Source: Pseudoalteromonas piscicida (GTDB taxonomy: Bacteria; Pseudomonadota; Gammaproteobacteria; Enterobacterales; Alteromonadaceae). Taken from it: a DNA stretch of 64,000 nucleotides. The DNA lies in NCBI RefSeq assembly GCF_000238315.3, contig NZ_CP011924.1, positions 2,086,501 through 2,150,500 on the forward strand, given 5' to 3'. How positions within the stretch are numbered: the first letter of the stretch is position 1; each line of letters begins with the position of its first letter. The notes under the pieces are model-generated. The model was not told where the DNA came from, made no database searches, and was given only the letters and a program-made list of their open reading frames with translations. Below, in pieces: positions 1 to 64,000 of the stretch. Position numbers and translations under genes: made by a program.

Positions 1-655
1 ATGGCTTTTTGATAAGTTGCAGTACTGAGCCCTGTGGTTGCATGGCACTGCATTGCGATAGGAATAGAGACGGACGCTTTGAGCCCAGAGATTAACTTTT
101 CAGCATCATAGGGTTTCAGTAATCCAGCCATGTCCTTAATACAAATGGAATGACAGCCTAAGTCTTCGAGCTGCTTAGCTTGCGTGAGCCACATTTCCAG
201 CGTATGAACAGGGCTTACGGTGTACGAAATCGTGCCCTGCGCATGCGCGCCCACTTTGATGGCCGCTTTAATAGCCGTTTCTAAGTTGCGCACGTCGTTC
301 ATTGCATCGAATATTCTAAATACATCTACCCCGTTATGGTGGGCACGCTCAACAAACTTTTCGACAACATCATCTGCATAGTGACGATAGCCCAATAGAT
401 TCTGACCACGCAGTAGCATTTGCTGTTTGGTTTTTGGCATTGCAGCTTTCAGTGCACGGATCCGCTCCCATGGATCTTCGCCTAAATAGCGAATACACGA
501 GTCGAAGGTTGCTCCCCCCATGATTCAACAGACCAATAGCCCATATTGTCGAGCTTCTCAGCGATAGGAAGCATATCTTCCAAGCGCATTCTGGTGGCGA
601 GTAATGACTGATGCGCGTCGCGCAGCACTAATTCGGTTAGCTTTAACTGTGACAT
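1..655 (-). pseudogene. oadA: Oxaloacetate decarboxylase alpha subunit, 5' part, frameshifted and cut by window edge
   Basis: This is the biotin-dependent carboxyltransferase subunit of the sodium-pumping oxaloacetate decarboxylase, working with OadG and OadB. Translation from ATG 655 gives [20 protein letters not shown], a typical start of the pyruvate carboxylase/OadA carboxyltransferase domain. The frame breaks in a run of six G (plus-strand C at 514-519). Seven G would restore the usual SWGGATFD motif and a continuous frame to position 1, through the [10 protein letters not shown] motif. The start lies 12 bases after the oadG stop, so the two form one operon. The rest of the gene lies outside the window. 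The single-base loss in a homopolymer may be a sequencing error or a real phase-variable or inactivating change. Confidence 0.85.
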
Positions 656-667
656 GCAAAACCCCTA

Positions 668-916
668 TTAATTGTTTTTTCTGTAGGCTGCAACGGCAGC
701 GCTAATGGCTGCAATATGTGCCTGCGGCACACCCTGTGACGATGTTGCTCTGGTTGTTTTTGATCTTGTGGTACTTGGCTCTACTTCTTTAAATTGAGCA
801 GCAAAGTTGGCCAACAGTCGCATCGCAAAAATCAAAATGGACAGAAAAACAAAAACACCAACCATACCGGTCAGCATGAGATTTCCTGCTTGCAGTAGCT
901 GCGATCCAATATCCAT
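668..916 (-). CDS. oadG: Oxaloacetate decarboxylase gamma subunit
   Basis: The 82-residue protein has one N-terminal membrane helix (about residues 12-34) followed by a short charged and Ser/Thr-rich linker, and a C-terminal segment ending AAVAAYRKNN. This is the size and plan of OadG, which anchors the alpha and beta subunits of the sodium-translocating decarboxylase and stabilises the complex in the inner membrane. It is the first gene of the oadGA operon on the minus strand. Sequence conservation in this family is low, so the assignment rests mainly on size, membrane topology and position directly before oadA. Confidence 0.85.
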   Translation of the reverse strand: MDIGSQLLQAGNLMLTGMVGVFVFLSILIFAMRLLANFAAQFKEVEPSTTRSKTTRATSSQGVPQAHIAAISAAVAAYRKNN

Positions 917-1041
917 TTTTACCCCTTACTTGCTGTTTGGTTTTCCTGTTCGATGTTAACGAACCGGTATAAACCTTCACTTTTTGTAGATATTTATTCA
1001 CCTTATAACAAAAAATGTTCCCCTGTAAAGCGCGTTGTAAA

Positions 1042-1054
1042 TTGGTATTACCAA
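1042..1054. promoter_or_regulatory. Palindrome TTGGTATTACCAA, GntR/FadR-type operator candidate
   Basis: A perfect TTGGT-N3-ACCAA palindrome stands 126 bases upstream of oadG in the 458-base gap between oadG and the divergent YcxB-like gene. Regulators of the FadR branch of the GntR family (PdhR, LldR) bind sites of this form. A second, slightly degenerate copy occurs at 1216-1228. The assignment to a regulator family is inference. Confidence 0.45.
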
Positions 1055-1215
1055 AGCACTTAACTTACAAACTATCAGTGAGTTAGCTAAGAAAACATTA
1101 ATAAATATGGAAAATTAACGTAATAAATATGAAAAATATTCAAAATAGCGCCAACTAATACTGAGATTTTAATGAATATAGAATGGATTTTTGATTACGC
1201 AAGATAAATTGTAAA

Positions 1216-1228
1216 TTGGACTGACCAA
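1216..1228. promoter_or_regulatory. Second TTGG-N5-CCAA palindrome
   Basis: TTGGACTGACCAA repeats the site at 1042-1054 with one change. Both copies are preceded by the same TTGTAAA context (TTGTAAATTGG), which makes chance less likely. Just downstream lies AACGTTTACGTTAACGTCAC (1232-1251), itself rich in ACGT palindromes. Confidence 0.4.
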
Positions 1229-1338
1229 CAATTAACGTTTACGTTAACGTCACCCTATGTGACGCGTATTTCGCTGGATGTAGGAAAAGGGAGCTGCAAA
1301 CAATTTATTCGCGTTACAGCTTTTTCAATATAGATGGG

Positions 1339-1344
1339 TATAAT
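1339..1344 (+). promoter_or_regulatory. Probable -10 box of the YcxB-like gene
   Basis: TATAAT stands 30 bases before the start of the YcxB-like gene. A plausible -35 (TTACAG, 1314-1319) sits 19 bases upstream, so the promoter is non-optimal but credible. Confidence 0.4.
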
Positions 1345-1374
1345 AAGGGGAAATTTTTACCAAAACGAACGTCT

Positions 1375-1869
1375 ATGCCCTCCCTTGAACAAAATGAAAA
1401 TTTATCTTTTCAAAGCCAATTTAAGTTAGATAAAGCCTATTATCGAGAGTGTTTTGAAGAGTCTGAAGCCAATGGGCTTGCTGTTAAACCGAAATATGGC
1501 TTGCTTGTACTGCTAATTGTACTGGGGCTGTTTGCTATTTACGGATTGCAGGAGCACTACGTCGGGAACTTTCTTATTCTATTGGCTGTAGTTGAATGCG
1601 TTGCTTTCTACTATCGCAAAGCTTGGTGGGTGATAAGACAGTCATATTCTCGTGCCGCCGGCAATATCGTCGAGGTTTCAATCTCTAAAGCAGGCATTAG
1701 CACCAAAGCGACACATGCCGAATTTTCTTACCTATTTGACGACTTAGATAAACTTGTTGAAACGAACAGAGGTTTTTTGGTATTTCACCAAAACAAACCG
1801 AGCTATATCAGTAAATCTGGACTTAACGAAGAAGCGATAGCCTTTTTATCTGAGCAAAGCCAGAAATAA
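1375..1869 (+). CDS. YcxB-like membrane protein
   Basis: The 164-residue protein has a soluble N-terminus, two membrane helices (about residues 42-58 and 63-80) and a C-terminal beta-rich soluble domain from about residue 90 containing VSISKAGISTK and FDDLDKLVETNRGFLVF. This is the plan of the YcxB-like family, whose function is unknown. It is transcribed alone, divergent from oadG, and followed by a strong terminator. No catalytic motif is visible. Confidence 0.65.
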   Translation: MPSLEQNENLSFQSQFKLDKAYYRECFEESEANGLAVKPKYGLLVLLIVLGLFAIYGLQEHYVGNFLILLAVVECVAFYYRKAWWVIRQSYSRAAGNIVEVSISKAGISTKATHAEFSYLFDDLDKLVETNRGFLVFHQNKPSYISKSGLNEEAIAFLSEQSQK

Positions 1870-1870
1870 G

Positions 1871-1895
1871 AAACCCCGCAATGGCGGGGTTTTTT
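1871..1895 (+). terminator. Rho-independent terminator
   Basis: CCCCGC-AATG-GCGGGG stem followed by six T, two bases after the stop codon of the YcxB-like gene. The A run on the other flank lets it also act on the minus strand after csrA. Confidence 0.9.
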
Positions 1896-1944
1896 ATGCC
1901 AGTTAAACCATGTTAACTAACATCGTAATTCAGTATTTGGTCAA

Positions 1945-2130
1945 TTACATATTGCCCGGGCTAGATTTCTCAGCCTGGATTCGCATGTAAATTTCTTCAC
2001 GGTGAACTGAAACATCTTTAGGCGCATTTACACCAATACGTACTTGGTTACCTTTAACACCTAGTACTGTTACAGTCACTTCATCACCAATCATCAGGGT
2101 TTCACCTACTCGACGAGTTAGTATTAGCAT
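1945..2130 (-). CDS. csrA: Carbon storage regulator CsrA/RsmA
   Basis: CsrA is a small dimeric RNA-binding protein that controls translation and stability of mRNAs by binding GGA motifs in leader regions. The 61-residue protein shows the complete family signature: [20 protein letters not shown], followed by [20 protein letters not shown] and HREEIY. Both RNA-binding elements, beta-1 (LILTRR) and the VHREE segment, are intact. It lies downstream of alaS and lysC, the usual gammaproteobacterial position, about 90 bases after lysC. Confidence 0.97.
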
Positions 2131-2220
2131 TCTCTTGCTCCTGTTATTCCAAAATTTAAAAGATTCCGCGTCAAATCCATTTTAAATAAAAGTTCCTAGA
2201 AAAGTAAGCAAAAACTTCTT

Positions 2221-3444
2221 TTACTCTGTACTTTCCAATTCGAATTTGGCATGTAAAGCCCGTACAGCTAGCTCTAAATATTTTTCTTCTACTAGTGCCG
2301 AGATTTTTATCTCTGATGTAGACACTAATAGAGTGTGAATATTTTCTTCGGCCAATGCCATAAAAAAGAGACCAGCAACACCTGAATGAGATTTCATCCC
2401 GATGCCAACCGCTGAGATTTTTGCCACGTTAGCATTAACCTCTACCGTTGCGCCACCTAAATTTTGTGCATGTTGCGCTAAAACTTCTTCCGCCAGAATA
2501 CAATCATTTGTGTGCACAGTAAAAGCATAGTCTATTTTTTTCTCACTGTGGTTCAAATGGTTAATCATATCGACTTCGATATTATGCTCACCAAGAAGAG
2601 AAAGTATATTGGCAAGATTACTAGGTTTTGCATCTACATTGTTAACTAAGATAAGCGCTTCGTCTTTGACACTCGCTACCCCAGAGACCACTTTGGTGTT
2701 TTTCATCTTACCTTCCTCATAGCTAATTAAGGTGCCGTTATCAGGAGAAAACGAAGAAAGTACGCGCAGCGGTACATTATATCGACCGGCCGCTTCAACC
2801 GAACGGATCTGCAAGACCTTAGCGCCAACACTTGCTAGCTCCAACATCTCAGAAAAAGTAATATGTGATAGACGCCTTGCATTTGGCTCTATTCGCGGAT
2901 CGGTAGTGTAAACACCATCGACATCAGTATATATCTGACATTCGTCTGCTTGCAAAGCCCCTGCGATTTCAACTGCTGAGGTATCTGTACCGCCGCGTCC
3001 TAGCGTGGTGATATTACCTTCTCCATCACGCCCTTGAAATCCGGCAATAATGGTTATCCGGTTATGCTCAAGTTCTTGCTTTAAGCGGGTTGTGTCTATT
3101 TCTGTGATCCGCGCTTTAGAGAACATGTTATCGGTTTTAATACCAACCTGATCGGCAAGTAAGCTCACGGCAGAATGCCCACGCTTAATGATGGCCATCG
3201 CCAATAACGCGATAGAAACTTGTTCGCCGGTGGTGATCAACACATCTAGCTCACGAGAACTTGGACGTGCATCGATTTGTTGGGCAAGGGAAATGAGACG
3301 ATTTGTCTCGCCTGACATTGCAGACAACACGACCACCACTTGGTGGCCTTGTTGTTGTGTTTTGATAACGTGTTCGGCAACCGCCTCAATACGCTCTACC
3401 GAACCTACCGAGGTGCCGCCAAACTTTTGTACAATCAGCGCCAC
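2221..3444 (-). CDS. lysC: Aspartate kinase, monofunctional
   Basis: The enzyme phosphorylates aspartate, the first step to lysine, methionine and threonine. The 407 residues start with the kinase signature IVQKFGGTSVGSVERIEAVA, continue with GRGGTDTSAV and the DPRIEPNARRL region, and end in two ACT domains (about residues 265-335 and 345-405) that normally bind the feedback inhibitor. Its length fits the class with a compact kinase domain and tandem ACT domains, not the fused homoserine dehydrogenases. It starts 7 bases after alaS stops and so is cotranscribed with it, between alaS and csrA. Confidence 0.95.
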   Translation of the reverse strand: MALIVQKFGGTSVGSVERIEAVAEHVIKTQQQGHQVVVVLSAMSGETNRLISLAQQIDARPSSRELDVLITTGEQVSIALLAMAIIKRGHSAVSLLADQVGIKTDNMFSKARITEIDTTRLKQELEHNRITIIAGFQGRDGEGNITTLGRGGTDTSAVEIAGALQADECQIYTDVDGVYTTDPRIEPNARRLSHITFSEMLELASVGAKVLQIRSVEAAGRYNVPLRVLSSFSPDNGTLISYEEGKMKNTKVVSGVASVKDEALILVNNVDAKPSNLANILSLLGEHNIEVDMINHLNHSEKKIDYAFTVHTNDCILAEEVLAQHAQNLGGATVEVNANVAKISAVGIGMKSHSGVAGLFFMALAEENIHTLLVSTSEIKISALVEEKYLELAVRALHAKFELESTE

Positions 3445-3451
3445 TTGCTGA

Positions 3452-6067
3452 TTACTGCGTTACTTCATTTAACCAAGTTGGAACACTGTTTAGTGCTGCG
3501 TCTAGGTTTTCTGGTTGTGAACCACCAGCTTGCGCCATATCAGGACGACCACCACCTTTACCACCGACTTGAGAAGCCATGTGATTAACTAGCTCACCTG
3601 CTTTTACCTGACCGACTAAGTCTTTCGTTACGCCAGCGATTAGGCTTACTTTATCGCCATTTGCTACACCTAGCGCGATGACACCTGAGCCAATCTTGTT
3701 CTTCAGATCATCGACCATGCCACGCAGTGCTTTAGACTCAGTTCCTGCAACGTTTGCAACGAGTAATTTAATCCCGTTCACTTCAGTTACAGAGTCAAGT
3801 AGCGTTGCACCCGCTGCACTTGCTAATTTGTCATTTAGTTGAGCAACTTGCTTTTCAAGGCCTTTTGACTTTTCAAGTAGCGCAGATACTTTTTCTAGCA
3901 CAGATGAGGTATCACCCTTAACCAAAGCTGCAATTTCAGAAAGCACTTGCTCTTGCTCATTAACATAAGCGATAGCATCAGCACCTGTTACTGCTTCGAT
4001 ACGACGAACACCCGCTGCGATACCGCCTTCTGAAACAATCTTGAAGAGACCAATATCACCAGCGCGTTTTACGTGTGTGCCACCACAAAGCTCGATTGAG
4101 TATCCACCAATTGAAACGACTCGAACTTCATCATCATACTTTTCGCCAAAGAGCGCCATTGCACCTTTGTCTTTGGCAGCATCGATATCCATCAACTCAG
4201 TTTGCAAAGCAAAGTTACGACGGATCTCTGCGTTCACTGCATCTTCTACTTGCTGTAGCTGTGCTTTAGTGACGCCTTCAAAATGCGAGAAGTCAAAACG
4301 CAAACGATCTGGCAGTACCAATGAACCTTTTTGCGTTACGTGATCGCCCAGTAAATCGCGCAGTGCTTTATGTACTAAGTGCGTTGCAGTGTGGTTTTTC
4401 TTCACTCGCTCGCGGCGCTCAGCATCAATACGCGCATCGGCTTTATCGTTAACACCAATGCGGCCAACTACATGACCATGGTGTGCAAATGCATTACCTA
4501 GCTTTTGTGTGTCAGTAACCACAAACTCGCCGTTAGCCACTTTTAGTACACCTATATCACCAACTTGGCCGCCTGACTCAGCATAGAAAGGCGTGCGGTC
4601 AAGGATAACCACACCTTGCTCACCATCTTCTAACGTATTGGTATGTTGACCTTCTTTAAAAATTTCAACCACAGTGCCGGTATAGTGCTCAGCGTCATAG
4701 CCTTTAAAGTCAGTGTTTTTATCAGATTTCAAGCGCTCGTTGTAATCAGCACCGAACTTGCCAGCCGCTTGCGCTTTTTTACGCTGCTCTTCCATGCATG
4801 CTTGGAAACCGCGCTCGTCGATCGTCATAAAACGCTCACGCGCCACATCTGCTGTTAAGTCCGCAGGGAAACCGTAAGTGTCATACAGTTTGAACACTAA
4901 ATCGCCTGGAATAACGTCGCCTTCAATACCTGTAAGGCTATCTTCTAGAATAGTTAAACCACGGTCTAAAGTTTTACCAAACTGATCTTCTTCAATACGT
5001 AGTACTTTTTCGATAATTGCTTGTTGCTTAACCAGTTCTGGGTAAGCTTCACCCATTTGCTCAGCAAGTGCAGCGACTAACTTATAGAAGAAAGCCCCTT
5101 TTGCACCGAGTTTATTACCGTGACGAACTGCACGACGAATGATACGACGCAGCACGTAACCACGACCTTCATTCGATGGCATGACGCCGTCAGCAATAAG
5201 GAACGCACACGAACGAATGTGGTCAGCAACCACACGTAGTGATTTATCTTCTAAATCTTGAGCATCTGTTACTTGTGCAGCTGCTTTAATCAGCGCTTGG
5301 AACAGGTCAATCTCATAGTTTGAATGCACACCTTGCATAATTGCAGAGATACGCTCAAGACCCATTCCGGTATCAACCGACTGCATTGGCAGCGGTTCCA
5401 TTGTGCCGTCTGCATGACGGTTGTACTGCATGAATACTAAGTTCCAGATCTCAATGAAGCGATCACCGTCTTCTTCTGGTGAGCCCGGAGGTCCACCCCA
5501 AATGTGCTCACCGTGGTCATAAAAGATTTCAGAGCAAGGACCGCAAGGACCCGTGTCGCCCATTGACCAAAAGTTATCCGCCGTCGCAATACGGATGATC
5601 CTGTCTTCAGGAACACCAACTTGCTTTGACCAGATCTCAAATGCTTCGTCGTCTTCATGGTAAACCGTGACTAGTAGCTTTTCTTTTGGCAGCTTGATCA
5701 CATCCGTAAGGAAGCCCCAAGCAAACTTAATTGCGTCGGTTTTAAAATAGTCACCGAAGCTAAAGTTACCTAGCATTTCGAAGAAAGTATGGTGCCTTGC
5801 GGTATAACCTACGTTTTCAAGGTCATTATGTTTACCACCAGCACGAACACAACGCTGTGAACTGGTTGCTCGCGTATAAGGGCGTTTTTCCGCACCCAAG
5901 AATGCATCTTTAAACTGCACCATACCAGCGTTGGTAAACAGTAAGGTGGCATCATTACCCGGAATTAACGAGCTTGAAGGCACCACTTGGTGCTGTTGTT
6001 TAGCAAAGAAATCTAAGAAGCTTTGCCTGATTTGTGCGGTAGTCATATGCTGCATGTGATCATTCAC
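3452..6067 (-). CDS. alaS: Alanyl-tRNA synthetase
   Basis: AlaS charges tRNA-Ala and clears mischarged Ser/Gly through an editing domain. The 871-residue protein has the catalytic core at the N-terminus ([28 protein letters not shown]), the tRNA-recognition part with [16 protein letters not shown], the editing domain with [11 protein letters not shown] and [13 protein letters not shown], and a C-terminal oligomerisation domain ending in a glycine-rich [15 protein letters not shown] segment. Length matches the family. The start overlaps the recX stop by 8 bases, so translation is probably coupled. Confidence 0.98.
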
Positions 6068-6548
6068 CCTTTATTTCTTCTTGCTCTGCTGCAGTCATTG
6101 CAGCTTCAATTGCAAAATCTATTTCATCAAAACTAAAGCCACGATAACTCATGTAACGTACGCGCTTAGTTTTTTCTTTATATTCTATCGGTTGTGCGCA
6201 AAGACCGTACTTTTTTTCATAGGTTTTTGCGGCTTGCATGTACCAATCAATTTCACGCTCGGCGATTAGTGTATGCAAAGTCTCTCGGCTCACACCCTTT
6301 TGCCCTGCATCCATTAATACACGCTTTTCTCCAAGTCCTTTTGCAATCTGGCGGTTTAAAAAACTCTCAGCATAGCGGTCGTCATTAACGTAATCGAGCG
6401 ACTTTAGCCAAGATACCAATTGTTCCGCGACTGCCGCTGTAGCCCCTTTTTGCAGTAGCTTTTGCGTCAGTCCTGATTCAGAGTACTCTTGTCTCGATAG
6501 TAACCAAACCGCATAGTTTTTTAGCTTTTTAACTTCTTGTTCATCCAT
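6060..6548 (-). CDS. recX: RecX family regulator of RecA
   Basis: RecX binds RecA filaments and inhibits recombinase activity. The 162 residues show the repeated three-helix RecX modules: [20 protein letters not shown] near the N-terminus, [14 protein letters not shown] in the middle and a C-terminal repeat with [13 protein letters not shown]. In many relatives recA lies directly upstream; here the upstream gene encodes a membrane protein instead, so recA must be elsewhere. The stop codon region overlaps alaS by 8 bases. Confidence 0.92.
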
Positions 6549-7345
6549 CAGGCGTCAAAGCGTCCTGAGTCAGACTGAGAAATGTCAGCATTTTCATCAT
6601 TTTCCTTCTTTTCAACGATAATTGGCATAAACATCGCCTGGAAAGAAACAAAAAAGCCTATCATGGCGACTGGCATGATAATAATCGCCGGGATCATCGA
6701 TAGCGGTATAGAAGCGACGATAAGCGCTGCGACGACTAAGCCGTAAATACTCAGAGCAGCCATATTATGATAAAAAGCGGCAAGCGAGCACTTCATCGCG
6801 TGAAAAATACGTTTTTCACCTTGGAAAAAGACCTGTGGCACAACAAAAGCAAAGGCCATCATAATGACCGATTGTGCAATCACAAATACTGCAACTTCGG
6901 CAAAACTAATATTGCTCGCGATAAGCCCGATAAGTTCATTCGGATCGGTGTTTGGGCCAACACTCTCTAGCGCACTCGCCACATCACTGAATAGCACACC
7001 GGCAACCATAGTCAGCAACAGTGCACCTGCCATTTGATAAATACCAACTCGGAACAAGTGTAATCGACGGCCTTTTGCTGCAAAAGGCTCAAAAATGTCT
7101 GCCAACTTTATTGGTTTATTGATCTGTTTATTGATAACGGCAAGATAGAAGCCTGCACTTAAGAAAGGACCAGACAAGGCAGCGATAATATGAAAAATAG
7201 GTGCGAACAGGGGTAATAGACTTACTACCGCCATAAAAATGTACATCAGCATGAAAGTCATAGGCTGGGTTTTGAAAATTGCCCACCCGGCTTTTAGCCA
7301 CTGCACGCCCATGCTTGCTTTGAATGTTCTAATTGGTGTCGACAT
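6548..7345 (-). CDS. BPSS1780-type multipass membrane protein
   Basis: The 265-residue protein has a conserved-looking cytosolic N-terminus (WLKAGWAIFKTQPMTFMLMY) and about six hydrophobic segments, ending in a charged tail (VEKKENDENADISQSDSGRF). This plan fits the BPSS1780 family of integral membrane proteins, which have no established function. Its stop overlaps the recX start by one base, so it heads an operon with recX, alaS, lysC and csrA. No enzymatic motif is visible. Confidence 0.65.
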   Translation of the reverse strand: MSTPIRTFKASMGVQWLKAGWAIFKTQPMTFMLMYIFMAVVSLLPLFAPIFHIIAALSGPFLSAGFYLAVINKQINKPIKLADIFEPFAAKGRRLHLFRVGIYQMAGALLLTMVAGVLFSDVASALESVGPNTDPNELIGLIASNISFAEVAVFVIAQSVIMMAFAFVVPQVFFQGEKRIFHAMKCSLAAFYHNMAALSIYGLVVAALIVASIPLSMIPAIIIMPVAMIGFFVSFQAMFMPIIVEKKENDENADISQSDSGRFDA

Positions 7346-7586
7346 AGTCCACTTAATTTAAGCTATAACGTCTTTGATTATACTGATTACCGCGTCGAGT
7401 GAAAAGGCATGAAAGGCGGATTTGTCAGCGCTTTTTAGCATATTTTAAACAAATACTGGCGGTAGACGTAACCTACTTGAGCATCTTAAGTTTGAAGGGA
7501 TTGGAATGAGAATAGAATGTTTGATATTACAAGCCAACCGAAGCACTTATCTAGTCGGCTTGTTGTGATAAGCATATACGCTTAGG

Positions 7587-8213
7587 CTAATCCGCTTTTG
7601 AAATCTTTTTGATATCCAGCATATGCGCGCCATGTTGGATCTTCGTTTTTAGATACTGTTCATTACCAGAAACCCCTGCCTTAACATGTGCCTGAGTACC
7701 AACGACTTCATCGACGGTAATACCAGCTTCTCTTAACGCCTTTAGCTTTCTTGGATTGTTCGTCATTAACTTAACATGGTTTAACCCTAGCGCTTGAAGC
7801 ATCAATACTGCATCAGAGAAATCTCTTAAGTCATCTTCAAAACCGAGGTGATTGTTTGCCTCATAGGTGTTCATCCCTTGCGATTGCAATACATAAGCAT
7901 CGATTTTATTGTACAGGCCAATGCCACGACCTTCTTGGCGCAAATATAATAAAATGCCGCCTTGTTTATGCATCGCCTCGATACATTCATTTAGCTGTTC
8001 GCCACAATCACAACGAGAAGAATGAAAGACATCGCCGGTTAAGCACTCAGAGTGCATACGAATTAGGGGGACTTGCTGCTGACTGTCTGCGCTATTAAAT
8101 ACCAGCGCAACATGTTCTTGGCCATCTTTTAGCCCTGAAAAAGAAACTATTTCTGCAGGGATATTACTATGCTGCCCTACATTCAGCTCGACTCTCGCTC
8201 TTACTTCTGCCAC
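7587..8213 (-). CDS. ribA: GTP cyclohydrolase II
   Basis: RibA converts GTP to the diaminopyrimidine that starts riboflavin synthesis. The 208-residue protein has the three zinc-binding cysteines ([18 protein letters not shown]), the catalytic [15 protein letters not shown] segment and the [13 protein letters not shown] and [11 protein letters not shown] motifs. It is the stand-alone 200-residue form like that of Escherichia coli, not the fused RibBA. It is monocistronic; I see no FMN riboswitch in its short upstream region. Confidence 0.97.
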
Positions 8214-8374
8214 GTCTTAATCTTGCCTAATGTGATAATATAACAATATGCTACCATAAATGGGATATGGTGTCTCTAAGTTCATTATACAAGGGCAAGG
8301 CGGACATCGCATTGGTAAATGTCAAAATTCGAACTAGGCTATATAAAAAAGGAAAGCGAATACATTTATAACTC

Positions 8375-9598
8375 ATGCGCTCTGTTTTTATCTGCCTACT
8401 ATTTTTAACCCCATTCAGCTATGGCTCTGACATCGATTTCAGTGGCTTTGCTACGCTCAAAGCGGTTAAAACAGACTCCCATACCGCCAAAATAAGAGAG
8501 TCCATCTCACAACCCAACGGTGTAGAAAGAGATGAACTCAACTTTTCATTTTCTTCTTTAGGCTTGCAAGCCGAGTGGCATGCAAGTGACAATCTAGAAC
8601 TCGTGGGCCAACTGCTGTTAAAAGAACAGCATGATAACCAAATTAACAATGCAATAAAGCTTGCTTTCTTACGCTATAATTTAAACTCAAACTGGCAAAT
8701 CCGTGCGGGTCGTACTGGTTTAGACTTGTTCCTGATGACCGAGTATCGAGATATCGGTTATTCGATGGATATGGAACACCCTCCTGTCGAGTTTTATTCT
8801 ATTATTCCTCATCAGAACTTGGATGGCGTAGACCTTCAGTATCGCGTGCCTCTAGAACAAGGTATCGCAAGTATCAAAGCTTATTGGGGACGATCCGAAG
8901 CGCCAATCTACAGTGATATCGACTTTTATTGGAATGTAGAGCTCAAGTCTACCGTTGGTATGGTCGCGCAATACGAAACGTTAAACTGGCTGTTTAGAGC
9001 AAACTACACAACGACCAAATCCGCCAATGAGCATGAACAGCAAAGATTGTTACGCGATGCTTTAGCGCAAGTTCCATTGCAAATTTGGCCGACCAAAAAC
9101 GAACTAATTGATTCTTTATACATTATTGACGAGCGCTTTACCTACAGTGCGCTCAGCATGAGATACGATGACTCAGACTGGCTCATACAAAGTGAAATAT
9201 CGTTAACAGACTCAACCTCTAACATCCTCAACCATCTCAAGGCGGGGTATGTTACCTTAGGTAAGTGATTTGGTTTAAACACGGTCTCTTTTACCTATTC
9301 TGTCGCTGAATCAGATAATGAGACAATGATTGAATCCGGTCCATTGACTCCATCACCAGAATTATTATATCTCTATGAAGAAGCCTCAACATACTCTGGT
9401 TTTTATCAATTGGATCAGCGCAGCACTTCCTTAACGTGGCGGCGCGAACTCAGCCCAACACTCGCATTGAAGCTTAACTGGAAACATACTTCTACAAATC
9501 ACCTACCCAGTGCTTTCTATCTTCACAATATAGAGCAATTTAGTAACCCAGACCTTTCGTTTAACACCTTTACGCTTAGCTTTAATTGGGTGTTCTGA
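8375..9598 (+). pseudogene. Outer-membrane beta-barrel (porin-like) gene with in-frame TGA
   Basis: A signal peptide (MRSVFICLLFLTPFSYGS) leads a protein made of alternating amphipathic strands rich in aromatic residues, ending in FTLSFNWVF, a typical beta-barrel C-terminal signal with a final Phe. The frame is open from 8375 to 9598 except for a TGA at 9266-9268 (after residue 297, context LGK-stop-FGLNTV). Both sides are in one frame and the downstream part still looks like barrel strands, so this is one 407-residue gene with a recent nonsense change. It heads a unit with the substrate-binding-like and diguanylate cyclase genes; its last codon overlaps the next start (TGATG). Confidence 0.75.
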
Positions 9599-10020
9599 TG
9601 AAAAGGTTACTTATTACTGTTTTCTTCCTCGTTTCATACCCTACTTCAGCAGCCGCTGATATTGCCGTCATCGTTAACAAAGACAACCCCATCGAGTCGA
9701 TATCACAGCGTCAACTCATCGACATGTATATGGGAAAATACGTTGCCTTTCCTAACGGTGATATAGCCGTGACCTATGACTACGAAAAATCGCATCCATT
9801 AAGAGGCCCTTTTTTTCTGGCACTGACTGGCCGAAATGAGAGCCAAATTAACGCCTATTGGTCGAGAATAAAATTCAGCGGCAAAGTTTCTCCCCCACAA
9901 TCATTTTCTTCACCATCAGCTATACTTGAAAATATAAGAAATACGCCAAATGCAATCGGCTACATTCCAGCAGACTTTGTGACGGGTGATGTAAAGGTAA
10001 TCTATCAAATCGATGACTAA
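9598..10020 (+). CDS. Small periplasmic phosphate-binding-like protein
   Basis: The 140-residue protein starts at ATG 9598, four codons inside the longest frame, because MKRLLITVFFLVSYPTSAAA is a clean signal peptide and the start overlaps the preceding stop. The mature part (DIAVIVNKDNPIESISQRQL, then IDMYMGKYVAFPNG and NAIGYIPADFV) resembles a single lobe of PstS-like phosphate-binding proteins. It is far shorter than a transport PstS and has no ABC transporter genes next to it, so a sensory role for the adjacent diguanylate cyclase is more likely than transport. That role is inference. Confidence 0.75.
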   Translation: MKRLLITVFFLVSYPTSAAADIAVIVNKDNPIESISQRQLIDMYMGKYVAFPNGDIAVTYDYEKSHPLRGPFFLALTGRNESQINAYWSRIKFSGKVSPPQSFSSPSAILENIRNTPNAIGYIPADFVTGDVKVIYQIDD

Positions 10021-11578
10021 GTATGGATTGATTGTACGACTGGCACTCGTGCTGGTTGTCTCAACTTTTATTTTTTCAATGCTTTACGCTAAGTTATATC
10101 ACGACCATATTGTTGAGCGTGAACTTCGGCGCTCTAATACTATTATCGGGCAAATTGGCCAAACCGTGTCGTCTTCTTCCTCTATTGCAACTTATCTCAA
10201 TGACAAAGACCTGGCTGTAGAAGTCATTAATGGCCTAGTCAGTAACGATGTAATCTCTTCAGCCGCAATCAAAAGTGAAGAAAAGTGGCTCGCTCAAAGC
10301 GTAGGATTTAAGCCGCAAAATGCTACCATTATTAAGCTCAATCATCCGTTTTTATTGAGCGAAATCGTTGGTGAGATCTATATTCAGCCAAACTCCGTTT
10401 TTATCGAGCAAAACGCTAGGGATATCGCCCGCTCAAGCGTTCAAACCTTACTGGTCGTCATCATTCCAATCTTAGTGATATTCACGGTTGTGACACACTT
10501 TATCGTGACAAAGCCCCTGAGTAACTTAAGTAGTCAAATTGCTAGGGTTATTCCCGGAGCCCCCTTAAATTTAATCGTACCTAAAGGACATGAATCAAGC
10601 GAAATCGGTGATATTGCAAGCAATACCAATCAACTTATTGCTAAAACCGCTTCCATGTTCGAGCAAGAACGGCAACTTCGAGCTGATATCGAAATCCTTG
10701 AGAAGCGCTTTAGACTCATGTTTGAGCGCTCATCTTCTCCCACCCTACTGGTAAAAGACAAAGGGGAAGTGATCTTAGCTAATGATGCCGCTTGTGATTT
10801 GCTGGCTGGTATGGCGATTGACCTTGATGAATATTTTCCAGAAAGCTTTGGTCGCTACTGCAAAACTCCGGATATTCTTTATACCTTTACGGAGCATACT
10901 TTGGAGCTTAACCAGCCAACTCAGTCAGAGTTTGAGTTTATCAACCCCTTGACCGAGCAACTTGTTTGGCTGAGTGTCATCATGCTGAGAGTGGAAAGTA
11001 GCGGACATTTCTATTTACAGGTATTTTTATCAGATATCACGCTGAGAAAAACCGTGTTTCAAGAACTCAATAAAAAGGCTAACCGCGATAAGCTAACAGG
11101 CCTCTACAATCGCCATGGTACTGAGATCAAAATCAACGAGTGGTTAGATAACGAAACTCCGTTTAGCTTATTTATTCTTGATTTAGATGAGTTTAAACCA
11201 ATCAATGATATTTATGGCCATAACGCCGGTGACGCTATGTTAAAACATATCGCCACTCAAATTAGTACTCAGGTTAGAGAACAAGATGTAGTTTGTCGTT
11301 GGGGAGGTGATGAGTTTTTGATTGCCTTGCACTGCGCCAAAAATGAAAAGCTGCAGCGCATCGCTGAAAACCTGCTAGAGGCGATTAACACCGAAATGAT
11401 TTGGCAAACGCCAGAAGGGAAATCACTGCCACTGCGAGTTGGCGCGAGCATAGGTATTGCAAGCTACCCAAGAGACGCTATTGAGCTAAGCCAATTAATC
11501 GAATGTGCTGATGTCGCCATGTACACGGTTAAAAAAGACAAGAAAAACGCCTTTCAATTTTACTCATTAAGCGCTTAG
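10013..11578 (+). CDS. Membrane diguanylate cyclase with periplasmic, HAMP-like and PAS domains
   Basis: The enzyme makes cyclic di-GMP from two GTP. The 521 residues hold a membrane helix (about 4-24), a periplasmic domain, a second helix (about 145-168), a HAMP-like linker, a PAS-like domain (about 235-345) and a GGDEF domain (about 357-520). The active site RWGGDEF is intact, and RxxD (REQD) five residues before it forms the inhibitory site for product feedback. The start overlaps the previous stop by 8 bases, so it is translationally coupled to the periplasmic binding protein, which probably supplies its signal. Confidence 0.93.
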   Translation: MTKYGLIVRLALVLVVSTFIFSMLYAKLYHDHIVERELRRSNTIIGQIGQTVSSSSSIATYLNDKDLAVEVINGLVSNDVISSAAIKSEEKWLAQSVGFKPQNATIIKLNHPFLLSEIVGEIYIQPNSVFIEQNARDIARSSVQTLLVVIIPILVIFTVVTHFIVTKPLSNLSSQIARVIPGAPLNLIVPKGHESSEIGDIASNTNQLIAKTASMFEQERQLRADIEILEKRFRLMFERSSSPTLLVKDKGEVILANDAACDLLAGMAIDLDEYFPESFGRYCKTPDILYTFTEHTLELNQPTQSEFEFINPLTEQLVWLSVIMLRVESSGHFYLQVFLSDITLRKTVFQELNKKANRDKLTGLYNRHGTEIKINEWLDNETPFSLFILDLDEFKPINDIYGHNAGDAMLKHIATQISTQVREQDVVCRWGGDEFLIALHCAKNEKLQRIAENLLEAINTEMIWQTPEGKSLPLRVGASIGIASYPRDAIELSQLIECADVAMYTVKKDKKNAFQFYSLSA

Positions 11579-11636
11579 TTATACCGCTTGAGTTAGTGTG
11601 TACCTATACACAACAGCACACCTAAGTCTCCTTTAT

Positions 11637-13451
11637 CTACTGAAAGTGGCTGATCTGCTGCATCGCCTCTTGAATATATTCAAAGTTTGGTTCTTGCTCA
11701 GATGGCTTGTTCGTTTCATCGAGCGTCTCATATGTTCCCATGGGCGAGACTTCAATAATTTGCTGCTTACTCACAACCGCATATTTGTTGTAGCTGCTAA
11801 GTAGTAACCAATTTCTCTCTTTAACAGGCCCGGTTAAGTTATAACCCGTACTATAATCTTCAGGCGTGTTTTTAATCCCTAAGTACTCACTCATCAGGGT
11901 TGGTACTACGTCTAAATGACTGGTTACCGCATTTGAGGCTTGCCAACGCTGCCACTTTTCGCTTTTTGGCCCAACTACAATAAATGGCACCTTTATCTGC
12001 GGCTCAGTAAAATTACTATTGTGTCCCCAGTAATTAAGCTTGTTGTCATTTAGCTCTTCACCATGATCTGAGGTGATAATCACCAGTGTATTTTCTATAT
12101 CAAGCTGCGCTAATACCGATGCAGCAAGACTATCTACAAAGTGTGTACTGGTAAGATAACGATTTAAAATTGGTTCTCTATCATAATCGTTGTCCAATAA
12201 CATATGGTTAATGGGACCGTGCATTGGCTCAAACCCAGCATGGTAACCCTCAGGAACTGCGTAGCCATGGATTGCATCATAGAAAATAAAACTAAATGAA
12301 GGCTTATCTGGATCTCGCTTTGAATACCAAGAGGACCAATTATTAGTGACCTGTTTATCTCGTGCTAATACGTCATCGCCTTCAGTATGCGTTTTTAGCC
12401 CCTCAACGCGAGCAAAGACGGTTTCATTAAACTCAGGGCGAACAAGCTGAGCAGAAGAAAATATTCCAAATTGATAACCCAAATCGCGCATTCTATCCAT
12501 CAATAATGGAGTAACTCGATTATTGTAAATGTCCTGCCAAGCGGTGCCAGGCAAGCCATAAAATAACCCGGTTATCCCTGTACGTGTAGAATTTCCAGTA
12601 GAAAAGTGGTGATTGAAGACCGCTCCTTGTTGTGAGAATCGCCAAATATTGGGAGTCACTTGCGCCGTAAAAGCATCATACCGCCATGAATCCAGCACCA
12701 CAAAAACAATATCAAGAGGCTTCTTAACTGGCTCTACTTCAATAGGTTGTAAAGGATAGTTAAATTGTCCTTGTGTTAAAGACATTCTCTTCTGCTGCGC
12801 CAATGCAGCTTCATTTAGCAAATCATATTTACGCAAAAAAGAGTTTGCTGTTGCGGGTTTGTAGAGAGGTAAGTACTTACTGAACCCTGTGATTGGTTGA
12901 TATACCGTCGCACTTGCCCAAGCATGAATTGTATTGCTCGCCAACAGGGCAATAATGGTTACGCTGGTAAACTTTCGACCAAAGCGCAGCTGCATTACGG
13001 CTCGGGGCTTACTTAACCACGTTGACAGGTAAAACTGGATCACAAATATCGTAACAAAAATAGCTATCGCTTGAGCCCATGCAATTGCTGAGAACTCAAT
13101 AACTTGGCCTGCAAGCAGCATATCGACAATAACACCGTTAATATGAAACTTGTATAGCTCAAAGCACAAGCTATTTGCAATAAGCGCTACGAAAAATAAT
13201 GCATAAAATAAAGCAAAGCATACGGATCTCACTTTATTTGACTGTAACCATATTAAAGGCATAGCGACAATACTCACTAACGCTGTGAGTAAAGCCATAT
13301 GGCTCCACGTTGATACGGAAACGTAAAATAATGTCAGTCCTTGATAATCGGCAGGATTAGTATTTACAACGTTTATGGTAATTAAGATTGAGCAAAGAGA
13401 GTTGATAAGAACCAACCAGCCGAACTGGTGAAACCGATGACGCAATAGCAC
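11637..13451 (-). CDS. PbgA/YejM/LapC-like inner-membrane sulfatase-fold protein
   Basis: The 604-residue protein has five membrane helices in the first 190 residues (DUF3413-type region) followed by a large periplasmic domain with the alkaline phosphatase/sulfatase fold: VFVVLDSWRYDAF near residue 250, HFSTGNSTRTGITGLFYG, and TSDHGEELNDN. In Escherichia coli the homologue senses lipopolysaccharide and, through LapB, controls LpxC stability. Length and domain order match. The likely start is GTG 13451. It is convergent with the diguanylate cyclase gene. The family name is firm, the LPS-sensing role is carried over from the family. Confidence 0.85.
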   Translation of the reverse strand: MLLRHRFHQFGWLVLINSLCSILITINVVNTNPADYQGLTLFYVSVSTWSHMALLTALVSIVAMPLIWLQSNKVRSVCFALFYALFFVALIANSLCFELYKFHINGVIVDMLLAGQVIEFSAIAWAQAIAIFVTIFVIQFYLSTWLSKPRAVMQLRFGRKFTSVTIIALLASNTIHAWASATVYQPITGFSKYLPLYKPATANSFLRKYDLLNEAALAQQKRMSLTQGQFNYPLQPIEVEPVKKPLDIVFVVLDSWRYDAFTAQVTPNIWRFSQQGAVFNHHFSTGNSTRTGITGLFYGLPGTAWQDIYNNRVTPLLMDRMRDLGYQFGIFSSAQLVRPEFNETVFARVEGLKTHTEGDDVLARDKQVTNNWSSWYSKRDPDKPSFSFIFYDAIHGYAVPEGYHAGFEPMHGPINHMLLDNDYDREPILNRYLTSTHFVDSLAASVLAQLDIENTLVIITSDHGEELNDNKLNYWGHNSNFTEPQIKVPFIVVGPKSEKWQRWQASNAVTSHLDVVPTLMSEYLGIKNTPEDYSTGYNLTGPVKERNWLLLSSYNKYAVVSKQQIIEVSPMGTYETLDETNKPSEQEPNFEYIQEAMQQISHFQ

Positions 13452-13561
13452 AGTTCAATTTGTTCCTTTAATAGAAAATTCGACTGTTATATTACCGTTC
13501 TGACACATTAGTGTCACATTAAAAATTGTGAAAAAGTTTAACGCCGAATCAAGCCGCTTTG

Positions 13562-14068
13562 TTAGTACTGTTTCAACATCGTTTCTTTATAGTTTTCTGC
13601 TTTTATTTCAACTTGATATTTGCTAGCCAGTGAATCCAGCTCCGCTTGCCACATCGCCAAATCACCCATCGTTATGGTATTGTCATCCAATTGCCATAGC
13701 TGACGAGATCCCGCATAGCTATACTGAATCGCCGTCATCGCGTCCACATCCCCCTGCTGCGCAGCCTGTTTTAACTTCGCCATTTTACGAGTGATTTTGT
13801 TCAGTGATTGCTTTAAGTCCCACACATAACTTACTTCGGTCATAAATGGGTGCGCTTTATGCTTTTTGAGCACGAGCCCAATAACGATGCAGGTCACGAC
13901 TACACCAGTTAAATTCCAATGAAAATGGCTACCATCTACATCAGGAAATAATTGGATCAATAACTGAGCAACCCCTAAACTACCGATTGTTAGCGCTGCA
14001 ACGCAAGCAATGATAACTTGATTTAAATGTTTGCGATAACGCGCCTTGTTGATCTCAACTAGCTTCAT
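13562..14068 (-). CDS. DUF3087-type membrane protein
   Basis: The 168-residue protein starts MKLVEINKARYRKHLNQVII, has two membrane helices (about residues 18-40 and 51-67) and a helical cytoplasmic C-terminal part with SLNKITRKMAKLKQAAQQGD and IQYSYAGSRQLWQLDD. This fits the DUF3087 family found in marine gammaproteobacteria; function unknown. It stands alone between the PbgA-like gene and the tonB locus. Confidence 0.65.
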   Translation of the reverse strand: MKLVEINKARYRKHLNQVIIACVAALTIGSLGVAQLLIQLFPDVDGSHFHWNLTGVVVTCIVIGLVLKKHKAHPFMTEVSYVWDLKQSLNKITRKMAKLKQAAQQGDVDAMTAIQYSYAGSRQLWQLDDNTITMGDLAMWQAELDSLASKYQVEIKAENYKETMLKQY

Positions 14069-14236
14069 AACAACCTATGATCACGAAAAATTAAATAATG
14101 CACTCTGCTCCTCGTGCATTGTAATCCAAGGCCTGTAGCCAAACCAAGATACATATCAAAAAAATCTAAAAACTTTCACCCCGTTTCCGTTACCCAAACG
14201 TTCTATTTACGAAAACAACATAACGGGGATAAAATC

Positions 14237-14872
14237 ATGACGACATTAGCCACTCTTCAACGGCATAACTCAGCAATTCCAAAACTCGCACTAGCACTTG
14301 TTGGCGCAGTTATTATTACTTTTGCCACCTTTGGCTTTATGTAAAACTTGGTTTCTCAAGAACTCACTCGCCCCATTATCGACATAGAAGTATTTGATCT
14401 TACTATTGCAGCAGATAGAGAGGACTCTCCAGTCGAAGAAAAAAGGATAATGCCAGAACCACCAAAACCAATAACGGCCCCGATTAGACCTACTGAAAAT
14501 ATCGTTGATACAGGAGATAATCTACAAATTAGTAGCGAGACACCTAGCTTAGATTTAGGTAAGTTTACTAACACAATGACGCTGCAATTCTCCACCGATG
14601 GGCAAGCGACTCCACTTGTTAGAAGCAACCCTAACTATCCACCTGCGGCTGCGAGAGATGGAGTGGAAGGCTGGGTAGAAATGGAGTTTGCCATTTCTCC
14701 ACAAGGCGAAGTGATTGATGTTAAAGTGACGAATGCGGAACCTAAAAGAGTATTTGATCAGGCTGCTGTCAGAGCACTAAGGAAATGGAAATATAGACCA
14801 CTTATTGTTGATGGAAAACCGCAACCGCAATACGCTCAGCGCGTTGTATTAGAGTTTACACTGGAACAGTAA
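14237..14872 (+). pseudogene. TonB-family energy transducer with in-frame TAA
   Basis: TonB links the inner-membrane proton motive force to outer-membrane receptors. From ATG 14237 (Shine-Dalgarno GGGGAT) the frame encodes a cytosolic start and membrane anchor (LALALVGAVIITFATFGFM), then a TAA at 14342-14344, then in the same frame a proline-rich linker (PEPPKPITAPIRP) and a C-terminal TonB domain with YPPAAARDGVEGWVEMEF, RALRKWKYRP and QRVVLEFTLEQ. The anchor and the periplasmic part are thus split by one nonsense codon, consistent with CAA to TAA. Restart at TTG 14348 would give a soluble cytoplasmic, non-functional protein. No exbB/exbD is adjacent. Confidence 0.8.
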
Positions 14873-14944
14873 CAGCCATTGATATGTAATCAATTTGAGT
14901 CGCTGATTCACGAAGTAAACTTCTTAATTTAGCTTATTGATATT

Positions 14945-14960
14945 AGGGTCTATTGACCCT
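14945..14960. promoter_or_regulatory. Short inverted repeat before the sigma factor gene
   Basis: AGGGTC-TATT-GACCCT forms a 6-bp stem between the tonB gene and the ECF sigma gene, 19 bases before the sigma start. It has no T run, so an operator or mRNA leader hairpin is more likely than a terminator. Confidence 0.35.
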
Positions 14961-14978
14961 TGAGACTTAGGATTGCCT

Positions 14979-15536
14979 ATGCTGAGTAGCTTGAAAATGT
15001 GGCGTGCTCGCGCCATCAGCAACGTAGAAGATCCGCTTTATGAATATGCAACAACGGGTAAAGTAAAATACCTCGAGCAAGTCATTGAGCGCTATCAAAG
15101 TGATTTATTTCACTTTCTGAAAACACAAACACAGGCGGCGTCGGCAGAAGATATATGTCAAAAAACATGGCTAAAAGTCATCGAAAAGAAAAGCGCTTAT
15201 CGACAGCAGGGCCACCCCAAGGCTTACTTGTTTCACATTGCACGTAACCTGCTAATCGATTCAATCAGAGCGTCAGGTAAACTCTCTGAGTTGACAGATA
15301 GTAAAGTAGGTATGACCAACTCCAATGAGTTTACAAAAGCCTCGGAGGAACAGTGGCTATACCAGCAAATTGCTGCACTTCCTTTATTACAAAAAGAAGC
15401 GCTAAGCTTACAGTTAGAGGGGTTCAGCTTAGCTGAAATAGCACAAATTGTAGGGGCCACACAAGAGACCGTAAAAACTCGAATTAGATACGCAAAAGAG
15501 ACACTTAAGTCTCAAGTGGGTGAAAATCATGAGTAA
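14979..15536 (+). CDS. ECF-type RNA polymerase sigma factor
   Basis: The 185-residue protein has a sigma-70 region 2 (about residues 25-95, with AEDICQKTWLKVIEKK and PKAYLFHIARNLLIDSIRAS) and region 4 (about 125-180, with LPLLQKEALSLQLEGFSLAE and an ETVKTRIRYAKETL recognition helix). ATG 14979 is preferred over an upstream TTG because AGGA lies six bases before it. It overlaps the next gene, which encodes a one-helix membrane protein that is a plausible anti-sigma factor. Together with the tonB gene upstream, this suggests control of envelope or iron-related functions, but the target genes are not visible. Confidence 0.9.
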   Translation: MLSSLKMWRARAISNVEDPLYEYATTGKVKYLEQVIERYQSDLFHFLKTQTQAASAEDICQKTWLKVIEKKSAYRQQGHPKAYLFHIARNLLIDSIRASGKLSELTDSKVGMTNSNEFTKASEEQWLYQQIAALPLLQKEALSLQLEGFSLAEIAQIVGATQETVKTRIRYAKETLKSQVGENHE

Positions 15537-16134
15537 TTTAGACAAATTTGACGCCAAGTTAAAAGCGGCTTACCAAGCCAACAAGCAGAACAAACCGTTA
15601 ACTTTGGCTACTCGCATCAAGGTGCGACTAGTTAGCTTTGTCCATCATTTTTTGGGTCGTATAGAAACTTGGCAATGGAGCGCGGTTACTTGTTCAGTCG
15701 CTTTACTTTTCACCTTATGGTATCAAAATCAACATGTTGATATTGATAAAGAATATAACTCAAGTGCTCATTTAGTCAGCTATGGAGATTTTCAACACAT
15801 CGAAACACATGAGCTACAGCAAGGCCAGTATCTTGCCCGTATAGATAAACAGAAAAAAGTGCTAGATGCTAGATTTGAGGCTACGCAACAACAAGTTCAA
15901 GAACAGCGTTACGGTCGACTCGTTGCGATTAACGATGATGCTTGGTTAATTGAAGAGTGTAATACCCATACTCTCATAGAGTTAAAACAAAGCCTACTTA
16001 GCGTGATGCCACAGCCAAAAACTAGTGTTATCAATTTTAATACGCCAGTTATGCTAGCACTGTCGACCGCCAACAACGGGCAAATTATTGCTATTGAAAG
16101 TACGGGACAAAACCAAGTTTTGGCTTGCCCCTAA
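15529..16134 (+). CDS. Putative anti-sigma factor, single-pass membrane protein
   Basis: The 201-residue protein starts at ATG 15529, overlapping the sigma-factor stop by 8 bases. It has a cytosolic N-terminus of about 45 residues, one membrane helix (about 50-66, WQWSAVTCSVALLFTLWY) and a periplasmic remainder with no recognised domain. Size, topology and coupling to an ECF sigma gene are those of many anti-sigma factors. No zinc-binding HxxxCxxC motif or FecR domain is visible, so the function is inferred from context. Confidence 0.55.
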   Translation: MSNLDKFDAKLKAAYQANKQNKPLTLATRIKVRLVSFVHHFLGRIETWQWSAVTCSVALLFTLWYQNQHVDIDKEYNSSAHLVSYGDFQHIETHELQQGQYLARIDKQKKVLDARFEATQQQVQEQRYGRLVAINDDAWLIEECNTHTLIELKQSLLSVMPQPKTSVINFNTPVMLALSTANNGQIIAIESTGQNQVLACP

Positions 16135-16147
16135 CTGGCGCTTACTT

Positions 16148-17524
16148 TTAAATCATAATAAGACTGGCAATAAAGAAGCAGATAATTGCTAATACCCCAC
16201 CCACCAATGCATAAGGCAACTGGGTTTTAACATGAGTCAGTAAGTCACATCCAGATGCCAGTGCCGATACCGCGCTGGTATCAGAGATAGGCGAGCAGTG
16301 ATCGCCAAATATTCCGCCACTTAAGATAGCACCAAGCACAAGCGACGGTGGCAGGCCTAGCGCTTGAATAAGTGGCACGCCAATCGGTATTAATATGGCG
16401 AAAGTTCCCCATGATGTACCCGTTGTAAATGACATGATTGCACCTGTAATAAAGAGTACAGGTACTATCAAGTAAATAGGCAGATAGTCACCAACTAAAG
16501 ACGCAACAAAAGTCCCTGTTCCCAACTCTTTTAGACTTGCACCTAAAGTCAAAGAGAGTAACACAATGCTTACCAATGGCAGCAGCTCCCCCATCCCCTT
16601 AAATCCAACATCCATTAGCTCGTGATGACTAAATCTCTTGCCACTTAACAGCAGCAGGTATGCAACGGTTGAAGCTAAAATTGTGGCATAAAGTACTGAC
16701 TTAGAGCCACTACCATTTGCCAATACACCGTTGCCTGTCCAAAACATAAATCCAATCATACTTACAATCAGAGTTAACAAAGGGATCAGCATATAACGCG
16801 ATTTGGTGGCACTTGGCCCACTACTTATTTCAGCTGTATGGTGCTTTAACTCTTGCTCTGCGGCCCTCATCGGTCCATGAACTTTATCAAAGACAATCGT
16901 ATAGAGAACAATTAACAGTGCAATAATCGCATAGAAATTAAACGCGACACTACCCCATAAAATACTCACTGCCGACTGCTCAAGTTCGTAGTTACTCAAC
17001 AATCCAAGCACATAAGCGCCCCAACCATTAAGTAAAATCAAAATACATACAGGAGCGCTAGTACTATCGATGATATAAGCCAAACGAGCCCGGCTCATTT
17101 TGAACTTATCAAATAGTCCCCTCGCAACAATACCAGAGGTTAGTACACTCATATTTGATTCGATAAACACTGCCGTGCCTGTAAACATGGTTAGTAAGCC
17201 AACCTGACGTTTACTTTTAGCGACGCCTCGATTAAGCAGCATATTCACCGTTGCAGCAACCCCACCAGACTCTCTGATGTAGGCGAGCAATGCACCGATC
17301 ACTATACTAAAAATCAAGATCCGGCTGTTACCTGCCGATGTCGCAACCTCAATAACACGTTCAATACTGCCTACGAATGTGCCAGCGACTAGTGACTGCT
17401 GACCATGTAGAGCCAATAAAAATTCGGAAGAAACTAGCGCTAAAATCAATGCGATAATCACTTCTTTACGCCAAAACACGACTGCAATTGCAATCAAAGG
17501 TGGCAAAATCGAGTACCAAGCCAT
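16148..17524 (-). CDS. NhaC-family transporter
   Basis: The 458-residue protein has about eleven hydrophobic segments and the NhaC-family features TGTAVFIESNMSVLTSG, FTTGTSWGTFAILIPIG and GGIFGDHCSPISDTS. The family includes Na+/H+ antiporters and organic-acid or amino-acid exchangers. It is divergent from a MurR/RpiR regulator, next to a NamZ-like exo-muramidase, so a role in uptake of a muropeptide sugar is possible; direct evidence is absent. Ion coupling is assumed from the family. Confidence 0.8.
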   Translation of the reverse strand: MAWYSILPPLIAIAVVFWRKEVIIALILALVSSEFLLALHGQQSLVAGTFVGSIERVIEVATSAGNSRILIFSIVIGALLAYIRESGGVAATVNMLLNRGVAKSKRQVGLLTMFTGTAVFIESNMSVLTSGIVARGLFDKFKMSRARLAYIIDSTSAPVCILILLNGWGAYVLGLLSNYELEQSAVSILWGSVAFNFYAIIALLIVLYTIVFDKVHGPMRAAEQELKHHTAEISSGPSATKSRYMLIPLLTLIVSMIGFMFWTGNGVLANGSGSKSVLYATILASTVAYLLLLSGKRFSHHELMDVGFKGMGELLPLVSIVLLSLTLGASLKELGTGTFVASLVGDYLPIYLIVPVLFITGAIMSFTTGTSWGTFAILIPIGVPLIQALGLPPSLVLGAILSGGIFGDHCSPISDTSAVSALASGCDLLTHVKTQLPYALVGGVLAIICFFIASLIMI

Positions 17525-17736
17525 ATAGTTTAATCTATAAATTCAAAACACTTAGCTTAAGTTAAGCGGTTTAAAACACCAAGTCTTTGCGACTAAATTA
17601 AATTTAAGTCAACATTTAACCCCAATACTGGTACAATGAGTGTGTTTTGTGCAATGATATTCCTTTTTGGTCTATCGTAACATTCCAATTGAACCTATAA
17701 TATGGACAGATTAATTTAGTTCGGATTGAGTATCGC

Positions 17737-18585
17737 ATGTCTACATTTGTCAAAATAAAAGCACTTCGTCCATCACTATCAAATAGTGAAGCAAAGCTTG
17801 CTGACTTTACCTTGAACTCGGGCGATAAAATCCGTGCGCTTTCCTCCGTTGAGCTGGCACGCGAAGCCGGTGTCAGCCAATCTAGCGTCGTAAAATTTGC
17901 CCAAAAGCTGGGTTATAAAGGATTTCCAGCATTTAAACTTGCCGTTGTTGATGCGCTCAACGAGCAAACAGATACCAGCGCACCAATTGATGAGTTAATT
18001 TCCAGTAATGACTCCATCGAGTTAATCGCAGATAAATTACAACTAAAACAGCAAAATGTTATTTCCGAAACTCGAAAACTTAACTCAGCAAAACAGTTTG
18101 AGAACGCAATTCAGTTGGTGAAGAACGCACGAAAAGTCATTGTGTGTGCACTTGGTAGTACTTTCACTATGGCCCAAGATTTAACTTGGAAACTCCAAAA
18201 GCTTGGTATTCCGGCAATTGCTCAGGTTGATGAAATCAGCGCCTCCAGCTTTATTGCAACGATGGGGAAAGACGATCTTTTTATTGTGATCAGCAATACA
18301 GGAACCAGTAAGAGCTTGCTAACCTTGACTAATCAAGCATTGGATAATGGTTGTAAATGTCTTGCCATTTCTCGTTATGGTAGCCACTCACTTGCGGAAA
18401 TGGCAGATGCGATACTGTATTGCATCAATGAAGGGGAGCCACTTAAACATTCAGGTATGCTGTCTCGTACTTCTCAAGCCTACCTTATTGATGTTTTATT
18501 CACGGCACTTGCACAATCAAACCTGCATTGGCAAAAACGCGTGGATAAGGCCAATGAAAACATGCAAGTATTGCGTAGCGAGTAA
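17737..18585 (+). CDS. MurR/RpiR-family transcriptional regulator
   Basis: The 282-residue protein has the family's N-terminal HTH domain (about residues 5-80, with LSSVELAREAGVSQSSVVKF and KLGYKGFPAFKLAV) and a C-terminal SIS domain (about 120-260, with VIVCALGSTFTMAQDL and LFIVISNTGTSKSLLTL) that binds phosphosugars. Neighbours are a NamZ-like hydrolase and a divergent transporter, so a muramic-acid-6-phosphate-type inducer is likely. HexR, the other common branch, usually lies by glucose genes, which are absent here. Confidence 0.87.
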   Translation: MSTFVKIKALRPSLSNSEAKLADFTLNSGDKIRALSSVELAREAGVSQSSVVKFAQKLGYKGFPAFKLAVVDALNEQTDTSAPIDELISSNDSIELIADKLQLKQQNVISETRKLNSAKQFENAIQLVKNARKVIVCALGSTFTMAQDLTWKLQKLGIPAIAQVDEISASSFIATMGKDDLFIVISNTGTSKSLLTLTNQALDNGCKCLAISRYGSHSLAEMADAILYCINEGEPLKHSGMLSRTSQAYLIDVLFTALAQSNLHWQKRVDKANENMQVLRSE

Positions 18586-18599
18586 GACTTAATCTGCTC

Positions 18600-18624
18600 A
18601 CGGCAGACTCGTGCTGCCGTTTAC
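18600..18624 (+). terminator. Weak hairpin between convergent genes
   Basis: ACGGCAG-ACTCGTG-CTGCCGT stem followed by a short T-rich stretch between the MurR-like and NamZ-like genes. The T run is poor, so termination strength is uncertain. Confidence 0.45.
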
Positions 18625-18640
18625 CTCTAGCAAAAACCCG

Positions 18641-19801
18641 TTACGGTCTCGGGTATAATAAATACTTTTTTCGCTGCTTTAAAAAATCTTGTACATCCTG
18701 CTGCCACAGCTTTCTCAACTCTGATGCCGATTGGCCAGACTCAATGGCTTTGCGGATTTTGTCCGTACCTGCAAGCTTATCGAGAAAATCGGGGGACTGA
18801 AAAAACGCTTTATTCTCGTACTTGAACTGTGCGTATGCAGCGACAAACCAAGTTAGATCAAAACCTCGTACATTGCTGTTTCTTAAGTCCAAGCCAAACG
18901 CAGTCACACCATTTAATTTAGGATTGGAAGCCGCCCCCAACACAGGTCTAGGTGTGAACTGAAACTCACCCAATTTAGGAGCTGGGTAGCCAAAAACTTG
19001 AAATGGAAAATTCGTTCCACGACCTACAGAAATAGGTGTCGCTTCAAAAAAGCACAATGATGGATACAAATAGATTGCTTGCTGGTTTGGTAGGTTAGGA
19101 CTTGGCGGGATCGGCAATCTATATTCCGTGCTGCCACTATAGTTTCGCATTGGAAATACACGTAACTGTGGCGCTTTAAGCGAGGTTAACCACCCCTCTC
19201 CTTTAATCATAGTTGCCAGTTCGCCAACGGTCATGCCATGCAATACGGGAATGGGATGCATACCAACAAAAGATTGAAATGGTTTTTCTAATAATGGGCC
19301 ATCAACATATGCGATATTTGGATTTGGCCTATCAAAAACCCAAAATTCAATATTTGCATCGGCTGCGGCTTCCATCGCGAGGTGCATAGTGCTGATGTAT
19401 GTATAAAAACGCAACCCCACATCTTGAATATCAAAAATAAGCACATCGATATCTTTGAGCTGCTCAGGCCTTGGCTTTTTATTACTGCCATAAAGCGAAA
19501 TGATTGGTAGCCCAGTTTTCACATCTTTTGCATCAGCTACTTTAGCACCCGCATCATAATTACCACGAAACCCATGTTCCGGTGCAAAGACCTTTTTAAC
19601 ATCCACTTCTTTATTAAGTAAGTAATCAACTAGATGTTGGTCGTCAACGCGGGATGTTTGGTTTACGATTAATCCGACGCGCTTACCTTTTAACACAGGT
19701 AAATACTCATCTGCACGCTCAGCACCTAATATAAGCGCTTCAACGGTTAAAGGAACACAACAAAAAACAAGCAGTAAATAAACTCTGAGTGATTGAAACA
19801 T
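18641..19801 (-). CDS. namZ: NamZ-like exo-beta-N-acetylmuramidase (DUF1343)
   Basis: NamZ removes MurNAc from the non-reducing end of peptidoglycan fragments. The 386-residue protein begins with a signal peptide (about residues 1-22) and shows the family signatures GKRVGLIVNQTSRVDDQHLV, KVFAPEHGFRGNYDAGAKV, LIFDIQDVGLRFYTYISTM, FDRPNPN and SLCFFEATPISVGRGTNFPF. Length fits the family. It lies convergent to the MurR-like regulator. The product is expected to be periplasmic or exported. The DUF1343 assignment is secure; the exact substrate is by family. Confidence 0.88.
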   Translation of the reverse strand: MFQSLRVYLLLVFCCVPLTVEALILGAERADEYLPVLKGKRVGLIVNQTSRVDDQHLVDYLLNKEVDVKKVFAPEHGFRGNYDAGAKVADAKDVKTGLPIISLYGSNKKPRPEQLKDIDVLIFDIQDVGLRFYTYISTMHLAMEAAADANIEFWVFDRPNPNIAYVDGPLLEKPFQSFVGMHPIPVLHGMTVGELATMIKGEGWLTSLKAPQLRVFPMRNYSGSTEYRLPIPPSPNLPNQQAIYLYPSLCFFEATPISVGRGTNFPFQVFGYPAPKLGEFQFTPRPVLGAASNPKLNGVTAFGLDLRNSNVRGFDLTWFVAAYAQFKYENKAFFQSPDFLDKLAGTDKIRKAIESGQSASELRKLWQQDVQDFLKQRKKYLLYPRP

Positions 19802-19993
19802 ATAACGCTTTCTCTAAATAAATACGCGATTAGGGTATCAGTCAGAAAAAAAATGAAAAGTGTTTCGGGAGTTTTATCATACAGTGGCGGACGCAGGACG
19901 TGTGTTGTGGAGAGTGGACCTCCGAGCGCCTTCATATTCAACTTTCGTAACAGCTCGCAGGTAAACCAGCTCCTACACGAAATGTTTAGGTAC

Positions 19994-20016
19994 AAAAAAA
20001 CCGACTTCCGTCGGCT
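19994..20016 (-). terminator. Terminator in distal repeat unit
   Basis: On the minus strand CCGAC-GGAA-GTCGG is followed by seven T. It is the last of three tandem copies downstream of the tRNA array. Confidence 0.75.
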
Positions 20017-20160
20017 TGTTTATCTCTTTATTTTACCACTTGAGGAAAAGTAGCGGACGCAGGACGTGTGTTGTGGAGAGTGAACCTCCGATCGCCATCA
20101 TATTCAACTTTCGTAACTGATCGCAGGGTAAACCTGCTCCTACACGAAATGTTTAGGCAC

Positions 20161-20183
20161 AAAAAAACCGACTTCCGTTGGCT
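20161..20183 (-). terminator. Degenerate terminator in middle repeat unit
   Basis: The same hairpin as in the other two units but with one base change (CCAAC on the minus strand) that mispairs one position; the T run is kept. Confidence 0.55.
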
Positions 20184-20327
20184 TGTTTATCTCTTTATTT
20201 AACCTCTTAAGGAGAAGTGGCGGATGCAGGACGTGTGTTGTGAAGAGTGAATCTCCGAGCGCAGTCATATTCAACTTTTGTAAAAGATCGCAGGGTAAAC
20301 CTGCTCCTACACGAAATGTTTAGGCAC

Positions 20328-20350
20328 AAAAAAACCGACTTCCGTCGGCT
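20328..20350 (-). terminator. First terminator after the tRNA array
   Basis: CCGAC-GGAA-GTCGG plus seven T on the minus strand, 35 bases past the CCA end of the last tRNA-Arg. Confidence 0.8.
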
Positions 20351-20384
20351 TGTTTATCTCTTTATTTTACCACTTGAGGGAAAG

Positions 20385-20461
20385 TGGCGGACGCAGGAGG
20401 ATTCGAACCTCCGACCGCCTGGTTCGTAGCCAGGTACTCTATCCAGCTGAGCTATGCGTCC
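20385..20461 (-). tRNA. tRNA-Arg (anticodon ACG), copy 4
   Basis: A 77-nt tRNA with encoded CCA: acceptor GGACGCA/TGCGTCC, D-arm AGCTCAGCTGG, anticodon loop CTACGAA and T-arm GGTTCGAATCC. ACG is read as ICG and decodes CGU, CGC and CGA. Last true tRNA of the array in the direction of transcription. Confidence 0.97.
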
Positions 20462-20514
20462 GTTATGAATGTATAGTTTTCCAACTTATTTATTTTTAAC
20501 CACTTTAGGAAAAG

Positions 20515-20591
20515 TGGCGGACGCAGGAGGATTCGAACCTCCGACCGCCTGGTTCGTAGCCAGGTACTCTATCCAGCTGAGCTATGCGTCC
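20515..20591 (-). tRNA. tRNA-Arg (anticodon ACG), copy 3
   Basis: Identical in sequence to the copy at 20385-20461, including the encoded CCA end; 53 bases separate the two. Confidence 0.97.
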
Positions 20592-20642
20592 GTTATGAAT
20601 GTATAGTTTTCCAACTTCTTTTATATTTAACCACTAAAAGAA

Positions 20643-20712
20643 AAGTGGTGGGTGCAGGACGTATTTTGTGAAGGTGAACCTCCGACTTCCTGTTTCCTAC
20701 CTTTATTATTTA
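20643..20712 (-). repeat. Degenerate tRNA-Arg 3'-end remnant in spacer
   Basis: On the plus strand GTGGTGGGTGCAGGACG imitates the tRNA-Arg 3' end with two changes, then breaks off. A near-identical partner stands at 20855-20928 between the next pair of tRNAs. Both share a tail CTGTTTCCTACCTTTATTAT. Confidence 0.65.
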
Positions 20713-20728
20713 ACCACCTAAGGAGAAG

Positions 20729-20805
20729 TGGCGGACGCAGGAGGATTCGAACCTCCGACCGCCTGGTTCGTAGCCAGGTACTCTATCCAGCTGAGCTATG
20801 CGTCC
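20729..20805 (-). tRNA. tRNA-Arg (anticodon ACG), copy 2
   Basis: Identical to the other tRNA-Arg copies of this array, CCA encoded. Confidence 0.97.
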
Positions 20806-20854
20806 GTTATGAATGTATAGTTTTCCAACTTCTTTATATTTAACCACTAAAAGA

Positions 20855-20928
20855 AAAGTGCCGGACGCAGGACGTGTTTTTTGAAGGTGAACCTCCAACG
20901 CCTGTTTCCTACCTTTATTATTTAACCA
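20855..20928 (-). repeat. Second degenerate tRNA-Arg 3'-end remnant
   Basis: On the plus strand GTGCCGGACGCAGGACG imitates the tRNA 3' end, followed by the same tail as the remnant at 20643-20712. Such remnants in spacers suggest that the array grows and decays by recombination at the tRNA ends. Confidence 0.65.
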
Positions 20929-20940
20929 CTTAAGGAAAAG

Positions 20941-21017
20941 TGGCGGACGCAGGAGGATTCGAACCTCCGACCGCCTGGTTCGTAGCCAGGTACTCTATCC
21001 AGCTGAGCTATGCGTCC
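20941..21017 (-). tRNA. tRNA-Arg (anticodon ACG), copy 1
   Basis: Identical to the other copies; first tRNA-Arg after tRNA-Ser, 21 bases downstream of it in the transcript. Confidence 0.97.
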
Positions 21018-21036
21018 GTACAAGACAACCATTAAA

Positions 21037-21131
<95 letters not shown>

Positions 21132-21145
21132 GTCTTGTGGGGCGT

Positions 21146-21173
21146 ATAATATAGGTTAGAAAAAATATGTCAA
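21146..21173 (-). promoter_or_regulatory. Promoter of the tRNA array
   Basis: On the minus strand TTGACA (21173-21168) and TATTAT (21151-21146) with a 16-base spacer, followed by the GC-rich stretch ACGCCCC. A GC-rich discriminator is typical of stable-RNA promoters under stringent control. Confidence 0.8.
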
Positions 21174-21250
21174 ATACTTTTCTTGTAAAAAAGCACTGAA
21201 TGGTGATAGATTGTGCAGTCTGCTTAGTTACTCGGCACTACCGCCAATTT

Positions 21251-21433
21251 TTACTCATTTTGTAGGGGGTTAGGATCGCTGTAGGTATTTCTTAATGCAC
21301 GTTGTTGACGCAAAACTTCGTCCAAAAATGCTTCTTGATAACCAAGCTGCTGAAACTCAGCGATACAAGCCCGATAATATAAAATTCTCGCTTGCTCGTG
21401 CTCATCAACATTTTCAAACTCATTATTGCTCAT
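21251..21433 (-). CDS. Small hypothetical protein
   Basis: A 60-residue acidic, helix-prone protein (MSNNEFENVDEHEQARILYY...) with no recognised domain. It is the only substantial frame between the tRNA array and lysS, has a modest ribosome-binding site (GGGAATCC) and normal amino-acid composition, so it may be real. Function unknown. Confidence 0.45.
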   Translation of the reverse strand: MSNNEFENVDEHEQARILYYRACIAEFQQLGYQEAFLDEVLRQQRALRNTYSDPNPLQNE

Positions 21434-21615
21434 CTTATTGGATTCCCTATTTGTTATTTTTAACGCAACATTAGAACTTGAAAAAGACTAGTTAGGAAAT
21501 TGGGATAATCTAGTTTCAAATGAGAAACAACTTTTATTATGAATAGGAGTTGGCAATAACTACATAATAAAACTAAGTATTTAAAAATACTGTGAGATTT
21601 ATCTTACGCAAATAA

Positions 21616-21643
21616 CAGAAAAGCGCCATTAGGCGCTTTTCTA
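21616..21643 (-). terminator. Terminator after lysS
   Basis: AGAAAAGCGCC-ATTA-GGCGCTTTTCT, a strong symmetric stem 29 bases beyond the lysS stop, with T-rich flanks on both strands. Confidence 0.85.
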
Positions 21644-21671
21644 GATGTACTTTCAGATTACGTGAAAATAC

Positions 21672-23222
21672 TTACTGTTCAGCTTGTACTTCAGGACGCA
21701 TATGCGGGAACAAGATAACGTCTTTAATAGTCGGTGAGTCTGTGAATAACATCACAAGGCGATCGATACCAATCCCCTCACCTGCTGTTGGTGGTAAACC
21801 ATGCTCTAGCGCACGAATATAATCCGCATCGTAGTGCATTGCTTCATCATCACCCGCATCTTTTTCTTCCACTTGGCGAGCAAAGCGCGCAGCTTGGTCT
21901 TCAGCGTCATTAAGCTCAGAGAAACCATTTGCAAGCTCACGGCCACCCACGAAGAACTCAAAGCGGTCAGTGATAAATGGATTTTCATCGTTACGACGCG
22001 CAAGCGGAGACACTTCCCAAGGATATTCAGTGATGAATGTCGGTTGGATAAGTCTGTGCTCAGCAACTTCTTCGAAGATTTCACATAGGAACTTACCTGG
22101 GCCCCATACACAGTTTTCAGGGATCTTAACGTGAACTTTCTTAGCGTATGCTTTTAGTGCTTCAAAGTGGTTTTCTGGATCTTTGAAGATTTCAGCTTGT
22201 GCTTCAGCATCTGGGCCATATTGTAAAATAGCATCAGCCATAGACAAACGCTGGAACGCACTACCAAAGTCATACTCAATCGTCTCTGTCACTTCGCCTT
22301 CAGCATTCTTCACAGTATTAACAACCGTAGTAGTGCCTAACACGTCTTGTGCCACGGTGCGTAACATGTCTTCAGTCAAGTTCATCAAATCATTGTAATC
22401 CGCGTATGCTTGATAGAACTCAATCATAGTGAACTCTGGATTATGACGCGTAGATAAACCTTCGTTACGGAAGTTACGGTTGATTTCGAACACACGATCA
22501 AAACCACCAACCACTAGACGCTTAAGGTATAACTCAGGCGCGATACGTAGATACATATCGATATCTAGTGCATTGTGATGCGTTACAAATGGGCGTGCAG
22601 AGGCACCGCCCGGAATAACCTGTAGCATCGGCGTTTCCACTTCCATAAAGTCACGCTCGGCTAAGAAACGGCGAATACCTTCAATCACTTTTGAACGAAT
22701 ACGGAATGTTTCGCGCGTGTCCATGTTAGTGATCAAATCAACATAACGCTGACGGTACTTTGCTTCTTGGTCAGTCAGGCCGTGGAACTTTTCAGGTAGT
22801 GGACGTAGCGACTTAGTCAGTAGTTCATACTCAACCATGTCGACGTATAAATCGCCTTTACCTGATTTATGAAGCGGACCTTTAACACCAACGATATCGC
22901 CGATATCTAATTGACCATACTTCTCTTTTAGGTCTTTTTGTACGTCTTTTGAAGCATAAGCCTGAATACGACCTTTCATGTCTTGCAACACTAAGAAAGG
23001 ACCACGTTTCGCAAGCAGACGACCCGCAACAGAAACATGATGATCAAGTTCTACTAGCTCTTCCTTCGATTTATCACCAAACTTAGCTTGTAGATCTTGT
23101 GTGTAGTCTTCGCGGCGGAATGAGTTCGGGTGGCCATTCGCAGGGCAATTTTCCCGGATCGCATCTAGCTTGCCACGACGCTCAGCAATAAGTTTATTTT
23201 CGTCTTGATTGTGATCTGTCAT
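21672..23222 (-). CDS. lysS: Lysyl-tRNA synthetase, class II
   Basis: LysS charges tRNA-Lys. The 516-residue protein has an N-terminal OB-fold anticodon-binding domain (about residues 60-150, [20 protein letters not shown]) and a class II catalytic core with motif 1 around [16 protein letters not shown], motif 2 [15 protein letters not shown] and motif 3 [12 protein letters not shown]. The length fits. It follows prfB by 27 bases, as in Escherichia coli. Confidence 0.98.
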
Positions 23223-23249
23223 TGTTTAGCTCTTAGTTTAGCTTGTGGA

Positions 23250-24348
23250 TTAAAGGCCTGATTTCAGGCTTGCTTCGATAAATTTGTCTAAATCGCCGTC
23301 TAGTACGGCTTGGGTATTGCGATTTTCAATACCTGTACGCAAATCTTTAATACGTGAATCATCTAGCACGTATGAACGGATTTGGCTGCCCCAGCCGATG
23401 TCAGATTTTGCATCTTCTTGAGCTTGCTTTTCAGCGTTTTGCTTTTGCAGTTCAAGTTCAAACAATTTCGCCTTTAACTGCTTCATCGCTTGATCTTTGT
23501 TCTTGTGCTGCGAACGATCATTCTGACACTGCACTACGGTATTGGTTGGTAAGTGCGTAATACGTACCGCTGACTCTGTACGGTTAACGTGCTGACCACC
23601 CGCGCCCGATGCACGATATACATCGATACGAAGATCTGCAGGATTAATATCGATTTCGATATTGTCGTCAATTTCTGGGTAAACGAATACAGAAGCAAAC
23701 GAAGTATGACGACGGCCGCCTGAATCAAAAGGACTCTTACGTACTAAGCGGTGTACGCCCGTTTCTGTACGAAGCCAACCGTAAGCATATTCGCCCGTGA
23801 CTTTAACTGTCGCGCCCTTAATACCAGCAACGTCGCCATCGGTCGCTTCAACGATTTCGGCTTTAAAACCTTTCGCCTCAGCCCAGCGCAAGTACATACG
23901 CAGCAACATGTTACACCAGTCTTGAGCTTCAGTACCGCCAGAGCCTGACTGTAAGTCGATGTACGCATCGTTGGCATCTTGCTCGCCCGAGAACATACGA
24001 CGAAACTCTAGTTTTTCCAGCTGCTCAACAAGGCCGTTGACCTCTTGCTCTGCTTCATTGAAAGTTTCTTCATCTTCGGCTTCTACGGCAAGCTCAACCA
24101 AACCTTCTACATCATCGGTACCAGACACGAGATTATCGATGGTTTCAACAATCACTTCTAAATTCGATTTTTCTTTGCCCAGTGCTTGGGCTCTTTCCGG
24201 CTCGTTCCATACAGCAGGATCTTCTAATTCGGCATTAACTTCTTCTAAACGCTCTTGCTTTAGAGCGTAGTCAAAGATACCCCCTAAGAAGCTCTGTACG
24301 TTCGCGAATTTCCTTGATTTGGTTAATCACAGGATTCACTTCAAACAT
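23250..24348 (-). CDS. prfB: Peptide chain release factor 2, with programmed +1 frameshift
   Basis: RF2 terminates translation at UGA and UAA. The gene starts at ATG 24348 and reaches an in-frame TGA at 24273-24271 as codon 26. The context on the minus strand, AGGGGGTATCTTTGACTACG, is the classical autoregulatory site: an internal Shine-Dalgarno, CTT slipping to TTT, and UGA followed by C. After the +1 shift the frame runs to 23250. The main part contains the SPF anticodon-like motif ([15 protein letters not shown]) and the peptidyl-hydrolysis motif GGQ ([18 protein letters not shown]). Low RF2 favours the shift and so raises RF2. Confidence 0.97.
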
Positions 24349-24521
24349 TTACCATTACTCCAGAACTAAATTTGTCGGTTTGTGAATTCACACAAACAGG
24401 TCTGACAACGGGTCAGACCATAGATTTAAGCGACCAATAGTATCAAATAATAACCGCGCTTAGCATCCCTTAAAGTGAGAATTTTGGGAGTTTTTTAACA
24501 AACTCGGTACGCACATCTCTA

Positions 24522-26252
24522 TTAATTCGATTGCGCCTGAAGTTCACGCACAATAAGCTGCAAATTATATTTACCACGAAACTCATTAATATCTAATTGA
24601 TAGGCAAACAAAGCATGAGTTGCCTGGAGATTTGGCCAAGCCCGAACGTCAACGTTAAATGCTATCGCATCAACCAATCGGCCTGAACGATGCTTAAGCA
24701 CAAGTTTTAGATGTTTGTCGCCAACAATACGTTGCTGCACCAACTCAAATACATCCTGAAATACCGGCTCACTAAATTGCTGCCCCCACGGACCTGCCTG
24801 CTGTAGTTCAAAAGCAAAATCCATGGTAAAGCAATCGCCCGGCAGCTCACCGTCCGTCAACAGAATGCTTTGCTTTGCTTCTTCGCTCAGCGTCGCACTG
24901 ACGTTTTGTTCAAATACCTGTTTAAACCGCGCAAATTCAGACTCTAAAATGGTCAATCCTGCTGCCATCGCATGACCACCAAACTTTACAATTAATTCTG
25001 GGTGCTGGGTATTGATTGACTCCAGCAGGTCACGCATGTGTAGACCTTCAATAGAACGACATGAGCCCTTGATCTCGCCGTTGTCGCCTTGTGCAAAAAT
25101 AATACACGGGCGGTGATATTTTTCTTTTAAGCGTCCCGCTAGAATACCTATCACACCTTGATGCCAATCATCTTGATACAAACACAAGGCATCTGGTACT
25201 TCTTGGCTTTTAAGTACCAAACGCTCTAATACCGCTTGCGCCTCTTGCTGCATACTTTGCTCAATCTCGCGTCGTTCTATATTGAGACTATCGAGCTCGG
25301 ACGCAATACGGCGGGCTTGATTAATGTCTTTCGATAACAAGCAAGCAATACCTAAACTCATATCGTCAAGACGCCCCGCGGCATTGAGTCTTGGTGCTAA
25401 CGCAAAGCCAAAATCACTGGCACTTAATCTAGCATTATTACGGTTAGAAACCTCGATAAGCGCTTGGATCCCCGGTCGCGTTTGACCACTGCGGATCCGG
25501 GCGAGCCCTTGATATACCAAAGTGCGGTTATTCGCATCCAAAGCCACAACGTCAGCCACGGTGCCTAGGGCGACAATATCTAATAATGCCGCCAAATTTG
25601 GCATCGCGATATTTCGCTCCACAAAATAGTTTTGCGCTCTTAAGTAATGCCTTAGTGCTATCAGCAGATAAAAGGCAACCCCAACGCCCGCGATAGACTT
25701 AGACGGGAAATCGCAGTCAACACGATTTGGATTAACAATCGCATCGGCAACCGGCAACTCATCACCTTGTAAATGGTGATCGGTAACAATCACTTTAATA
25801 CCCGCCTGCTTCACGATTTCGACACCGCGAATACAGGAAATACCGTTATCTACGGTGATCACCAAATCAGGTTTTATGGCAACGATTTGCTCGGCCAATG
25901 CTGGACTTAGGCCGTACCCCAAGCTAAATCTATCTGGCACGAGGTAATCCACCCGCTGAAAACCAAACTGAGGCAACCCCTCCATTAACACGGCGGTGCT
26001 CGTTGCGCCATCGGCGTCAAAGTCACCAACAATCAACACTTGTTGTTGCAAAGAAAGTGCTTCAGCCAGAATTTGGCTTGCAAGCTCGATGTCTTTAAAT
26101 AATTTAAAATCGTGTAAGGTTGCGGCGCTATTATCGAGTTCAACGACCGATTTAACCCCTCTGGCAGCATAAAGCTGTTTGATCACGGGATGTAGTGAAG
26201 CCGGTAAATGGCTGTCATCAACCCGCTCTCTTGGTTTAATTTCTGTATGCAT
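24522..26252 (-). CDS. recJ: Single-stranded-DNA-specific exonuclease RecJ
   Basis: RecJ degrades single-stranded DNA 5' to 3' in recombination and mismatch repair. The 576-residue protein carries the DHH phosphoesterase motifs VGDFDADGATSTAVL, DLVITVDNG and VIVTDHH, the DHHA1 part with FGGHAMAAG, and a C-terminal OB-like domain. The catalytic Asp/His residues are present. It stands between dsbC and prfB, the conserved gammaproteobacterial order. Confidence 0.97.
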   Translation of the reverse strand: MHTEIKPRERVDDSHLPASLHPVIKQLYAARGVKSVVELDNSAATLHDFKLFKDIELASQILAEALSLQQQVLIVGDFDADGATSTAVLMEGLPQFGFQRVDYLVPDRFSLGYGLSPALAEQIVAIKPDLVITVDNGISCIRGVEIVKQAGIKVIVTDHHLQGDELPVADAIVNPNRVDCDFPSKSIAGVGVAFYLLIALRHYLRAQNYFVERNIAMPNLAALLDIVALGTVADVVALDANNRTLVYQGLARIRSGQTRPGIQALIEVSNRNNARLSASDFGFALAPRLNAAGRLDDMSLGIACLLSKDINQARRIASELDSLNIERREIEQSMQQEAQAVLERLVLKSQEVPDALCLYQDDWHQGVIGILAGRLKEKYHRPCIIFAQGDNGEIKGSCRSIEGLHMRDLLESINTQHPELIVKFGGHAMAAGLTILESEFARFKQVFEQNVSATLSEEAKQSILLTDGELPGDCFTMDFAFELQQAGPWGQQFSEPVFQDVFELVQQRIVGDKHLKLVLKHRSGRLVDAIAFNVDVRAWPNLQATHALFAYQLDINEFRGKYNLQLIVRELQAQSN

Positions 26253-26267
26253 ACTTTTTCACAAAAC

Positions 26268-26291
26268 AAAAAAGGCCAAAATGGCCTTTTA
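26268..26291 (-). terminator. Hairpin between dsbC and recJ
   Basis: AAAAGGCC-ATTT-TGGCCTTTTTTG on the minus strand, upstream of recJ and 60 bases after dsbC; likely a partial terminator inside the gene row. Confidence 0.75.
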
Positions 26292-26353
26292 TATTCTTTA
26301 TCTTGCTATCTTATCGAGTTCTCAACGCGAACTCCATCGCTAAGCGTGAGTCA

Positions 26354-27091
26354 TTATGACTTAGGGCTATTTGCATCTAGCATTTGTGCGATAGCTGCTG
26401 CAGGTTGATAACCTGGGATCATTGAACCATCTTCAAGTATGATCGCTGGTGTTCCTGAAATGCCAAAGCTTTGCCCTAGTTGATAGTGCTCGGCTACTGG
26501 CGCTTGGCAGTTTTCAACTGGTTTCACTTCACCACCAGCTTTCGCCTCAGTAAGTGCAGCAGCGGCATCTTTTGCACACCATACATTTTTCAAATCTTCA
26601 TAGCCTGAACCACGCAAACCACCACGTGGGAAAGCTAGGTATTTCACGGTAATACCAGCTGCCAAGTAATCTTCTAGTTCACGGTGAAGTTTGCGGCAGT
26701 AGCCACAAGTAATGTCTGTGAATACCGTGATTTGATGCTTTTCATTTTCCGCTTTGTAGACGATCATTGAATCTTCGTATTCAGCAATACCTTTTTGGCG
26801 CACATCACTCAACGCGTCTTCGGTGATATTACGGCGGTTATCAAGATCAATCATAGTGCCCTGAATTAGGTATTTACCATCGGCACTTGAATACAGTACC
26901 CCTTTATCTGTGATCACTGTTTTTAAGCCCGCAAGCGGACTATCTTTGATTTGCTTAACCGTTATACCTAATCCGCTAAATTGCGTTGTAATTGGGTCTA
27001 CTTGTGCTGTTGGTGCGACAGGACCCTCAACTTGCTCAGCGAAAGCGCCAAAGCTCAATGCCAGTGAAGCGGCAACTATTAGTTTTTTCAT
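26354..27091 (-). CDS. dsbC: Thiol:disulfide interchange protein DsbC
   Basis: DsbC is a dimeric periplasmic disulfide isomerase kept reduced by DsbD. The start is set at ATG 27091 because MKKLIVAASLALSFGAFA is a signal peptide and GAGAGAAC precedes it; a longer frame lacks these. The mature protein has the N-terminal dimerisation domain and a thioredoxin-fold domain with the CGYC active site (DITCGYCRKLHREL) and the cis-Pro loop SGTPAIIL. 245 residues, normal length. Confidence 0.95.
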   Translation of the reverse strand: MKKLIVAASLALSFGAFAEQVEGPVAPTAQVDPITTQFSGLGITVKQIKDSPLAGLKTVITDKGVLYSSADGKYLIQGTMIDLDNRRNITEDALSDVRQKGIAEYEDSMIVYKAENEKHQITVFTDITCGYCRKLHRELEDYLAAGITVKYLAFPRGGLRGSGYEDLKNVWCAKDAAAALTEAKAGGEVKPVENCQAPVAEHYQLGQSFGISGTPAIILEDGSMIPGYQPAAAIAQMLDANSPKS

Positions 27092-27189
27092 TATGTTCTC
27101 TCTAAACCTGTTATTTGAGGGGTTCACGCGCCCCTTTGTGCTACTCACTAAGACCGGAGTAACCATAAATAATTCCCAAGCAACAAAAA

Positions 27190-28113
27190 TTAAGCTCTTG
27201 GGTGATGCTGCTGGTGCAATGTTTTTAAACGTTCACTGGCAACATGTGTATAAATTTGAGTCGTCGACAAGTCGCTATGGCCAAGCATCATTTGCACAAC
27301 TCGCAAGTCAGCGCCATGATTCAATAAATGTGTTGCAAAAGCATGACGTAGCGTATGTGGCGATAACGGCGACTTAACGTCTGCCAAAATAGCATAGTGT
27401 TTTATGCGATGCCAAAAAGTTTGTCGCGTCATACCTATGCCTCGCCTGGATGGAAAGACAAAATCGGTAGCATGCTTGATCATTAAGCCCCGCCCTTTTT
27501 TGAGAAATTGTTCGATCCAATGCAATGCTTCTTCACCCATAGGCACTAAGCGCTCCTTGCCTCCCTTACCACGCACAAGTACAACAGCTTGTCTCATGTT
27601 GACTTGCTCCATTCTTAGCCCGACTAACTCAGTCACGCGCAACCCCGTGGCATACAAGAGCTCGAGCATTGCTTTATCTCTCAGCCCCATCGGGTCGTCA
27701 CAATCAGGAGCATTTAACAAGGCCTCAACTTCTTGCTCTGACAAGGTTTTTGGCAGCGACGGGGTTGTTTTGGGTTGCGCAATAGTATCCAGTGGAGACT
27801 GCGCGATTTGTTTTTCTCGCAACCAATATAAATAAAATCTCTTTAATGCACTGATGGCTCGCGCGTTACTCTTTGCTTTTAAGCCCTTGTCTATTCTGTG
27901 TGCCAAATAAGCCTCAACGTCCTGACTTGTGATTGCCAGTAAAGAAGACACCGAGGTTTCTGCTTTTATAAATAAGAGAAACTTTTCAAGGTCACTGCGA
28001 TAGGCTGCAATGGTATTTTCACTGAGCCCTTGCTCCAAAAATAGCGCATCTAAAAAGGCTTCTATATATTGCAGATCGGACAGTGTATGGGTAGTTGCTT
28101 GGTGTTCGCTCAC
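27190..28113 (-). CDS. xerD: Site-specific tyrosine recombinase XerD
   Basis: XerD with XerC resolves chromosome dimers at dif. The 307-residue protein has the SAM-like core-binding domain (about residues 12-105) and the catalytic domain with the Arg (ATGLRVTELVGLR), the HxLRHAFATHLLNHG box, GHSDLSTTQIYTHV and the catalytic Tyr in the last motif. Position before dsbC and divergent from fldB matches Escherichia coli, which separates it from XerC. Confidence 0.96.
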   Translation of the reverse strand: MSEHQATTHTLSDLQYIEAFLDALFLEQGLSENTIAAYRSDLEKFLLFIKAETSVSSLLAITSQDVEAYLAHRIDKGLKAKSNARAISALKRFYLYWLREKQIAQSPLDTIAQPKTTPSLPKTLSEQEVEALLNAPDCDDPMGLRDKAMLELLYATGLRVTELVGLRMEQVNMRQAVVLVRGKGGKERLVPMGEEALHWIEQFLKKGRGLMIKHATDFVFPSRRGIGMTRQTFWHRIKHYAILADVKSPLSPHTLRHAFATHLLNHGADLRVVQMMLGHSDLSTTQIYTHVASERLKTLHQQHHPRA

Positions 28114-28193
28114 AGAGTACCTGTATTAATTATTAACGTCATGATGTAGACTTGCCACCTATAATACCAGTCAAATTGAAAGTGATAAATACA

Positions 28194-28718
28194 ATGCAAA
28201 TTGGGTTATTTTACGGCTCGACAACATGTTACACAGAAATGGCCGCAGAAAAGATTCAGGAAATCATCGGCAAAGACACAATTACCTTATTTAATATTAA
28301 GGACGAGCCGCTAAAACAAGCTGAGCAGTTTGACTTCCTCATTTTTGGTATCTCAACATGGGACTTCGGCGAACTTCAAGAAGACTGGGAATCTCACTGG
28401 GACGATATCGACAGCGTTGATCTGAGCAACAAAGTCATAGCGCTATTCGGCATGGGTGACCAACAAGGTTATGGTGAATGGTTTCAAGATGCACTAGGCA
28501 TGCTACATGAAAAAATTGCCCCTCAAGGCGTCACCTTTTTAGGTTACTGGCCAAATTCAGACGACTATGAATTTGAAGCGTCAAAAGCACTGACCGAAGA
28601 TAAAAGTCAGTTTGTTGGCCTAGCATTAGATGAAGACAGTCAATACGACAAAAGCGACGAGCGTATCGCAACTTGGATAGAGCAAATCATGACGGAATAC
28701 GCCGAATTAGATGTTTAG
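28194..28718 (+). CDS. fldB: Flavodoxin 2
   Basis: FldB is an FMN-binding electron carrier. The 174-residue protein begins at ATG 28194; the FMN phosphate loop [15 protein letters not shown] follows directly and an upstream start would add an atypical leader. [13 protein letters not shown] and the [13 protein letters not shown] segments form the isoalloxazine site. The divergent position to xerD supports FldB rather than FldA. Confidence 0.93.
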
Positions 28719-28767
28719 CGCAGTAAGCGTTAGCACTAATCCAAAGTGTTAACGCCCATCCCTAATA

Positions 28768-30366
28768 TCATCTGTAAAACTGACTCAATGCGGCCTCAAT
28801 TTGTGATAGCTTATACGGCTTATGGATCACATTATCAAAAACTTCATTTTGAGCTTGAGTTAAGAAAATATCAGCGGTTATCGCCAAAATCGGTAACCTT
28901 GAATTTTCTTGTTTGATTAAATGTGCCGCCTCTGTACCACTCATACCCGGAAGATTCACATCCATAAAAATGATGTCAAAGTGTTTTTCTTTTGCCACTT
29001 CAAAATAGGCTTCAGCAGATTCGAAAATATCATAACTACAATTCAGTTTGTCGAGTATCGCAGTGATCAGTAGCTGATTAAGCGGATTGTCTTCTATTAC
29101 ACCAATCTGATGATAGAAAATGGCGATATGCTCTGTTTTTGGTGGCGAAGCGACTTTTACTCCACTTTCGCTTTTGCATGGAATAATAAACACCACCTCA
29201 GTCCCTTCACCCTCTTGGCTGGAAACGCTGATCCGCCCCCCCATAATATCAATAAGTGCTTTAGTCACACATAGGCTTAATCCAACCCCTAAGTTTCCTC
29301 TGCCCTCAAACATGCTAAAGCGGTCAAATAGATTACTTTGCTCAAGCGCCGAAAGGCCTTTACCACTGTCTTTTACAATAAACTGTATTTCATTACCAAT
29401 GACATATGCTCTGAGCACCACTTCTTGCCCAGCCTCGCTGCTCTGAATTGCAGTGTCGAGTAAAGTCTCTATGACGCGCGACACTTTATCCTTATCGAGC
29501 ATCAAAGCCTCACCTTTATAGACGCCAGCAATAGAGTGCGTAATCGTAATATCATGTTGTTTTGCCTCAGTAGCAAAGCGAGCAACTGACTGCTTGAGTA
29601 GATCGGATAATGAACAAAGAATGGGTTCAAACTGAACTTTTTCACCTTCAATAAGCTCAAGCTCTAATACGGAATCAATGACAGTAAGCAGCTTACTCCC
29701 CCCCGTTTCTATATTTTGCAGGTAGCTTGTCGTAGATTCAGAAAACCCTTCAGCTTCAGCAGAGTTGAGTACCACATCATTAAAGCCAATGATGGCATTA
29801 AGTTGAGTGTGTAATTCATGGCTGATATCAGATAAGAAATTGTCTTTGGAATCATTGAGCAGCTTAAGTACGTTTACTTCTCTGCGCAGTTCAAGTTGCC
29901 GAATTACCTGACGACCCAAGGTGACAAGTGTTTTCCTTTGCAAATCGGTGAGTTTTTTGGGCTTATCACTGATAGCACAAATAGTGCCTACCTTATAACC
30001 GCCAGAGCTAATCAGCGGTGCACCGGAATAATGGCGGATTTTCGGACCGCCAGTAACCAGTGGATTGTCAAAAAAGCGCTCATCTTCTAGGGCGTCTTGC
30101 ACCTCAAATACATCTTCTTGCAAAATAGCATGAGAACAAAAGGAGATATCTCGATGGGTTTCATCCACATCCAACCCTACTTTAGACTTAAACCATTGGC
30201 GATTTGTGTCTATCAAGCTAATAAGCGCGATAGGCGTTTCACAGATCTCTGACACTAGCTGCGTAATTTCATCAAGATTTGCTTCAGCAGCGGTATCCAA
30301 TACCTTATATTCGCGCAGCGCTTTGAGACGATTTTCTTCGTTATTTGGGATCTCGGCTTTTTTCAT
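28768..30366 (-). CDS. Hybrid sensor histidine kinase: GAF, HisKA, HATPase, receiver
   Basis: The 532-residue soluble protein has a GAF domain (about residues 20-160), an H-box with SHELHTQLNAIIGF (His about 183), an ATPase domain (about 290-400) and a receiver domain (about 420-530) with FMDVNLPGMSG and the HKPY lysine. The H-box departs from the usual SHELRTPLN, and the N-box reads ETLLDTAIQSS, lacking the magnesium-binding Asn, while the G1 (VKDSGKGL) and G2 (LGVGLSLC) boxes remain. ATP binding or autophosphorylation may be weak. ATG 30366 is preferred over GTG 30372. No membrane segment is present. Confidence 0.85.
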   Translation of the reverse strand: MKKAEIPNNEENRLKALREYKVLDTAAEANLDEITQLVSEICETPIALISLIDTNRQWFKSKVGLDVDETHRDISFCSHAILQEDVFEVQDALEDERFFDNPLVTGGPKIRHYSGAPLISSGGYKVGTICAISDKPKKLTDLQRKTLVTLGRQVIRQLELRREVNVLKLLNDSKDNFLSDISHELHTQLNAIIGFNDVVLNSAEAEGFSESTTSYLQNIETGGSKLLTVIDSVLELELIEGEKVQFEPILCSLSDLLKQSVARFATEAKQHDITITHSIAGVYKGEALMLDKDKVSRVIETLLDTAIQSSEAGQEVVLRAYVIGNEIQFIVKDSGKGLSALEQSNLFDRFSMFEGRGNLGVGLSLCVTKALIDIMGGRISVSSQEGEGTEVVFIIPCKSESGVKVASPPKTEHIAIFYHQIGVIEDNPLNQLLITAILDKLNCSYDIFESAEAYFEVAKEKHFDIIFMDVNLPGMSGTEAAHLIKQENSRLPILAITADIFLTQAQNEVFDNVIHKPYKLSQIEAALSQFYR

Positions 30367-30495
30367 GAACACCTACACAAGCGAATTAAACCAGCAAAGT
30401 ACACGTAAATCAGACTGCACTTTTGACACGATGATTCTGACTATTTCTCAGCTAAAGTGTAGAAGATAAATCACGATACGAGCAAAAAATATCCA

Positions 30496-31200
30496 TCACA
30501 TTTTTAGGTAAAACTCATGACATAAAGAAACAAAATCATTCGTATATTGGTTATCTACATCGTATATCACCAACGATTGCTCATGACTTGGTTGTGCTAT
30601 GCTTTGTTTGCCTATCAGTAGCAATCTGCGAGAGTAAGATTTACTCGGGGTAGTTTTAATCGCACAGCTTGAAACAAGAAACCAATTTCGCGCTTTGGCA
30701 AGCCGACAAAAGAGCAAACTCTCTTGATAGGGTAAAATTACCGCAAGTTGCCCAGCATCCGTCGTAAACTTTTCGAAGGCATCAAGCAAGGCATCAAAAC
30801 TTAGGCTGTCCGTATGTCTCGCTCTATTCCTCGCTTGATTTTCTCCTTTCAAACTCGCGTTGAAGTATGGTGGGTTTGATACCATGAGGTCAAAGCGCAG
30901 CTCGCTATCAAACTCTTGTATTGCACAGCGATGCAGCTCAATATCAGGCCACGGGCTGTGCTTGATATTAAATTCAGCATCTTTCAACGCATCGTCATCA
31001 ATCTCAACCGCATGGACTTTACTCGTTGGACTTCGCTGTTTACACATCAATGCGATAAGCCCAGTTCCCGTTCCGACATCAACAATCCGATTGGCTTTAG
31101 CGAGTGGAACCCACGCGCCAAGCAAAATACCATCGGTCGAAACCTTCATTGCCGCATGATGCTGGGTCACCGAAAACTGTTTAAATGCAAACTGAGACAT
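30496..31200 (-). CDS. trmN6: tRNA1(Val) adenine-37 N6-methyltransferase
   Basis: The enzyme (YfiC) methylates A37 of tRNA-Val. The 234-residue protein starts MSQFAFKQFSVTQHHAAMKV, then shows the SAM-binding VDVGTGTGLIALM and the adenine methyltransferase motif SNPPYFNASLKG, with ARNRARHTDSLSFDALLDAF after it, all typical of the family. It is divergent from srmB, as in Escherichia coli. Confidence 0.93.
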   Translation of the reverse strand: MSQFAFKQFSVTQHHAAMKVSTDGILLGAWVPLAKANRIVDVGTGTGLIALMCKQRSPTSKVHAVEIDDDALKDAEFNIKHSPWPDIELHRCAIQEFDSELRFDLMVSNPPYFNASLKGENQARNRARHTDSLSFDALLDAFEKFTTDAGQLAVILPYQESLLFCRLAKARNWFLVSSCAIKTTPSKSYSRRLLLIGKQSIAQPSHEQSLVIYDVDNQYTNDFVSLCHEFYLKM

Positions 31201-31267
31201 CCTATACCTTTGAGAAAATGCAATAGCAACGTATAATTCCGCTATTGTCCTTTATTTGTGATGCAAT

Positions 31268-32494
31268 ATGCAATTTACTGAATTTGATTTAGACAGCAAG
31301 CTGATTAGTGCGATTAAAAAAATGGGTTTCGATACTCCCACCAGCATTCAACAGATGGCTATTCCTGAAGCGCTAATTGGCCGAGATATTCTCGCCAGCG
31401 CACCAACCGGTACGGGTAAAACCGCTGCATTCTTGATCCCTGCGATTCAGTATTTGCTTGATTTCCCTCGCAAAGAGCCAGGCTTTGCCCGCGTACTTAT
31501 CATGACGCCAACGCGTGAACTTGCCTATCAAATACACGAGCAATGTGAACTCCTTGCCGCAGGTGTTAACCTTAAAATAGGCGTGGTAACTGGCGGTATT
31601 AATTACGGCAGTCACAAAGAAATCTTCGAAAAGAACAATGATATCCTTATCGCAACCCCAGGTCGTTTGATGGAATATCTTGAAACCGAGAACTTCCACG
31701 CAGAAAACGTTGAGCTACTGATCTTAGATGAAGCCGACCGCATGCTAGACATGGGCTTTCGAAAAGAAATGCTACGTATTTGCTCTGAAGCGGTTAACCG
31801 TCGTCAGTGCTTTTTGTTCTCTGCAACGCTTGAGGGCGAAAGCGTTGAGAAGTTTGCTGAGCGTATATTACAAGACCCAGCACTACTTGAAGCCACGCCA
31901 TCACGTAAAGAAAAAGGTAAAATCCATCAGTGGGTTCACCTTGCAGATAACTACGAGCACAAAGTCAATTTGCTCGCACAACTACTAGATGACGAAGAAG
32001 TCACCAAAGCGGTTATCTTCGTAAAAACGCGTGAACGCTTAGAAACACTCGTTGGCGAGCTATTTGCCAAAGGCATTAAAACCACTTGGCTACGTGGTGA
32101 AATGCCACAAGACAAACGCATGGCTGCGATGGCAAGTTTTCACAGTGGTAAGACGAATATCTTAGTGGCAACAGATGTTGCAGCCCGTGGTATCGACGTT
32201 GCGGATATCAGCCACGTATTTAACTTTGATATGCCACGCACCGCAGATATTTATGTACACCGCATCGGTCGTACAGGCCGCGCTGGTAAAAAAGGCACCG
32301 CGGTTTCTTTGGTTGAAGCCCATGATGTTGAAGTTTTAGGGAAGGTTGAGCGTTACACCGACCAAAAACTTAAGCGCCGTGTAATTAAAGGCCTTGAACC
32401 TAAACATAAAGAAGCAAAAGCACCGAAGAAGAAAAAAGACCCGGTGAAAATTAAGGCGAAAAAGAAAGCCGCCAAGGTTAAAAAGAAAAAATAA
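31268..32494 (+). CDS. srmB: DEAD-box RNA helicase SrmB
   Basis: SrmB acts in early assembly of the 50S ribosomal subunit. The 408-residue protein has Q motif, motif I (SAPTGTGKTAAF), motif II (LDEADRM), motif III (FSATLEG), and C-terminal helicase motifs with ATDVAARGIDVADI and HRIGRTGRAG, followed by a very lysine-rich tail suited to RNA binding. Divergence from trmN6 supports SrmB over other DEAD-box paralogues. Confidence 0.95.
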   Translation: MQFTEFDLDSKLISAIKKMGFDTPTSIQQMAIPEALIGRDILASAPTGTGKTAAFLIPAIQYLLDFPRKEPGFARVLIMTPTRELAYQIHEQCELLAAGVNLKIGVVTGGINYGSHKEIFEKNNDILIATPGRLMEYLETENFHAENVELLILDEADRMLDMGFRKEMLRICSEAVNRRQCFLFSATLEGESVEKFAERILQDPALLEATPSRKEKGKIHQWVHLADNYEHKVNLLAQLLDDEEVTKAVIFVKTRERLETLVGELFAKGIKTTWLRGEMPQDKRMAAMASFHSGKTNILVATDVAARGIDVADISHVFNFDMPRTADIYVHRIGRTGRAGKKGTAVSLVEAHDVEVLGKVERYTDQKLKRRVIKGLEPKHKEAKAPKKKKDPVKIKAKKKAAKVKKKK

Positions 32495-32496
32495 CC

Positions 32497-32529
32497 CAAA
32501 AAACCAGCGTCAATACGCTGGTTTTTTTA
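32497..32529 (+). terminator. Terminator after srmB
   Basis: AAAAAACCAGCG-TCAATA-CGCTGGTTTTTTT, a strong stem with T run right after the srmB stop. Confidence 0.92.
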
Positions 32530-32576
32530 TGTTAATTTGGGAAAGTGCTAATCTAGATAAATGCGACTGTTCAATT

Positions 32577-33056
32577 TTAAAACGCGTTGCCACCGTTTAT
32601 TATAATTGGCGCAGAACTTCGGAAGAGCTCTTTATTTCTACCTGAAATGAAGCCTGAAGCAATGATCCTACCATTAAGACTGGATACTGTTATTTTCCCA
32701 TGGTAGATTCTAGAGGAACATGCAACATTCCCTTTACCAAATGGAATGTGGTAAGTTGTAGTTGCTCTACCACTTAATACCAGCTCCTGTCCAGTTGTAA
32801 GCTCAGATTCCATACCGTTATTAGCTGTTCCTCCATGTATCAAAGGAGTGCCTTTGATTGTGTATAGATCTAATTTTATTGTTGTTTCAACATCGCTTAA
32901 ATTTGATACTACCAGTGATAGCTCAGTCACATGATTCGCATCACAATACTGATTTCCAGGCACAGAAAACTCGACAGTCCTCTCGTTTGCATAAATACCA
33001 GAGCTAAAAAATGCCGATAGTAATAATAATTTTGTGAAATGCTGTTTGATTTTCAT
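32577..33056 (-). CDS. Secreted protein of unknown function
   Basis: The 159-residue protein has a signal peptide (MKIKQHFTKLLLLSAFFSSG, cleavage near ANERT) and a beta-rich mature part with two cysteines (NQYCDANHV and NVACSSRIYHG) that could form a disulfide. I do not recognise the family. AAAGGATC is a good ribosome-binding site. It lies at the edge of a decayed region and may be an accessory gene. Confidence 0.6.
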   Translation of the reverse strand: MKIKQHFTKLLLLSAFFSSGIYANERTVEFSVPGNQYCDANHVTELSLVVSNLSDVETTIKLDLYTIKGTPLIHGGTANNGMESELTTGQELVLSGRATTTYHIPFGKGNVACSSRIYHGKITVSSLNGRIIASGFISGRNKELFRSSAPIIINGGNAF

Positions 33057-33182
33057 AGTGATCCTTTTTGTTGTTAAAAAGTCTAAGACTTTCGTATTTA
33101 CGCCGATTAAACCTGAGATATTTATCCCCTATGGTATTTACACACAGTGTCTGAAAGTATTTATAACGCTCGCGTGCGCGAG

Positions 33183-33516
33183 TTAGCGAGCGTCCTGATT
33201 GACTCGTTTGTTAGTTTGCGTTGCACGAATAAAATCAAGATCACTAGTGATAACTCCAATACCCGATGTGACAACATCAGAGTAGGATTGGGTGATCGAT
33301 TCATGTCGAGACCATAGATAAACATCCGAACCATAGCTCTGTAATCTTGATGCAAGGCGTTCAGGGTAGCCCCAAAAATACTTTGTCATCGAGGGTGGTA
33401 TAAAAAGAATGGTGTTCCTACAGGACTCAGGAACTAATCCCGCCCATCCAACTAAAAGATAATCTATTCCGCAACTCTTTACACTACCAACACTTGCTAA
33501 CCGTAAAGATGAATCC
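33183..33516 (-). pseudogene. 3' fragment of a glycerophosphodiester phosphodiesterase-like gene
   Basis: Reading the minus strand from about 33516 down to the stop at 33183 gives CGIDYLLVGWAGLVPESCRN, FIPPSMTKYFWGYPERLASR and SGIGVITSDLDFIRATQ. This order (VPE-CRNT, WGYP-R, GS-V-L, terminal GIxTSDxDFI) matches the C-terminal part of a GDPD branch, and the catalytic N-terminal part is missing. Upstream the frame runs into the antisense strand of the hydrolase fragment, so the gene was cut by a rearrangement at about 33500. The family call is by eye and moderately sure. Confidence 0.5.
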
Positions 33517-34335
33517 TTGTTTCGAAACCCGTTTACGGGTTTACCTAATCCTGCCGAACAGGGCGAACATAAATACACAGTGATGAACTATGGCGAACGA
33601 CCATTTTTATTTGCTATATCAAAACCTGATGTAATTGCTCCAAATGTGAGCTTACCTAGCTTTCTTTCCGACTATTCTCGTAACCAAGGATATGAGGACA
33701 ATGCCTACCACAAATTTAAAAGTAGTAATTTACCTTTGGAGGCTAAAGTTTGGCTTCCGTTGGGAGCCCAACCACTACCGTTAGTATTATTAGTCCATGG
33801 AAATTCTGCCCCGGGGTTTGATTATCTAGGTGAATTGCTCGCCAGCCGAGGTCACTTTGTTGTGCAAGTAAATCAAACTTATTTGAATGATTTATTGGGA
33901 GAAAATGGTGCCCGTGGTTGGATACTACTTGAACATATTAAGCTGCTGCAAAAATGGAATGCTGAGCAAGGTCACGCTTTTTATAACAAAATAGATTTAG
34001 AGAATATCGCTTTAATAGGGATGTCTAGAGGAGGGGAGGCTGTTGCTTTAGCTGCATCATTTAATCAATGGAAGACCTTACCAAATAGTAGTGAATCAAC
34101 AGAGTTTGGTTTTAACATTAAATCCATTGTCGCTTTAGCCCCAATGGACGGGCAATATCAACATGCTGATGGTAGAAACATCCTGAAAAATGTTAACTAT
34201 TTAGTGTTACAAGGAGGTCATGATGCGGATGTTTATCAGTTTCTTGGTAGCCAACAATGGCATCGAACTCACTTCGATGATGATAAAAACTACTTAAAGC
34301 AGTCCATTTATATCTATCGTGCTAACCCACTGTAG
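33463..34335 (+). pseudogene. Alpha/beta-hydrolase fragment, truncated at both ends
   Basis: The open frame begins after a stop at 33460 without a good ATG and contains LPLVLLVHGNSAPGFDYLGE (oxyanion loop HGN) and IGMSRGGEAVALAA (nucleophile elbow with Ser), then LVLQGGHDADVYQF with the acidic residue. The catalytic His expected after IYIYRAN is absent: the frame enters the IS3-family element at 34331 and ends at a TAG formed by the element's terminal bases. The N-terminus is fused head-on to the GDPD-like fragment. So both ends are lost and the enzyme is most likely inactive. Confidence 0.7.
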
Positions 34336-34406
34336 TGGCATAGTTAATTTGGCCACCCATTAAGAAAGAAATGTTATGCTATTTGCATACAAATTTGGGT
34401 GAAAAA

Positions 34407-35666
<1,260 letters not shown>

Positions 35667-36025
35667 ATAATCTCCTTTGTATGGCTAACATTTTAGTATT
35701 CATGCGACACGCAGTTTGTGTTGCATAATCGCTTGTTGGACTGAGCAGCTACCCGCTCGATGTGTCAGAGTTGGTGTTATTTATGCCATGGGAATTTGCT
35801 TTTTAGAGAAATTAACCAAATCAGTTGGTTTGAACAGCTAATCTATTATTAATTAAGCTTTCCCTGCATTGCTCAGCGCTTATTATGTATTCATTACACC
35901 TAAATTTTCCTTAATAATCAATGATATTTTTTACGCGCACAGAGGCCGTTAGCCTGAGTAATTAAGCAGGTTAACTACTTGATTTTACAAATCAGCCATA
36001 ATCAAACATACCCTCCTTGGCTGCA
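35667..36025. other. AT-rich stretch without a gene
   Basis: I see no coding frame or clear structure here apart from the upstream region of the gene stub at 35580-35666. It leads into the structured repeat mosaic. Confidence 0.5.
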
Positions 36026-36386
36026 ATCAAAACGCATCCATGCACTTCTCGTTCATTCTTTTGAAACGACGCAAAAGAACGAACCAAGAAAACGTCGCCC
36101 CAGCATCACACTCAATCCTCAAACCCTAAGCCGATATAGTGCAACCGTCTTGTAAGGCACATCCCTATGCCAGACAAGACTTGACCGACATCCTGTCGGC
36201 ACATTGCATATCGGCTCATGCTTTTCGGGTGTGATGGAGGGAGATTATTTTTGACTGCGAGTTCTAGTTTTTCTCTCAAAGCAGCAAATTTGCCTACAAA
36301 CACCAAACAAAACTATCAGCACCGTTTTCCTCCCTCATCACACCCGAAAGTAAAGTGACAATGAGTCATTTCAACGCATGGATGCG
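36026..36386. repeat. Structured dispersed repeat, copy 1
   Basis: The block is bounded by ACGCATCCATGC (36034) and its complement GCATGGATGCGT (36374), and contains nested inverted repeats: an 86-nt three-way-junction fold at 36130-36215, and CTTTTCGGGTGTGATGGAGG (36220) pairing with CCTCATCACACCCGAAAG (36333-36350) around an 80-base loop. A second, partly rearranged copy begins at 36592. No open frame in it looks real. It has the traits of a MITE or structured intergenic repeat. Confidence 0.65.
36130..36215. ncRNA. 86-nt three-way-junction structure, copy 1
   Basis: Outer stem GCCGATAT/ATATCGGC extended by GCAA/TTGC; arm one GTCTTGT/ACAAGAC with inner GGCA/TGCC; arm two CCGACA-TCC-TGTCGG. 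The fold can form in DNA or in RNA of either strand. Whether it is transcribed is unknown. Confidence 0.4.
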
Positions 36387-36399
36387 TGAAAAGCTGTGA

Positions 36400-36590
36400 C
36401 AGGGACAGGGATGTCCCTTACACAGCGGTGACGTTCATATTGGCGATTTACTTGAGGAGTCAGTGTGATGTCAGGAGTGCCCTTTCTTTTGCGCAACGAT
36501 TCTTTGGACATCAAAGAAAAGTATGTCGTAGCCCATGGATGGGCGTCGAAACTAGTCAGGAGGACATATTAGCCTTACTCTCCTTGGCCG
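36400..36590. repeat. Further small hairpins of the repeat mosaic
   Basis: Three short stems follow one another: GGGACA-GGGA-TGTCCC, CTTTG-GACAT-CAAAG and GCCCAT-GG-ATGGGC (36533-36546). The segment TTCTTTTGCG ... CATGGATG (36483-36545) is an inverted-orientation relative of the unit that opens both large copies. Confidence 0.45.
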
Positions 36591-36591
36591 A

Positions 36592-37062
36592 TATCAAAGC
36601 GCATCCATACGCTTCTCGTTCATTCTTTTTAAACGACGAAAAAGAACGAACCAAGAAAACGTCGCCCCAGCATCACACTCAATCCTCAAACCCTAAGCTG
36701 ATATAGTGCAACCGCCTTGTAAGGCACATCCCTATGCCAGACAAGACTTGGCCGACATCCTGTCGGCGAATTGCATATCGGCTTATGCTTTTCGGGTGTG
36801 ATGGAGGGGGAATAAGTTGCTTGTGAGATCTTCTACGATTTTTATGATTAAGCTACTGGCACGCATTGCAAAAGCTATCTGTATCGCCTCCTACCTCACA
36901 GTCTAAATAGTTTTGTGGGAGGCAGTTCACCCGCCGAGAAGTTATGCTCTTCTGGTGTGGTTAAGCGGATTAGTTTTGACTGCGAGTTCTAGTTTTTCTC
37001 TCAAAGCAGCAAATTTGCCTACAATCACCAAAAAAACTTTTCAGCACAGTATGTCTCCCTCA
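36592..37062. repeat. Structured dispersed repeat, copy 2, with an inserted segment
   Basis: It matches copy 1 from the CATCCAT start to the GATGGAGGG point (about 36592-36810), then has about 150 bases not found in copy 1, and resumes at about 36970 (TTTTGACTGCGAGTTCTAGT) to the CTCCCTCATCA motif at 37050. The right boundary runs into the S66 peptidase gene. The 86-nt fold is at 36697-36782. Confidence 0.65.
36697..36782. ncRNA. 86-nt three-way-junction structure, copy 2
   Basis: Same length and fold as at 36130-36215. One outer pair changes C-G to T-G (kept as wobble), arm two gains a G-C pair (GCCGACA/TGTCGGC), and arm one loses one pair. Mostly structure-compatible changes suggest some selection on the fold. 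Confidence 0.4.
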
Positions 37063-37065
37063 TCA

Positions 37066-38130
37066 CTACAACAAATCAAACACAGGCTCTATCGCATCTA
37101 GACTGAAGTTATCCAAATCCAAGCGGTGCTGTATTCCTAGCGGCAAAATCCACTGCGGATCGGTATGGCCAAAGTCAAGCCGAGTTATTACGGGTAAACT
37201 GTCACAGCCAAACTCATCACGTACAACCGATAAAATCACTTCATCAAGCGCAGCCATCTCGCGCTCGCTGTAGTCCCGTGCGCGGCCAATCATTAAGCCG
37301 GATATTTTTTCAAACACGCCCATTACGCCATAGTTACGTAACCAAAAGCGAATATAGTCTTGACTGGGTTTGTCTTCAGAGGTTTCTAAAAATAGCAATT
37401 TGTCTTGCCAAAATGACGGCGATGGCCAGTATTCTGTGCCTTTTAGCATCTCCATCACTTCAAAACAGCCACCAAATAGCCGCCCTTCCACTTGCCCAGT
37501 ACCTTGCAGTACTTTAGGACCATTTGTCGCAATAGCGGGATGCAGCTTACCGACGTTTTCTGGTATTGCCCACTCAGGATACCCATGAGAATAAGCTTTG
37601 AATATTGGATAATGGACTTCACCTAGCAGCGCCTGCGCTAAATAGGCTTGATACTCAGCACTAGCGTTGTGGTACTGGGAGAAACCGGCCATGACCGATG
37701 GGCCGTTAAAGGTGACTAATCCCCATTGGTTCAGCAATGTGGTAAGCGTCGAAAAGTCAGAATAGCCCATCATAAACTTAGGGTTATTCAAGATAACGGA
37801 TTTATCTAAATAAGGTAGGATCCGCGCGGAATCTGAACCACCAATAGAAGAAATTATCCCGGCGATATTCGGGTCTGCAAAGGCATCATTAATATCTTTT
37901 GCACGTAATTGTGGCTGTGAAAAGAGCACATCCGCGGCCGTTCGAGCCGACGGCATTTCAACAATATTAAAACCAAGCGAACGCAGGTTTGCTAACCCTT
38001 GCTCAAAGATGTGAGGAAATATACCTGGGCCACCCCAGCTAGGTGATACAATCGCAAGGGTATCACCTCGGTTTAGTTTTTTTAGGCTCGCGTAATTGCA
38101 CCGTCTATCTTGCCTTAATGGAATATTCAT
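37066..38130 (-). CDS. S66-family peptidase (LD-carboxypeptidase/MccF-like)
   Basis: Family members are serine carboxypeptidases that trim murein peptides or inactivate microcin C-type compounds. The 354-residue protein shows LNRGDTLAIVSPSWGG at the N-terminus, the nucleophile Ser in MMGYSDFSTLT, the Glu in LLFLETSEDKPS and the His in VITRLDFGHTDPQW, so the Ser-Glu-His triad is present. Length is nearer MccF-type proteins than short LdcA. ATG 38130 is preferred over TTG 38136. It follows the flavoenzyme operon by 42 bases on the same strand and may be cotranscribed. Confidence 0.85.
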   Translation of the reverse strand: MNIPLRQDRRCNYASLKKLNRGDTLAIVSPSWGGPGIFPHIFEQGLANLRSLGFNIVEMPSARTAADVLFSQPQLRAKDINDAFADPNIAGIISSIGGSDSARILPYLDKSVILNNPKFMMGYSDFSTLTTLLNQWGLVTFNGPSVMAGFSQYHNASAEYQAYLAQALLGEVHYPIFKAYSHGYPEWAIPENVGKLHPAIATNGPKVLQGTGQVEGRLFGGCFEVMEMLKGTEYWPSPSFWQDKLLFLETSEDKPSQDYIRFWLRNYGVMGVFEKISGLMIGRARDYSEREMAALDEVILSVVRDEFGCDSLPVITRLDFGHTDPQWILPLGIQHRLDLDNFSLDAIEPVFDLL

Positions 38131-38172
38131 CAGCAACTAGATATATCCCATTAAGACAACAGAATCAAACGC

Positions 38173-39378
38173 TTATTCGAATCGTTCAACGCGAAACGGA
38201 GCTAAATCAACAGAGGTAGGTTTGCCTGTCATGAGTTCAGTAATAAGCGTGCCAGTAATGGCCGACATTAAAATCCCCGTCCTAAAGTGTCCACACGCAT
38301 TAATATAACCTTCTACTCCATCAACGGGGCCCAAAATTGGCAGCTCATCCGGTGTACCAGGTCTAAGTCCTGCCCAACAACGTTTAATACTCGACTCTTT
38401 TAGCACCGGCAAGCACTTCATAGCACCTTGTGACAACTCGGTGATTTTATCTAGACTATTGGTGGTATCGAAGCCTTTTTCCTCCGTTGATGAGCCAATC
38501 AAAATCTCGCCGTTGTCCTTTTGTGCAATGTAGCAATCACTGGTACTGATACAACCATTTAATACTTTAGGCATGCGCTCAGACAGCACTATTTGGCCTT
38601 TAACCGGGTAAACTGGCATGTGTTTACCAGTCGCCTGATGGTAAATGTCATCCGCCCAGGCACCAGCGGCATTAATTAAGGTCTCGCAATGCAGGCTTTG
38701 ATCTTGCGTCCTCACACCTATCACCTTATTGCCTTCACGCAGTACCTCTAGCACTTCGGTATTCAAAAATAACTCAACACCATTTTGGCGTGCACCTTCG
38801 GTATACGCATCAACTAACCGGTATGGGTTTACCTGATGGTCGCAAATAAAATCTATCGCACCAATTGCATCTGGGGTGATATAAGGCTCCTCTGCACGTA
38901 ATTGCTGTTGGTCTAACCAACGGATCTGCGAAGACAAATTAGGGATCCCAGACACTATGCTATCTGCATATATTTCATCATCGCGATTGTACATAATGAA
39001 TTTAAGACCGGTACGTTCAAACTTAAAGTCGACATCATGTCTGGCCAGCATTTCTTCATGCAGTGCTGGATATAACTCGTTTGATTTGAGCGCAAGTTCA
39101 AAAAAGCATTCTGGTAATTGATGCGGCCGCAATGTTTGTGCAGCTTCGGTATCTCCTTCACTTTGGAGCTTCGACAAGGTTTTGAAGAAGATCACACCAC
39201 AGCCAAGTCCAACCGACTCACCAATTGCCCATAATCCACCCGCAGATGCACGAGACGCGTTACCCGGCTTTTTTAAATCCACTAACGCGATTTTTAGGTT
39301 AGTATCGCGGCTTAAAAAGTAAGCACAGGCAGCACCAATTACACCGCCACCTGCGATAATGACATCATACTGCTTCAT
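38173..39378 (-). CDS. FAD-dependent amino-acid oxidase/dehydrogenase (HcnC/DadA-like)
   Basis: The 401-residue DAO-family flavoprotein starts at ATG 39378 (MKQYDVIIAGGGVIGAACAY, the dinucleotide-binding GxGxxG). Later motifs are NASRASAGGLWAIGE, INAAGAWADDI and the C-terminal INACGHFRTGILMSAITG. It overlaps the preceding gene by 14 bases and is part of a three-subunit enzyme like hydrogen cyanide synthase, opine oxidase or D-hydroxyproline dehydrogenase. With proline genes nearby (putA), an imino-acid substrate is plausible but not shown. Confidence 0.85.
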   Translation of the reverse strand: MKQYDVIIAGGGVIGAACAYFLSRDTNLKIALVDLKKPGNASRASAGGLWAIGESVGLGCGVIFFKTLSKLQSEGDTEAAQTLRPHQLPECFFELALKSNELYPALHEEMLARHDVDFKFERTGLKFIMYNRDDEIYADSIVSGIPNLSSQIRWLDQQQLRAEEPYITPDAIGAIDFICDHQVNPYRLVDAYTEGARQNGVELFLNTEVLEVLREGNKVIGVRTQDQSLHCETLINAAGAWADDIYHQATGKHMPVYPVKGQIVLSERMPKVLNGCISTSDCYIAQKDNGEILIGSSTEEKGFDTTNSLDKITELSQGAMKCLPVLKESSIKRCWAGLRPGTPDELPILGPVDGVEGYINACGHFRTGILMSAITGTLITELMTGKPTSVDLAPFRVERFE

Positions 39379-40771
39379 GGTTTTTCTCCAGTAAAGTAAA
39401 TGGAATTGGGTCAAGTGGGAATCTTGGCCTTATCACACCGAGTGTATCTAAATGCCCTGCAGCGTGCAGTCGGTCTAGTGCATAGCTAGAGCACATTTTT
39501 CCTTGGCAGTCTCCCATGCCAATACGGGTTCTCATTTTCACGCTAGACAAATCTTTCGCACCTTGTTGCAACGCTAAATCGAGTTGCTGGCGCTTTACTT
39601 GTTCGCAGCGACACACCACAGTATCTGGCTGGGTTAACGCTAGTAGCCCCTCTCTGCGCGCCGAGAAGCGGTCAAATCCGGCTCTAAACTTCTGTGCTTG
39701 CTTACGTTTAGTTTTGAGCTTGCGCATCCGCGTGTGGAAGGCCGTTTCGCTTAAACAGGCTTGTTCATAGGCAAGCATGGTTGCGGCCATTTTCCCTTCA
39801 ATGATAGCCGCTTCTGCACCTAGCAAACCATTGGTATCACCACAGACAAAAATTGAATTTAAGCTACTGCGTAAATTGTCATCTAATAAAGGCACATAAC
39901 CATTCGTGGTTGTGTACTGATGAGAAACCCCAAGTAGCATGGCAAGCTGGGTGCGGGCAACAAAACCATAGCCGACCCCTAGACTATCCACGGCTAAATG
40001 CTGTGCTTTTGACAAGTCCGCATGCCAGTGCTCATCGTAAGGCGCTACGGTAACACTGGAGAGTTTTTCTTGGCCTTCTGCTTTCACAATGCCATAGCCA
40101 TACTTGAATGGAATATTATGCTTTTTGAGATACGCCAACATACTCAATCCCGAAAGCGTAAGCTTAGGTTTATTAAGCAGCGCCACAGTCTCTTTCGCCA
40201 GTTCACTAAAGCGACTCGCTTCATATACGCCAACCACTTGTGCACCGGATTTATGTAACTGGCAAGCAACCAATGGTAATAATGGTCCAGTTCCAACTAA
40301 AGCCACTTTTTTCCCTGGTCGAACTAACCCACTTTTAAGCTGAAGTTGCATCCCGCCCATTAACATCACACCAGGTAACTGCCATCCTTCAAATGGCACA
40401 CTGCGCTCGTGACAACCAGTTGCCAGAACCAACTTGGTGTAATCTATTTGTGTTAACTGATTTTGTGTTTGCAACAGCAAACCGCTCTCGCCTTCAGGCC
40501 CAAGCACTTTGGTTTGTAGTTGTAGTGTTATATCTTGTTTATGATGTTCGTAGCGTACCTTTAGCGCAGCCATCGCTCGTTTAAGATTTTCATCTAAATG
40601 AGGAAGCTTGCTCGCTTGTCGAAGTGGCCCGCGATAGATCACCCCACCAATTTTTGGTGCTTCGTCAACTAAGGTGCTAGTAATGCCATATTTAGCCAGC
40701 TCAGCTGCACAGCTAACGCCTGCAGGTCCTGCACCAACAATAACGATTTTTTCTTTTTGACAACTAGACAT
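39365..40771 (-). CDS. NAD(P)/FAD-binding subunit with BFD-like iron-sulfur domain (HcnB-like)
   Basis: The 468-residue protein starts at ATG 40771 (MSSCQKEKIVIVGAGPAGVS). It has an FAD-binding GxGxxG, a second dinucleotide site (KKVALVGTGPLLPLVACQL), a C-terminal FAD motif IFVCGDTNGLLGAEAAI, and a final BFD-like [2Fe-2S] region with cysteines in VVCRCEQVKRQQL and MGDCQGKMCSSYAL. This is the plan of HcnB/opine oxidase subunit A/LhpB-type proteins. Start lies four bases after the stop of the ferredoxin-like gene. Confidence 0.87.
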   Translation of the reverse strand: MSSCQKEKIVIVGAGPAGVSCAAELAKYGITSTLVDEAPKIGGVIYRGPLRQASKLPHLDENLKRAMAALKVRYEHHKQDITLQLQTKVLGPEGESGLLLQTQNQLTQIDYTKLVLATGCHERSVPFEGWQLPGVMLMGGMQLQLKSGLVRPGKKVALVGTGPLLPLVACQLHKSGAQVVGVYEASRFSELAKETVALLNKPKLTLSGLSMLAYLKKHNIPFKYGYGIVKAEGQEKLSSVTVAPYDEHWHADLSKAQHLAVDSLGVGYGFVARTQLAMLLGVSHQYTTTNGYVPLLDDNLRSSLNSIFVCGDTNGLLGAEAAIIEGKMAATMLAYEQACLSETAFHTRMRKLKTKRKQAQKFRAGFDRFSARREGLLALTQPDTVVCRCEQVKRQQLDLALQQGAKDLSSVKMRTRIGMGDCQGKMCSSYALDRLHAAGHLDTLGVIRPRFPLDPIPFTLLEKNHEAV

Positions 40772-40775
40772 CACA

Positions 40776-41087
40776 CTATACTCCAACCTGCTTGAAGCGA
40801 TTTTGTTTAGTTTCAACCTGCATGTTGGGTTGTACTAAGGTTTGGCAAGCCTTTTGTTTATGTTGCTTGTTTATCGTTACCTGACAACAATGGCAAACGC
40901 CCATACCACAATAAGCACCGGATACGGCCTCTCGATCGCTTTCCATGATTTGCTTATAGTTTGCCGCAAGCAAAACAGACAACACGGTTTCACCATCGCA
41001 TGCATTAACCGCAATGTCGTCGATTTGAATTTGGAACTGTAACCCCTCAGGGTCTGTAATATCTTGGGTTCTGGATAATTCAGACAT
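40776..41087 (-). CDS. (2Fe-2S)-binding subunit (HcnA-like)
   Basis: The 103-residue protein is a plant-type ferredoxin-like small subunit. The first cluster ligands appear in AVSGAYCGMGVCHCCQVTIN and the fourth in KACQTLVQPNMQV. ATG 41087 is chosen because the longer frame has no good ribosome-binding site while AAGGAGC precedes this ATG. It is the first gene of the three-subunit flavoenzyme operon and would pass electrons from the dehydrogenase subunit. Confidence 0.87.
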   Translation of the reverse strand: MSELSRTQDITDPEGLQFQIQIDDIAVNACDGETVLSVLLAANYKQIMESDREAVSGAYCGMGVCHCCQVTINKQHKQKACQTLVQPNMQVETKQNRFKQVGV

Positions 41088-41221
41088 GAAAAATGCTCCT
41101 TCAATAAAGTCGCACAAAGCCTACTATCCAAATATTAAAAATAAACATTTTATTTACTTCATTCACTTTAATTTGATCCAAATTAACTTTTAAGCACTCT
41201 CGCGCTAATTCTGTTCAATTC

Positions 41222-41238
41222 GGTGCAAATGCTGCACC
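41222..41238. promoter_or_regulatory. Inverted repeat GGTGCA-N5-TGCACC
   Basis: A perfect 6-bp inverted repeat stands in the 285-base gap between the divergent flavoenzyme and peptide-HTH-GNAT operons; a related half (GCAGTGCAATGC) follows at 41251. It could be an operator shared by both. Confidence 0.35.
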
Positions 41239-41372
41239 CACCTCACTAAAGCAGTGCAATGCGAACGTATTTACAGACCAACGCAAACCGTATCCTATTG
41301 ATATTAAATAGTTTTAATTTCTGGCACAGTTTTTCCTTATTAAACGACACGACGGATGAAAGGAGCGTAATT

Positions 41373-41483
41373 ATGTACACTTTATATCAAACGATGTACT
41401 TACTTTGGCATTTGGACGTGAGTATCTGGCCTGTGCACGATACAGCAACAAACCCAGTAGATGTTAAGGAGAAGGCACAATGA
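41373..41483 (+). CDS. 36-residue peptide, first in a coupled operon
   Basis: The frame MYTLYQTMYLLWHLDVSIWP ... EKAQ has a strong Shine-Dalgarno (AAAGGAG) nine bases upstream, and its TGA overlaps the ATG of the next gene (ATGA). It is rich in Tyr, Trp and Leu in its first 20 residues. It could be a small membrane-associated protein or a leader peptide for translational coupling. I recognise no family. Confidence 0.5.
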   Translation: MYTLYQTMYLLWHLDVSIWPVHDTATNPVDVKEKAQ

Positions 41484-41707
41484 CACTTGGCAAACTAGAC
41501 ACAGCAGTACACGCAGTAATGAACGATATGCTCACCCCATCACAAGCTGCAAAAGCCTATCATGTGTCGCAGCGAGCACTTTACGAAGCACTGCGAAGCT
41601 CCCAAGAAAAACAGCAAACTCGATGGCAAAAATTAATGCATGAAAAGGCAAGGCTTGAGCAAAGTCTGGCTCGGATAAATAAGGAACTGCATGAACAATT
41701 TGTCTAA
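41480..41707 (+). CDS. Small HTH protein
   Basis: The 75-residue protein has a helix-turn-helix of the transposase/Fis-like kind (LTPSQAAKAYHVSQRALYEA) and a C-terminal coiled-coil segment (LMHEKARLEQSLARINKEL). It overlaps the peptide gene upstream by 4 bases and the GNAT gene downstream by 17 bases, so all three are translationally coupled. It may regulate its own operon or the divergent flavoenzyme genes. Confidence 0.65.
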   Translation: MTLGKLDTAVHAVMNDMLTPSQAAKAYHVSQRALYEALRSSQEKQQTRWQKLMHEKARLEQSLARINKELHEQFV

Positions 41708-42308
41708 TAGCGCTATGCAGCTTCGCATTATTCAGGCGCCTAGCTTGAAATACAATCGCTTAGATTGTCAGCTTTGGGTAAAACAACTCAGCGCACTGAC
41801 GCAAGCCTGTATTAATCTTGGCGCCTCTATCGGCTTTTTGCCCTCATCCTCTAGCAGAGCAATACAAAACTACTGGTGGCAGGTATTCGATGCTGTGATC
41901 AAGTCGCAAAAGACGCTTATTATCGCTGAACTTAATGGCGTAATGGCAGGTTGTGTGCAACTCTCACCAGCAACAAAAGATAATGCTCAGCACCGAGCAG
42001 AAGTGGAAAAGCTATTAGTGCATCCAAACAGCCGACGAAAAGGCGTGGCAACAAAGCTGATGCAAGCCATAGAGCAAGAATCTACGCGGCAGCAGATATC
42101 GTTACTCGTCCTTGATACACAATCAGATTCGGACGCAGAAATTCTATATCAGAGTTTGGGCTTTAAAGTCGCAGGACAAATCCCTCATTTTGTCAGTGAT
42201 GAGCGCGGTGACTTCCATGCCACCACATACTATTACAAACTGCTTGCACCGACCTTGCGCAAACATATTGAGCGCGTAGCTCAAACGCATTGTGCCAACG
42301 AATATTAG
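41691..42308 (+). CDS. GNAT-family N-acetyltransferase
   Basis: The 205-residue protein carries the GNAT core: LIIAELNGVMAGCVQLSP (beta4), VEKLLVHPNSRRKGVATKLM (acetyl-CoA pyrophosphate loop, R-R-K-G-V-A) and LYQSLGFKVAG. The substrate is not predictable. It starts at ATG 41691 inside the HTH gene, with GGAA just upstream. Confidence 0.85.
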   Translation: MNNLSNSAMQLRIIQAPSLKYNRLDCQLWVKQLSALTQACINLGASIGFLPSSSSRAIQNYWWQVFDAVIKSQKTLIIAELNGVMAGCVQLSPATKDNAQHRAEVEKLLVHPNSRRKGVATKLMQAIEQESTRQQISLLVLDTQSDSDAEILYQSLGFKVAGQIPHFVSDERGDFHATTYYYKLLAPTLRKHIERVAQTHCANEY

Positions 42309-42317
42309 CAAACCAGT

Positions 42318-42923
42318 CTAATCAAGCGACTCGCTACGACTTTCATTCAGGCGATAAAAAAACAGCTTACCGATGTGCTGTGGTGTAGTTACAGCCTCTA
42401 AGATTGGCGCAGCACCTTGTGGTATGCTCATCACATTGGGATTATTGATAGTAAGACCAGCGCGCAGCTTCGTATCTATTGCCCCGGGACACAGTACCGT
42501 TATTTTGTAGCCATCTTTGTGAAGGCCTTTAGATAAGGTCACCACACCCGCTTTCGCCGCACAATAAGACGTCCAATCTTTGTAACTGTTAAATGCCGCC
42601 GTCGACGCCACATTGACCAAATGTACCGCTTTGTTTGCTTTAATTGCAGCACGAGAAATTAAATAAGTACCGATTAGGTTTACTTCGATGTCACGGATCC
42701 AGAGATTTGGCTCAGAGTCTGCGACTAAACTTGAGTAAAGCGTTCCTGCCGCATTGATCACACAGTCATAAGATTTGTCGTCAAAAAAACGCTCAACTTC
42801 AGCTGGTTTAGAGACATCAAGCTGCACGCGCGATGGCGCTTCCACTTCATGTCCTAAGCGCTTCAGTTCATCGCTTAAATAAACGGCAAGACCACCCTGT
42901 CCGCCCGTTATTAACACTTTCAT
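42318..42923 (-). CDS. Short-chain dehydrogenase/reductase
   Basis: The 201-residue protein has the NAD(P) loop MKVLITGGQGGLAVYLSDEL, the NAAG motif (VINAAGTL), Ser in VNVASTAAFNSY and the YCAAKAG active site. It is short for the family and lacks a long C-terminal part. Start overlaps the nucleotidyltransferase stop by 4 bases (ATGA). Together with a second reductase and a nucleotidyltransferase it forms a three-gene operon; the substrate is unknown. Confidence 0.85.
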   Translation of the reverse strand: MKVLITGGQGGLAVYLSDELKRLGHEVEAPSRVQLDVSKPAEVERFFDDKSYDCVINAAGTLYSSLVADSEPNLWIRDIEVNLIGTYLISRAAIKANKAVHLVNVASTAAFNSYKDWTSYCAAKAGVVTLSKGLHKDGYKITVLCPGAIDTKLRAGLTINNPNVMSIPQGAAPILEAVTTPQHIGKLFFYRLNESRSESLD

Positions 42924-43369
42924 TTCTGTGGCTCTGGGATTGGATGATTGTCGCTTTGCTCTATCAGCTTTTTATACTGATCGTAGATTTTTTGCTTTAA
43001 GTTACTAGAGCTAACCCCAGCACCATAAGGAAAGTAAAATACCTGAACTCCAAGCTCTTTCAGATAATCATATTTTCCCTTCCAATCATCGCCAATCACG
43101 AACACATCAATATTTAGATTTTTCACCGTTTCACGATGATCTAAAGTACGTTGTGGAATAGCAAGATCTGGGTCTCTTAACCCTTCGATAATCGCCAAAC
43201 GCTCTTCAAATGGCACTGCCGGTGGCTTTTTATAAGAACAAACAAGTTCATCGGTACTTACACCAACGATCAACGTGTCTCCTAAACCTCGGCCATAACT
43301 AATCATTTTTAAATGATTACTGTGAAATAAATCAAATGTTCCTGAGACATAAACAATTTTATTTTTCAT
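42920..43369 (-). CDS. Cytidylyltransferase-like nucleotidyltransferase
   Basis: The 149-residue protein belongs to the glycerol-3-phosphate cytidylyltransferase/RfaE-type family. The nucleotide-binding motif VYVSGTFDLFHSNHLKMISY shows HSNH where the family has HxGH; the second motif appears as GVSSSNLKQKI in place of RTxGISTT. It would join a phosphorylated polyol or similar to CMP or AMP. With two reductases in the operon, synthesis of a nucleotide-activated polyol is possible. The substrate cannot be read from sequence. Confidence 0.78.
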   Translation of the reverse strand: MKNKIVYVSGTFDLFHSNHLKMISYGRGLGDTLIVGVSTDELVCSYKKPPAVPFEERLAIIEGLRDPDLAIPQRTLDHRETVKNLNIDVFVIGDDWKGKYDYLKELGVQVFYFPYGAGVSSSNLKQKIYDQYKKLIEQSDNHPIPEPQK

Positions 43370-43375
43370 AAACTG

Positions 43376-44122
43376 CTATTTCCCTCCAGCTAAATCAATA
43401 AAAGTTCCTGTAACAAAGCTTGCTTCGTTACTTAAAAGCCAAGCGATAGCATTGGCAACCTCAATCGCGGTTCCACCTCGCTTCAGCGGTAAAAAATCGG
43501 CTAGACGATCAACTCGGTTTGGTTCACCACCGTCGCAGTGGATATCGGTATAAATACAGCCCGGTCTCACGCAGTTCACTCGGATCTGCTCAGCGGCTAA
43601 TTCCAGAGATAAGCCTTTAGTGAAGCTGTCTATTGCACCTTTTGCAGCCGCATAGTCAACATACTCATTAGCTCCACCTAAATAAGAAGCTGCCGACGAT
43701 ACATTCACTATTGCGCATTGTGCTGGATTGGCACTTAAACGCATGTGCTTAATTGCTTCGCGAGCACAAATAAAATACGGCGTAACATTATTGGTAAGCA
43801 TATTGTTGATGCGAGCTGCAGTCATGTGCTCAACTCGAGTCTGCGTGTTCAGCACGCCAGCGTTGTTGACCAGATGCGTAACTACGCCAACATCAGTCTT
43901 TATCCTGTCAAACATTGCCTCTACAGATTTTTCATCTGTGACATCTGCTTGTAACAAATGCGCTTTACCATTATTTCTTAGGATGGTATCAGCAACCGTT
44001 TCTGCGGCTTGCACATTCTGCTTGTAATTTATAACAACGGTAAATCCTTGTTGTCCCAGCAGTTGAGCCGTTGCCGCACCAATCCCACGGCTCGCACCGG
44101 TGATAAGTACCACTTTTTGCAT
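43376..44122 (-). CDS. Short-chain dehydrogenase/reductase, FabG-like
   Basis: The 248-residue classical SDR has VVLITGASRGIGAATAQLLG, NNAGVLN, the catalytic Ser (VNVSSAASYLGG), YAAAKGA and the RVNCVRPGCIYTDIH segment; the C-terminus SFVTGTFIDLAGGK is typical. It is the first gene of the SDR-nucleotidyltransferase-SDR operon, six bases before the next. Being outside a fatty-acid cluster, it is unlikely to be FabG itself. Confidence 0.87.
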   Translation of the reverse strand: MQKVVLITGASRGIGAATAQLLGQQGFTVVINYKQNVQAAETVADTILRNNGKAHLLQADVTDEKSVEAMFDRIKTDVGVVTHLVNNAGVLNTQTRVEHMTAARINNMLTNNVTPYFICAREAIKHMRLSANPAQCAIVNVSSAASYLGGANEYVDYAAAKGAIDSFTKGLSLELAAEQIRVNCVRPGCIYTDIHCDGGEPNRVDRLADFLPLKRGGTAIEVANAIAWLLSNEASFVTGTFIDLAGGK

Positions 44123-44149
44123 TTATTATTCCTTAAATTAGGCCAACAG

Positions 44150-44638
44150 CTACTGATAGTTCAGTACTTCTACACCCATGTCTTCTTTGACGTGTTCTAT
44201 CACCATATAGGTATGATTTGTACCAACGCCAGGTATTTCAACAATTTGACCTAATACCTCACGATATTGACGCATATCCTGAACTCGGATCTTAACTAAA
44301 TAATCAAAGCCACCAGCTACCATATCACAAGAAACGACGTTGGGGATTTTTACAATATGCTGTTTGAATACCTCAAATACCGCTTCGGTCGAGCTTTTTA
44401 AGGTGATTTCCACATGCGCAACCAAATGCTGGCCAAGTTTTGCGGCATTTAATCTTGCCGTATACCCTTCGATATACCCCTCCGACTCGAGCTTTTTTAC
44501 TCGATCGAGGCAAGGACTCGGACTCAAGTTTACCTCTTTCGCCAAGTTTACATTAGAGATCCGACCATTGCGCTGGAGCGCGTCTAAGATTGCTAAATCG
44601 ATGCGATCTAATACCCGAGTTTTAATGGAAGTCGTCAT
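44150..44638 (-). CDS. Lrp/AsnC-family transcriptional regulator, probable proline regulator
   Basis: The 162-residue protein has the N-terminal HTH (LDRIDLAILDALQRNGRISN, then LSPSPCLDRVKKLESEGYI) and the C-terminal RAM ligand domain (about residues 75-155). It is divergent from putA. PutA here lacks the N-terminal ribbon-helix-helix used for self-repression in enterics, so this protein is the likely activator of putA (PutR-like). A near-perfect Lrp-type site lies at 44705-44719 in its upstream region. Confidence 0.88.
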   Translation of the reverse strand: MTTSIKTRVLDRIDLAILDALQRNGRISNVNLAKEVNLSPSPCLDRVKKLESEGYIEGYTARLNAAKLGQHLVAHVEITLKSSTEAVFEVFKQHIVKIPNVVSCDMVAGGFDYLVKIRVQDMRQYREVLGQIVEIPGVGTNHTYMVIEHVKEDMGVEVLNYQ

Positions 44639-45044
44639 ATCAGCATAAAATTTTGTGAGGGTTTGAGATTACCCGCAAATTTACCGTATTCCTTAAAAAT
44701 AAAACAGCATATTCTGCTGTCTTTTCGATAGAATGCCCGCGAAATTAACGATAAAGGGCAAAGCGGCTTATTTCAGTCTTTAACGCGGCTTTGTTCGAAC
44801 ATTTAGATAATGCATTCTGGCTAAAATTTGAACCCCCAAATGGGTGTGTTATGGTTAGCAATGTGACTGCATCATTTTGTCGTAATTGAGGCTTCCTATA
44901 CAAATTAAACTACACTTTCAACCTTTGGTTGCTTAGTTTGGCATCAGTTCAGATGTAGTTTTGTAATCTGCACATTAAGGTGTGTGATTCCATAGGCAGG
45001 CGCGAATTACATGTATTTTTGACTCCAATTTTTGAGGGTTGCTT
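44639..45044. promoter_or_regulatory. Divergent control region between lrp-like gene and putA
   Basis: A 406-base gap without credible genes. CAGCATATTCTGCTG at 44705-44719 fits the Lrp consensus (C-AG-A-ATT-T-CT-G palindrome) in 14 of 15 positions. GAGGG at 45034-45038 is the ribosome-binding site of putA. I see no clear -35/-10 pair. Confidence 0.6.
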
Positions 45045-48000
45045 ATGCTTTATAACGGCGATTTGACAACTAACTGTCCTATCCGACAAAAGATCCGTGA
45101 TTTTTACCGCATCGATGAGAACGCAGTAATTGATCATATTTTACCTTTAGCTGAGGTAGGCGTTACAGCTCGAAGCCGAGCATGGGAACGTGCACGTCAA
45201 ATGGTATTGAACATTCGTAGAGATCAAGATGGTCAAAACGGTGTAGACGCGCTTTTAAATGAGTTCTCTCTTTCTACCGAAGAAGGCGTGGTACTGATGT
45301 GTTTGGCCGAAGCTTTACTTCGTGTACCAGACAAAGCAACACAAGAAAGCCTGATCCGCGACAAGCTCGCAAAAGGCGACTGGAGTTCACACCTAGGCAG
45401 CAGCGACTCGCTATTTGTTAACGCTTCAAGCTGGGGTCTACTCGTTACCGGTAAAATGGTTAACTATTCAGACAAGAATAAAGAAGAACAATTTGGCGTG
45501 TTAAAGCGTACAATTGGTCGTCTTGGTGAGCCGGTTATCCGTAAATCCGTTAACTACGCAATGAAGATCATGGGTAAGCAGTTTGTAATGGGTGAAACCA
45601 TTCAAGATGCTATCGATCGTGCCGCTGATAAAGAACAAAAAGGTTATGTATATTCGTACGACATGCTAGGTGAAGGCGCACGTACGATGCGTGATGCAGA
45701 TCGTTACTTCCAAAGCTATATGACCGCTATTCACGCGATCGGTAAAGCAGCGAAAGGCCGTGGCCCAATTAAGAGCCCAGGTATCTCAGTGAAGCTTTCT
45801 GCTATCCACCCGCGCTACGAATTCACACATCGTGACCGCGTGATGGACGAGCTTGTACCTAAGCTAAAAGAACTTGCTATTGCTGCGAAAGAATACGATA
45901 TCGGTTTCACGGTTGATGCGGAAGAAGCGGATCGTTTAGATATCTCACTTGATGTTATCGAAGCGGTATTCTCAGACGACGCGCTTGGCGACTGGAATGG
46001 TTTTGGTCTTGCAGTACAAGCATATCAAAAACGTGCTATTTTCGTTGTGGAATGGGTAGCAGAACTTGCTCGTCGCGTAGGCCGTAAACTGATGGTGCGT
46101 CTAGTTAAAGGTGCTTACTGGGATACAGAAATCAAAACCACTCAACAAGATGGTCTTGAGCACTTCCCTGTGTTCACTCGTAAAGCAACGACTGATGTTT
46201 CTTATAAAGCGTGTGCTATTAAGCTACTTGAAGCTCGCGATGTGCTATTCCCGCAGTTTGCGACGCATAATGCTTACACCGCAGCAACCATTCTAGAAGT
46301 GGCCAAAGGCGATAACAAAGGGTTCGAATTCCAACGTTTACACGGTATGGGTGAATCACTTTACGACCAAATCGTTGAAAACGAAGGAATTCAGTGTCGT
46401 GTGTATGCACCAGTTGGTCAGCACGAAGACCTACTTGCTTATCTGGTACGCCGTCTACTTGAAAATGGTGCAAACTCATCATTCGTAAACGCAATCGTTG
46501 ATACCACTAAACCTGTTGAGTCACTACTTCCAGATCCTGTAGAAACGCTGCAAGGCCTACGTAACCGTTACAATACGCAAATTAAACTACCTATCGAGCT
46601 TTATGGCGATGAGCGTCCAAACTCAAAAGGTAAAGACCTAACGGACATCAACGATTTAACACCGTTTAAAGAAAACCTAGACAACTGGTTTAACGAACAT
46701 CTAATCGATGAAAGCCAAGTACCAGAGGGTCACCTTGCTGTTCGTAACCCTGCGAACCACAAACAAGTGATTGGATCTGTGCCTTTACACGATGAAGCAC
46801 ACATGCAAAGCGTGCTTGCCAATGCTGATGCGGCTTTTGAAAGTTGGTCTCAAACCTCAGTTGAAGAGCGTGCAAACCTACTACGCCGTACTGCTGACAT
46901 CCTTGAACGTCACCATGACGAACTTGTTGCCATCTGTATTAAAGAAGCTGGTAAAGTAACCCAAGACAGCATCGATGAAGTACGTGAAGCCGTTGACTTC
47001 TGTCGCTACTATGCAGCACGTGCAGAAGAGCTTTCTAAAGATGAGCGCTTTGAAGCTCGTGGCGTGATTTTATGTATCAGCCCGTGGAACTTCCCACTTG
47101 CGATCTTCTTAGGTCAGGTAGCTGCCGCTATCGTGACAGGTAATACCGTTATTGCAAAGCCTGCTGAACAAACCAGTATGATTGCACTGCGTTGTATTGA
47201 ATTAATGCATACCGTTGGCTTACCGGAGCACGTAGTACAACCGGTTATCGCACGCGGTAGCGAAGTGGGTAAACACATCGTGCCTGACGAGCGTATCCAA
47301 GCGGTTATGTTCACAGGTTCAACAGAGACTGGTACGCTTATCTCACAAATTCTTGCTGAGCGTAACGATATTCAGGTTCCTCTGATCGCAGAAACTGGTG
47401 GTCAAAACTGTATGATCGTTGACTCAACAGCATTACCAGAGCAAGTGGTTGACGATGTTATTTCTTCAGGCTTCCAAAGTGCCGGTCAACGCTGTTCAGC
47501 ACTTCGTGTGTTGTTCTTACAAGAAGATGTTGCTGACGGTATCATTGAAATGATCCAAGGTGCGCTTAAAGAGCTACATATCGGCGACCCATCGCTACTA
47601 TCTACAGACGTAGGTCCAGTAATCGACGAAAAAGCGCTGACCACTTTGACTAAGCATGTTGATTACATGAAGTCGAACGGTAAGCTACTATTCGAAGCTA
47701 AGATCCCCGATAACAGCGAGAACGGCGCTTACTTCTTCGCTCCGCGCCTATATGAGATTGCTGATCTATCCGTGCTTAAGCGTGAAGTATTCGGTCCGGT
47801 AGTCCACGTTGTACGCTTCAAAGCTGATCAACTTGATAATGTGATCGACCAAATCAATGGTACAGGCTACGGTCTAACGATGGGCGTTCATTCACGTATT
47901 GAAGAGCGCTGCGAATACCTAGCTAAGATGTCGCGTGCGGGTAACGTATACGTGAACCGTAACATGATTGGTGCGATTGTTGGTGTTCAGCCATTTGGTG

Positions 48001-48848
48001 GTCGTGGCTTATCAGGTACAGGTCCAAAAGCAGGTGGTCCAAACTACCTACTTCGCCTTGTGAAAGAAAAAGCGTCACCAGACAACGTCCAAATGACAGA
48101 TCTGACGCCTGATGAGCTAGAGATCCACCACTTCCCAGGTGCCGTTGAGCAAGTTGAAAAACTGATGCAAAACTCTAAGCGTGATGAGAAGATCTGGCGT
48201 CGTACTGCGCTTAATGACCGTGTTTCGGCAGTGCGTCAGCTACTTGCTAAAGTAGCAACAGTAGACATCATTGATGAGCTGGCGGATGATTTATCATTAA
48301 CGCTTTCTGATGCACGTGCTCAGCTAAACCGCTTAGAAAAGCGTATGCGTACTTACACAACACTACCGGGACCTACTGGTGAGTCGAACACGCTGCACTT
48401 AGAAGCGCGTGGTTGTGTAGTGGTATATGCCGATAAGAGTACGTCGTTCAACTTCTGGGCGATTTCAATTATCACAGCACTTGCTGCCGGTAACACAGTG
48501 ATCACAGTAGCCTCTGACTTATTCTATGAAGAAGCATTGGCATTTAGAGATAAGTTCATCTCAACTGGCGTTGCTGAAGGCGTATTCCAAGTAGCGAAGC
48601 AAAACCAGCTACAAGCGATTTTGGCACACCCTCACCTTGCAGGTGCTGTTGTGGCTGCGCGCTCTTCACGCCTTGGTTACTTCTCACAGCAACTTGCAGA
48701 GCGCAAAGGTGCTATCCTGCCTGTGATCAGTGCAGAGTACTACGATACGCTTATCAACCGTCTTGTGACTGAGAAAACCATCAGTATCGATACCACAGCT
48801 TCTGGTGGTAACACTTCACTGATGACACTTGTTGAAGACGAAGAGTAA
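45045..48848 (+). CDS. putA: Bifunctional proline dehydrogenase/P5C dehydrogenase PutA
   Basis: PutA oxidises proline to glutamate through P5C with channelling between its sites. ATG 45045 has GAGGG seven bases upstream. The 1267-residue protein starts with an alpha-helical arm domain, then the FAD-binding proline dehydrogenase barrel (about residues 130-480, with LVKGAYWDTEIK), then the P5C dehydrogenase (about 560-1030) with AETGGQNCMIVD and the catalytic Cys in SAGQRCSALR, and a C-terminal ALDH-superfamily domain (about 1040-1267). No RHH DNA-binding domain precedes the arm, so it is not a self-repressor. Confidence 0.97.
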   Translation: MLYNGDLTTNCPIRQKIRDFYRIDENAVIDHILPLAEVGVTARSRAWERARQMVLNIRRDQDGQNGVDALLNEFSLSTEEGVVLMCLAEALLRVPDKATQESLIRDKLAKGDWSSHLGSSDSLFVNASSWGLLVTGKMVNYSDKNKEEQFGVLKRTIGRLGEPVIRKSVNYAMKIMGKQFVMGETIQDAIDRAADKEQKGYVYSYDMLGEGARTMRDADRYFQSYMTAIHAIGKAAKGRGPIKSPGISVKLSAIHPRYEFTHRDRVMDELVPKLKELAIAAKEYDIGFTVDAEEADRLDISLDVIEAVFSDDALGDWNGFGLAVQAYQKRAIFVVEWVAELARRVGRKLMVRLVKGAYWDTEIKTTQQDGLEHFPVFTRKATTDVSYKACAIKLLEARDVLFPQFATHNAYTAATILEVAKGDNKGFEFQRLHGMGESLYDQIVENEGIQCRVYAPVGQHEDLLAYLVRRLLENGANSSFVNAIVDTTKPVESLLPDPVETLQGLRNRYNTQIKLPIELYGDERPNSKGKDLTDINDLTPFKENLDNWFNEHLIDESQVPEGHLAVRNPANHKQVIGSVPLHDEAHMQSVLANADAAFESWSQTSVEERANLLRRTADILERHHDELVAICIKEAGKVTQDSIDEVREAVDFCRYYAARAEELSKDERFEARGVILCISPWNFPLAIFLGQVAAAIVTGNTVIAKPAEQTSMIALRCIELMHTVGLPEHVVQPVIARGSEVGKHIVPDERIQAVMFTGSTETGTLISQILAERNDIQVPLIAETGGQNCMIVDSTALPEQVVDDVISSGFQSAGQRCSALRVLFLQEDVADGIIEMIQGALKELHIGDPSLLSTDVGPVIDEKALTTLTKHVDYMKSNGKLLFEAKIPDNSENGAYFFAPRLYEIADLSVLKREVFGPVVHVVRFKADQLDNVIDQINGTGYGLTMGVHSRIEERCEYLAKMSRAGNVYVNRNMIGAIVGVQPFGGRGLSGTGPKAGGPNYLLRLVKEKASPDNVQMTDLTPDELEIHHFPGAVEQVEKLMQNSKRDEKIWRRTALNDRVSAVRQLLAKVATVDIIDELADDLSLTLSDARAQLNRLEKRMRTYTTLPGPTGESNTLHLEARGCVVVYADKSTSFNFWAISIITALAAGNTVITVASDLFYEEALAFRDKFISTGVAEGVFQVAKQNQLQAILAHPHLAGAVVAARSSRLGYFSQQLAERKGAILPVISAEYYDTLINRLVTEKTISIDTTASGGNTSLMTLVEDEE

Positions 48849-48856
48849 GAGAATAT

Positions 48857-48882
48857 AAGTCGCTATGTTAGACATAGCGACT
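48857..48882 (+). terminator. Hairpin after putA
   Basis: AGTCGCTATG-TTAGA-CATAGCGACT, a strong stem just after the stop; followed by TTATT, so a partial terminator or RNA-stability element. Confidence 0.7.
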
Positions 48883-48893
48883 TTATTGAACAA

Positions 48894-48919
48894 AGCCAGC
48901 GCAAGCTGGCTTTAATTTT
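48894..48919 (+). terminator. Second terminator after putA
   Basis: AAAGCCAGC-GCAA-GCTGGCTTTAATTTTTT. It also ends the converging minus-strand HTH gene. Confidence 0.85.
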
Positions 48920-49183
48920 TTACGCAGCGCTTGATGTCCTTAATCCCACAATGACATTAACAATGTCCATTAAATAAACATCTTCAACCAAAGCAATCAC
49001 ATCATTCCATTTAGGATTGTATTCGTTATTCTCCCAGCGCCTTAATGTTCGCTCCTCTATACCATAACTTGCGGCTGATTCAGCTTGAGTAAAACCGCGA
49101 CTTTTACGTGCAAATCTAAGTATGGCAGCACCAAGCGGCGCGCGTTCAGAAATTAAAGGTTGGCTCATTAACATCACACTCAT
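48920..49183 (-). CDS. Cro/XRE-like HTH regulator
   Basis: The 87-residue protein has a helix-turn-helix (FTQAESAASYGIEERTLRRW followed by ENNEYNPKWNDVIAL) like small phage repressors. It is divergent from an S24-domain repressor across 218 bases rich in TTACGCA/TTTTGCG repeats. AAGGA precedes the start. No other phage gene is near, so the pair looks like an orphan switch. Confidence 0.7.
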   Translation of the reverse strand: MSVMLMSQPLISERAPLGAAILRFARKSRGFTQAESAASYGIEERTLRRWENNEYNPKWNDVIALVEDVYLMDIVNVIVGLRTSSAA

Positions 49184-49230
49184 TCCTTAAAAAATTGCGC
49201 AAATATATGACTTTTAGAAAAATCACTTAT

Positions 49231-49266
49231 TTACGCACTCACTGACTAAATGCATTCACTGCGTAA
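49231..49266. promoter_or_regulatory. Operator-like inverted repeat TTACGCA/TGCGTAA
   Basis: A perfect 7-bp inverted repeat with a 22-base spacer in the divergent region. Its half-site recurs at 49291-49297 (TTACGCA). Confidence 0.5.
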
Positions 49267-49319
49267 TTTAATGAAGATAATAGATCTATTTTTTACGCAT
49301 TACAACGAAAAAATGGATC

Positions 49320-49368
49320 TTTTTTGCGTCAAAAATGATTTTACTTCGCAAAAAATAGCCCATATAAT
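49320..49368 (+). promoter_or_regulatory. Promoter and operator of the S24 repressor gene
   Basis: TTTACT (49340-49345), 17-base spacer and TATAAT (49363-49368). A perfect inverted repeat TTTTTTGCG (49320-49328)/CGCAAAAAA (49347-49355) overlaps the -35 region, as expected of an autorepressed gene. Confidence 0.6.
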
Positions 49369-49401
49369 GACGCACACGTATCATTATTTAAGAGGCAACG
49401 C

Positions 49402-50085
49402 ATGGAACAAAGTCTCATGAGCCTAGCGGAGCGCGTAGAATATGCGATCAAGCCGGACAGTATTAGAGCTTTTGCGTTAAAAATTGATGTATCTGAAGGG
49501 ACGCTGCGCAGAATATTAAAAGGGGAAGACCCAAAACTCAGTGTGATTGAACGCATTGCTAAACAGGCCAACGTAGATTTGATGTGGCTCGTTACCGGGA
49601 TCCCACTTGATTGCAAAACCGAATCACCAATCATCCAGCAAAGTATTACCTTGGAAGACTTCAATGAAGACTTTGTTGTTGTGCCTGGCTACCATGTCTC
49701 TGTCAGCACCGGTTATGGCGCATTTAACCAAAGTGCCGAGGTTGCACGTTATCTTGCATTTAGAAAAAAGTGGATTGAATTTAAAAACCTAGATAAGTCA
49801 CAGCTGGTCGTGGTGTTTGCCAAAGGCGACTCTATGGAACCCACTATTCACAATAACAATACAATTTTAGTGGATTTATCGGATAAAAAGTTAAGCGAAG
49901 GTCTGATCTATGTTGTCCGCCTTGGTGAAGAGCTTTATGCCAAGCGCTTACAACAAAACTTTGATGGCTCAGTACGCTTGATTAGCGATAATAAAGAATA
50001 CAGGGAACAAGTTGTGATGCCGAATGAATTGGAGCAGCTGGAAATTCTCGGTAAAGTGGTATGGATTGGTAAAGATCTAATTTAA
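49402..50085 (+). CDS. Phage-type repressor with S24 (LexA-like) domain
   Basis: The 227-residue protein has an N-terminal HTH (about residues 20-75, SIRAFALKIDVSEGTLRRIL) and a C-terminal LexA/CI-like domain with the catalytic Ser (FAKGDSMEPTIH, Ser144) and Lys (LYAKRLQ, Lys181). The usual Ala-Gly or Cys-Gly cleavage site is replaced by a TGYGAF context near residue 105, so RecA-stimulated self-cleavage is uncertain. It is divergent from the XRE gene and is followed 7 bases later by a LysE-family gene. Confidence 0.87.
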   Translation: MEQSLMSLAERVEYAIKPDSIRAFALKIDVSEGTLRRILKGEDPKLSVIERIAKQANVDLMWLVTGIPLDCKTESPIIQQSITLEDFNEDFVVVPGYHVSVSTGYGAFNQSAEVARYLAFRKKWIEFKNLDKSQLVVVFAKGDSMEPTIHNNNTILVDLSDKKLSEGLIYVVRLGEELYAKRLQQNFDGSVRLISDNKEYREQVVMPNELEQLEILGKVVWIGKDLI

Positions 50086-50092
50086 TAATACG

Positions 50093-50728
50093 ATGCTAAA
50101 TCTTGAATACTTATTCTCATTTTTAATCGCCAGCATGGTAATTGCCGTGGCACCGGGCCCATCCAATGCGTTTTTAATGGCGCAGACCTTTACTAATGGC
50201 CGCGCTGCTGGCATGCAGAGCGCATTAGGCTTTGCACTCGGTGGGGTGATCCACACACTCTTTGCCGTTGTCGGCTTATCGGCACTCCTAAAAGCCTCAG
50301 AGACCGCCTATACCACAGTACAATACCTCGGCGCAGCTTACTTAGCTTATCTAGGTGTAATGACTATCAAAGAGACGCTTGGGAAGGGGCAGATAGCTTG
50401 CGAGGAAAAACCACACGTTAGCACCAAAAAGCCTAAAAACGTGATGTTCCAAGCAATGATGACGGAAGTCTTAAATCCCAAAGTCGCCTTGTTTTTTATT
50501 GCTTTTATTCCTCAGTTTGTCGATAGTAGCTTGACGACCTCGACAACGATGCAACTGGCCATGTTTGGCTTACTTTATCCTATTTTAGCTTTTCCCATCG
50601 ACTGCATGTACATCTACGGTGGTGATAAAATCGCGGGCTATTTTAGGCAGCATCCCGCAGCGCCGGTGTGGATTGATCGAATTTCAGGCTTAATTTTTAT
50701 CGCATTGGCAGTCAACTTATTACTCTAA
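50093..50728 (+). CDS. LysE/RhtB-family amino-acid exporter
   Basis: The 211-residue protein has six hydrophobic segments and the family motif VAPGPSNAFLMAQTFTNGRA near the N-terminus, then QAMMTEVLNPKVALFFIAFI. Family members export amino acids or homoserine lactones; the substrate here is unknown. It follows the repressor gene by 7 bases and may be under its control. Confidence 0.87.
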   Translation: MLNLEYLFSFLIASMVIAVAPGPSNAFLMAQTFTNGRAAGMQSALGFALGGVIHTLFAVVGLSALLKASETAYTTVQYLGAAYLAYLGVMTIKETLGKGQIACEEKPHVSTKKPKNVMFQAMMTEVLNPKVALFFIAFIPQFVDSSLTTSTTMQLAMFGLLYPILAFPIDCMYIYGGDKIAGYFRQHPAAPVWIDRISGLIFIALAVNLLL

Positions 50729-50756
50729 ACAGTTACGCAAAATAGGAGCAGTACAC

Positions 50757-51215
50757 ATGCAAAAACGTTCACAGCCACTGCCAGCTAAAAAGCATATTGC
50801 TTTGGTTGCACACGATGGCATGAAACCAGCCCTACTTGAGTGGTGTCAGACTCACTTAGATAGCCTTAAACAGCACAAGCTTTACGCTACGGGCACAACG
50901 GGTAACCTAATAGAAAAGCATACTGGTTTAGAAGTAACAAAGCTATTTAGTGGCCCAATGGGTGGCGACCAGCAAATTGGTGCCAAAATTGCGGAGCAAG
51001 ATGTTCATGTCTTGATTTTCTTTTGGGATCCGCTGGCGTCACAGCCTCACGATCCGGATGTAAAAGCACTGTTGAGACTCGCTGCTGTTTGGAATATTCC
51101 CGTCGCCTGTAATGAAGCGACAGCAGATTTACTGATGGCGTGCGATAAAATGAGCCAGCCAATCGCAAGACATTTACCTGATTATGAGCAGTACCTTGCT
51201 AGTCGCTTAGATTGA
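50757..51215 (+). CDS. mgsA: Methylglyoxal synthase
   Basis: MgsA turns dihydroxyacetone phosphate into methylglyoxal and phosphate, relieving sugar-phosphate stress. The 152-residue protein has KKHIALVAHDGMKPALLEW, the phosphate-binding YATGTTGNLIEKHTGL and LFSGPMGGDQQIGAKIAEQD with the catalytic Asp, and FFWDPLASQPHDPDVKALLR. AATAGGAGCAG gives a ribosome-binding site. Confidence 0.96.
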   Translation: MQKRSQPLPAKKHIALVAHDGMKPALLEWCQTHLDSLKQHKLYATGTTGNLIEKHTGLEVTKLFSGPMGGDQQIGAKIAEQDVHVLIFFWDPLASQPHDPDVKALLRLAAVWNIPVACNEATADLLMACDKMSQPIARHLPDYEQYLASRLD

Positions 51216-51260
51216 TGGATAGAAGCGGCTAGTGACCGCTTCTTTGATTTTTGACTTCGA

Positions 51261-52619
51261 TTACTTAAATATTTTATCCGCCCACTTAGTCAGGCCTGCA
51301 GTAACACTACCAAAGTTATCCCCGTTCACCATTTCAATATCACCAATTTGCTGTGCAAGCGTTGCCTTGAGTAACGGTGATTGTGCACTACCGCCAGTCA
51401 GATAAATTACATCGGGTTTTGATCCCGCTTGATGAATCGCTTCTTTCGCAAGCATGTCCATCTGTTCTAAGTTCGACATGATGGACTCGGCAAAATCTTG
51501 CTGCGTAAATTCAGAGGTTAACTGTGGCTCAATAAAACCAAGATTGGCATTAAACTTTGCTTGCTCAGAGAGTGCTATCTTACCAAGCTCACCTTCACGA
51601 ACCACTTGATGGGTAAGTTTGTTCTGTTGAATATGAAGTAAACGCGCCAGCTTTTGCGGCTCGGCGACATCTCGCAACATGCTTTGCAATTCTCGCGCTA
51701 ATTTATCGCTGTAGAAGTCTAGTTGAGACTGAATATCATTGATTTTACATGCCTGCCAATACAGTTGACTAGGCATCGGCAAACCTGAACTCATGTTAGA
51801 ACCTAGACCACACAACGGCATTAATTGGTGATAAGCTAGCGCAATGTCTAAGTCGTTACCGCCGATACGTTTGCCCGTATGCGCTAAAAAGTCTTGTTGG
51901 CGCTGTGTGTTATTGCGATAGCTTGGCCCCATTCGGACAAACGAACAATCGCTAGTACCACCGCCGATATCAACCACCAGCACAAGTTTATCTTGCTGAA
52001 GACGGCTTTCGTACTCAATCCCCGCTGCGAGCGGTTCGAAGAGAAAATCCACTTCCTTAAACCCAGCTCTTTTTGCGGCGGTGGTAAGAATATTAACCGC
52101 TTGTTGGTTGCTTTCTTCTCCACCGACGGACTGAAAGTTAACAGGTCGACCAATCACAGTGTCGGTGATGGACTGTTGCAACTGCGACTCGGCACGGCGC
52201 TTAATCTCCATCATCATCGCCGCAGCAATATCTTCAAAGAAGGCGATTTGTTGAGGTTTAAGCCCAACCGCACCAAAGAAGGACTTGGGTGATTTTACAA
52301 AAAAACCTTCTTCGGGAAATTCGATATACTCAGAAATCGCCGCTTGACCAAAAAAAACGCCCGCTTCATGCGCTTCTAAATCGAGATCGCGTTTGGCTTG
52401 CTGTGCTACCGTTAGCAGCCCTTGGCGAGACTGTGTGTAGACTGGATCTGGTTCACTCAGATGACGGTTAACAAATGCAGGAATTAACGCATTGTGCATC
52501 GCATACATAGTCGAAGGCAGGTAATATTTATCTTGCTCGAGACGCAGTAAGTCCACTTCATCATTTTGCATGACACCCATCGCACAATTAGAACTTCCGT
52601 AATCAAACCCGACTTTCAT
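51261..52619 (-). CDS. yegD: Hsp70-family chaperone, YegD-like
   Basis: The 452-residue protein has the actin/Hsp70 ATPase motifs: phosphate-1 VGFDYGSSNCAMGVM, connect region VLVVDIGGGTSDCSFVRM, and adenosine motif VIYLTGGSAQSPLLKATL. It lacks the Hsp70 substrate-binding domain, as do YegD proteins. Specific role unknown. Its 5' end is duplicated 173 bases upstream (52755-52865). Confidence 0.88.
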   Translation of the reverse strand: MKVGFDYGSSNCAMGVMQNDEVDLLRLEQDKYYLPSTMYAMHNALIPAFVNRHLSEPDPVYTQSRQGLLTVAQQAKRDLDLEAHEAGVFFGQAAISEYIEFPEEGFFVKSPKSFFGAVGLKPQQIAFFEDIAAAMMMEIKRRAESQLQQSITDTVIGRPVNFQSVGGEESNQQAVNILTTAAKRAGFKEVDFLFEPLAAGIEYESRLQQDKLVLVVDIGGGTSDCSFVRMGPSYRNNTQRQQDFLAHTGKRIGGNDLDIALAYHQLMPLCGLGSNMSSGLPMPSQLYWQACKINDIQSQLDFYSDKLARELQSMLRDVAEPQKLARLLHIQQNKLTHQVVREGELGKIALSEQAKFNANLGFIEPQLTSEFTQQDFAESIMSNLEQMDMLAKEAIHQAGSKPDVIYLTGGSAQSPLLKATLAQQIGDIEMVNGDNFGSVTAGLTKWADKIFK

Positions 52620-52865
52620 TCTCTACCTCAAACTGCTGAAAAGTCGCGAAGTGTATCATGGTTGTCGTTATTGTCAGATGAATTTATCTAGGTTCTCACA
52701 TCCTTTATAGGCTTGTCGTGGAATGAAACCGTTTTGCATAACACACTAGGCATTGCACAATGAGAGCTTCCGTAATCAAACCCGACTTTCATTCTCTACC
52801 TCAAACTGCTGAAAAGTCGCGAAGTGTATTATGGTTGTCGTTATTGTCAGATGAATTTATCTAGG
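52582..52865. repeat. Direct repeat of the yegD 5' end, 111 bp, 173 bp apart
   Basis: 52582-52692 (first 13 codons of yegD and its upstream DNA) recurs at 52755-52865 with a few changes. Between them, at 52690-52730 on the minus strand, lies a diverged copy of the last codons of the diguanylate cyclase gene (FHDKPIKDVRT then stop, against FHNKPIKDVGT). So a unit joining the cyclase tail to the yegD start was duplicated. Confidence 0.8.
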
Positions 52866-53129
52866 GCCTGTTGATCTTTCAAGTTTGTTTTTGCAGCAGT
52901 TTGACTGGTATTTATACAAGGCAGAGCCTGCGTAGCATAGTTATTCTATGTAAGTCAGGTGATAACACAGTAGAAATGCCAGTCAAGCGCTGCCCTTTGG
53001 GTTCACCTGAGTGCGCTTTGTTCATTGTTGCTCAACTTTTGCCTAGATTACTAGGCGGCAAGTCGAGCGTCGCTACCAAAACACACTCAGAAGAACAAAA
53101 ATCAAACAGCAAAGGTCAACAGGCCCTAG
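52861..53129. mobile_element. MITE-like element, about 269 bp
   Basis: Ends are CTAGGGCCTGTTGATCTTTC and, reversed, CTAGGGCCTGTTGACCTTTG: 18 of 20 match. CTAG at both edges may be the target duplication. Inside are further inverted repeats (TTGACTGGTATTT/AAATGCCAGTCAA; CTCAACTTTTGCCTAG/CTAGGCGGCAAGTCGAG). There is no transposase; the open frame inside is not credible. Confidence 0.75.
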
Positions 53130-53852
53130 GTTCCAACATCCTTAATTGGTTTGTTGTGGAAAGCATAGCGCACGCTGTCAGATTGCTTGGCTTGATATAT
53201 AGCGGAATCTGCCTGTTGGATCCCAGTCTCGATATCGAGGTTATTAAACAGACTGACGCCGATACTAATCCGACAACTTAGCTTATTGCCTTCAAAGAGA
53301 TATGGCTTATCTACCTTGTTGATTATTTGCTGGCAGATCCCAACCACATGAGATTCGGCTTGAGGCTGTTGTGGAGATAAGTGAGTGATTAAAATCACAA
53401 ACTCATCGCCTCCCCAACGGATCACCACATCATCTTGGCGTACGCTAGCACACAAACGCTGGGCAACCGCCTTAAGTAGCTGGTCCCCCACATGGTGGCC
53501 ATGCAAGTCATTTACTTTTTTAAAATCGTCAAGGTCCAAAAACAAGATTGCGCTATAACTACCAAGCTGCTGACCTATACGGAGCTGCTCCGTTAACCCA
53601 TGTTGGAGAACATGGCGATTCGGTAGCTCGGTTAATTGGTCATGATACGCCAGCTTCTCGGCTTCAAGATACTCCAACTTACGGTCATTGATATCCCGAG
53701 ATAACACGATAAAACGTGTTTCTGCATGATTATCGCTTGCAGTGACAACCTTACGGGCAATAGAGACCTCAAACCAACGCTCGCCAACAGGCGTAGACAA
53801 GTGAATATGGCTACCATGTGAGTAGCCGTTAACTTTTGCTTCCTGTAATGCC
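53126..53852 (-). pseudogene. Duplicated 3' part of the diguanylate cyclase gene
   Basis: It encodes the same sequence as residues about 102-342 of the full gene at 54107-55138, including the intact RWGGDEF and inhibitory RQDD site, but lacks the first 100 residues and its promoter. In front of it is the second MITE body. An ATG in the junction (53863) could give a 245-residue protein with a full GGDEF domain if it were transcribed by read-through from the upstream gene, so activity cannot be excluded. Confidence 0.85.
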
Positions 53853-54110
53853 TGATCTTTCAAGTTTGTTTTTGCAGCAGTTTGACAGGTATTTATACAA
53901 GGCAGAGCCTGCGTAGCATAGTTATTCTATGTAAGTCAGGTGATAACACAGTAGAAATGCCAGTCAAGCGCTGCCCTTTGGGTTCACCTGAGTGCGCTTT
54001 GTTCATTGTTGCTCAACTTTTGCCTAGATTACTAGGCGGCAAGTCGAGCGTCGCTACCAAAACACACTCAGAAGAACAAAAATCAAACAGCAAAGGTCAA
54101 CAGGCCCTAG
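53853..54110. mobile_element. Second MITE copy, left end shortened
   Basis: Same as the element at 52861-53129 but the first eleven bases are missing at the duplication junction (CCTGATC in place of CCTGTTGATC). It arose by the tandem duplication rather than by separate insertion. Confidence 0.75.
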
Positions 54111-55138
54111 GTTCCAACATCCTTAATTGGTTTGTTGTGGAAAGCATAGCGCACGCTGTCAGATTGCTTGGCTTGATATATAGCGGAATCTGCCTGTTGG
54201 ATCCCAGTCTCGATATCGAGGTTATTAAACAGACTGACGCCGATACTAATCCGACAACTTAGCTTATTGCCTTCAAAGAGATATGGCTTATCTACCTTGT
54301 TGATTATTTGCTGGCAGATCCCAACCACATGAGATTCGGCTTGAGGCTGTTGTGGAGATAAGTGAGTGATTAAAATCACAAACTCATCGCCTCCCCAACG
54401 GATCACCACATCATCTTGGCGTACGCTAGCACACAAACGCTGGGCAACCGCCTTAAGTAGCTGGTCCCCCACATGGTGGCCATGCAAGTCATTTACTTTT
54501 TTAAAATCGTCAAGGTCCAAAAACAAGATTGCGCTATAACTACCAAGCTGCTGACCTATACGGAGCTGCTCCGTTAACCCATGTTGGAGAACATGGCGAT
54601 TCGGTAGCTCGGTTAATTGGTCATGATACGCCAGCTTCTCGGCTTCAAGATACTCCAACTTACGGTCATTGATATCCCGAGATAACACGATAAAACGTGT
54701 TTCTGCATGATTATCGCTTGCAGTGACAACCTTACGGGCAATAGAGACCTCAAACCAACGCTCGCCAACAGGCGTAGACAAGTGAATATGGCTACCATGT
54801 GAGTAGCCGTTAACTTTTGCTTCCTGTAATGCCTGCATCACTATTTTAGCGGCTTGCTCTGGCATCACTTCAGTCACCGTATGGCCAATCAATTGTTCTG
54901 CTGGCGCGACTAATAACTCAGGGCGGAGTATTCTGGCGTCCCAGTGTCGCCCCTCTTCGTCCAGTTCAAACATCAAGTCCGGCATCGCACTCAATGTCGA
55001 CGCCAATTCCTCATAGCTCGGTTGCGCCAAAGCTTGAGTGCGGGCCATACGACGGTCCTTAATCATGAGGCGTTGCAACATCCTGTTCCATAATTCTATA
55101 AACTTGAACTTTGCAATTTGAAACATGCCAATGAACAC
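54107..55138 (-). CDS. PAS-GGDEF diguanylate cyclase
   Basis: The 343-residue protein has an N-terminal basic region, a PAS-like domain (about residues 45-155, LMFELDEEGRHWDARILRPE) and a GGDEF domain (about 170-335) with intact RWGGDEF and the RxxD inhibitory site (RQDD) five residues before it. No membrane helix is evident. Its last residues and stop codon abut the MITE: the TAG lies in the element's CTAG edge. It seems to have stood directly upstream of yegD before the insertion and duplication. Confidence 0.92.
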   Translation of the reverse strand: MFIGMFQIAKFKFIELWNRMLQRLMIKDRRMARTQALAQPSYEELASTLSAMPDLMFELDEEGRHWDARILRPELLVAPAEQLIGHTVTEVMPEQAAKIVMQALQEAKVNGYSHGSHIHLSTPVGERWFEVSIARKVVTASDNHAETRFIVLSRDINDRKLEYLEAEKLAYHDQLTELPNRHVLQHGLTEQLRIGQQLGSYSAILFLDLDDFKKVNDLHGHHVGDQLLKAVAQRLCASVRQDDVVIRWGGDEFVILITHLSPQQPQAESHVVGICQQIINKVDKPYLFEGNKLSCRISIGVSLFNNLDIETGIQQADSAIYQAKQSDSVRYAFHNKPIKDVGT

Positions 55139-55253
55139 AGCTCATCTACAGCTATCGTTATAAAAATAATATACCAATTTTGCGAATTATGACTAATTAC
55201 CGACTGCATCATAAAAATATTTTCATGTCATCGGCTTCGAAGGAGAAAAGCAA

Positions 55254-55281
55254 TTGACGAATTGATAATAATTCCTATAAT
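55254..55281 (+). promoter_or_regulatory. Sigma-70 promoter of the spo0M-like gene
   Basis: TTGACG (55254-55259), 16-base spacer, TATAAT (55276-55281). The transcript leader would be about 47 bases. It is the best promoter match in the region and likely drives at least the first gene of the stress cluster. Confidence 0.7.
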
Positions 55282-55334
55282 CGACACGGCAGCGCTTTCC
55301 ATGATGGAAGGTCACAAGATATATAAGGATGACT

Positions 55335-56117
55335 ATGTCTTTTTTCAAAAAAGCCCTTGGCGCAGTCGGTATCGGTGCAGCAAAAGTAGATACCATCTTA
55401 GAAACCCATCACGCCTCCCCTGGCGAAGAAATTTCTGGAACGGTTAAAATCATCGGTGGCAAAGTTGCTCAAGAGATCAACAAAATAGATCTTAACGTAA
55501 TGTGCAACTACACAGTTGAAAGAGAAGACAGTGAAGGTGAAACAACGACCATCACTAAAAACCACACCCTTGCTAAATTTCAAATCAACGAACGATTTAC
55601 TATCGAACCCGGTGATGAAAAGCACATTCCATTCGCGCTTGACCTCGCTGAAGAAACCCCGCTTACTGTTGGCCAATCCAAAACTTGGATCGCTACCAAC
55701 CTTGATATTGATATGGCGCTCGACAAGTCAGATAGGGACTATTTACATATCGTACCTACCGAGCTACAACAAGCGGCTATCGATGCGATGGAAGCGCTTG
55801 GCTTTAAACTTTATGAATCAGACTGTGAAGGTATTGATGAAGTATCATTCTCACGCCTGCCATTCGTACAAGAACTAGAGTTTAAAACGATCACAGGTGA
55901 CTTCCATGGTCGCTTTGATGAAGTAGAAATGGTTTTCTTTAATCGTGGTGAGCAACTCGAAATCATCTTTGAGATTGATCGCAAAGCGCGAGGCTTTAAA
56001 GGCTTCTTTGCGGAGGCGCTAGACCTTGATGAGTCAAAAGCCAGATTGTTGATAGATGAAGCAGATTTAGAAGACCTAGAAGATGCTATCTATGACATTC
56101 TAGAGGCGAATTGCTAA
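55335..56117 (+). CDS. Spo0M-family (sporulation-control, arrestin-fold) protein
   Basis: The 260-residue protein starts MSFFKKALGAVGIGAAKVDT, has the HHASPGEEISGTVKIIGGK beta-sandwich opening, the IEPGDEKHIPFALDLAEETP segment and a C-terminal acidic helical end. This is the Spo0M family, named from Bacillus but common in bacteria that do not sporulate; it has an arrestin-like fold and unclear role. ATG 55335 has AAGGA at a good distance; ATG 55329 would overlap it. It is the first gene of a PspA-containing cluster. Confidence 0.85.
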   Translation: MSFFKKALGAVGIGAAKVDTILETHHASPGEEISGTVKIIGGKVAQEINKIDLNVMCNYTVEREDSEGETTTITKNHTLAKFQINERFTIEPGDEKHIPFALDLAEETPLTVGQSKTWIATNLDIDMALDKSDRDYLHIVPTELQQAAIDAMEALGFKLYESDCEGIDEVSFSRLPFVQELEFKTITGDFHGRFDEVEMVFFNRGEQLEIIFEIDRKARGFKGFFAEALDLDESKARLLIDEADLEDLEDAIYDILEANC

Positions 56118-56406
56118 GGTATATTAACCTTATAGTATTGATAGATTTATATTGATGCTTTGGTGATCGTTGCATTCATACGAATGCAACTTCTATATGA
56201 ACAAACTCTATTATTATCCCAGTCCACCTAACGCTATGGTTTATGTTAATACAAATGTTAAGGTGTATAGGTAATAACTTTCTAGACTGATTTATTGTTA
56301 CAATTTAAGCCCCTTTAACATGCCGATCACGGCACGTTTGAGTTGACTTAAACTCAATAAAACAGCACATTAAAACGAATGGTCAAGGTAGATTAGGTGA
56401 CAATGA
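56118..56406. other. Gap of 289 bases between the spo0M-like and lipoprotein genes
   Basis: Contains a short stem GCCG-ATCA-CGGC (56322-56333) and A/T-rich DNA. A separate promoter for the following genes is possible but I cannot point to a convincing one. Confidence 0.4.
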
Positions 56407-57345
56407 ATGTCCAACTTTAGAATTTGGAAACTGGTTAGCCTACTGTGTGTTTTGAGCCTAATGCTGGGCTGCGAATCGAAAGAAGAACGTATCCAGCAAA
56501 CCATTACACATACACTTCAAGAAGCTTCAACAGCGATAAATACGCTGGGAACCGCCCTTGATAAAAAGCAGGTGAGAAACGCCAACCTTTTGACTGAGTA
56601 TGGCAAAGTACTTAGTCAGCAAAAACCTCAGCTCAGTGAAATTGCGCAAATTATTTCCCAAGACGCAACAAGCAGTGGAACCTTATATCAGAGTTTATTG
56701 ACTCGTTATCAGTCCCTCAAGTCCCCCGCTCCAAGTATGAACAGCGATGATATTATCAACCAAGCGCTCTTGTTAAAAGAAGCAGCTTCAATCAGTTTGT
56801 TCAATGATGCGCTGACAGATCCAATCAATGTTTTAGCCGATATGTCAGATGGGAAGCTAGCGCGAGTCGGCGCAATCAGTCAGCAAGCAAAACAAACAGC
56901 AAATGGTCAGACCGGTGTCGGTAACCAGCTTGTTGGTAATGCCAACTATGGCGAATGGCAGACCAACTCAAACGGCACTAGCTTTTGGATGTGGTACGGC
57001 ATGTATCGCATGCTTGGAGATATTGTTGGTGATGTGGAGTATGGCCGCTGGAGTAAACACCGCAAATACAGCTACTACAGTGACTATGGTCGCCATAGAT
57101 ACACCAGTTATAAAAGCTACAAACGCCAAACTGAACTCGCCAAACGTACTCAACAATCGTATCAAAGACAGGGTAAACAGTTTACCAGTCCCTATGCCAA
57201 GAAAAAGTCTGGCGCGTCAGGGTTAAGTCGAAGTAGTAATACCCCATCAGCAGTAACTCGAAGCAGCTACTCTCGAACCTCAAGCTACGGCTCAGTTCGC
57301 AATAGCTCAAGTAGAACCTCCCGTGGCGTAAGCCGGGGCAAATAG
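56407..57345 (+). CDS. Lipoprotein of the PspA/DUF350 stress cluster
   Basis: The 312-residue protein has a lipobox (CVLSLMLGCESKEE, Cys about 22), a helical middle part and a C-terminal third very rich in Tyr, Ser, Arg and Lys (HRKYSYYSDYGRHRYTSY; SSYGSVRNSSSRTSRG). The basic low-complexity tail could bind anionic membranes or polymers. The position between Spo0M and DUF350 genes suggests a partner in envelope stress. I do not recognise a domain; relatives near yjf-type clusters may share this plan. Confidence 0.7.
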   Translation: MSNFRIWKLVSLLCVLSLMLGCESKEERIQQTITHTLQEASTAINTLGTALDKKQVRNANLLTEYGKVLSQQKPQLSEIAQIISQDATSSGTLYQSLLTRYQSLKSPAPSMNSDDIINQALLLKEAASISLFNDALTDPINVLADMSDGKLARVGAISQQAKQTANGQTGVGNQLVGNANYGEWQTNSNGTSFWMWYGMYRMLGDIVGDVEYGRWSKHRKYSYYSDYGRHRYTSYKSYKRQTELAKRTQQSYQRQGKQFTSPYAKKKSGASGLSRSSNTPSAVTRSSYSRTSSYGSVRNSSSRTSRGVSRGK

Positions 57346-57368
57346 CGCATATATAGCGGAGTTAACAC

Positions 57369-58268
57369 ATGTACCAATTTAACGGATTAACAGCTTGGAC
57401 TTTTCAAGCATTGCTAATAGATATGGCGGTGATCGTCGCGTTGTTTGTTAGCTTAAAATACATCAAAGGTTGGGTATCTAACCTTCATGCAAACGATGAA
57501 ATAACAGAAAAAGACAACTTTGCATTTGGCCTCAGCTTTGCTGGTGGTTTAGCAGGTTTAGCCATTGTGATTTCAGGTATTTCAAGTGGTGCTTTTGCCA
57601 GTTCTTTGGCTCAAGAAGCACTACAAATGGCGGGCTATGGTATCGTTGGTATCATTCTTATCAAACTCGGACACTTTTTCCAAGATAAAGTCGCGTTACG
57701 CAAGGTGAACCTTCATGACGAAATCGTTAAAGGTAATGTCACCTCAGCACTGATTGATTTTGGCCATGTGGTGAGCGTTGCCATTGTGATCCGCTCAGCT
57801 TTGCTTTGGGTACTCACAGAGGGCTGGTATGGTTTACCGATTGTGGTTGCGGCCTTCATTATTGGTAATATTTGTATGCTGCTTGTAAGCCAATACCGAG
57901 TACAACTATTTAAGCGCACCAACAAAAGTGGCGACTGTTTACAGCAAGCAATCAAAGACAACAATATCGCGGTCGGGATCCGCTACGCTGGCTTTTTAAT
58001 CGGCTCAGCACTGGCACTAACTGCGGCGTCCGGTTTAGCGCCGTATGTAGCGGACAACATTAACTCAAGTTTACTGTACTGGAGTATTGCGGCACTGGGT
58101 AGCATTGTGCTTTTCATCGTCTTACACCTCATCATGATAAAAATTATTCTGGCGGGTAAAGATATTTCCGATGAAGTGAACAGACAAAAGAATGTTGGTG
58201 TTGCTGCAATCTCAGCCGCGCTTTCTTTTGCGATTGGTACGACTATGGCAAGTTTGTTAGGTGCATAA
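57369..58268 (+). CDS. DUF350-family membrane protein (YjfL-like), duplicated unit
   Basis: The 299-residue protein has about eight membrane helices in two DUF350-like halves (NFAFGLSFAGGLAGLAIVIS and NIAVGIRYAGFLIGSALALT), a tandem form of the 130-residue YjfL. DUF350 proteins cluster with PspA homologues and polyamine-related enzymes. It starts 23 bases after the lipoprotein gene and ends three bases before the next start. Confidence 0.85.
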   Translation: MYQFNGLTAWTFQALLIDMAVIVALFVSLKYIKGWVSNLHANDEITEKDNFAFGLSFAGGLAGLAIVISGISSGAFASSLAQEALQMAGYGIVGIILIKLGHFFQDKVALRKVNLHDEIVKGNVTSALIDFGHVVSVAIVIRSALLWVLTEGWYGLPIVVAAFIIGNICMLLVSQYRVQLFKRTNKSGDCLQQAIKDNNIAVGIRYAGFLIGSALALTAASGLAPYVADNINSSLLYWSIAALGSIVLFIVLHLIMIKIILAGKDISDEVNRQKNVGVAAISAALSFAIGTTMASLLGA

Positions 58269-58271
58269 CCC

Positions 58272-60008
58272 TTGAGCGCATCTGCACCACAAACTTCAGC
58301 AAGAGTGACCGGCAACTGGTCGTTGTTCGGTCACGACACCCTACTAATTGGCGTCATGGCTATTTTGGCCGGTTGCGGCCTAATCTACGAATATTTACTC
58401 TCCCATTATGCTGGTCGCGTTTTAGGCTCCGTAGAAAGCGCGATTTATGCCATGATAGGCACTATGATCGTGGCCATGGGCATTGGCGCATTTTTAGCAC
58501 GCTGGTTTAAAGATCCTTTTACCGCTTTTGCTTGGCTTGAAAGCCTAATCGCGCTACTGGGCATGAGCAGTATTTTGGTGATCGCCAGTGTTATTGCACT
58601 TACCTATACCCTGCCCCATACACTTTCTAGCCTATACAGCCTGCCTCCCGATAGTGTCTTAGATGGCATGCCATTTGCGCAATTACAAGCATTTGCCCGA
58701 TTTCTACCTTATGTTTTCGGCCTCATCCTAGGCATTTTAATTGGCATGGAAATTCCGCTGATCGCTAGGATCCGTCAACAAGTGTATGGCCGCTTCCTTG
58801 AAAATAACGCAGGTACCATTTACGGTGCAGATTATATCGGTGCTGGTGTTGGTGCTGCCATTTGGGTCACGATTATGCTTGCGCTGCCAATAATGCAAGC
58901 AGCAGCGTGGACTGCGCTATTTAATATTGTTGCAGGACTTATCTTCCTATGGCGTTACCATGCTCATGTCCGCTTCGCTAAGCTACTGTTTGCTTGCCAC
59001 TTTGTGTTGCTTGGTATCTTTTTTGTCATCCTAAGCCATGGCTCTCTTTGGATGAAAGACCTCAGCAATGTGCTTTACAAAGACAAAGTGATCTATTCAG
59101 AGTCAACGAAGTATCAACATGTTGTCATCACTGAGCGATTGAGCCGCGCACAACCCATGCCAATTAACGATTTATTCTTAAATGGTCGATTACAGTTTTC
59201 ATCTGTGGATGAACAGATCTATCACACTATGCTTGTGTATCCTGCAATGCTGGCATCCAACCGTCGCGAAAAGGTGTTAATTATTGGTGGCGGAGATGGT
59301 CTGGCACTTCGAGATGTACTGGAATGGCCTGTTGAAAATGCAACCTTAATCGATTTGGATGGGCAACTGCTCTCACTATTTGGACTACAAGGGCAGCCTT
59401 ACCCGGCTAGACCGCATATCACCAGTCAATTAACCCGCTTGAATAGCGACGCGTTAAACGACCCAAGAGCGACGGTTATCGTTGCAGATGCATTTTTAGA
59501 AGTAGAAAAAATGCTCGACCAAGGTAGACAATTTGACACTATCATTATCGATTTACCCGACCCTAATCACCCCGATTTAAACAAGCTATATAGCGACTAC
59601 TTTTATAATCATGTGCGTCAATTACTGGCACCTGATGGTGCACTCGCTATTCAGTCAACGTCTCCCTATCACGCCAAAAAAGCGTTTATTAGCATAGCTA
59701 AAACGGTAAAACATGCCGGGTTTACGCATGTTGAGCAGTACCAACAGAATATTCCCTCATTTGGCCAATGGGGATGGACAATCGCAACGAGAGCAGGACA
59801 ACCAGCAAGTGCTAGGATCCGGTCGGCCGAGTCTTTGCCTGTTCCAAGTAACTGGATAAACAAAGAGTATTTACTCGCGACTTTCGCCTTCCCAAATCGC
59901 TTTTTTGATGGAGCAAAAGATATTGAAGTCAACCAGTTAGGAACGGGGAGACTATACGATTATTATCGCCAAGCATGGCGAACAGAAGATGAGTTGTATA
60001 AAAATTAG
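58272..60008 (+). CDS. Membrane spermidine-synthase-like protein
   Basis: The 578-residue protein joins an N-terminal seven-helix membrane domain (about residues 20-245) to a spermidine-synthase-like methyltransferase-fold domain (about 260-520). The latter has FLNGRLQFSSVDEQIYHTML, the nucleotide-binding VLIIGGGDGLALRDVLEW and IIDLPDPNHPDLNKLYS. It thus probably acts on a decarboxylated-SAM-type donor and an amine at the membrane; substrate unknown. TTG 58272 is the start, three bases after the DUF350 stop. Confidence 0.85.
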   Translation: MSASAPQTSARVTGNWSLFGHDTLLIGVMAILAGCGLIYEYLLSHYAGRVLGSVESAIYAMIGTMIVAMGIGAFLARWFKDPFTAFAWLESLIALLGMSSILVIASVIALTYTLPHTLSSLYSLPPDSVLDGMPFAQLQAFARFLPYVFGLILGILIGMEIPLIARIRQQVYGRFLENNAGTIYGADYIGAGVGAAIWVTIMLALPIMQAAAWTALFNIVAGLIFLWRYHAHVRFAKLLFACHFVLLGIFFVILSHGSLWMKDLSNVLYKDKVIYSESTKYQHVVITERLSRAQPMPINDLFLNGRLQFSSVDEQIYHTMLVYPAMLASNRREKVLIIGGGDGLALRDVLEWPVENATLIDLDGQLLSLFGLQGQPYPARPHITSQLTRLNSDALNDPRATVIVADAFLEVEKMLDQGRQFDTIIIDLPDPNHPDLNKLYSDYFYNHVRQLLAPDGALAIQSTSPYHAKKAFISIAKTVKHAGFTHVEQYQQNIPSFGQWGWTIATRAGQPASARIRSAESLPVPSNWINKEYLLATFAFPNRFFDGAKDIEVNQLGTGRLYDYYRQAWRTEDELYKN

Positions 60009-60018
60009 CGCACGGCCA

Positions 60019-60069
60019 TTGACATATTATGTCTTACGTGCAACTCTTAACTCAGACATAATATGTCAA
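60019..60069. promoter_or_regulatory. Pair of GACATAWTATGTC palindromes forming a 16-bp inverted repeat
   Basis: TTGACATATTATGTCT (60019-60034) and AGACATAATATGTCAA (60054-60069) are exact complements 19 bases apart, and each core GACATA-W-TATGTC is itself a palindrome. Placed 14 bases before the DUF2170 gene, it may be a double operator or a leader hairpin. There is no T run after it. Confidence 0.6.
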
Positions 60070-60082
60070 AACAAAAAGGTAA

Positions 60083-60502
60083 ATGAAGATGGAATTAAAT
60101 GAACTATCAATCAAATTAGCATCATTTGAAACAGAAGGTGCTAACTTCGAATCTTTCTTAATCGCCAATGAAGGCGAGCAAGATGTATTGCAAGTGATTG
60201 TTGACGGAAATGACGAATTACCAATTTTTGTGACTCAGACTGAAGAACAACTTGTATGCATTAGTTACCTATTTAAAGAGAATGAGGTAAAGCCTGAGTT
60301 GCTAAACGAGTTAAACGAAGCACTATTAAAACTGAATGTGCCGATCCCGCTGAGTGCGTTTGCTAAAATTGATGAGCAGTATGCGATATTTGGTGCTCTA
60401 GCCGTTTCCTCCTCAATTGATGAGATCACGCACGAACTGGTCACCCTCGCGGACAATGCAATCGAAGCATTAGATGCAGTGACTGTGTATTTGAATGAAT
60501 AA
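60083..60502 (+). CDS. DUF2170 protein (YjfI-like)
   Basis: The 139-residue acidic protein (SIKLASFETEGANFESFLIA, then LVCISYLFKENEVKPELLNE) fits DUF2170, the YjfI family encoded directly before PspA-like YjfJ in enterics. It ends in DEITHELVTLADNAIEALDA. Cytosolic, function unknown; the constant pairing with a PspA paralogue suggests a partner or regulator. AAAGG lies before ATG 60083. Confidence 0.8.
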   Translation: MKMELNELSIKLASFETEGANFESFLIANEGEQDVLQVIVDGNDELPIFVTQTEEQLVCISYLFKENEVKPELLNELNEALLKLNVPIPLSAFAKIDEQYAIFGALAVSSSIDEITHELVTLADNAIEALDAVTVYLNE

Positions 60503-60517
60503 TATTGGAGTTGTGAA

Positions 60518-61207
60518 ATGAGTATTTTAAAGAAATTATTTACTGCTGTTCGTGGTGGCGCTAGAGAAGTTGGTGAGTCAATTGTTGACGCAAATGGCAT
60601 TCGTATTTTTGAGCAAGAAATTGCTGACGCACAAAACGCTTTAGCTAAAGCCAAAAAGAGCTTAACTGAAGTAATGGCGAAAGAGATGCAGACAAAACGC
60701 AAATTAGCTGCACTTGACGAAAGCATTATCGAGCATGAAAACTATGCTGGACAAGCGCTCGAAAAAGGTAACGAAGCTTTAGCGGTAGAAATCGCAGAGA
60801 AAATCGGTGAATTTGAAGTTGAGCGCGCAGAGCATCAGCAAGTGCTAGACGGTTTTAGTAAACATGTGATCCTGTTAAAGCAGCAGATCAAAGAAGCTGA
60901 AAAAACGATTAAAGAAAACCAACGCCAGCTGACCATGGTAAAAACCACAGACAGCGTTCAAAAAGCAACCATGGCAGTAAACAGCACGCTAAATACCAAT
61001 GCGTCATCTATGGTAAATGCACGTCAGTCGCTTGAGCGTATCAAGCAACGCCAGCAAGATAGGCAAGATCAACTGGCTGCGGCAAAAGAGCTTGAAGCCG
61101 CTGCAACGGGTGCAGATCTAAAAGCTAAAATGGCAGAAGCAGGTATTGGCTCTACGCAAAAGAGTAATGATATTCTTGAACGTATTAGAGCTAAACAAAG
61201 CAACTAA
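60518..61207 (+). CDS. PspA/IM30-family protein (YjfJ-like)
   Basis: PspA-family proteins are ESCRT-III-like and coat damaged inner membrane. The 229-residue protein starts with MSILKKLFTAVRGGAREVGE, an amphipathic membrane-binding helix, followed by long coiled coils (about residues 25-150) with ADAQNALAKAKKSLTEVMAK and a more variable C-terminal part rich in Ala, Glu and Gln. The absence of pspBC or pspF nearby and the DUF2170 neighbour mark the YjfJ branch. It starts 15 bases after the DUF2170 stop, with GGAG. Confidence 0.9.
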   Translation: MSILKKLFTAVRGGAREVGESIVDANGIRIFEQEIADAQNALAKAKKSLTEVMAKEMQTKRKLAALDESIIEHENYAGQALEKGNEALAVEIAEKIGEFEVERAEHQQVLDGFSKHVILLKQQIKEAEKTIKENQRQLTMVKTTDSVQKATMAVNSTLNTNASSMVNARQSLERIKQRQQDRQDQLAAAKELEAAATGADLKAKMAEAGIGSTQKSNDILERIRAKQSN

Positions 61208-61221
61208 TATTTGCTGATTAG

Positions 61222-61246
61222 AAAAAGGAGGCCTCGCCTCCTTTTT
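61222..61246 (+). terminator. Terminator between pspA-like and DUF2491 genes
   Basis: AAAAAGGAGGC-CTC-GCCTCCTTTTT, a strong stem with T run inside the cluster. It should lower expression of the distal genes relative to PspA. Confidence 0.88.
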
Positions 61247-61272
61247 ACCCTTTTTGATTATGTAGGTGCATT

Positions 61273-61911
61273 ATGTTTGGCTTTTTTAAATCAAAAAAAA
61301 CTCCTGAGCGACAACTTACTCATGCAAAAGATCTGAAAGTTGGGGACATGCTCACCATCATCGATTCGTTCGCTTACCCAAGCTGGCTCAAGGGACAAAC
61401 CCTAAAAGTTGTTGGCGTACAAACTTACCAATTTGAACGCAGCGCTGCATATGAATTTGTTCTCGAAAGTGATTCAGGTAACATTACTTTTTTGCAAATT
61501 GAACAAAGTGACGGTGAGGAATACGCGAATTTCTCTATCAAAATCCAAAGAGAAGACGTCGACGCTATTTTTACGCTTGATGAATTTGCGCGTATTTTCG
61601 ATGAAGAAGCACTGACCCACATCGACACCCACGCCACTCCAGAGATTTTCGAGCGATTTTTAGGTAAAAGCTATCAACAAAGCGAAGCGCCCTACGTTTG
61701 CTATTTTTACGATAGCGATTATCGCGGCCGCGCCTTGCCACGCTATCAAGATGAAAGTGGCGAAGTATGTGAAGTTATCGAGTTACTGAGTCCTGACGAA
61801 AAGTTCGCTATCAATATTGAGATCTGGGATGGGGGGGAAACTGACGTGTCACTAACCATGTGTCGCCCACTGAGCGATATTGTCGACCTATTTCCTGGAG
61901 CTAACTCGTGA
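61273..61911 (+). CDS. DUF2491 protein (YjfK-like)
   Basis: The 212-residue protein shows LKVGDMLTIIDSFAYPSWLK, a TLKVVGVQTYQFERSAAYEF beta-strand part and YDSDYRGRALPRYQDESGEV, then LLSPDEKFAINIEIWDGGET. It fits DUF2491, the YjfK family that follows YjfJ in enterics. Cytosolic, function unknown. Its stop overlaps the start of the next gene (GTGA). Confidence 0.8.
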   Translation: MFGFFKSKKTPERQLTHAKDLKVGDMLTIIDSFAYPSWLKGQTLKVVGVQTYQFERSAAYEFVLESDSGNITFLQIEQSDGEEYANFSIKIQREDVDAIFTLDEFARIFDEEALTHIDTHATPEIFERFLGKSYQQSEAPYVCYFYDSDYRGRALPRYQDESGEVCEVIELLSPDEKFAINIEIWDGGETDVSLTMCRPLSDIVDLFPGANS

Positions 61912-62234
61912 CCACAAGAGAAGACAAGTGGAAACGTCAAGAAGTCGCATTGAGGGCCACACAAATGGCCTTCGATTTAACCACGGAAGTACAAAAAAGT
62001 ATTAAAAAACAGGCAATAGACGAAGAGCTAACGCCATCCGATATGATCAGAAAGATCCTTGATTTAGAAGTTAAATCGAAGAAAACTCGGCAACGCTTAT
62101 CCTTCAATTTAACCGATGATGAAATCGCACTACTGGCAGAACGTTTTGGCGTTGCTCCCAACGACAAACGGGCTGTAAAGCAACAAGTCGCCAATATGCT
62201 ACTCAGTCGCTACTCAGATAAAAGAAACAAGTGA
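61908..62234 (+). CDS. Small basic protein of the stress cluster
   Basis: The 108-residue protein starts at GTG 61908 within GTGA of the preceding stop, so it is translationally coupled to the DUF2491 gene. It is highly charged and helical, with ELTPSDMIRKILDLEVKSKK, reminiscent of ribbon-helix-helix proteins, and LSFNLTDDEIALLAERFGV. It may be a DNA-binding regulator of the cluster, but I cannot confirm the fold. Confidence 0.65.
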   Translation: MTTREDKWKRQEVALRATQMAFDLTTEVQKSIKKQAIDEELTPSDMIRKILDLEVKSKKTRQRLSFNLTDDEIALLAERFGVAPNDKRAVKQQVANMLLSRYSDKRNK

Positions 62235-62302
62235 GCAGTAATACTAGTCCATTAATTTTCCAACTATTTTAAATAGTTAAAGCTACAACCTAAGAGGGAA
62301 CG

Positions 62303-62533
62303 ATGACAGAAGCAGAGATTAAGAAAAGTATTGATAAACATAGTGTGAAACCACTTATTTTCGTAGTCATCATGATGTTACTAATAGCATTATTGAATAA
62401 CTACTTATTGGAAGATGACCCATTATCTTCCAACCTATTAATTTTAGGAGCATTAGCTGCTGGCATACACATCTTCAAAAATGTCCTCTGTGACGTCCTT
62501 GTCACAAAATCAGCACAGGATGGCTCTAAATAA
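62303..62533 (+). CDS. Small two-helix membrane protein
   Basis: The 76-residue protein has a charged N-terminus (MTEAEIKKSIDKHSVK) and two hydrophobic segments (about residues 17-35 and 44-64). AGAGGGAA is a good ribosome-binding site. It is the last gene of the cluster on the plus strand. No family recognised. Confidence 0.55.
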   Translation: MTEAEIKKSIDKHSVKPLIFVVIMMLLIALLNNYLLEDDPLSSNLLILGALAAGIHIFKNVLCDVLVTKSAQDGSK

Positions 62534-62648
62534 CCTGAGCTTAAATAACATCATTTCTCTCTAGCAGTCCACCTTAACAATTGTAGCGACGGTTAATCAC
62601 GCTTGGGCAAATAAAAATAGCTGCTAGAGCCTCATCGCTTTGAGATCA

Positions 62649-63128
62649 TCACTCTACCGCGAGCAGCTCAACTTCAAACACTAACAACGAACCCGGTTCG
62701 ATTTTACCTGCTGCGCGGTCACCGTAGCCTAGATCCGGACCAATCCAAAAGCGGTATTTATCCCCTTCGCTCATCAACTGCACACCTTCGGTCCAACCCG
62801 GGATCACTTGATTAAGTCCAAAGCTAATGGGTTGGTCACGCAGTACCGAGCTGTCGAATACGGAGCCATCAAGTAAAGTGCCATGATAATGCACTCTAAC
62901 TTTGCTCGTTGCATTTGGCTGCTTGCCACCGTCAGTTTGAGTGATTATTTCGTACTGAAGACCTGAGTCAGTTTTATGTACCTCTGCGCGCTTTTCGTTT
63001 TCTTTCAAAAAGTCTGCCGCTTGAATTCGATTAAACTGCGCAAGCTGCTTTTGTTTCTGACCACCTCGAAAAAACACCACTGCAATCACCAGTGCAACGA
63101 TAACGAGGATAATGTTAGTTGTCGTCAT
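62649..63128 (-). CDS. Membrane-anchored FKBP-type peptidyl-prolyl isomerase
   Basis: The 159-residue protein starts at ATG 63128; an N-terminal anchor (about residues 4-21, IILVIVALVIAVVFF) is followed by a linker and an FKBP domain with VRVHYHGTLLDGSVFDSSVL, VIPGWTEGVQLMSEGDKYRF, DLGYGDRAAGKIEPGSLLVF. The catalytic pocket residues (Y, D, F, W) are present. Its start overlaps the Lon-like gene's stop by 14 bases; the ribosome-binding site AAAGGAG lies inside that gene. FkpA/FklB-like, exact subtype uncertain. Confidence 0.88.
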   Translation of the reverse strand: MTTTNIILVIVALVIAVVFFRGGQKQKQLAQFNRIQAADFLKENEKRAEVHKTDSGLQYEIITQTDGGKQPNATSKVRVHYHGTLLDGSVFDSSVLRDQPISFGLNQVIPGWTEGVQLMSEGDKYRFWIGPDLGYGDRAAGKIEPGSLLVFEVELLAVE

Positions 63129-64000
63129 GGCTTTCTTCTCCTTTGTCGTCATCGCCGTTTACTACTTTTGCAATACGTTCAAGTTTCGCCATTGCAACTG
63201 CATTGATACTGTTTTCGGGATAGCCTTCATCACTTAGCGCCCCTGCTGGTCTATCCATTAACAAGCTAAGCGCTTCATCTACTGTGGCAACGGCGTAGAC
63301 ATGGAATAAGCCTTTTTCAACAGCCGCAATCACTTCATCATCTAACACTAAGTTGACCTTGTTAGATTCAGGGACAATCACCCCTTGCTTACCTGTGAGG
63401 CCTCGCATTTTGCAGAGTTTAAAGAAGCCTTCGATTTTTTCGTTTACACCACCAATGGCTTGTACTTCACCGTGTTGGTTTATTGAGCCAGTGAGCGCTA
63501 AAGATTGATCTACGGGTAGTTGCGTCACCGCCGATAGCAGCGCACAAAGTTCTGCAAGTGATGCGCTATCACCGTCAATAAAACCATAATTTTGTTCAAT
63601 GGCGATATTTGCGCTAAGTGTCAGGCTAAAGTCTTGCGCATACTTATTACCTAGGTAACCCGTAAGCAGCATCACGCCTTTTGAGTGAATTGACTTACCT
63701 AAATCTACCTCACGTTCAACGTCAATCACCCCGTCAGCACCCGCGTATACCGTAGAGGTAATACGCGCAGGCGTACCAAATGCGGTGTCACCAATATGCA
63801 GTACCGTCAGGCCATTTACCTTACCAATTGCGGTGCCTTCAGTTGCAATCAAAGTATGCCCTTCTTGAATATCGCTGAGCATGTTTTCACTCAACTGCCC
63901 AGTCCGATATTCTTTTCCAGCTATCGCTTCATCGATGTGATTAGCGGCTATTTGGTTTACGCCATCTTGCTTGGCATAAAAACTGGCTTCTGCCACCAGC
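63115..64000 (-). CDS. Lon-like ATP-dependent protease, C-terminal part (gene runs off the window)
   Basis: The visible 295 residues include the end of a LonB/LonH-type ATPase part and a complete S16 protease domain: HIGDTAFGTPARITSTVYAG, the catalytic Ser in FIDGDSASLAELCALLSA and the Lys in IGGVNEKIEGFFKLCKMRG. It resembles the YcbZ/LonH branch, which lacks the N-terminal Lon domain. The C-terminus is acidic (DDDKGEESHDDN). The N-terminal ATPase motifs lie beyond the edge, so the full type is not certain. Confidence 0.88.
   Translation of the reverse strand, partial: LVAEASFYAKQDGVNQIAANHIDEAIAGKEYRTGQLSENMLSDIQEGHTLIATEGTAIGKVNGLTVLHIGDTAFGTPARITSTVYAGADGVIDVEREVDLGKSIHSKGVMLLTGYLGNKYAQDFSLTLSANIAIEQNYGFIDGDSASLAELCALLSAVTQLPVDQSLALTGSINQHGEVQAIGGVNEKIEGFFKLCKMRGLTGKQGVIVPESNKVNLVLDDEVIAAVEKGLFHVYAVATVDEALSLLMDRPAGALSDEGYPENSINAVAMAKLERIAKVVNGDDDKGEESHDDN

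Follow-up and report, generated by a model that had tools for sequence, protein, structure and literature searches.

A putative ribbon-helix-helix-like repressor and paired palindromes at a DUF2170-PspA operon of Pseudoalteromonas piscicida point to a Psp-type inner-membrane stress regulon

The Psp response of Escherichia coli, with its genes pspABCDE, is controlled by PspF and sigma54. A gene cluster in a 64,000-nucleotide stretch of the Pseudoalteromonas piscicida genome (contig NZ_CP011924.1; hereafter the window) has a homologue of the PspA of this response (PF04012) and shares with it the PspA-centred protection of the inner membrane; its candidate control elements are a TTGACA box with overlapping palindromes, a difference from the E. 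coli system. The sigma54 consensus was not in excess, with 47 matches of up to 2 mismatches in the window against 42 expected, and the cluster itself contained no match with fewer than 2 mismatches. Clusters of MFS-spermidine synthase, DUF350 and sometimes AdoMet decarboxylase resemble the window in having a membrane fusion enzyme together with DUF350; the window enzyme is in addition tied to PspA and to the eighth gene of the cluster (gene 8). Li et al. reportedly found in 2019 that MFS-spermidine synthase does not replace spermidine synthase.

The operon itself, including the membership of the lipoprotein and of gene 8, has already been described in the main text of Ravi et al. (2024; PMC11237479), where it forms a second CesT/Tir-PspA group with DUF4178 and sometimes a last ribbon-helix-helix (RHH) gene, and where PspA-based systems are suggested to monitor polyamines or aminopropylation. 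The window cluster contains the components of that group, namely the DUF2170-PspA dyad, the 7TM-SpdSyn, the DUF350 8TM protein, the lipoprotein and DUF4178; what the present analysis adds to the published main text are the palindromes, the co-occurrence of gene 8 and the regulon. The words 'operator' and 'Spo0M' are absent from that main text. The DUF2170-PspA dyad is likewise found in E. coli yjfIJKL, which also has yjfL (DUF350 in Ravi et al.), and in the bac cluster of P. aeruginosa, which was proposed to be sigma54-dependent in the BacA paper (PMC10948618); the same source likens the fold of the DUF2170 protein to T3SS chaperones and ExsC. According to a 2025 evolution study (PMC12492005), up-regulation of yjfIJKL is linked to heat tolerance. 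No operator, regulon or similar regulator of DUF2170-PspA systems was found in the literature searched, which was mainly the main text of non-subscription papers, and this negative is no proof of absence.

The cluster consists of nine open reading frames (ORFs) on one strand, as an initial annotation of the window had stated; they lie on the + strand and span 55329-62533. Products were assigned with Pfam and NCBIfam profiles and matches judged against the family cut-offs. The first gene (55329..56117) encodes Spo0M (PF07070, 1e-69). It is followed by the lipoprotein gene (56407..57345), with an LMLGC lipobox recognized by eye and no Pfam or NCBIfam family, whose product has a basic tail rich in Tyr, Ser and Arg and a pI of 9.9; only its position equates it with what Ravi et al. 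describe as the Ctha_1186 lipoprotein. The next gene (57369..58268) encodes a tandem DUF350 membrane protein of the YjfL type (PF03994 in two stretches, 8e-36; 7 hydropathy peaks), and 58272..60008 encodes a 7-TM fusion with a C-terminal spermidine-synthase-like domain (PF01564, 3e-31; NF002956 over cut-off), which has 7 hydropathy peaks in its N-terminal half and whose closest named relatives are from the Pseudoalteromonas piscicida/flavipulchra group (96-98% identity). Then come DUF2170 of the YjfI/BacA type with a CesT/Tir-like fold (60083..60502; PF09938, 1e-37) and PspA/YjfJ, ESCRT-III-like by family (60518..61207; PF04012 as PspA_IM30, 2e-39). A terminator-like stem-loop 3' of pspA (61222..61246, + strand) belongs to a class of which 10 sites were found against 7.1 expected from shuffles. 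Gene 7 (61273..61911) had been labelled YjfK/DUF2491; it matched DUF4178 instead (PF13785, 6e-7, over cut-off), with no Pfam match to DUF2491 at E≤1. The last two are gene 8 (61908..62234), RHH-like and without a family over cut-off, and gene 9 (62303..62533), a 76-aa two-TM protein with 2 hydropathy peaks and no family. Apart from gene 7, the profiles, hydropathy peaks and pI bore out the identities given earlier for Spo0M, the DUF350 protein, the synthase-like domain, PspA and its YjfI partner, as well as the seven-helix enzyme, the two-helix gene 9 and the basic lipoprotein.

The gap separating the enzyme gene from DUF2170 contains two perfect 13-bp palindromes, GACATAWTATGTC, both overlooked in the initial annotation. 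Palindrome 1, GACATATTATGTC (60021..60033), is conserved and overlaps a possible -35 box, TTGACA (60019..60024, + strand), and palindrome 2, GACATAATATGTC (60055..60067), follows at 34 bp, so that the pair forms a 47-bp candidate operator. The pair was present, 34 bp apart, in all 33 Pseudoalteromonas rows (32 fetched loci plus the own locus), with a mean column identity of 98.5% in the palindromes versus 84.6% in the spacer. Moreover, among 247 genomes of the order it was found in 51 genomes (54 pairs, 50 of them within 600 bp of DUF2170), the distance varying from 33 to 40 bp over genera, and the reversed pattern used as a control gave no pairs. Palindrome 1 formed TTGACA in the transcribed direction at all 22 promoters compared, at some of them also in the opposite direction. 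A -10 element matching at 4/6 positions with a 16-17 bp spacing accompanied it at 17 of the 22; in L129 and the Pseudoalteromonas locus L139 the match was only 3/6, and in L130, L150 and L151 the spacing was 15 or 18. The -10 was better in other genera than in the window, where the best candidates reached 2/6 at spacings of 15-18 and where a generic promoter scan did not list the TTGACA promoter. A palindrome also preceded the lipoprotein gene in 8 of the 14 fetched loci containing that gene, with no TTGACA facing it in these eight; Pseudoalteromonas loci had none at this position. A different type, mostly of ACATGT repeats (e.g. ATCACATGTAATATTTACATGTGAT), was seen upstream of ten DUF2170 proteins (L035-L044) with a 70-80-aa N-terminal extension. 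This extension showed only a weak MazE-like match in Pfam and no similarity to gene 8; if it were a fused DNA-binding part, it would link DUF2170 to regulation.

The candidate for binding these palindromes is gene 8, whose own operon carries the site. Its residues 16-54 model like an RHH domain with weak scores, and its listed homologues are mostly 'hypothetical', several being named 'Ribbon-helix-helix protein' in UniProt. Gene 8 was encoded in 77 of the 247 genomes and in 53 of the 54 with TTGACATAWTATGTC, also where unlinked, this co-occurrence having been computed for gene 8 alone among regulator families; reversed TTGACATAWTATGTC occurred in none of the 247. No operator pair was present in any of the 14 DUF2170 genera sampled that lack gene 8 (E. 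coli being outside the scan). Quite probably, then, gene 8 is a repressor of a Psp-type inner-membrane stress regulon of which the cluster is the core operon. The alternative that another regulator binds the palindromes, gene 8 being a co-inherited accessory such as an anti-repressor or nucleoid-type protein, would suit the weak RHH assignment and an identity of only 30-40% across genera while the site stays nearly unchanged, and binding by gene 8 is itself deduced from sequence. We consider it unlikely, since it fits poorly with the near-complete co-occurrence just described and with the invariance of A17, Q19, A21, F22 and D23 of the predicted strand in 57 aligned homologues.

The borders of the conserved unit were examined in one scan of genome contigs encoding the enzyme, which yielded 33 loci, 32 of them from Pseudoalteromonas. 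The lipoprotein gene was present in all 33, and the seven genes from it to gene 8 (56407-62234) were together in 32; only Motilimonas L033 lacks the last four and retains lipoprotein-DUF350-enzyme. In comparison, Spo0M was present in 10 of the 33 loci, i.e., 10 of the 24 with at least 2 kb of sequence upstream of the lipoprotein gene (its absence in the other nine says little because less than 2 kb is available there), with an additional gene between Spo0M and the lipoprotein gene in L005, and gene 9 was present in 3 of the 33. The unit is thus 56407-62234, since these seven genes are co-conserved and Spo0M and gene 9 are lineage-specific neighbours outside the core. The neighbourhood survey that the initial annotation had called for therefore upheld a real unit with its borders drawn too wide, and of the three members it could not place, the lipoprotein and gene 8 proved to be core and gene 9 did not. 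The unit divides into a lipoprotein-DUF350-enzyme module and a DUF2170-PspA-DUF4178-gene 8 module; the enzyme and gene 8 co-occurred in 67 of 68 genomes, also where their genes are unlinked. The first genes of site-bearing NfeD-stomatin operons in L185 (2900-3121) and L190 (3036-3242) encode proteins of 68-73 aa, judged by eye to be two-TM; they are like gene 9 in size, and no sequence match to it was found.

In spermidine synthases, the GGGDG motif and a second Asp have catalytic roles. The GGGDG and IDLPDP motifs of the window enzyme align with solved spermidine synthases and keep the two motif aspartates, so the reaction is more probably an aminopropyl transfer than a plain methyl transfer. 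In genus g12 (L101-L111), a ~107-aa AdoMet-decarboxylase ORF lies, by coordinates, directly downstream of the enzyme in 11/11 genomes, always with ESHAAVH, which conforms to the ESHxxVH motif; the one checked by Pfam was over cut-off. A match to the decarboxylase family PF02675 was present in 24 of the 68 genomes with a full-length enzyme, including the own genome (in one, G187, below cut-off), and absent in 44, including 17/17 of g16 and 16/17 of g21. In these 44, either a different donor or an unrecognised decarboxylase serves the enzyme, or dcAdoMet is unused. For the charge adjustment by a polyamine enzyme that the initial annotation suggested, the kept aspartates and the decarboxylase of g12 speak in favour and the 44 genomes without a match against. 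These results also bear on the earlier view of all nine genes as a single PspA-containing machine for polyamine-based membrane repair. The conserved, co-occurring module of enzyme, DUF350, lipoprotein and PspA and the decarboxylase of g12 are in its favour, but the poor conservation of Spo0M and gene 9, the enzyme trio standing apart from pspA in L033, L153 and L154, and the 44 hosts without a detectable decarboxylase make it quite improbable. Two further spermidine-synthase-like genes (open frames of 294 and 212 aa) lie close together in the own genome (L155, G000:C1:2990000-3004000).

Further sites occur away from the core operon. In the own genome (5.49 Mb, two contigs), a third perfect one precedes a gene for a YqiJ-like membrane protein, so labelled by eye and without a Pfam match, and then a flotillin-like gene whose product has Band_7 over cut-off. 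YqiJ-/flotillin-like genes also stand directly behind gene 8 and in the same direction in L028 (13997-17346), L130 and L147. Forty further regions, a selection from among the matches listed, have their site away from both DUF2170 and the lipoprotein gene. In 38 of them, a TTGACA direction leads within 200 bp to the start of an ORF of 60 aa or longer (L219 is included, although the start of its longest frame is 21 bp ahead of the site), the exceptions being L204 and L194, the latter with only a doubtful ORF. SPFH/NfeD/flotillin-like genes were behind the site in 16 of the 40 regions, in 8 genera including the own genome. Pfam confirmed Band_7 in L183, L188, L203 and L209, NfeD in L188 and L209 and YqiJ in L202, and the other labels were given by similarity to these loci or to L028, as for the two site-following proteins of L184, which had no family match. 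Canonical psp genes follow the palindrome in three genera: in L187 (PspA over the TIGR02977 cut-off, PspC below cut-off), in L189 (by similarity) and in L129 (PspB and PspC over Pfam cut-offs). HtpX is encoded behind the site in L200 (NF003965 over cut-off) and possibly in L201, where the site lies between an HtpX-like gene and a divergent gene; NhaA follows in L186 and L206 and an ion channel in L205. Among the 40 regions, AIM24 and a bacterial-PH protein were each found three times, an M16 peptidase four times and a Tim44-like protein once, the remaining site-following genes being unassigned, either small or coding for hydrolases. In genus g22, palindromes in L150 (4449-4745), L151 and L195 are followed by a gene for a 98-aa membrane protein that has CxxC pairs; the L150 copy has no Pfam match.

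These genes strengthen the membrane-stress theme of the initial annotation. There is a fair probability that marine and aquatic gammaproteobacteria have an undescribed envelope-stress regulon in which the putative RHH-like repressor of the PspA operon, as a counterpart of PspF, acts through GACATAWTATGTC on PspA, the membrane aminopropyltransferase, flotillin/stomatin scaffolds, HtpX, NhaA, the ion channel and, in some genera, pspABC. Judged by the literature searched, both the regulon and its pairing of regulator and operator are new, and as predictions from comparative data they are strongly supported. If true, DUF2170-PspA systems have a dedicated, sequence-defined control circuit, and one response joins the ESCRT-III-like PspA, SPFH scaffolds, a membrane protease, ion transport and a membrane polyamine-type enzyme; with a site so short and nearly invariant, members of the regulon can be listed by search. 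A role of the palindromes at the RNA level, or in termination or attenuation, instead of as operators is highly improbable: palindrome 2 does lie near the expected transcript start, but palindrome 1, which overlaps TTGACA, precedes the expected transcript, and single sites before unrelated genes retain the exact 13 bp.

With gene 8 as the repressor, the circuit might work as follows. In the unstressed cell, gene 8 would occupy the two palindromes of the DUF2170-pspA promoter and the single ones at scattered flotillin/YqiJ-like, stomatin-NfeD, canonical pspABC, HtpX, NhaA and other promoters; in those genera that have one ahead of the lipoprotein gene, it would bind there too. Damage to the inner membrane would release it, perhaps through DUF2170, the CesT/Tir-like protein made beside PspA, whereupon PspA, SPFH scaffolds, the protease and ion transporters would be produced, and the 7-TM enzyme, together with DUF350 and the lipoprotein, would aminopropylate a membrane-associated substrate.

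Elsewhere in the window, a tandem duplication with a 981-bp period (52907-54835), whose 948-bp copies at 52907-53854 and 53888-54835 are exact, duplicates a segment of a GGDEF-protein gene of the - strand, and four tandem tRNA-Arg(acg) genes plus tRNA-Ser are located at 20385-21131.
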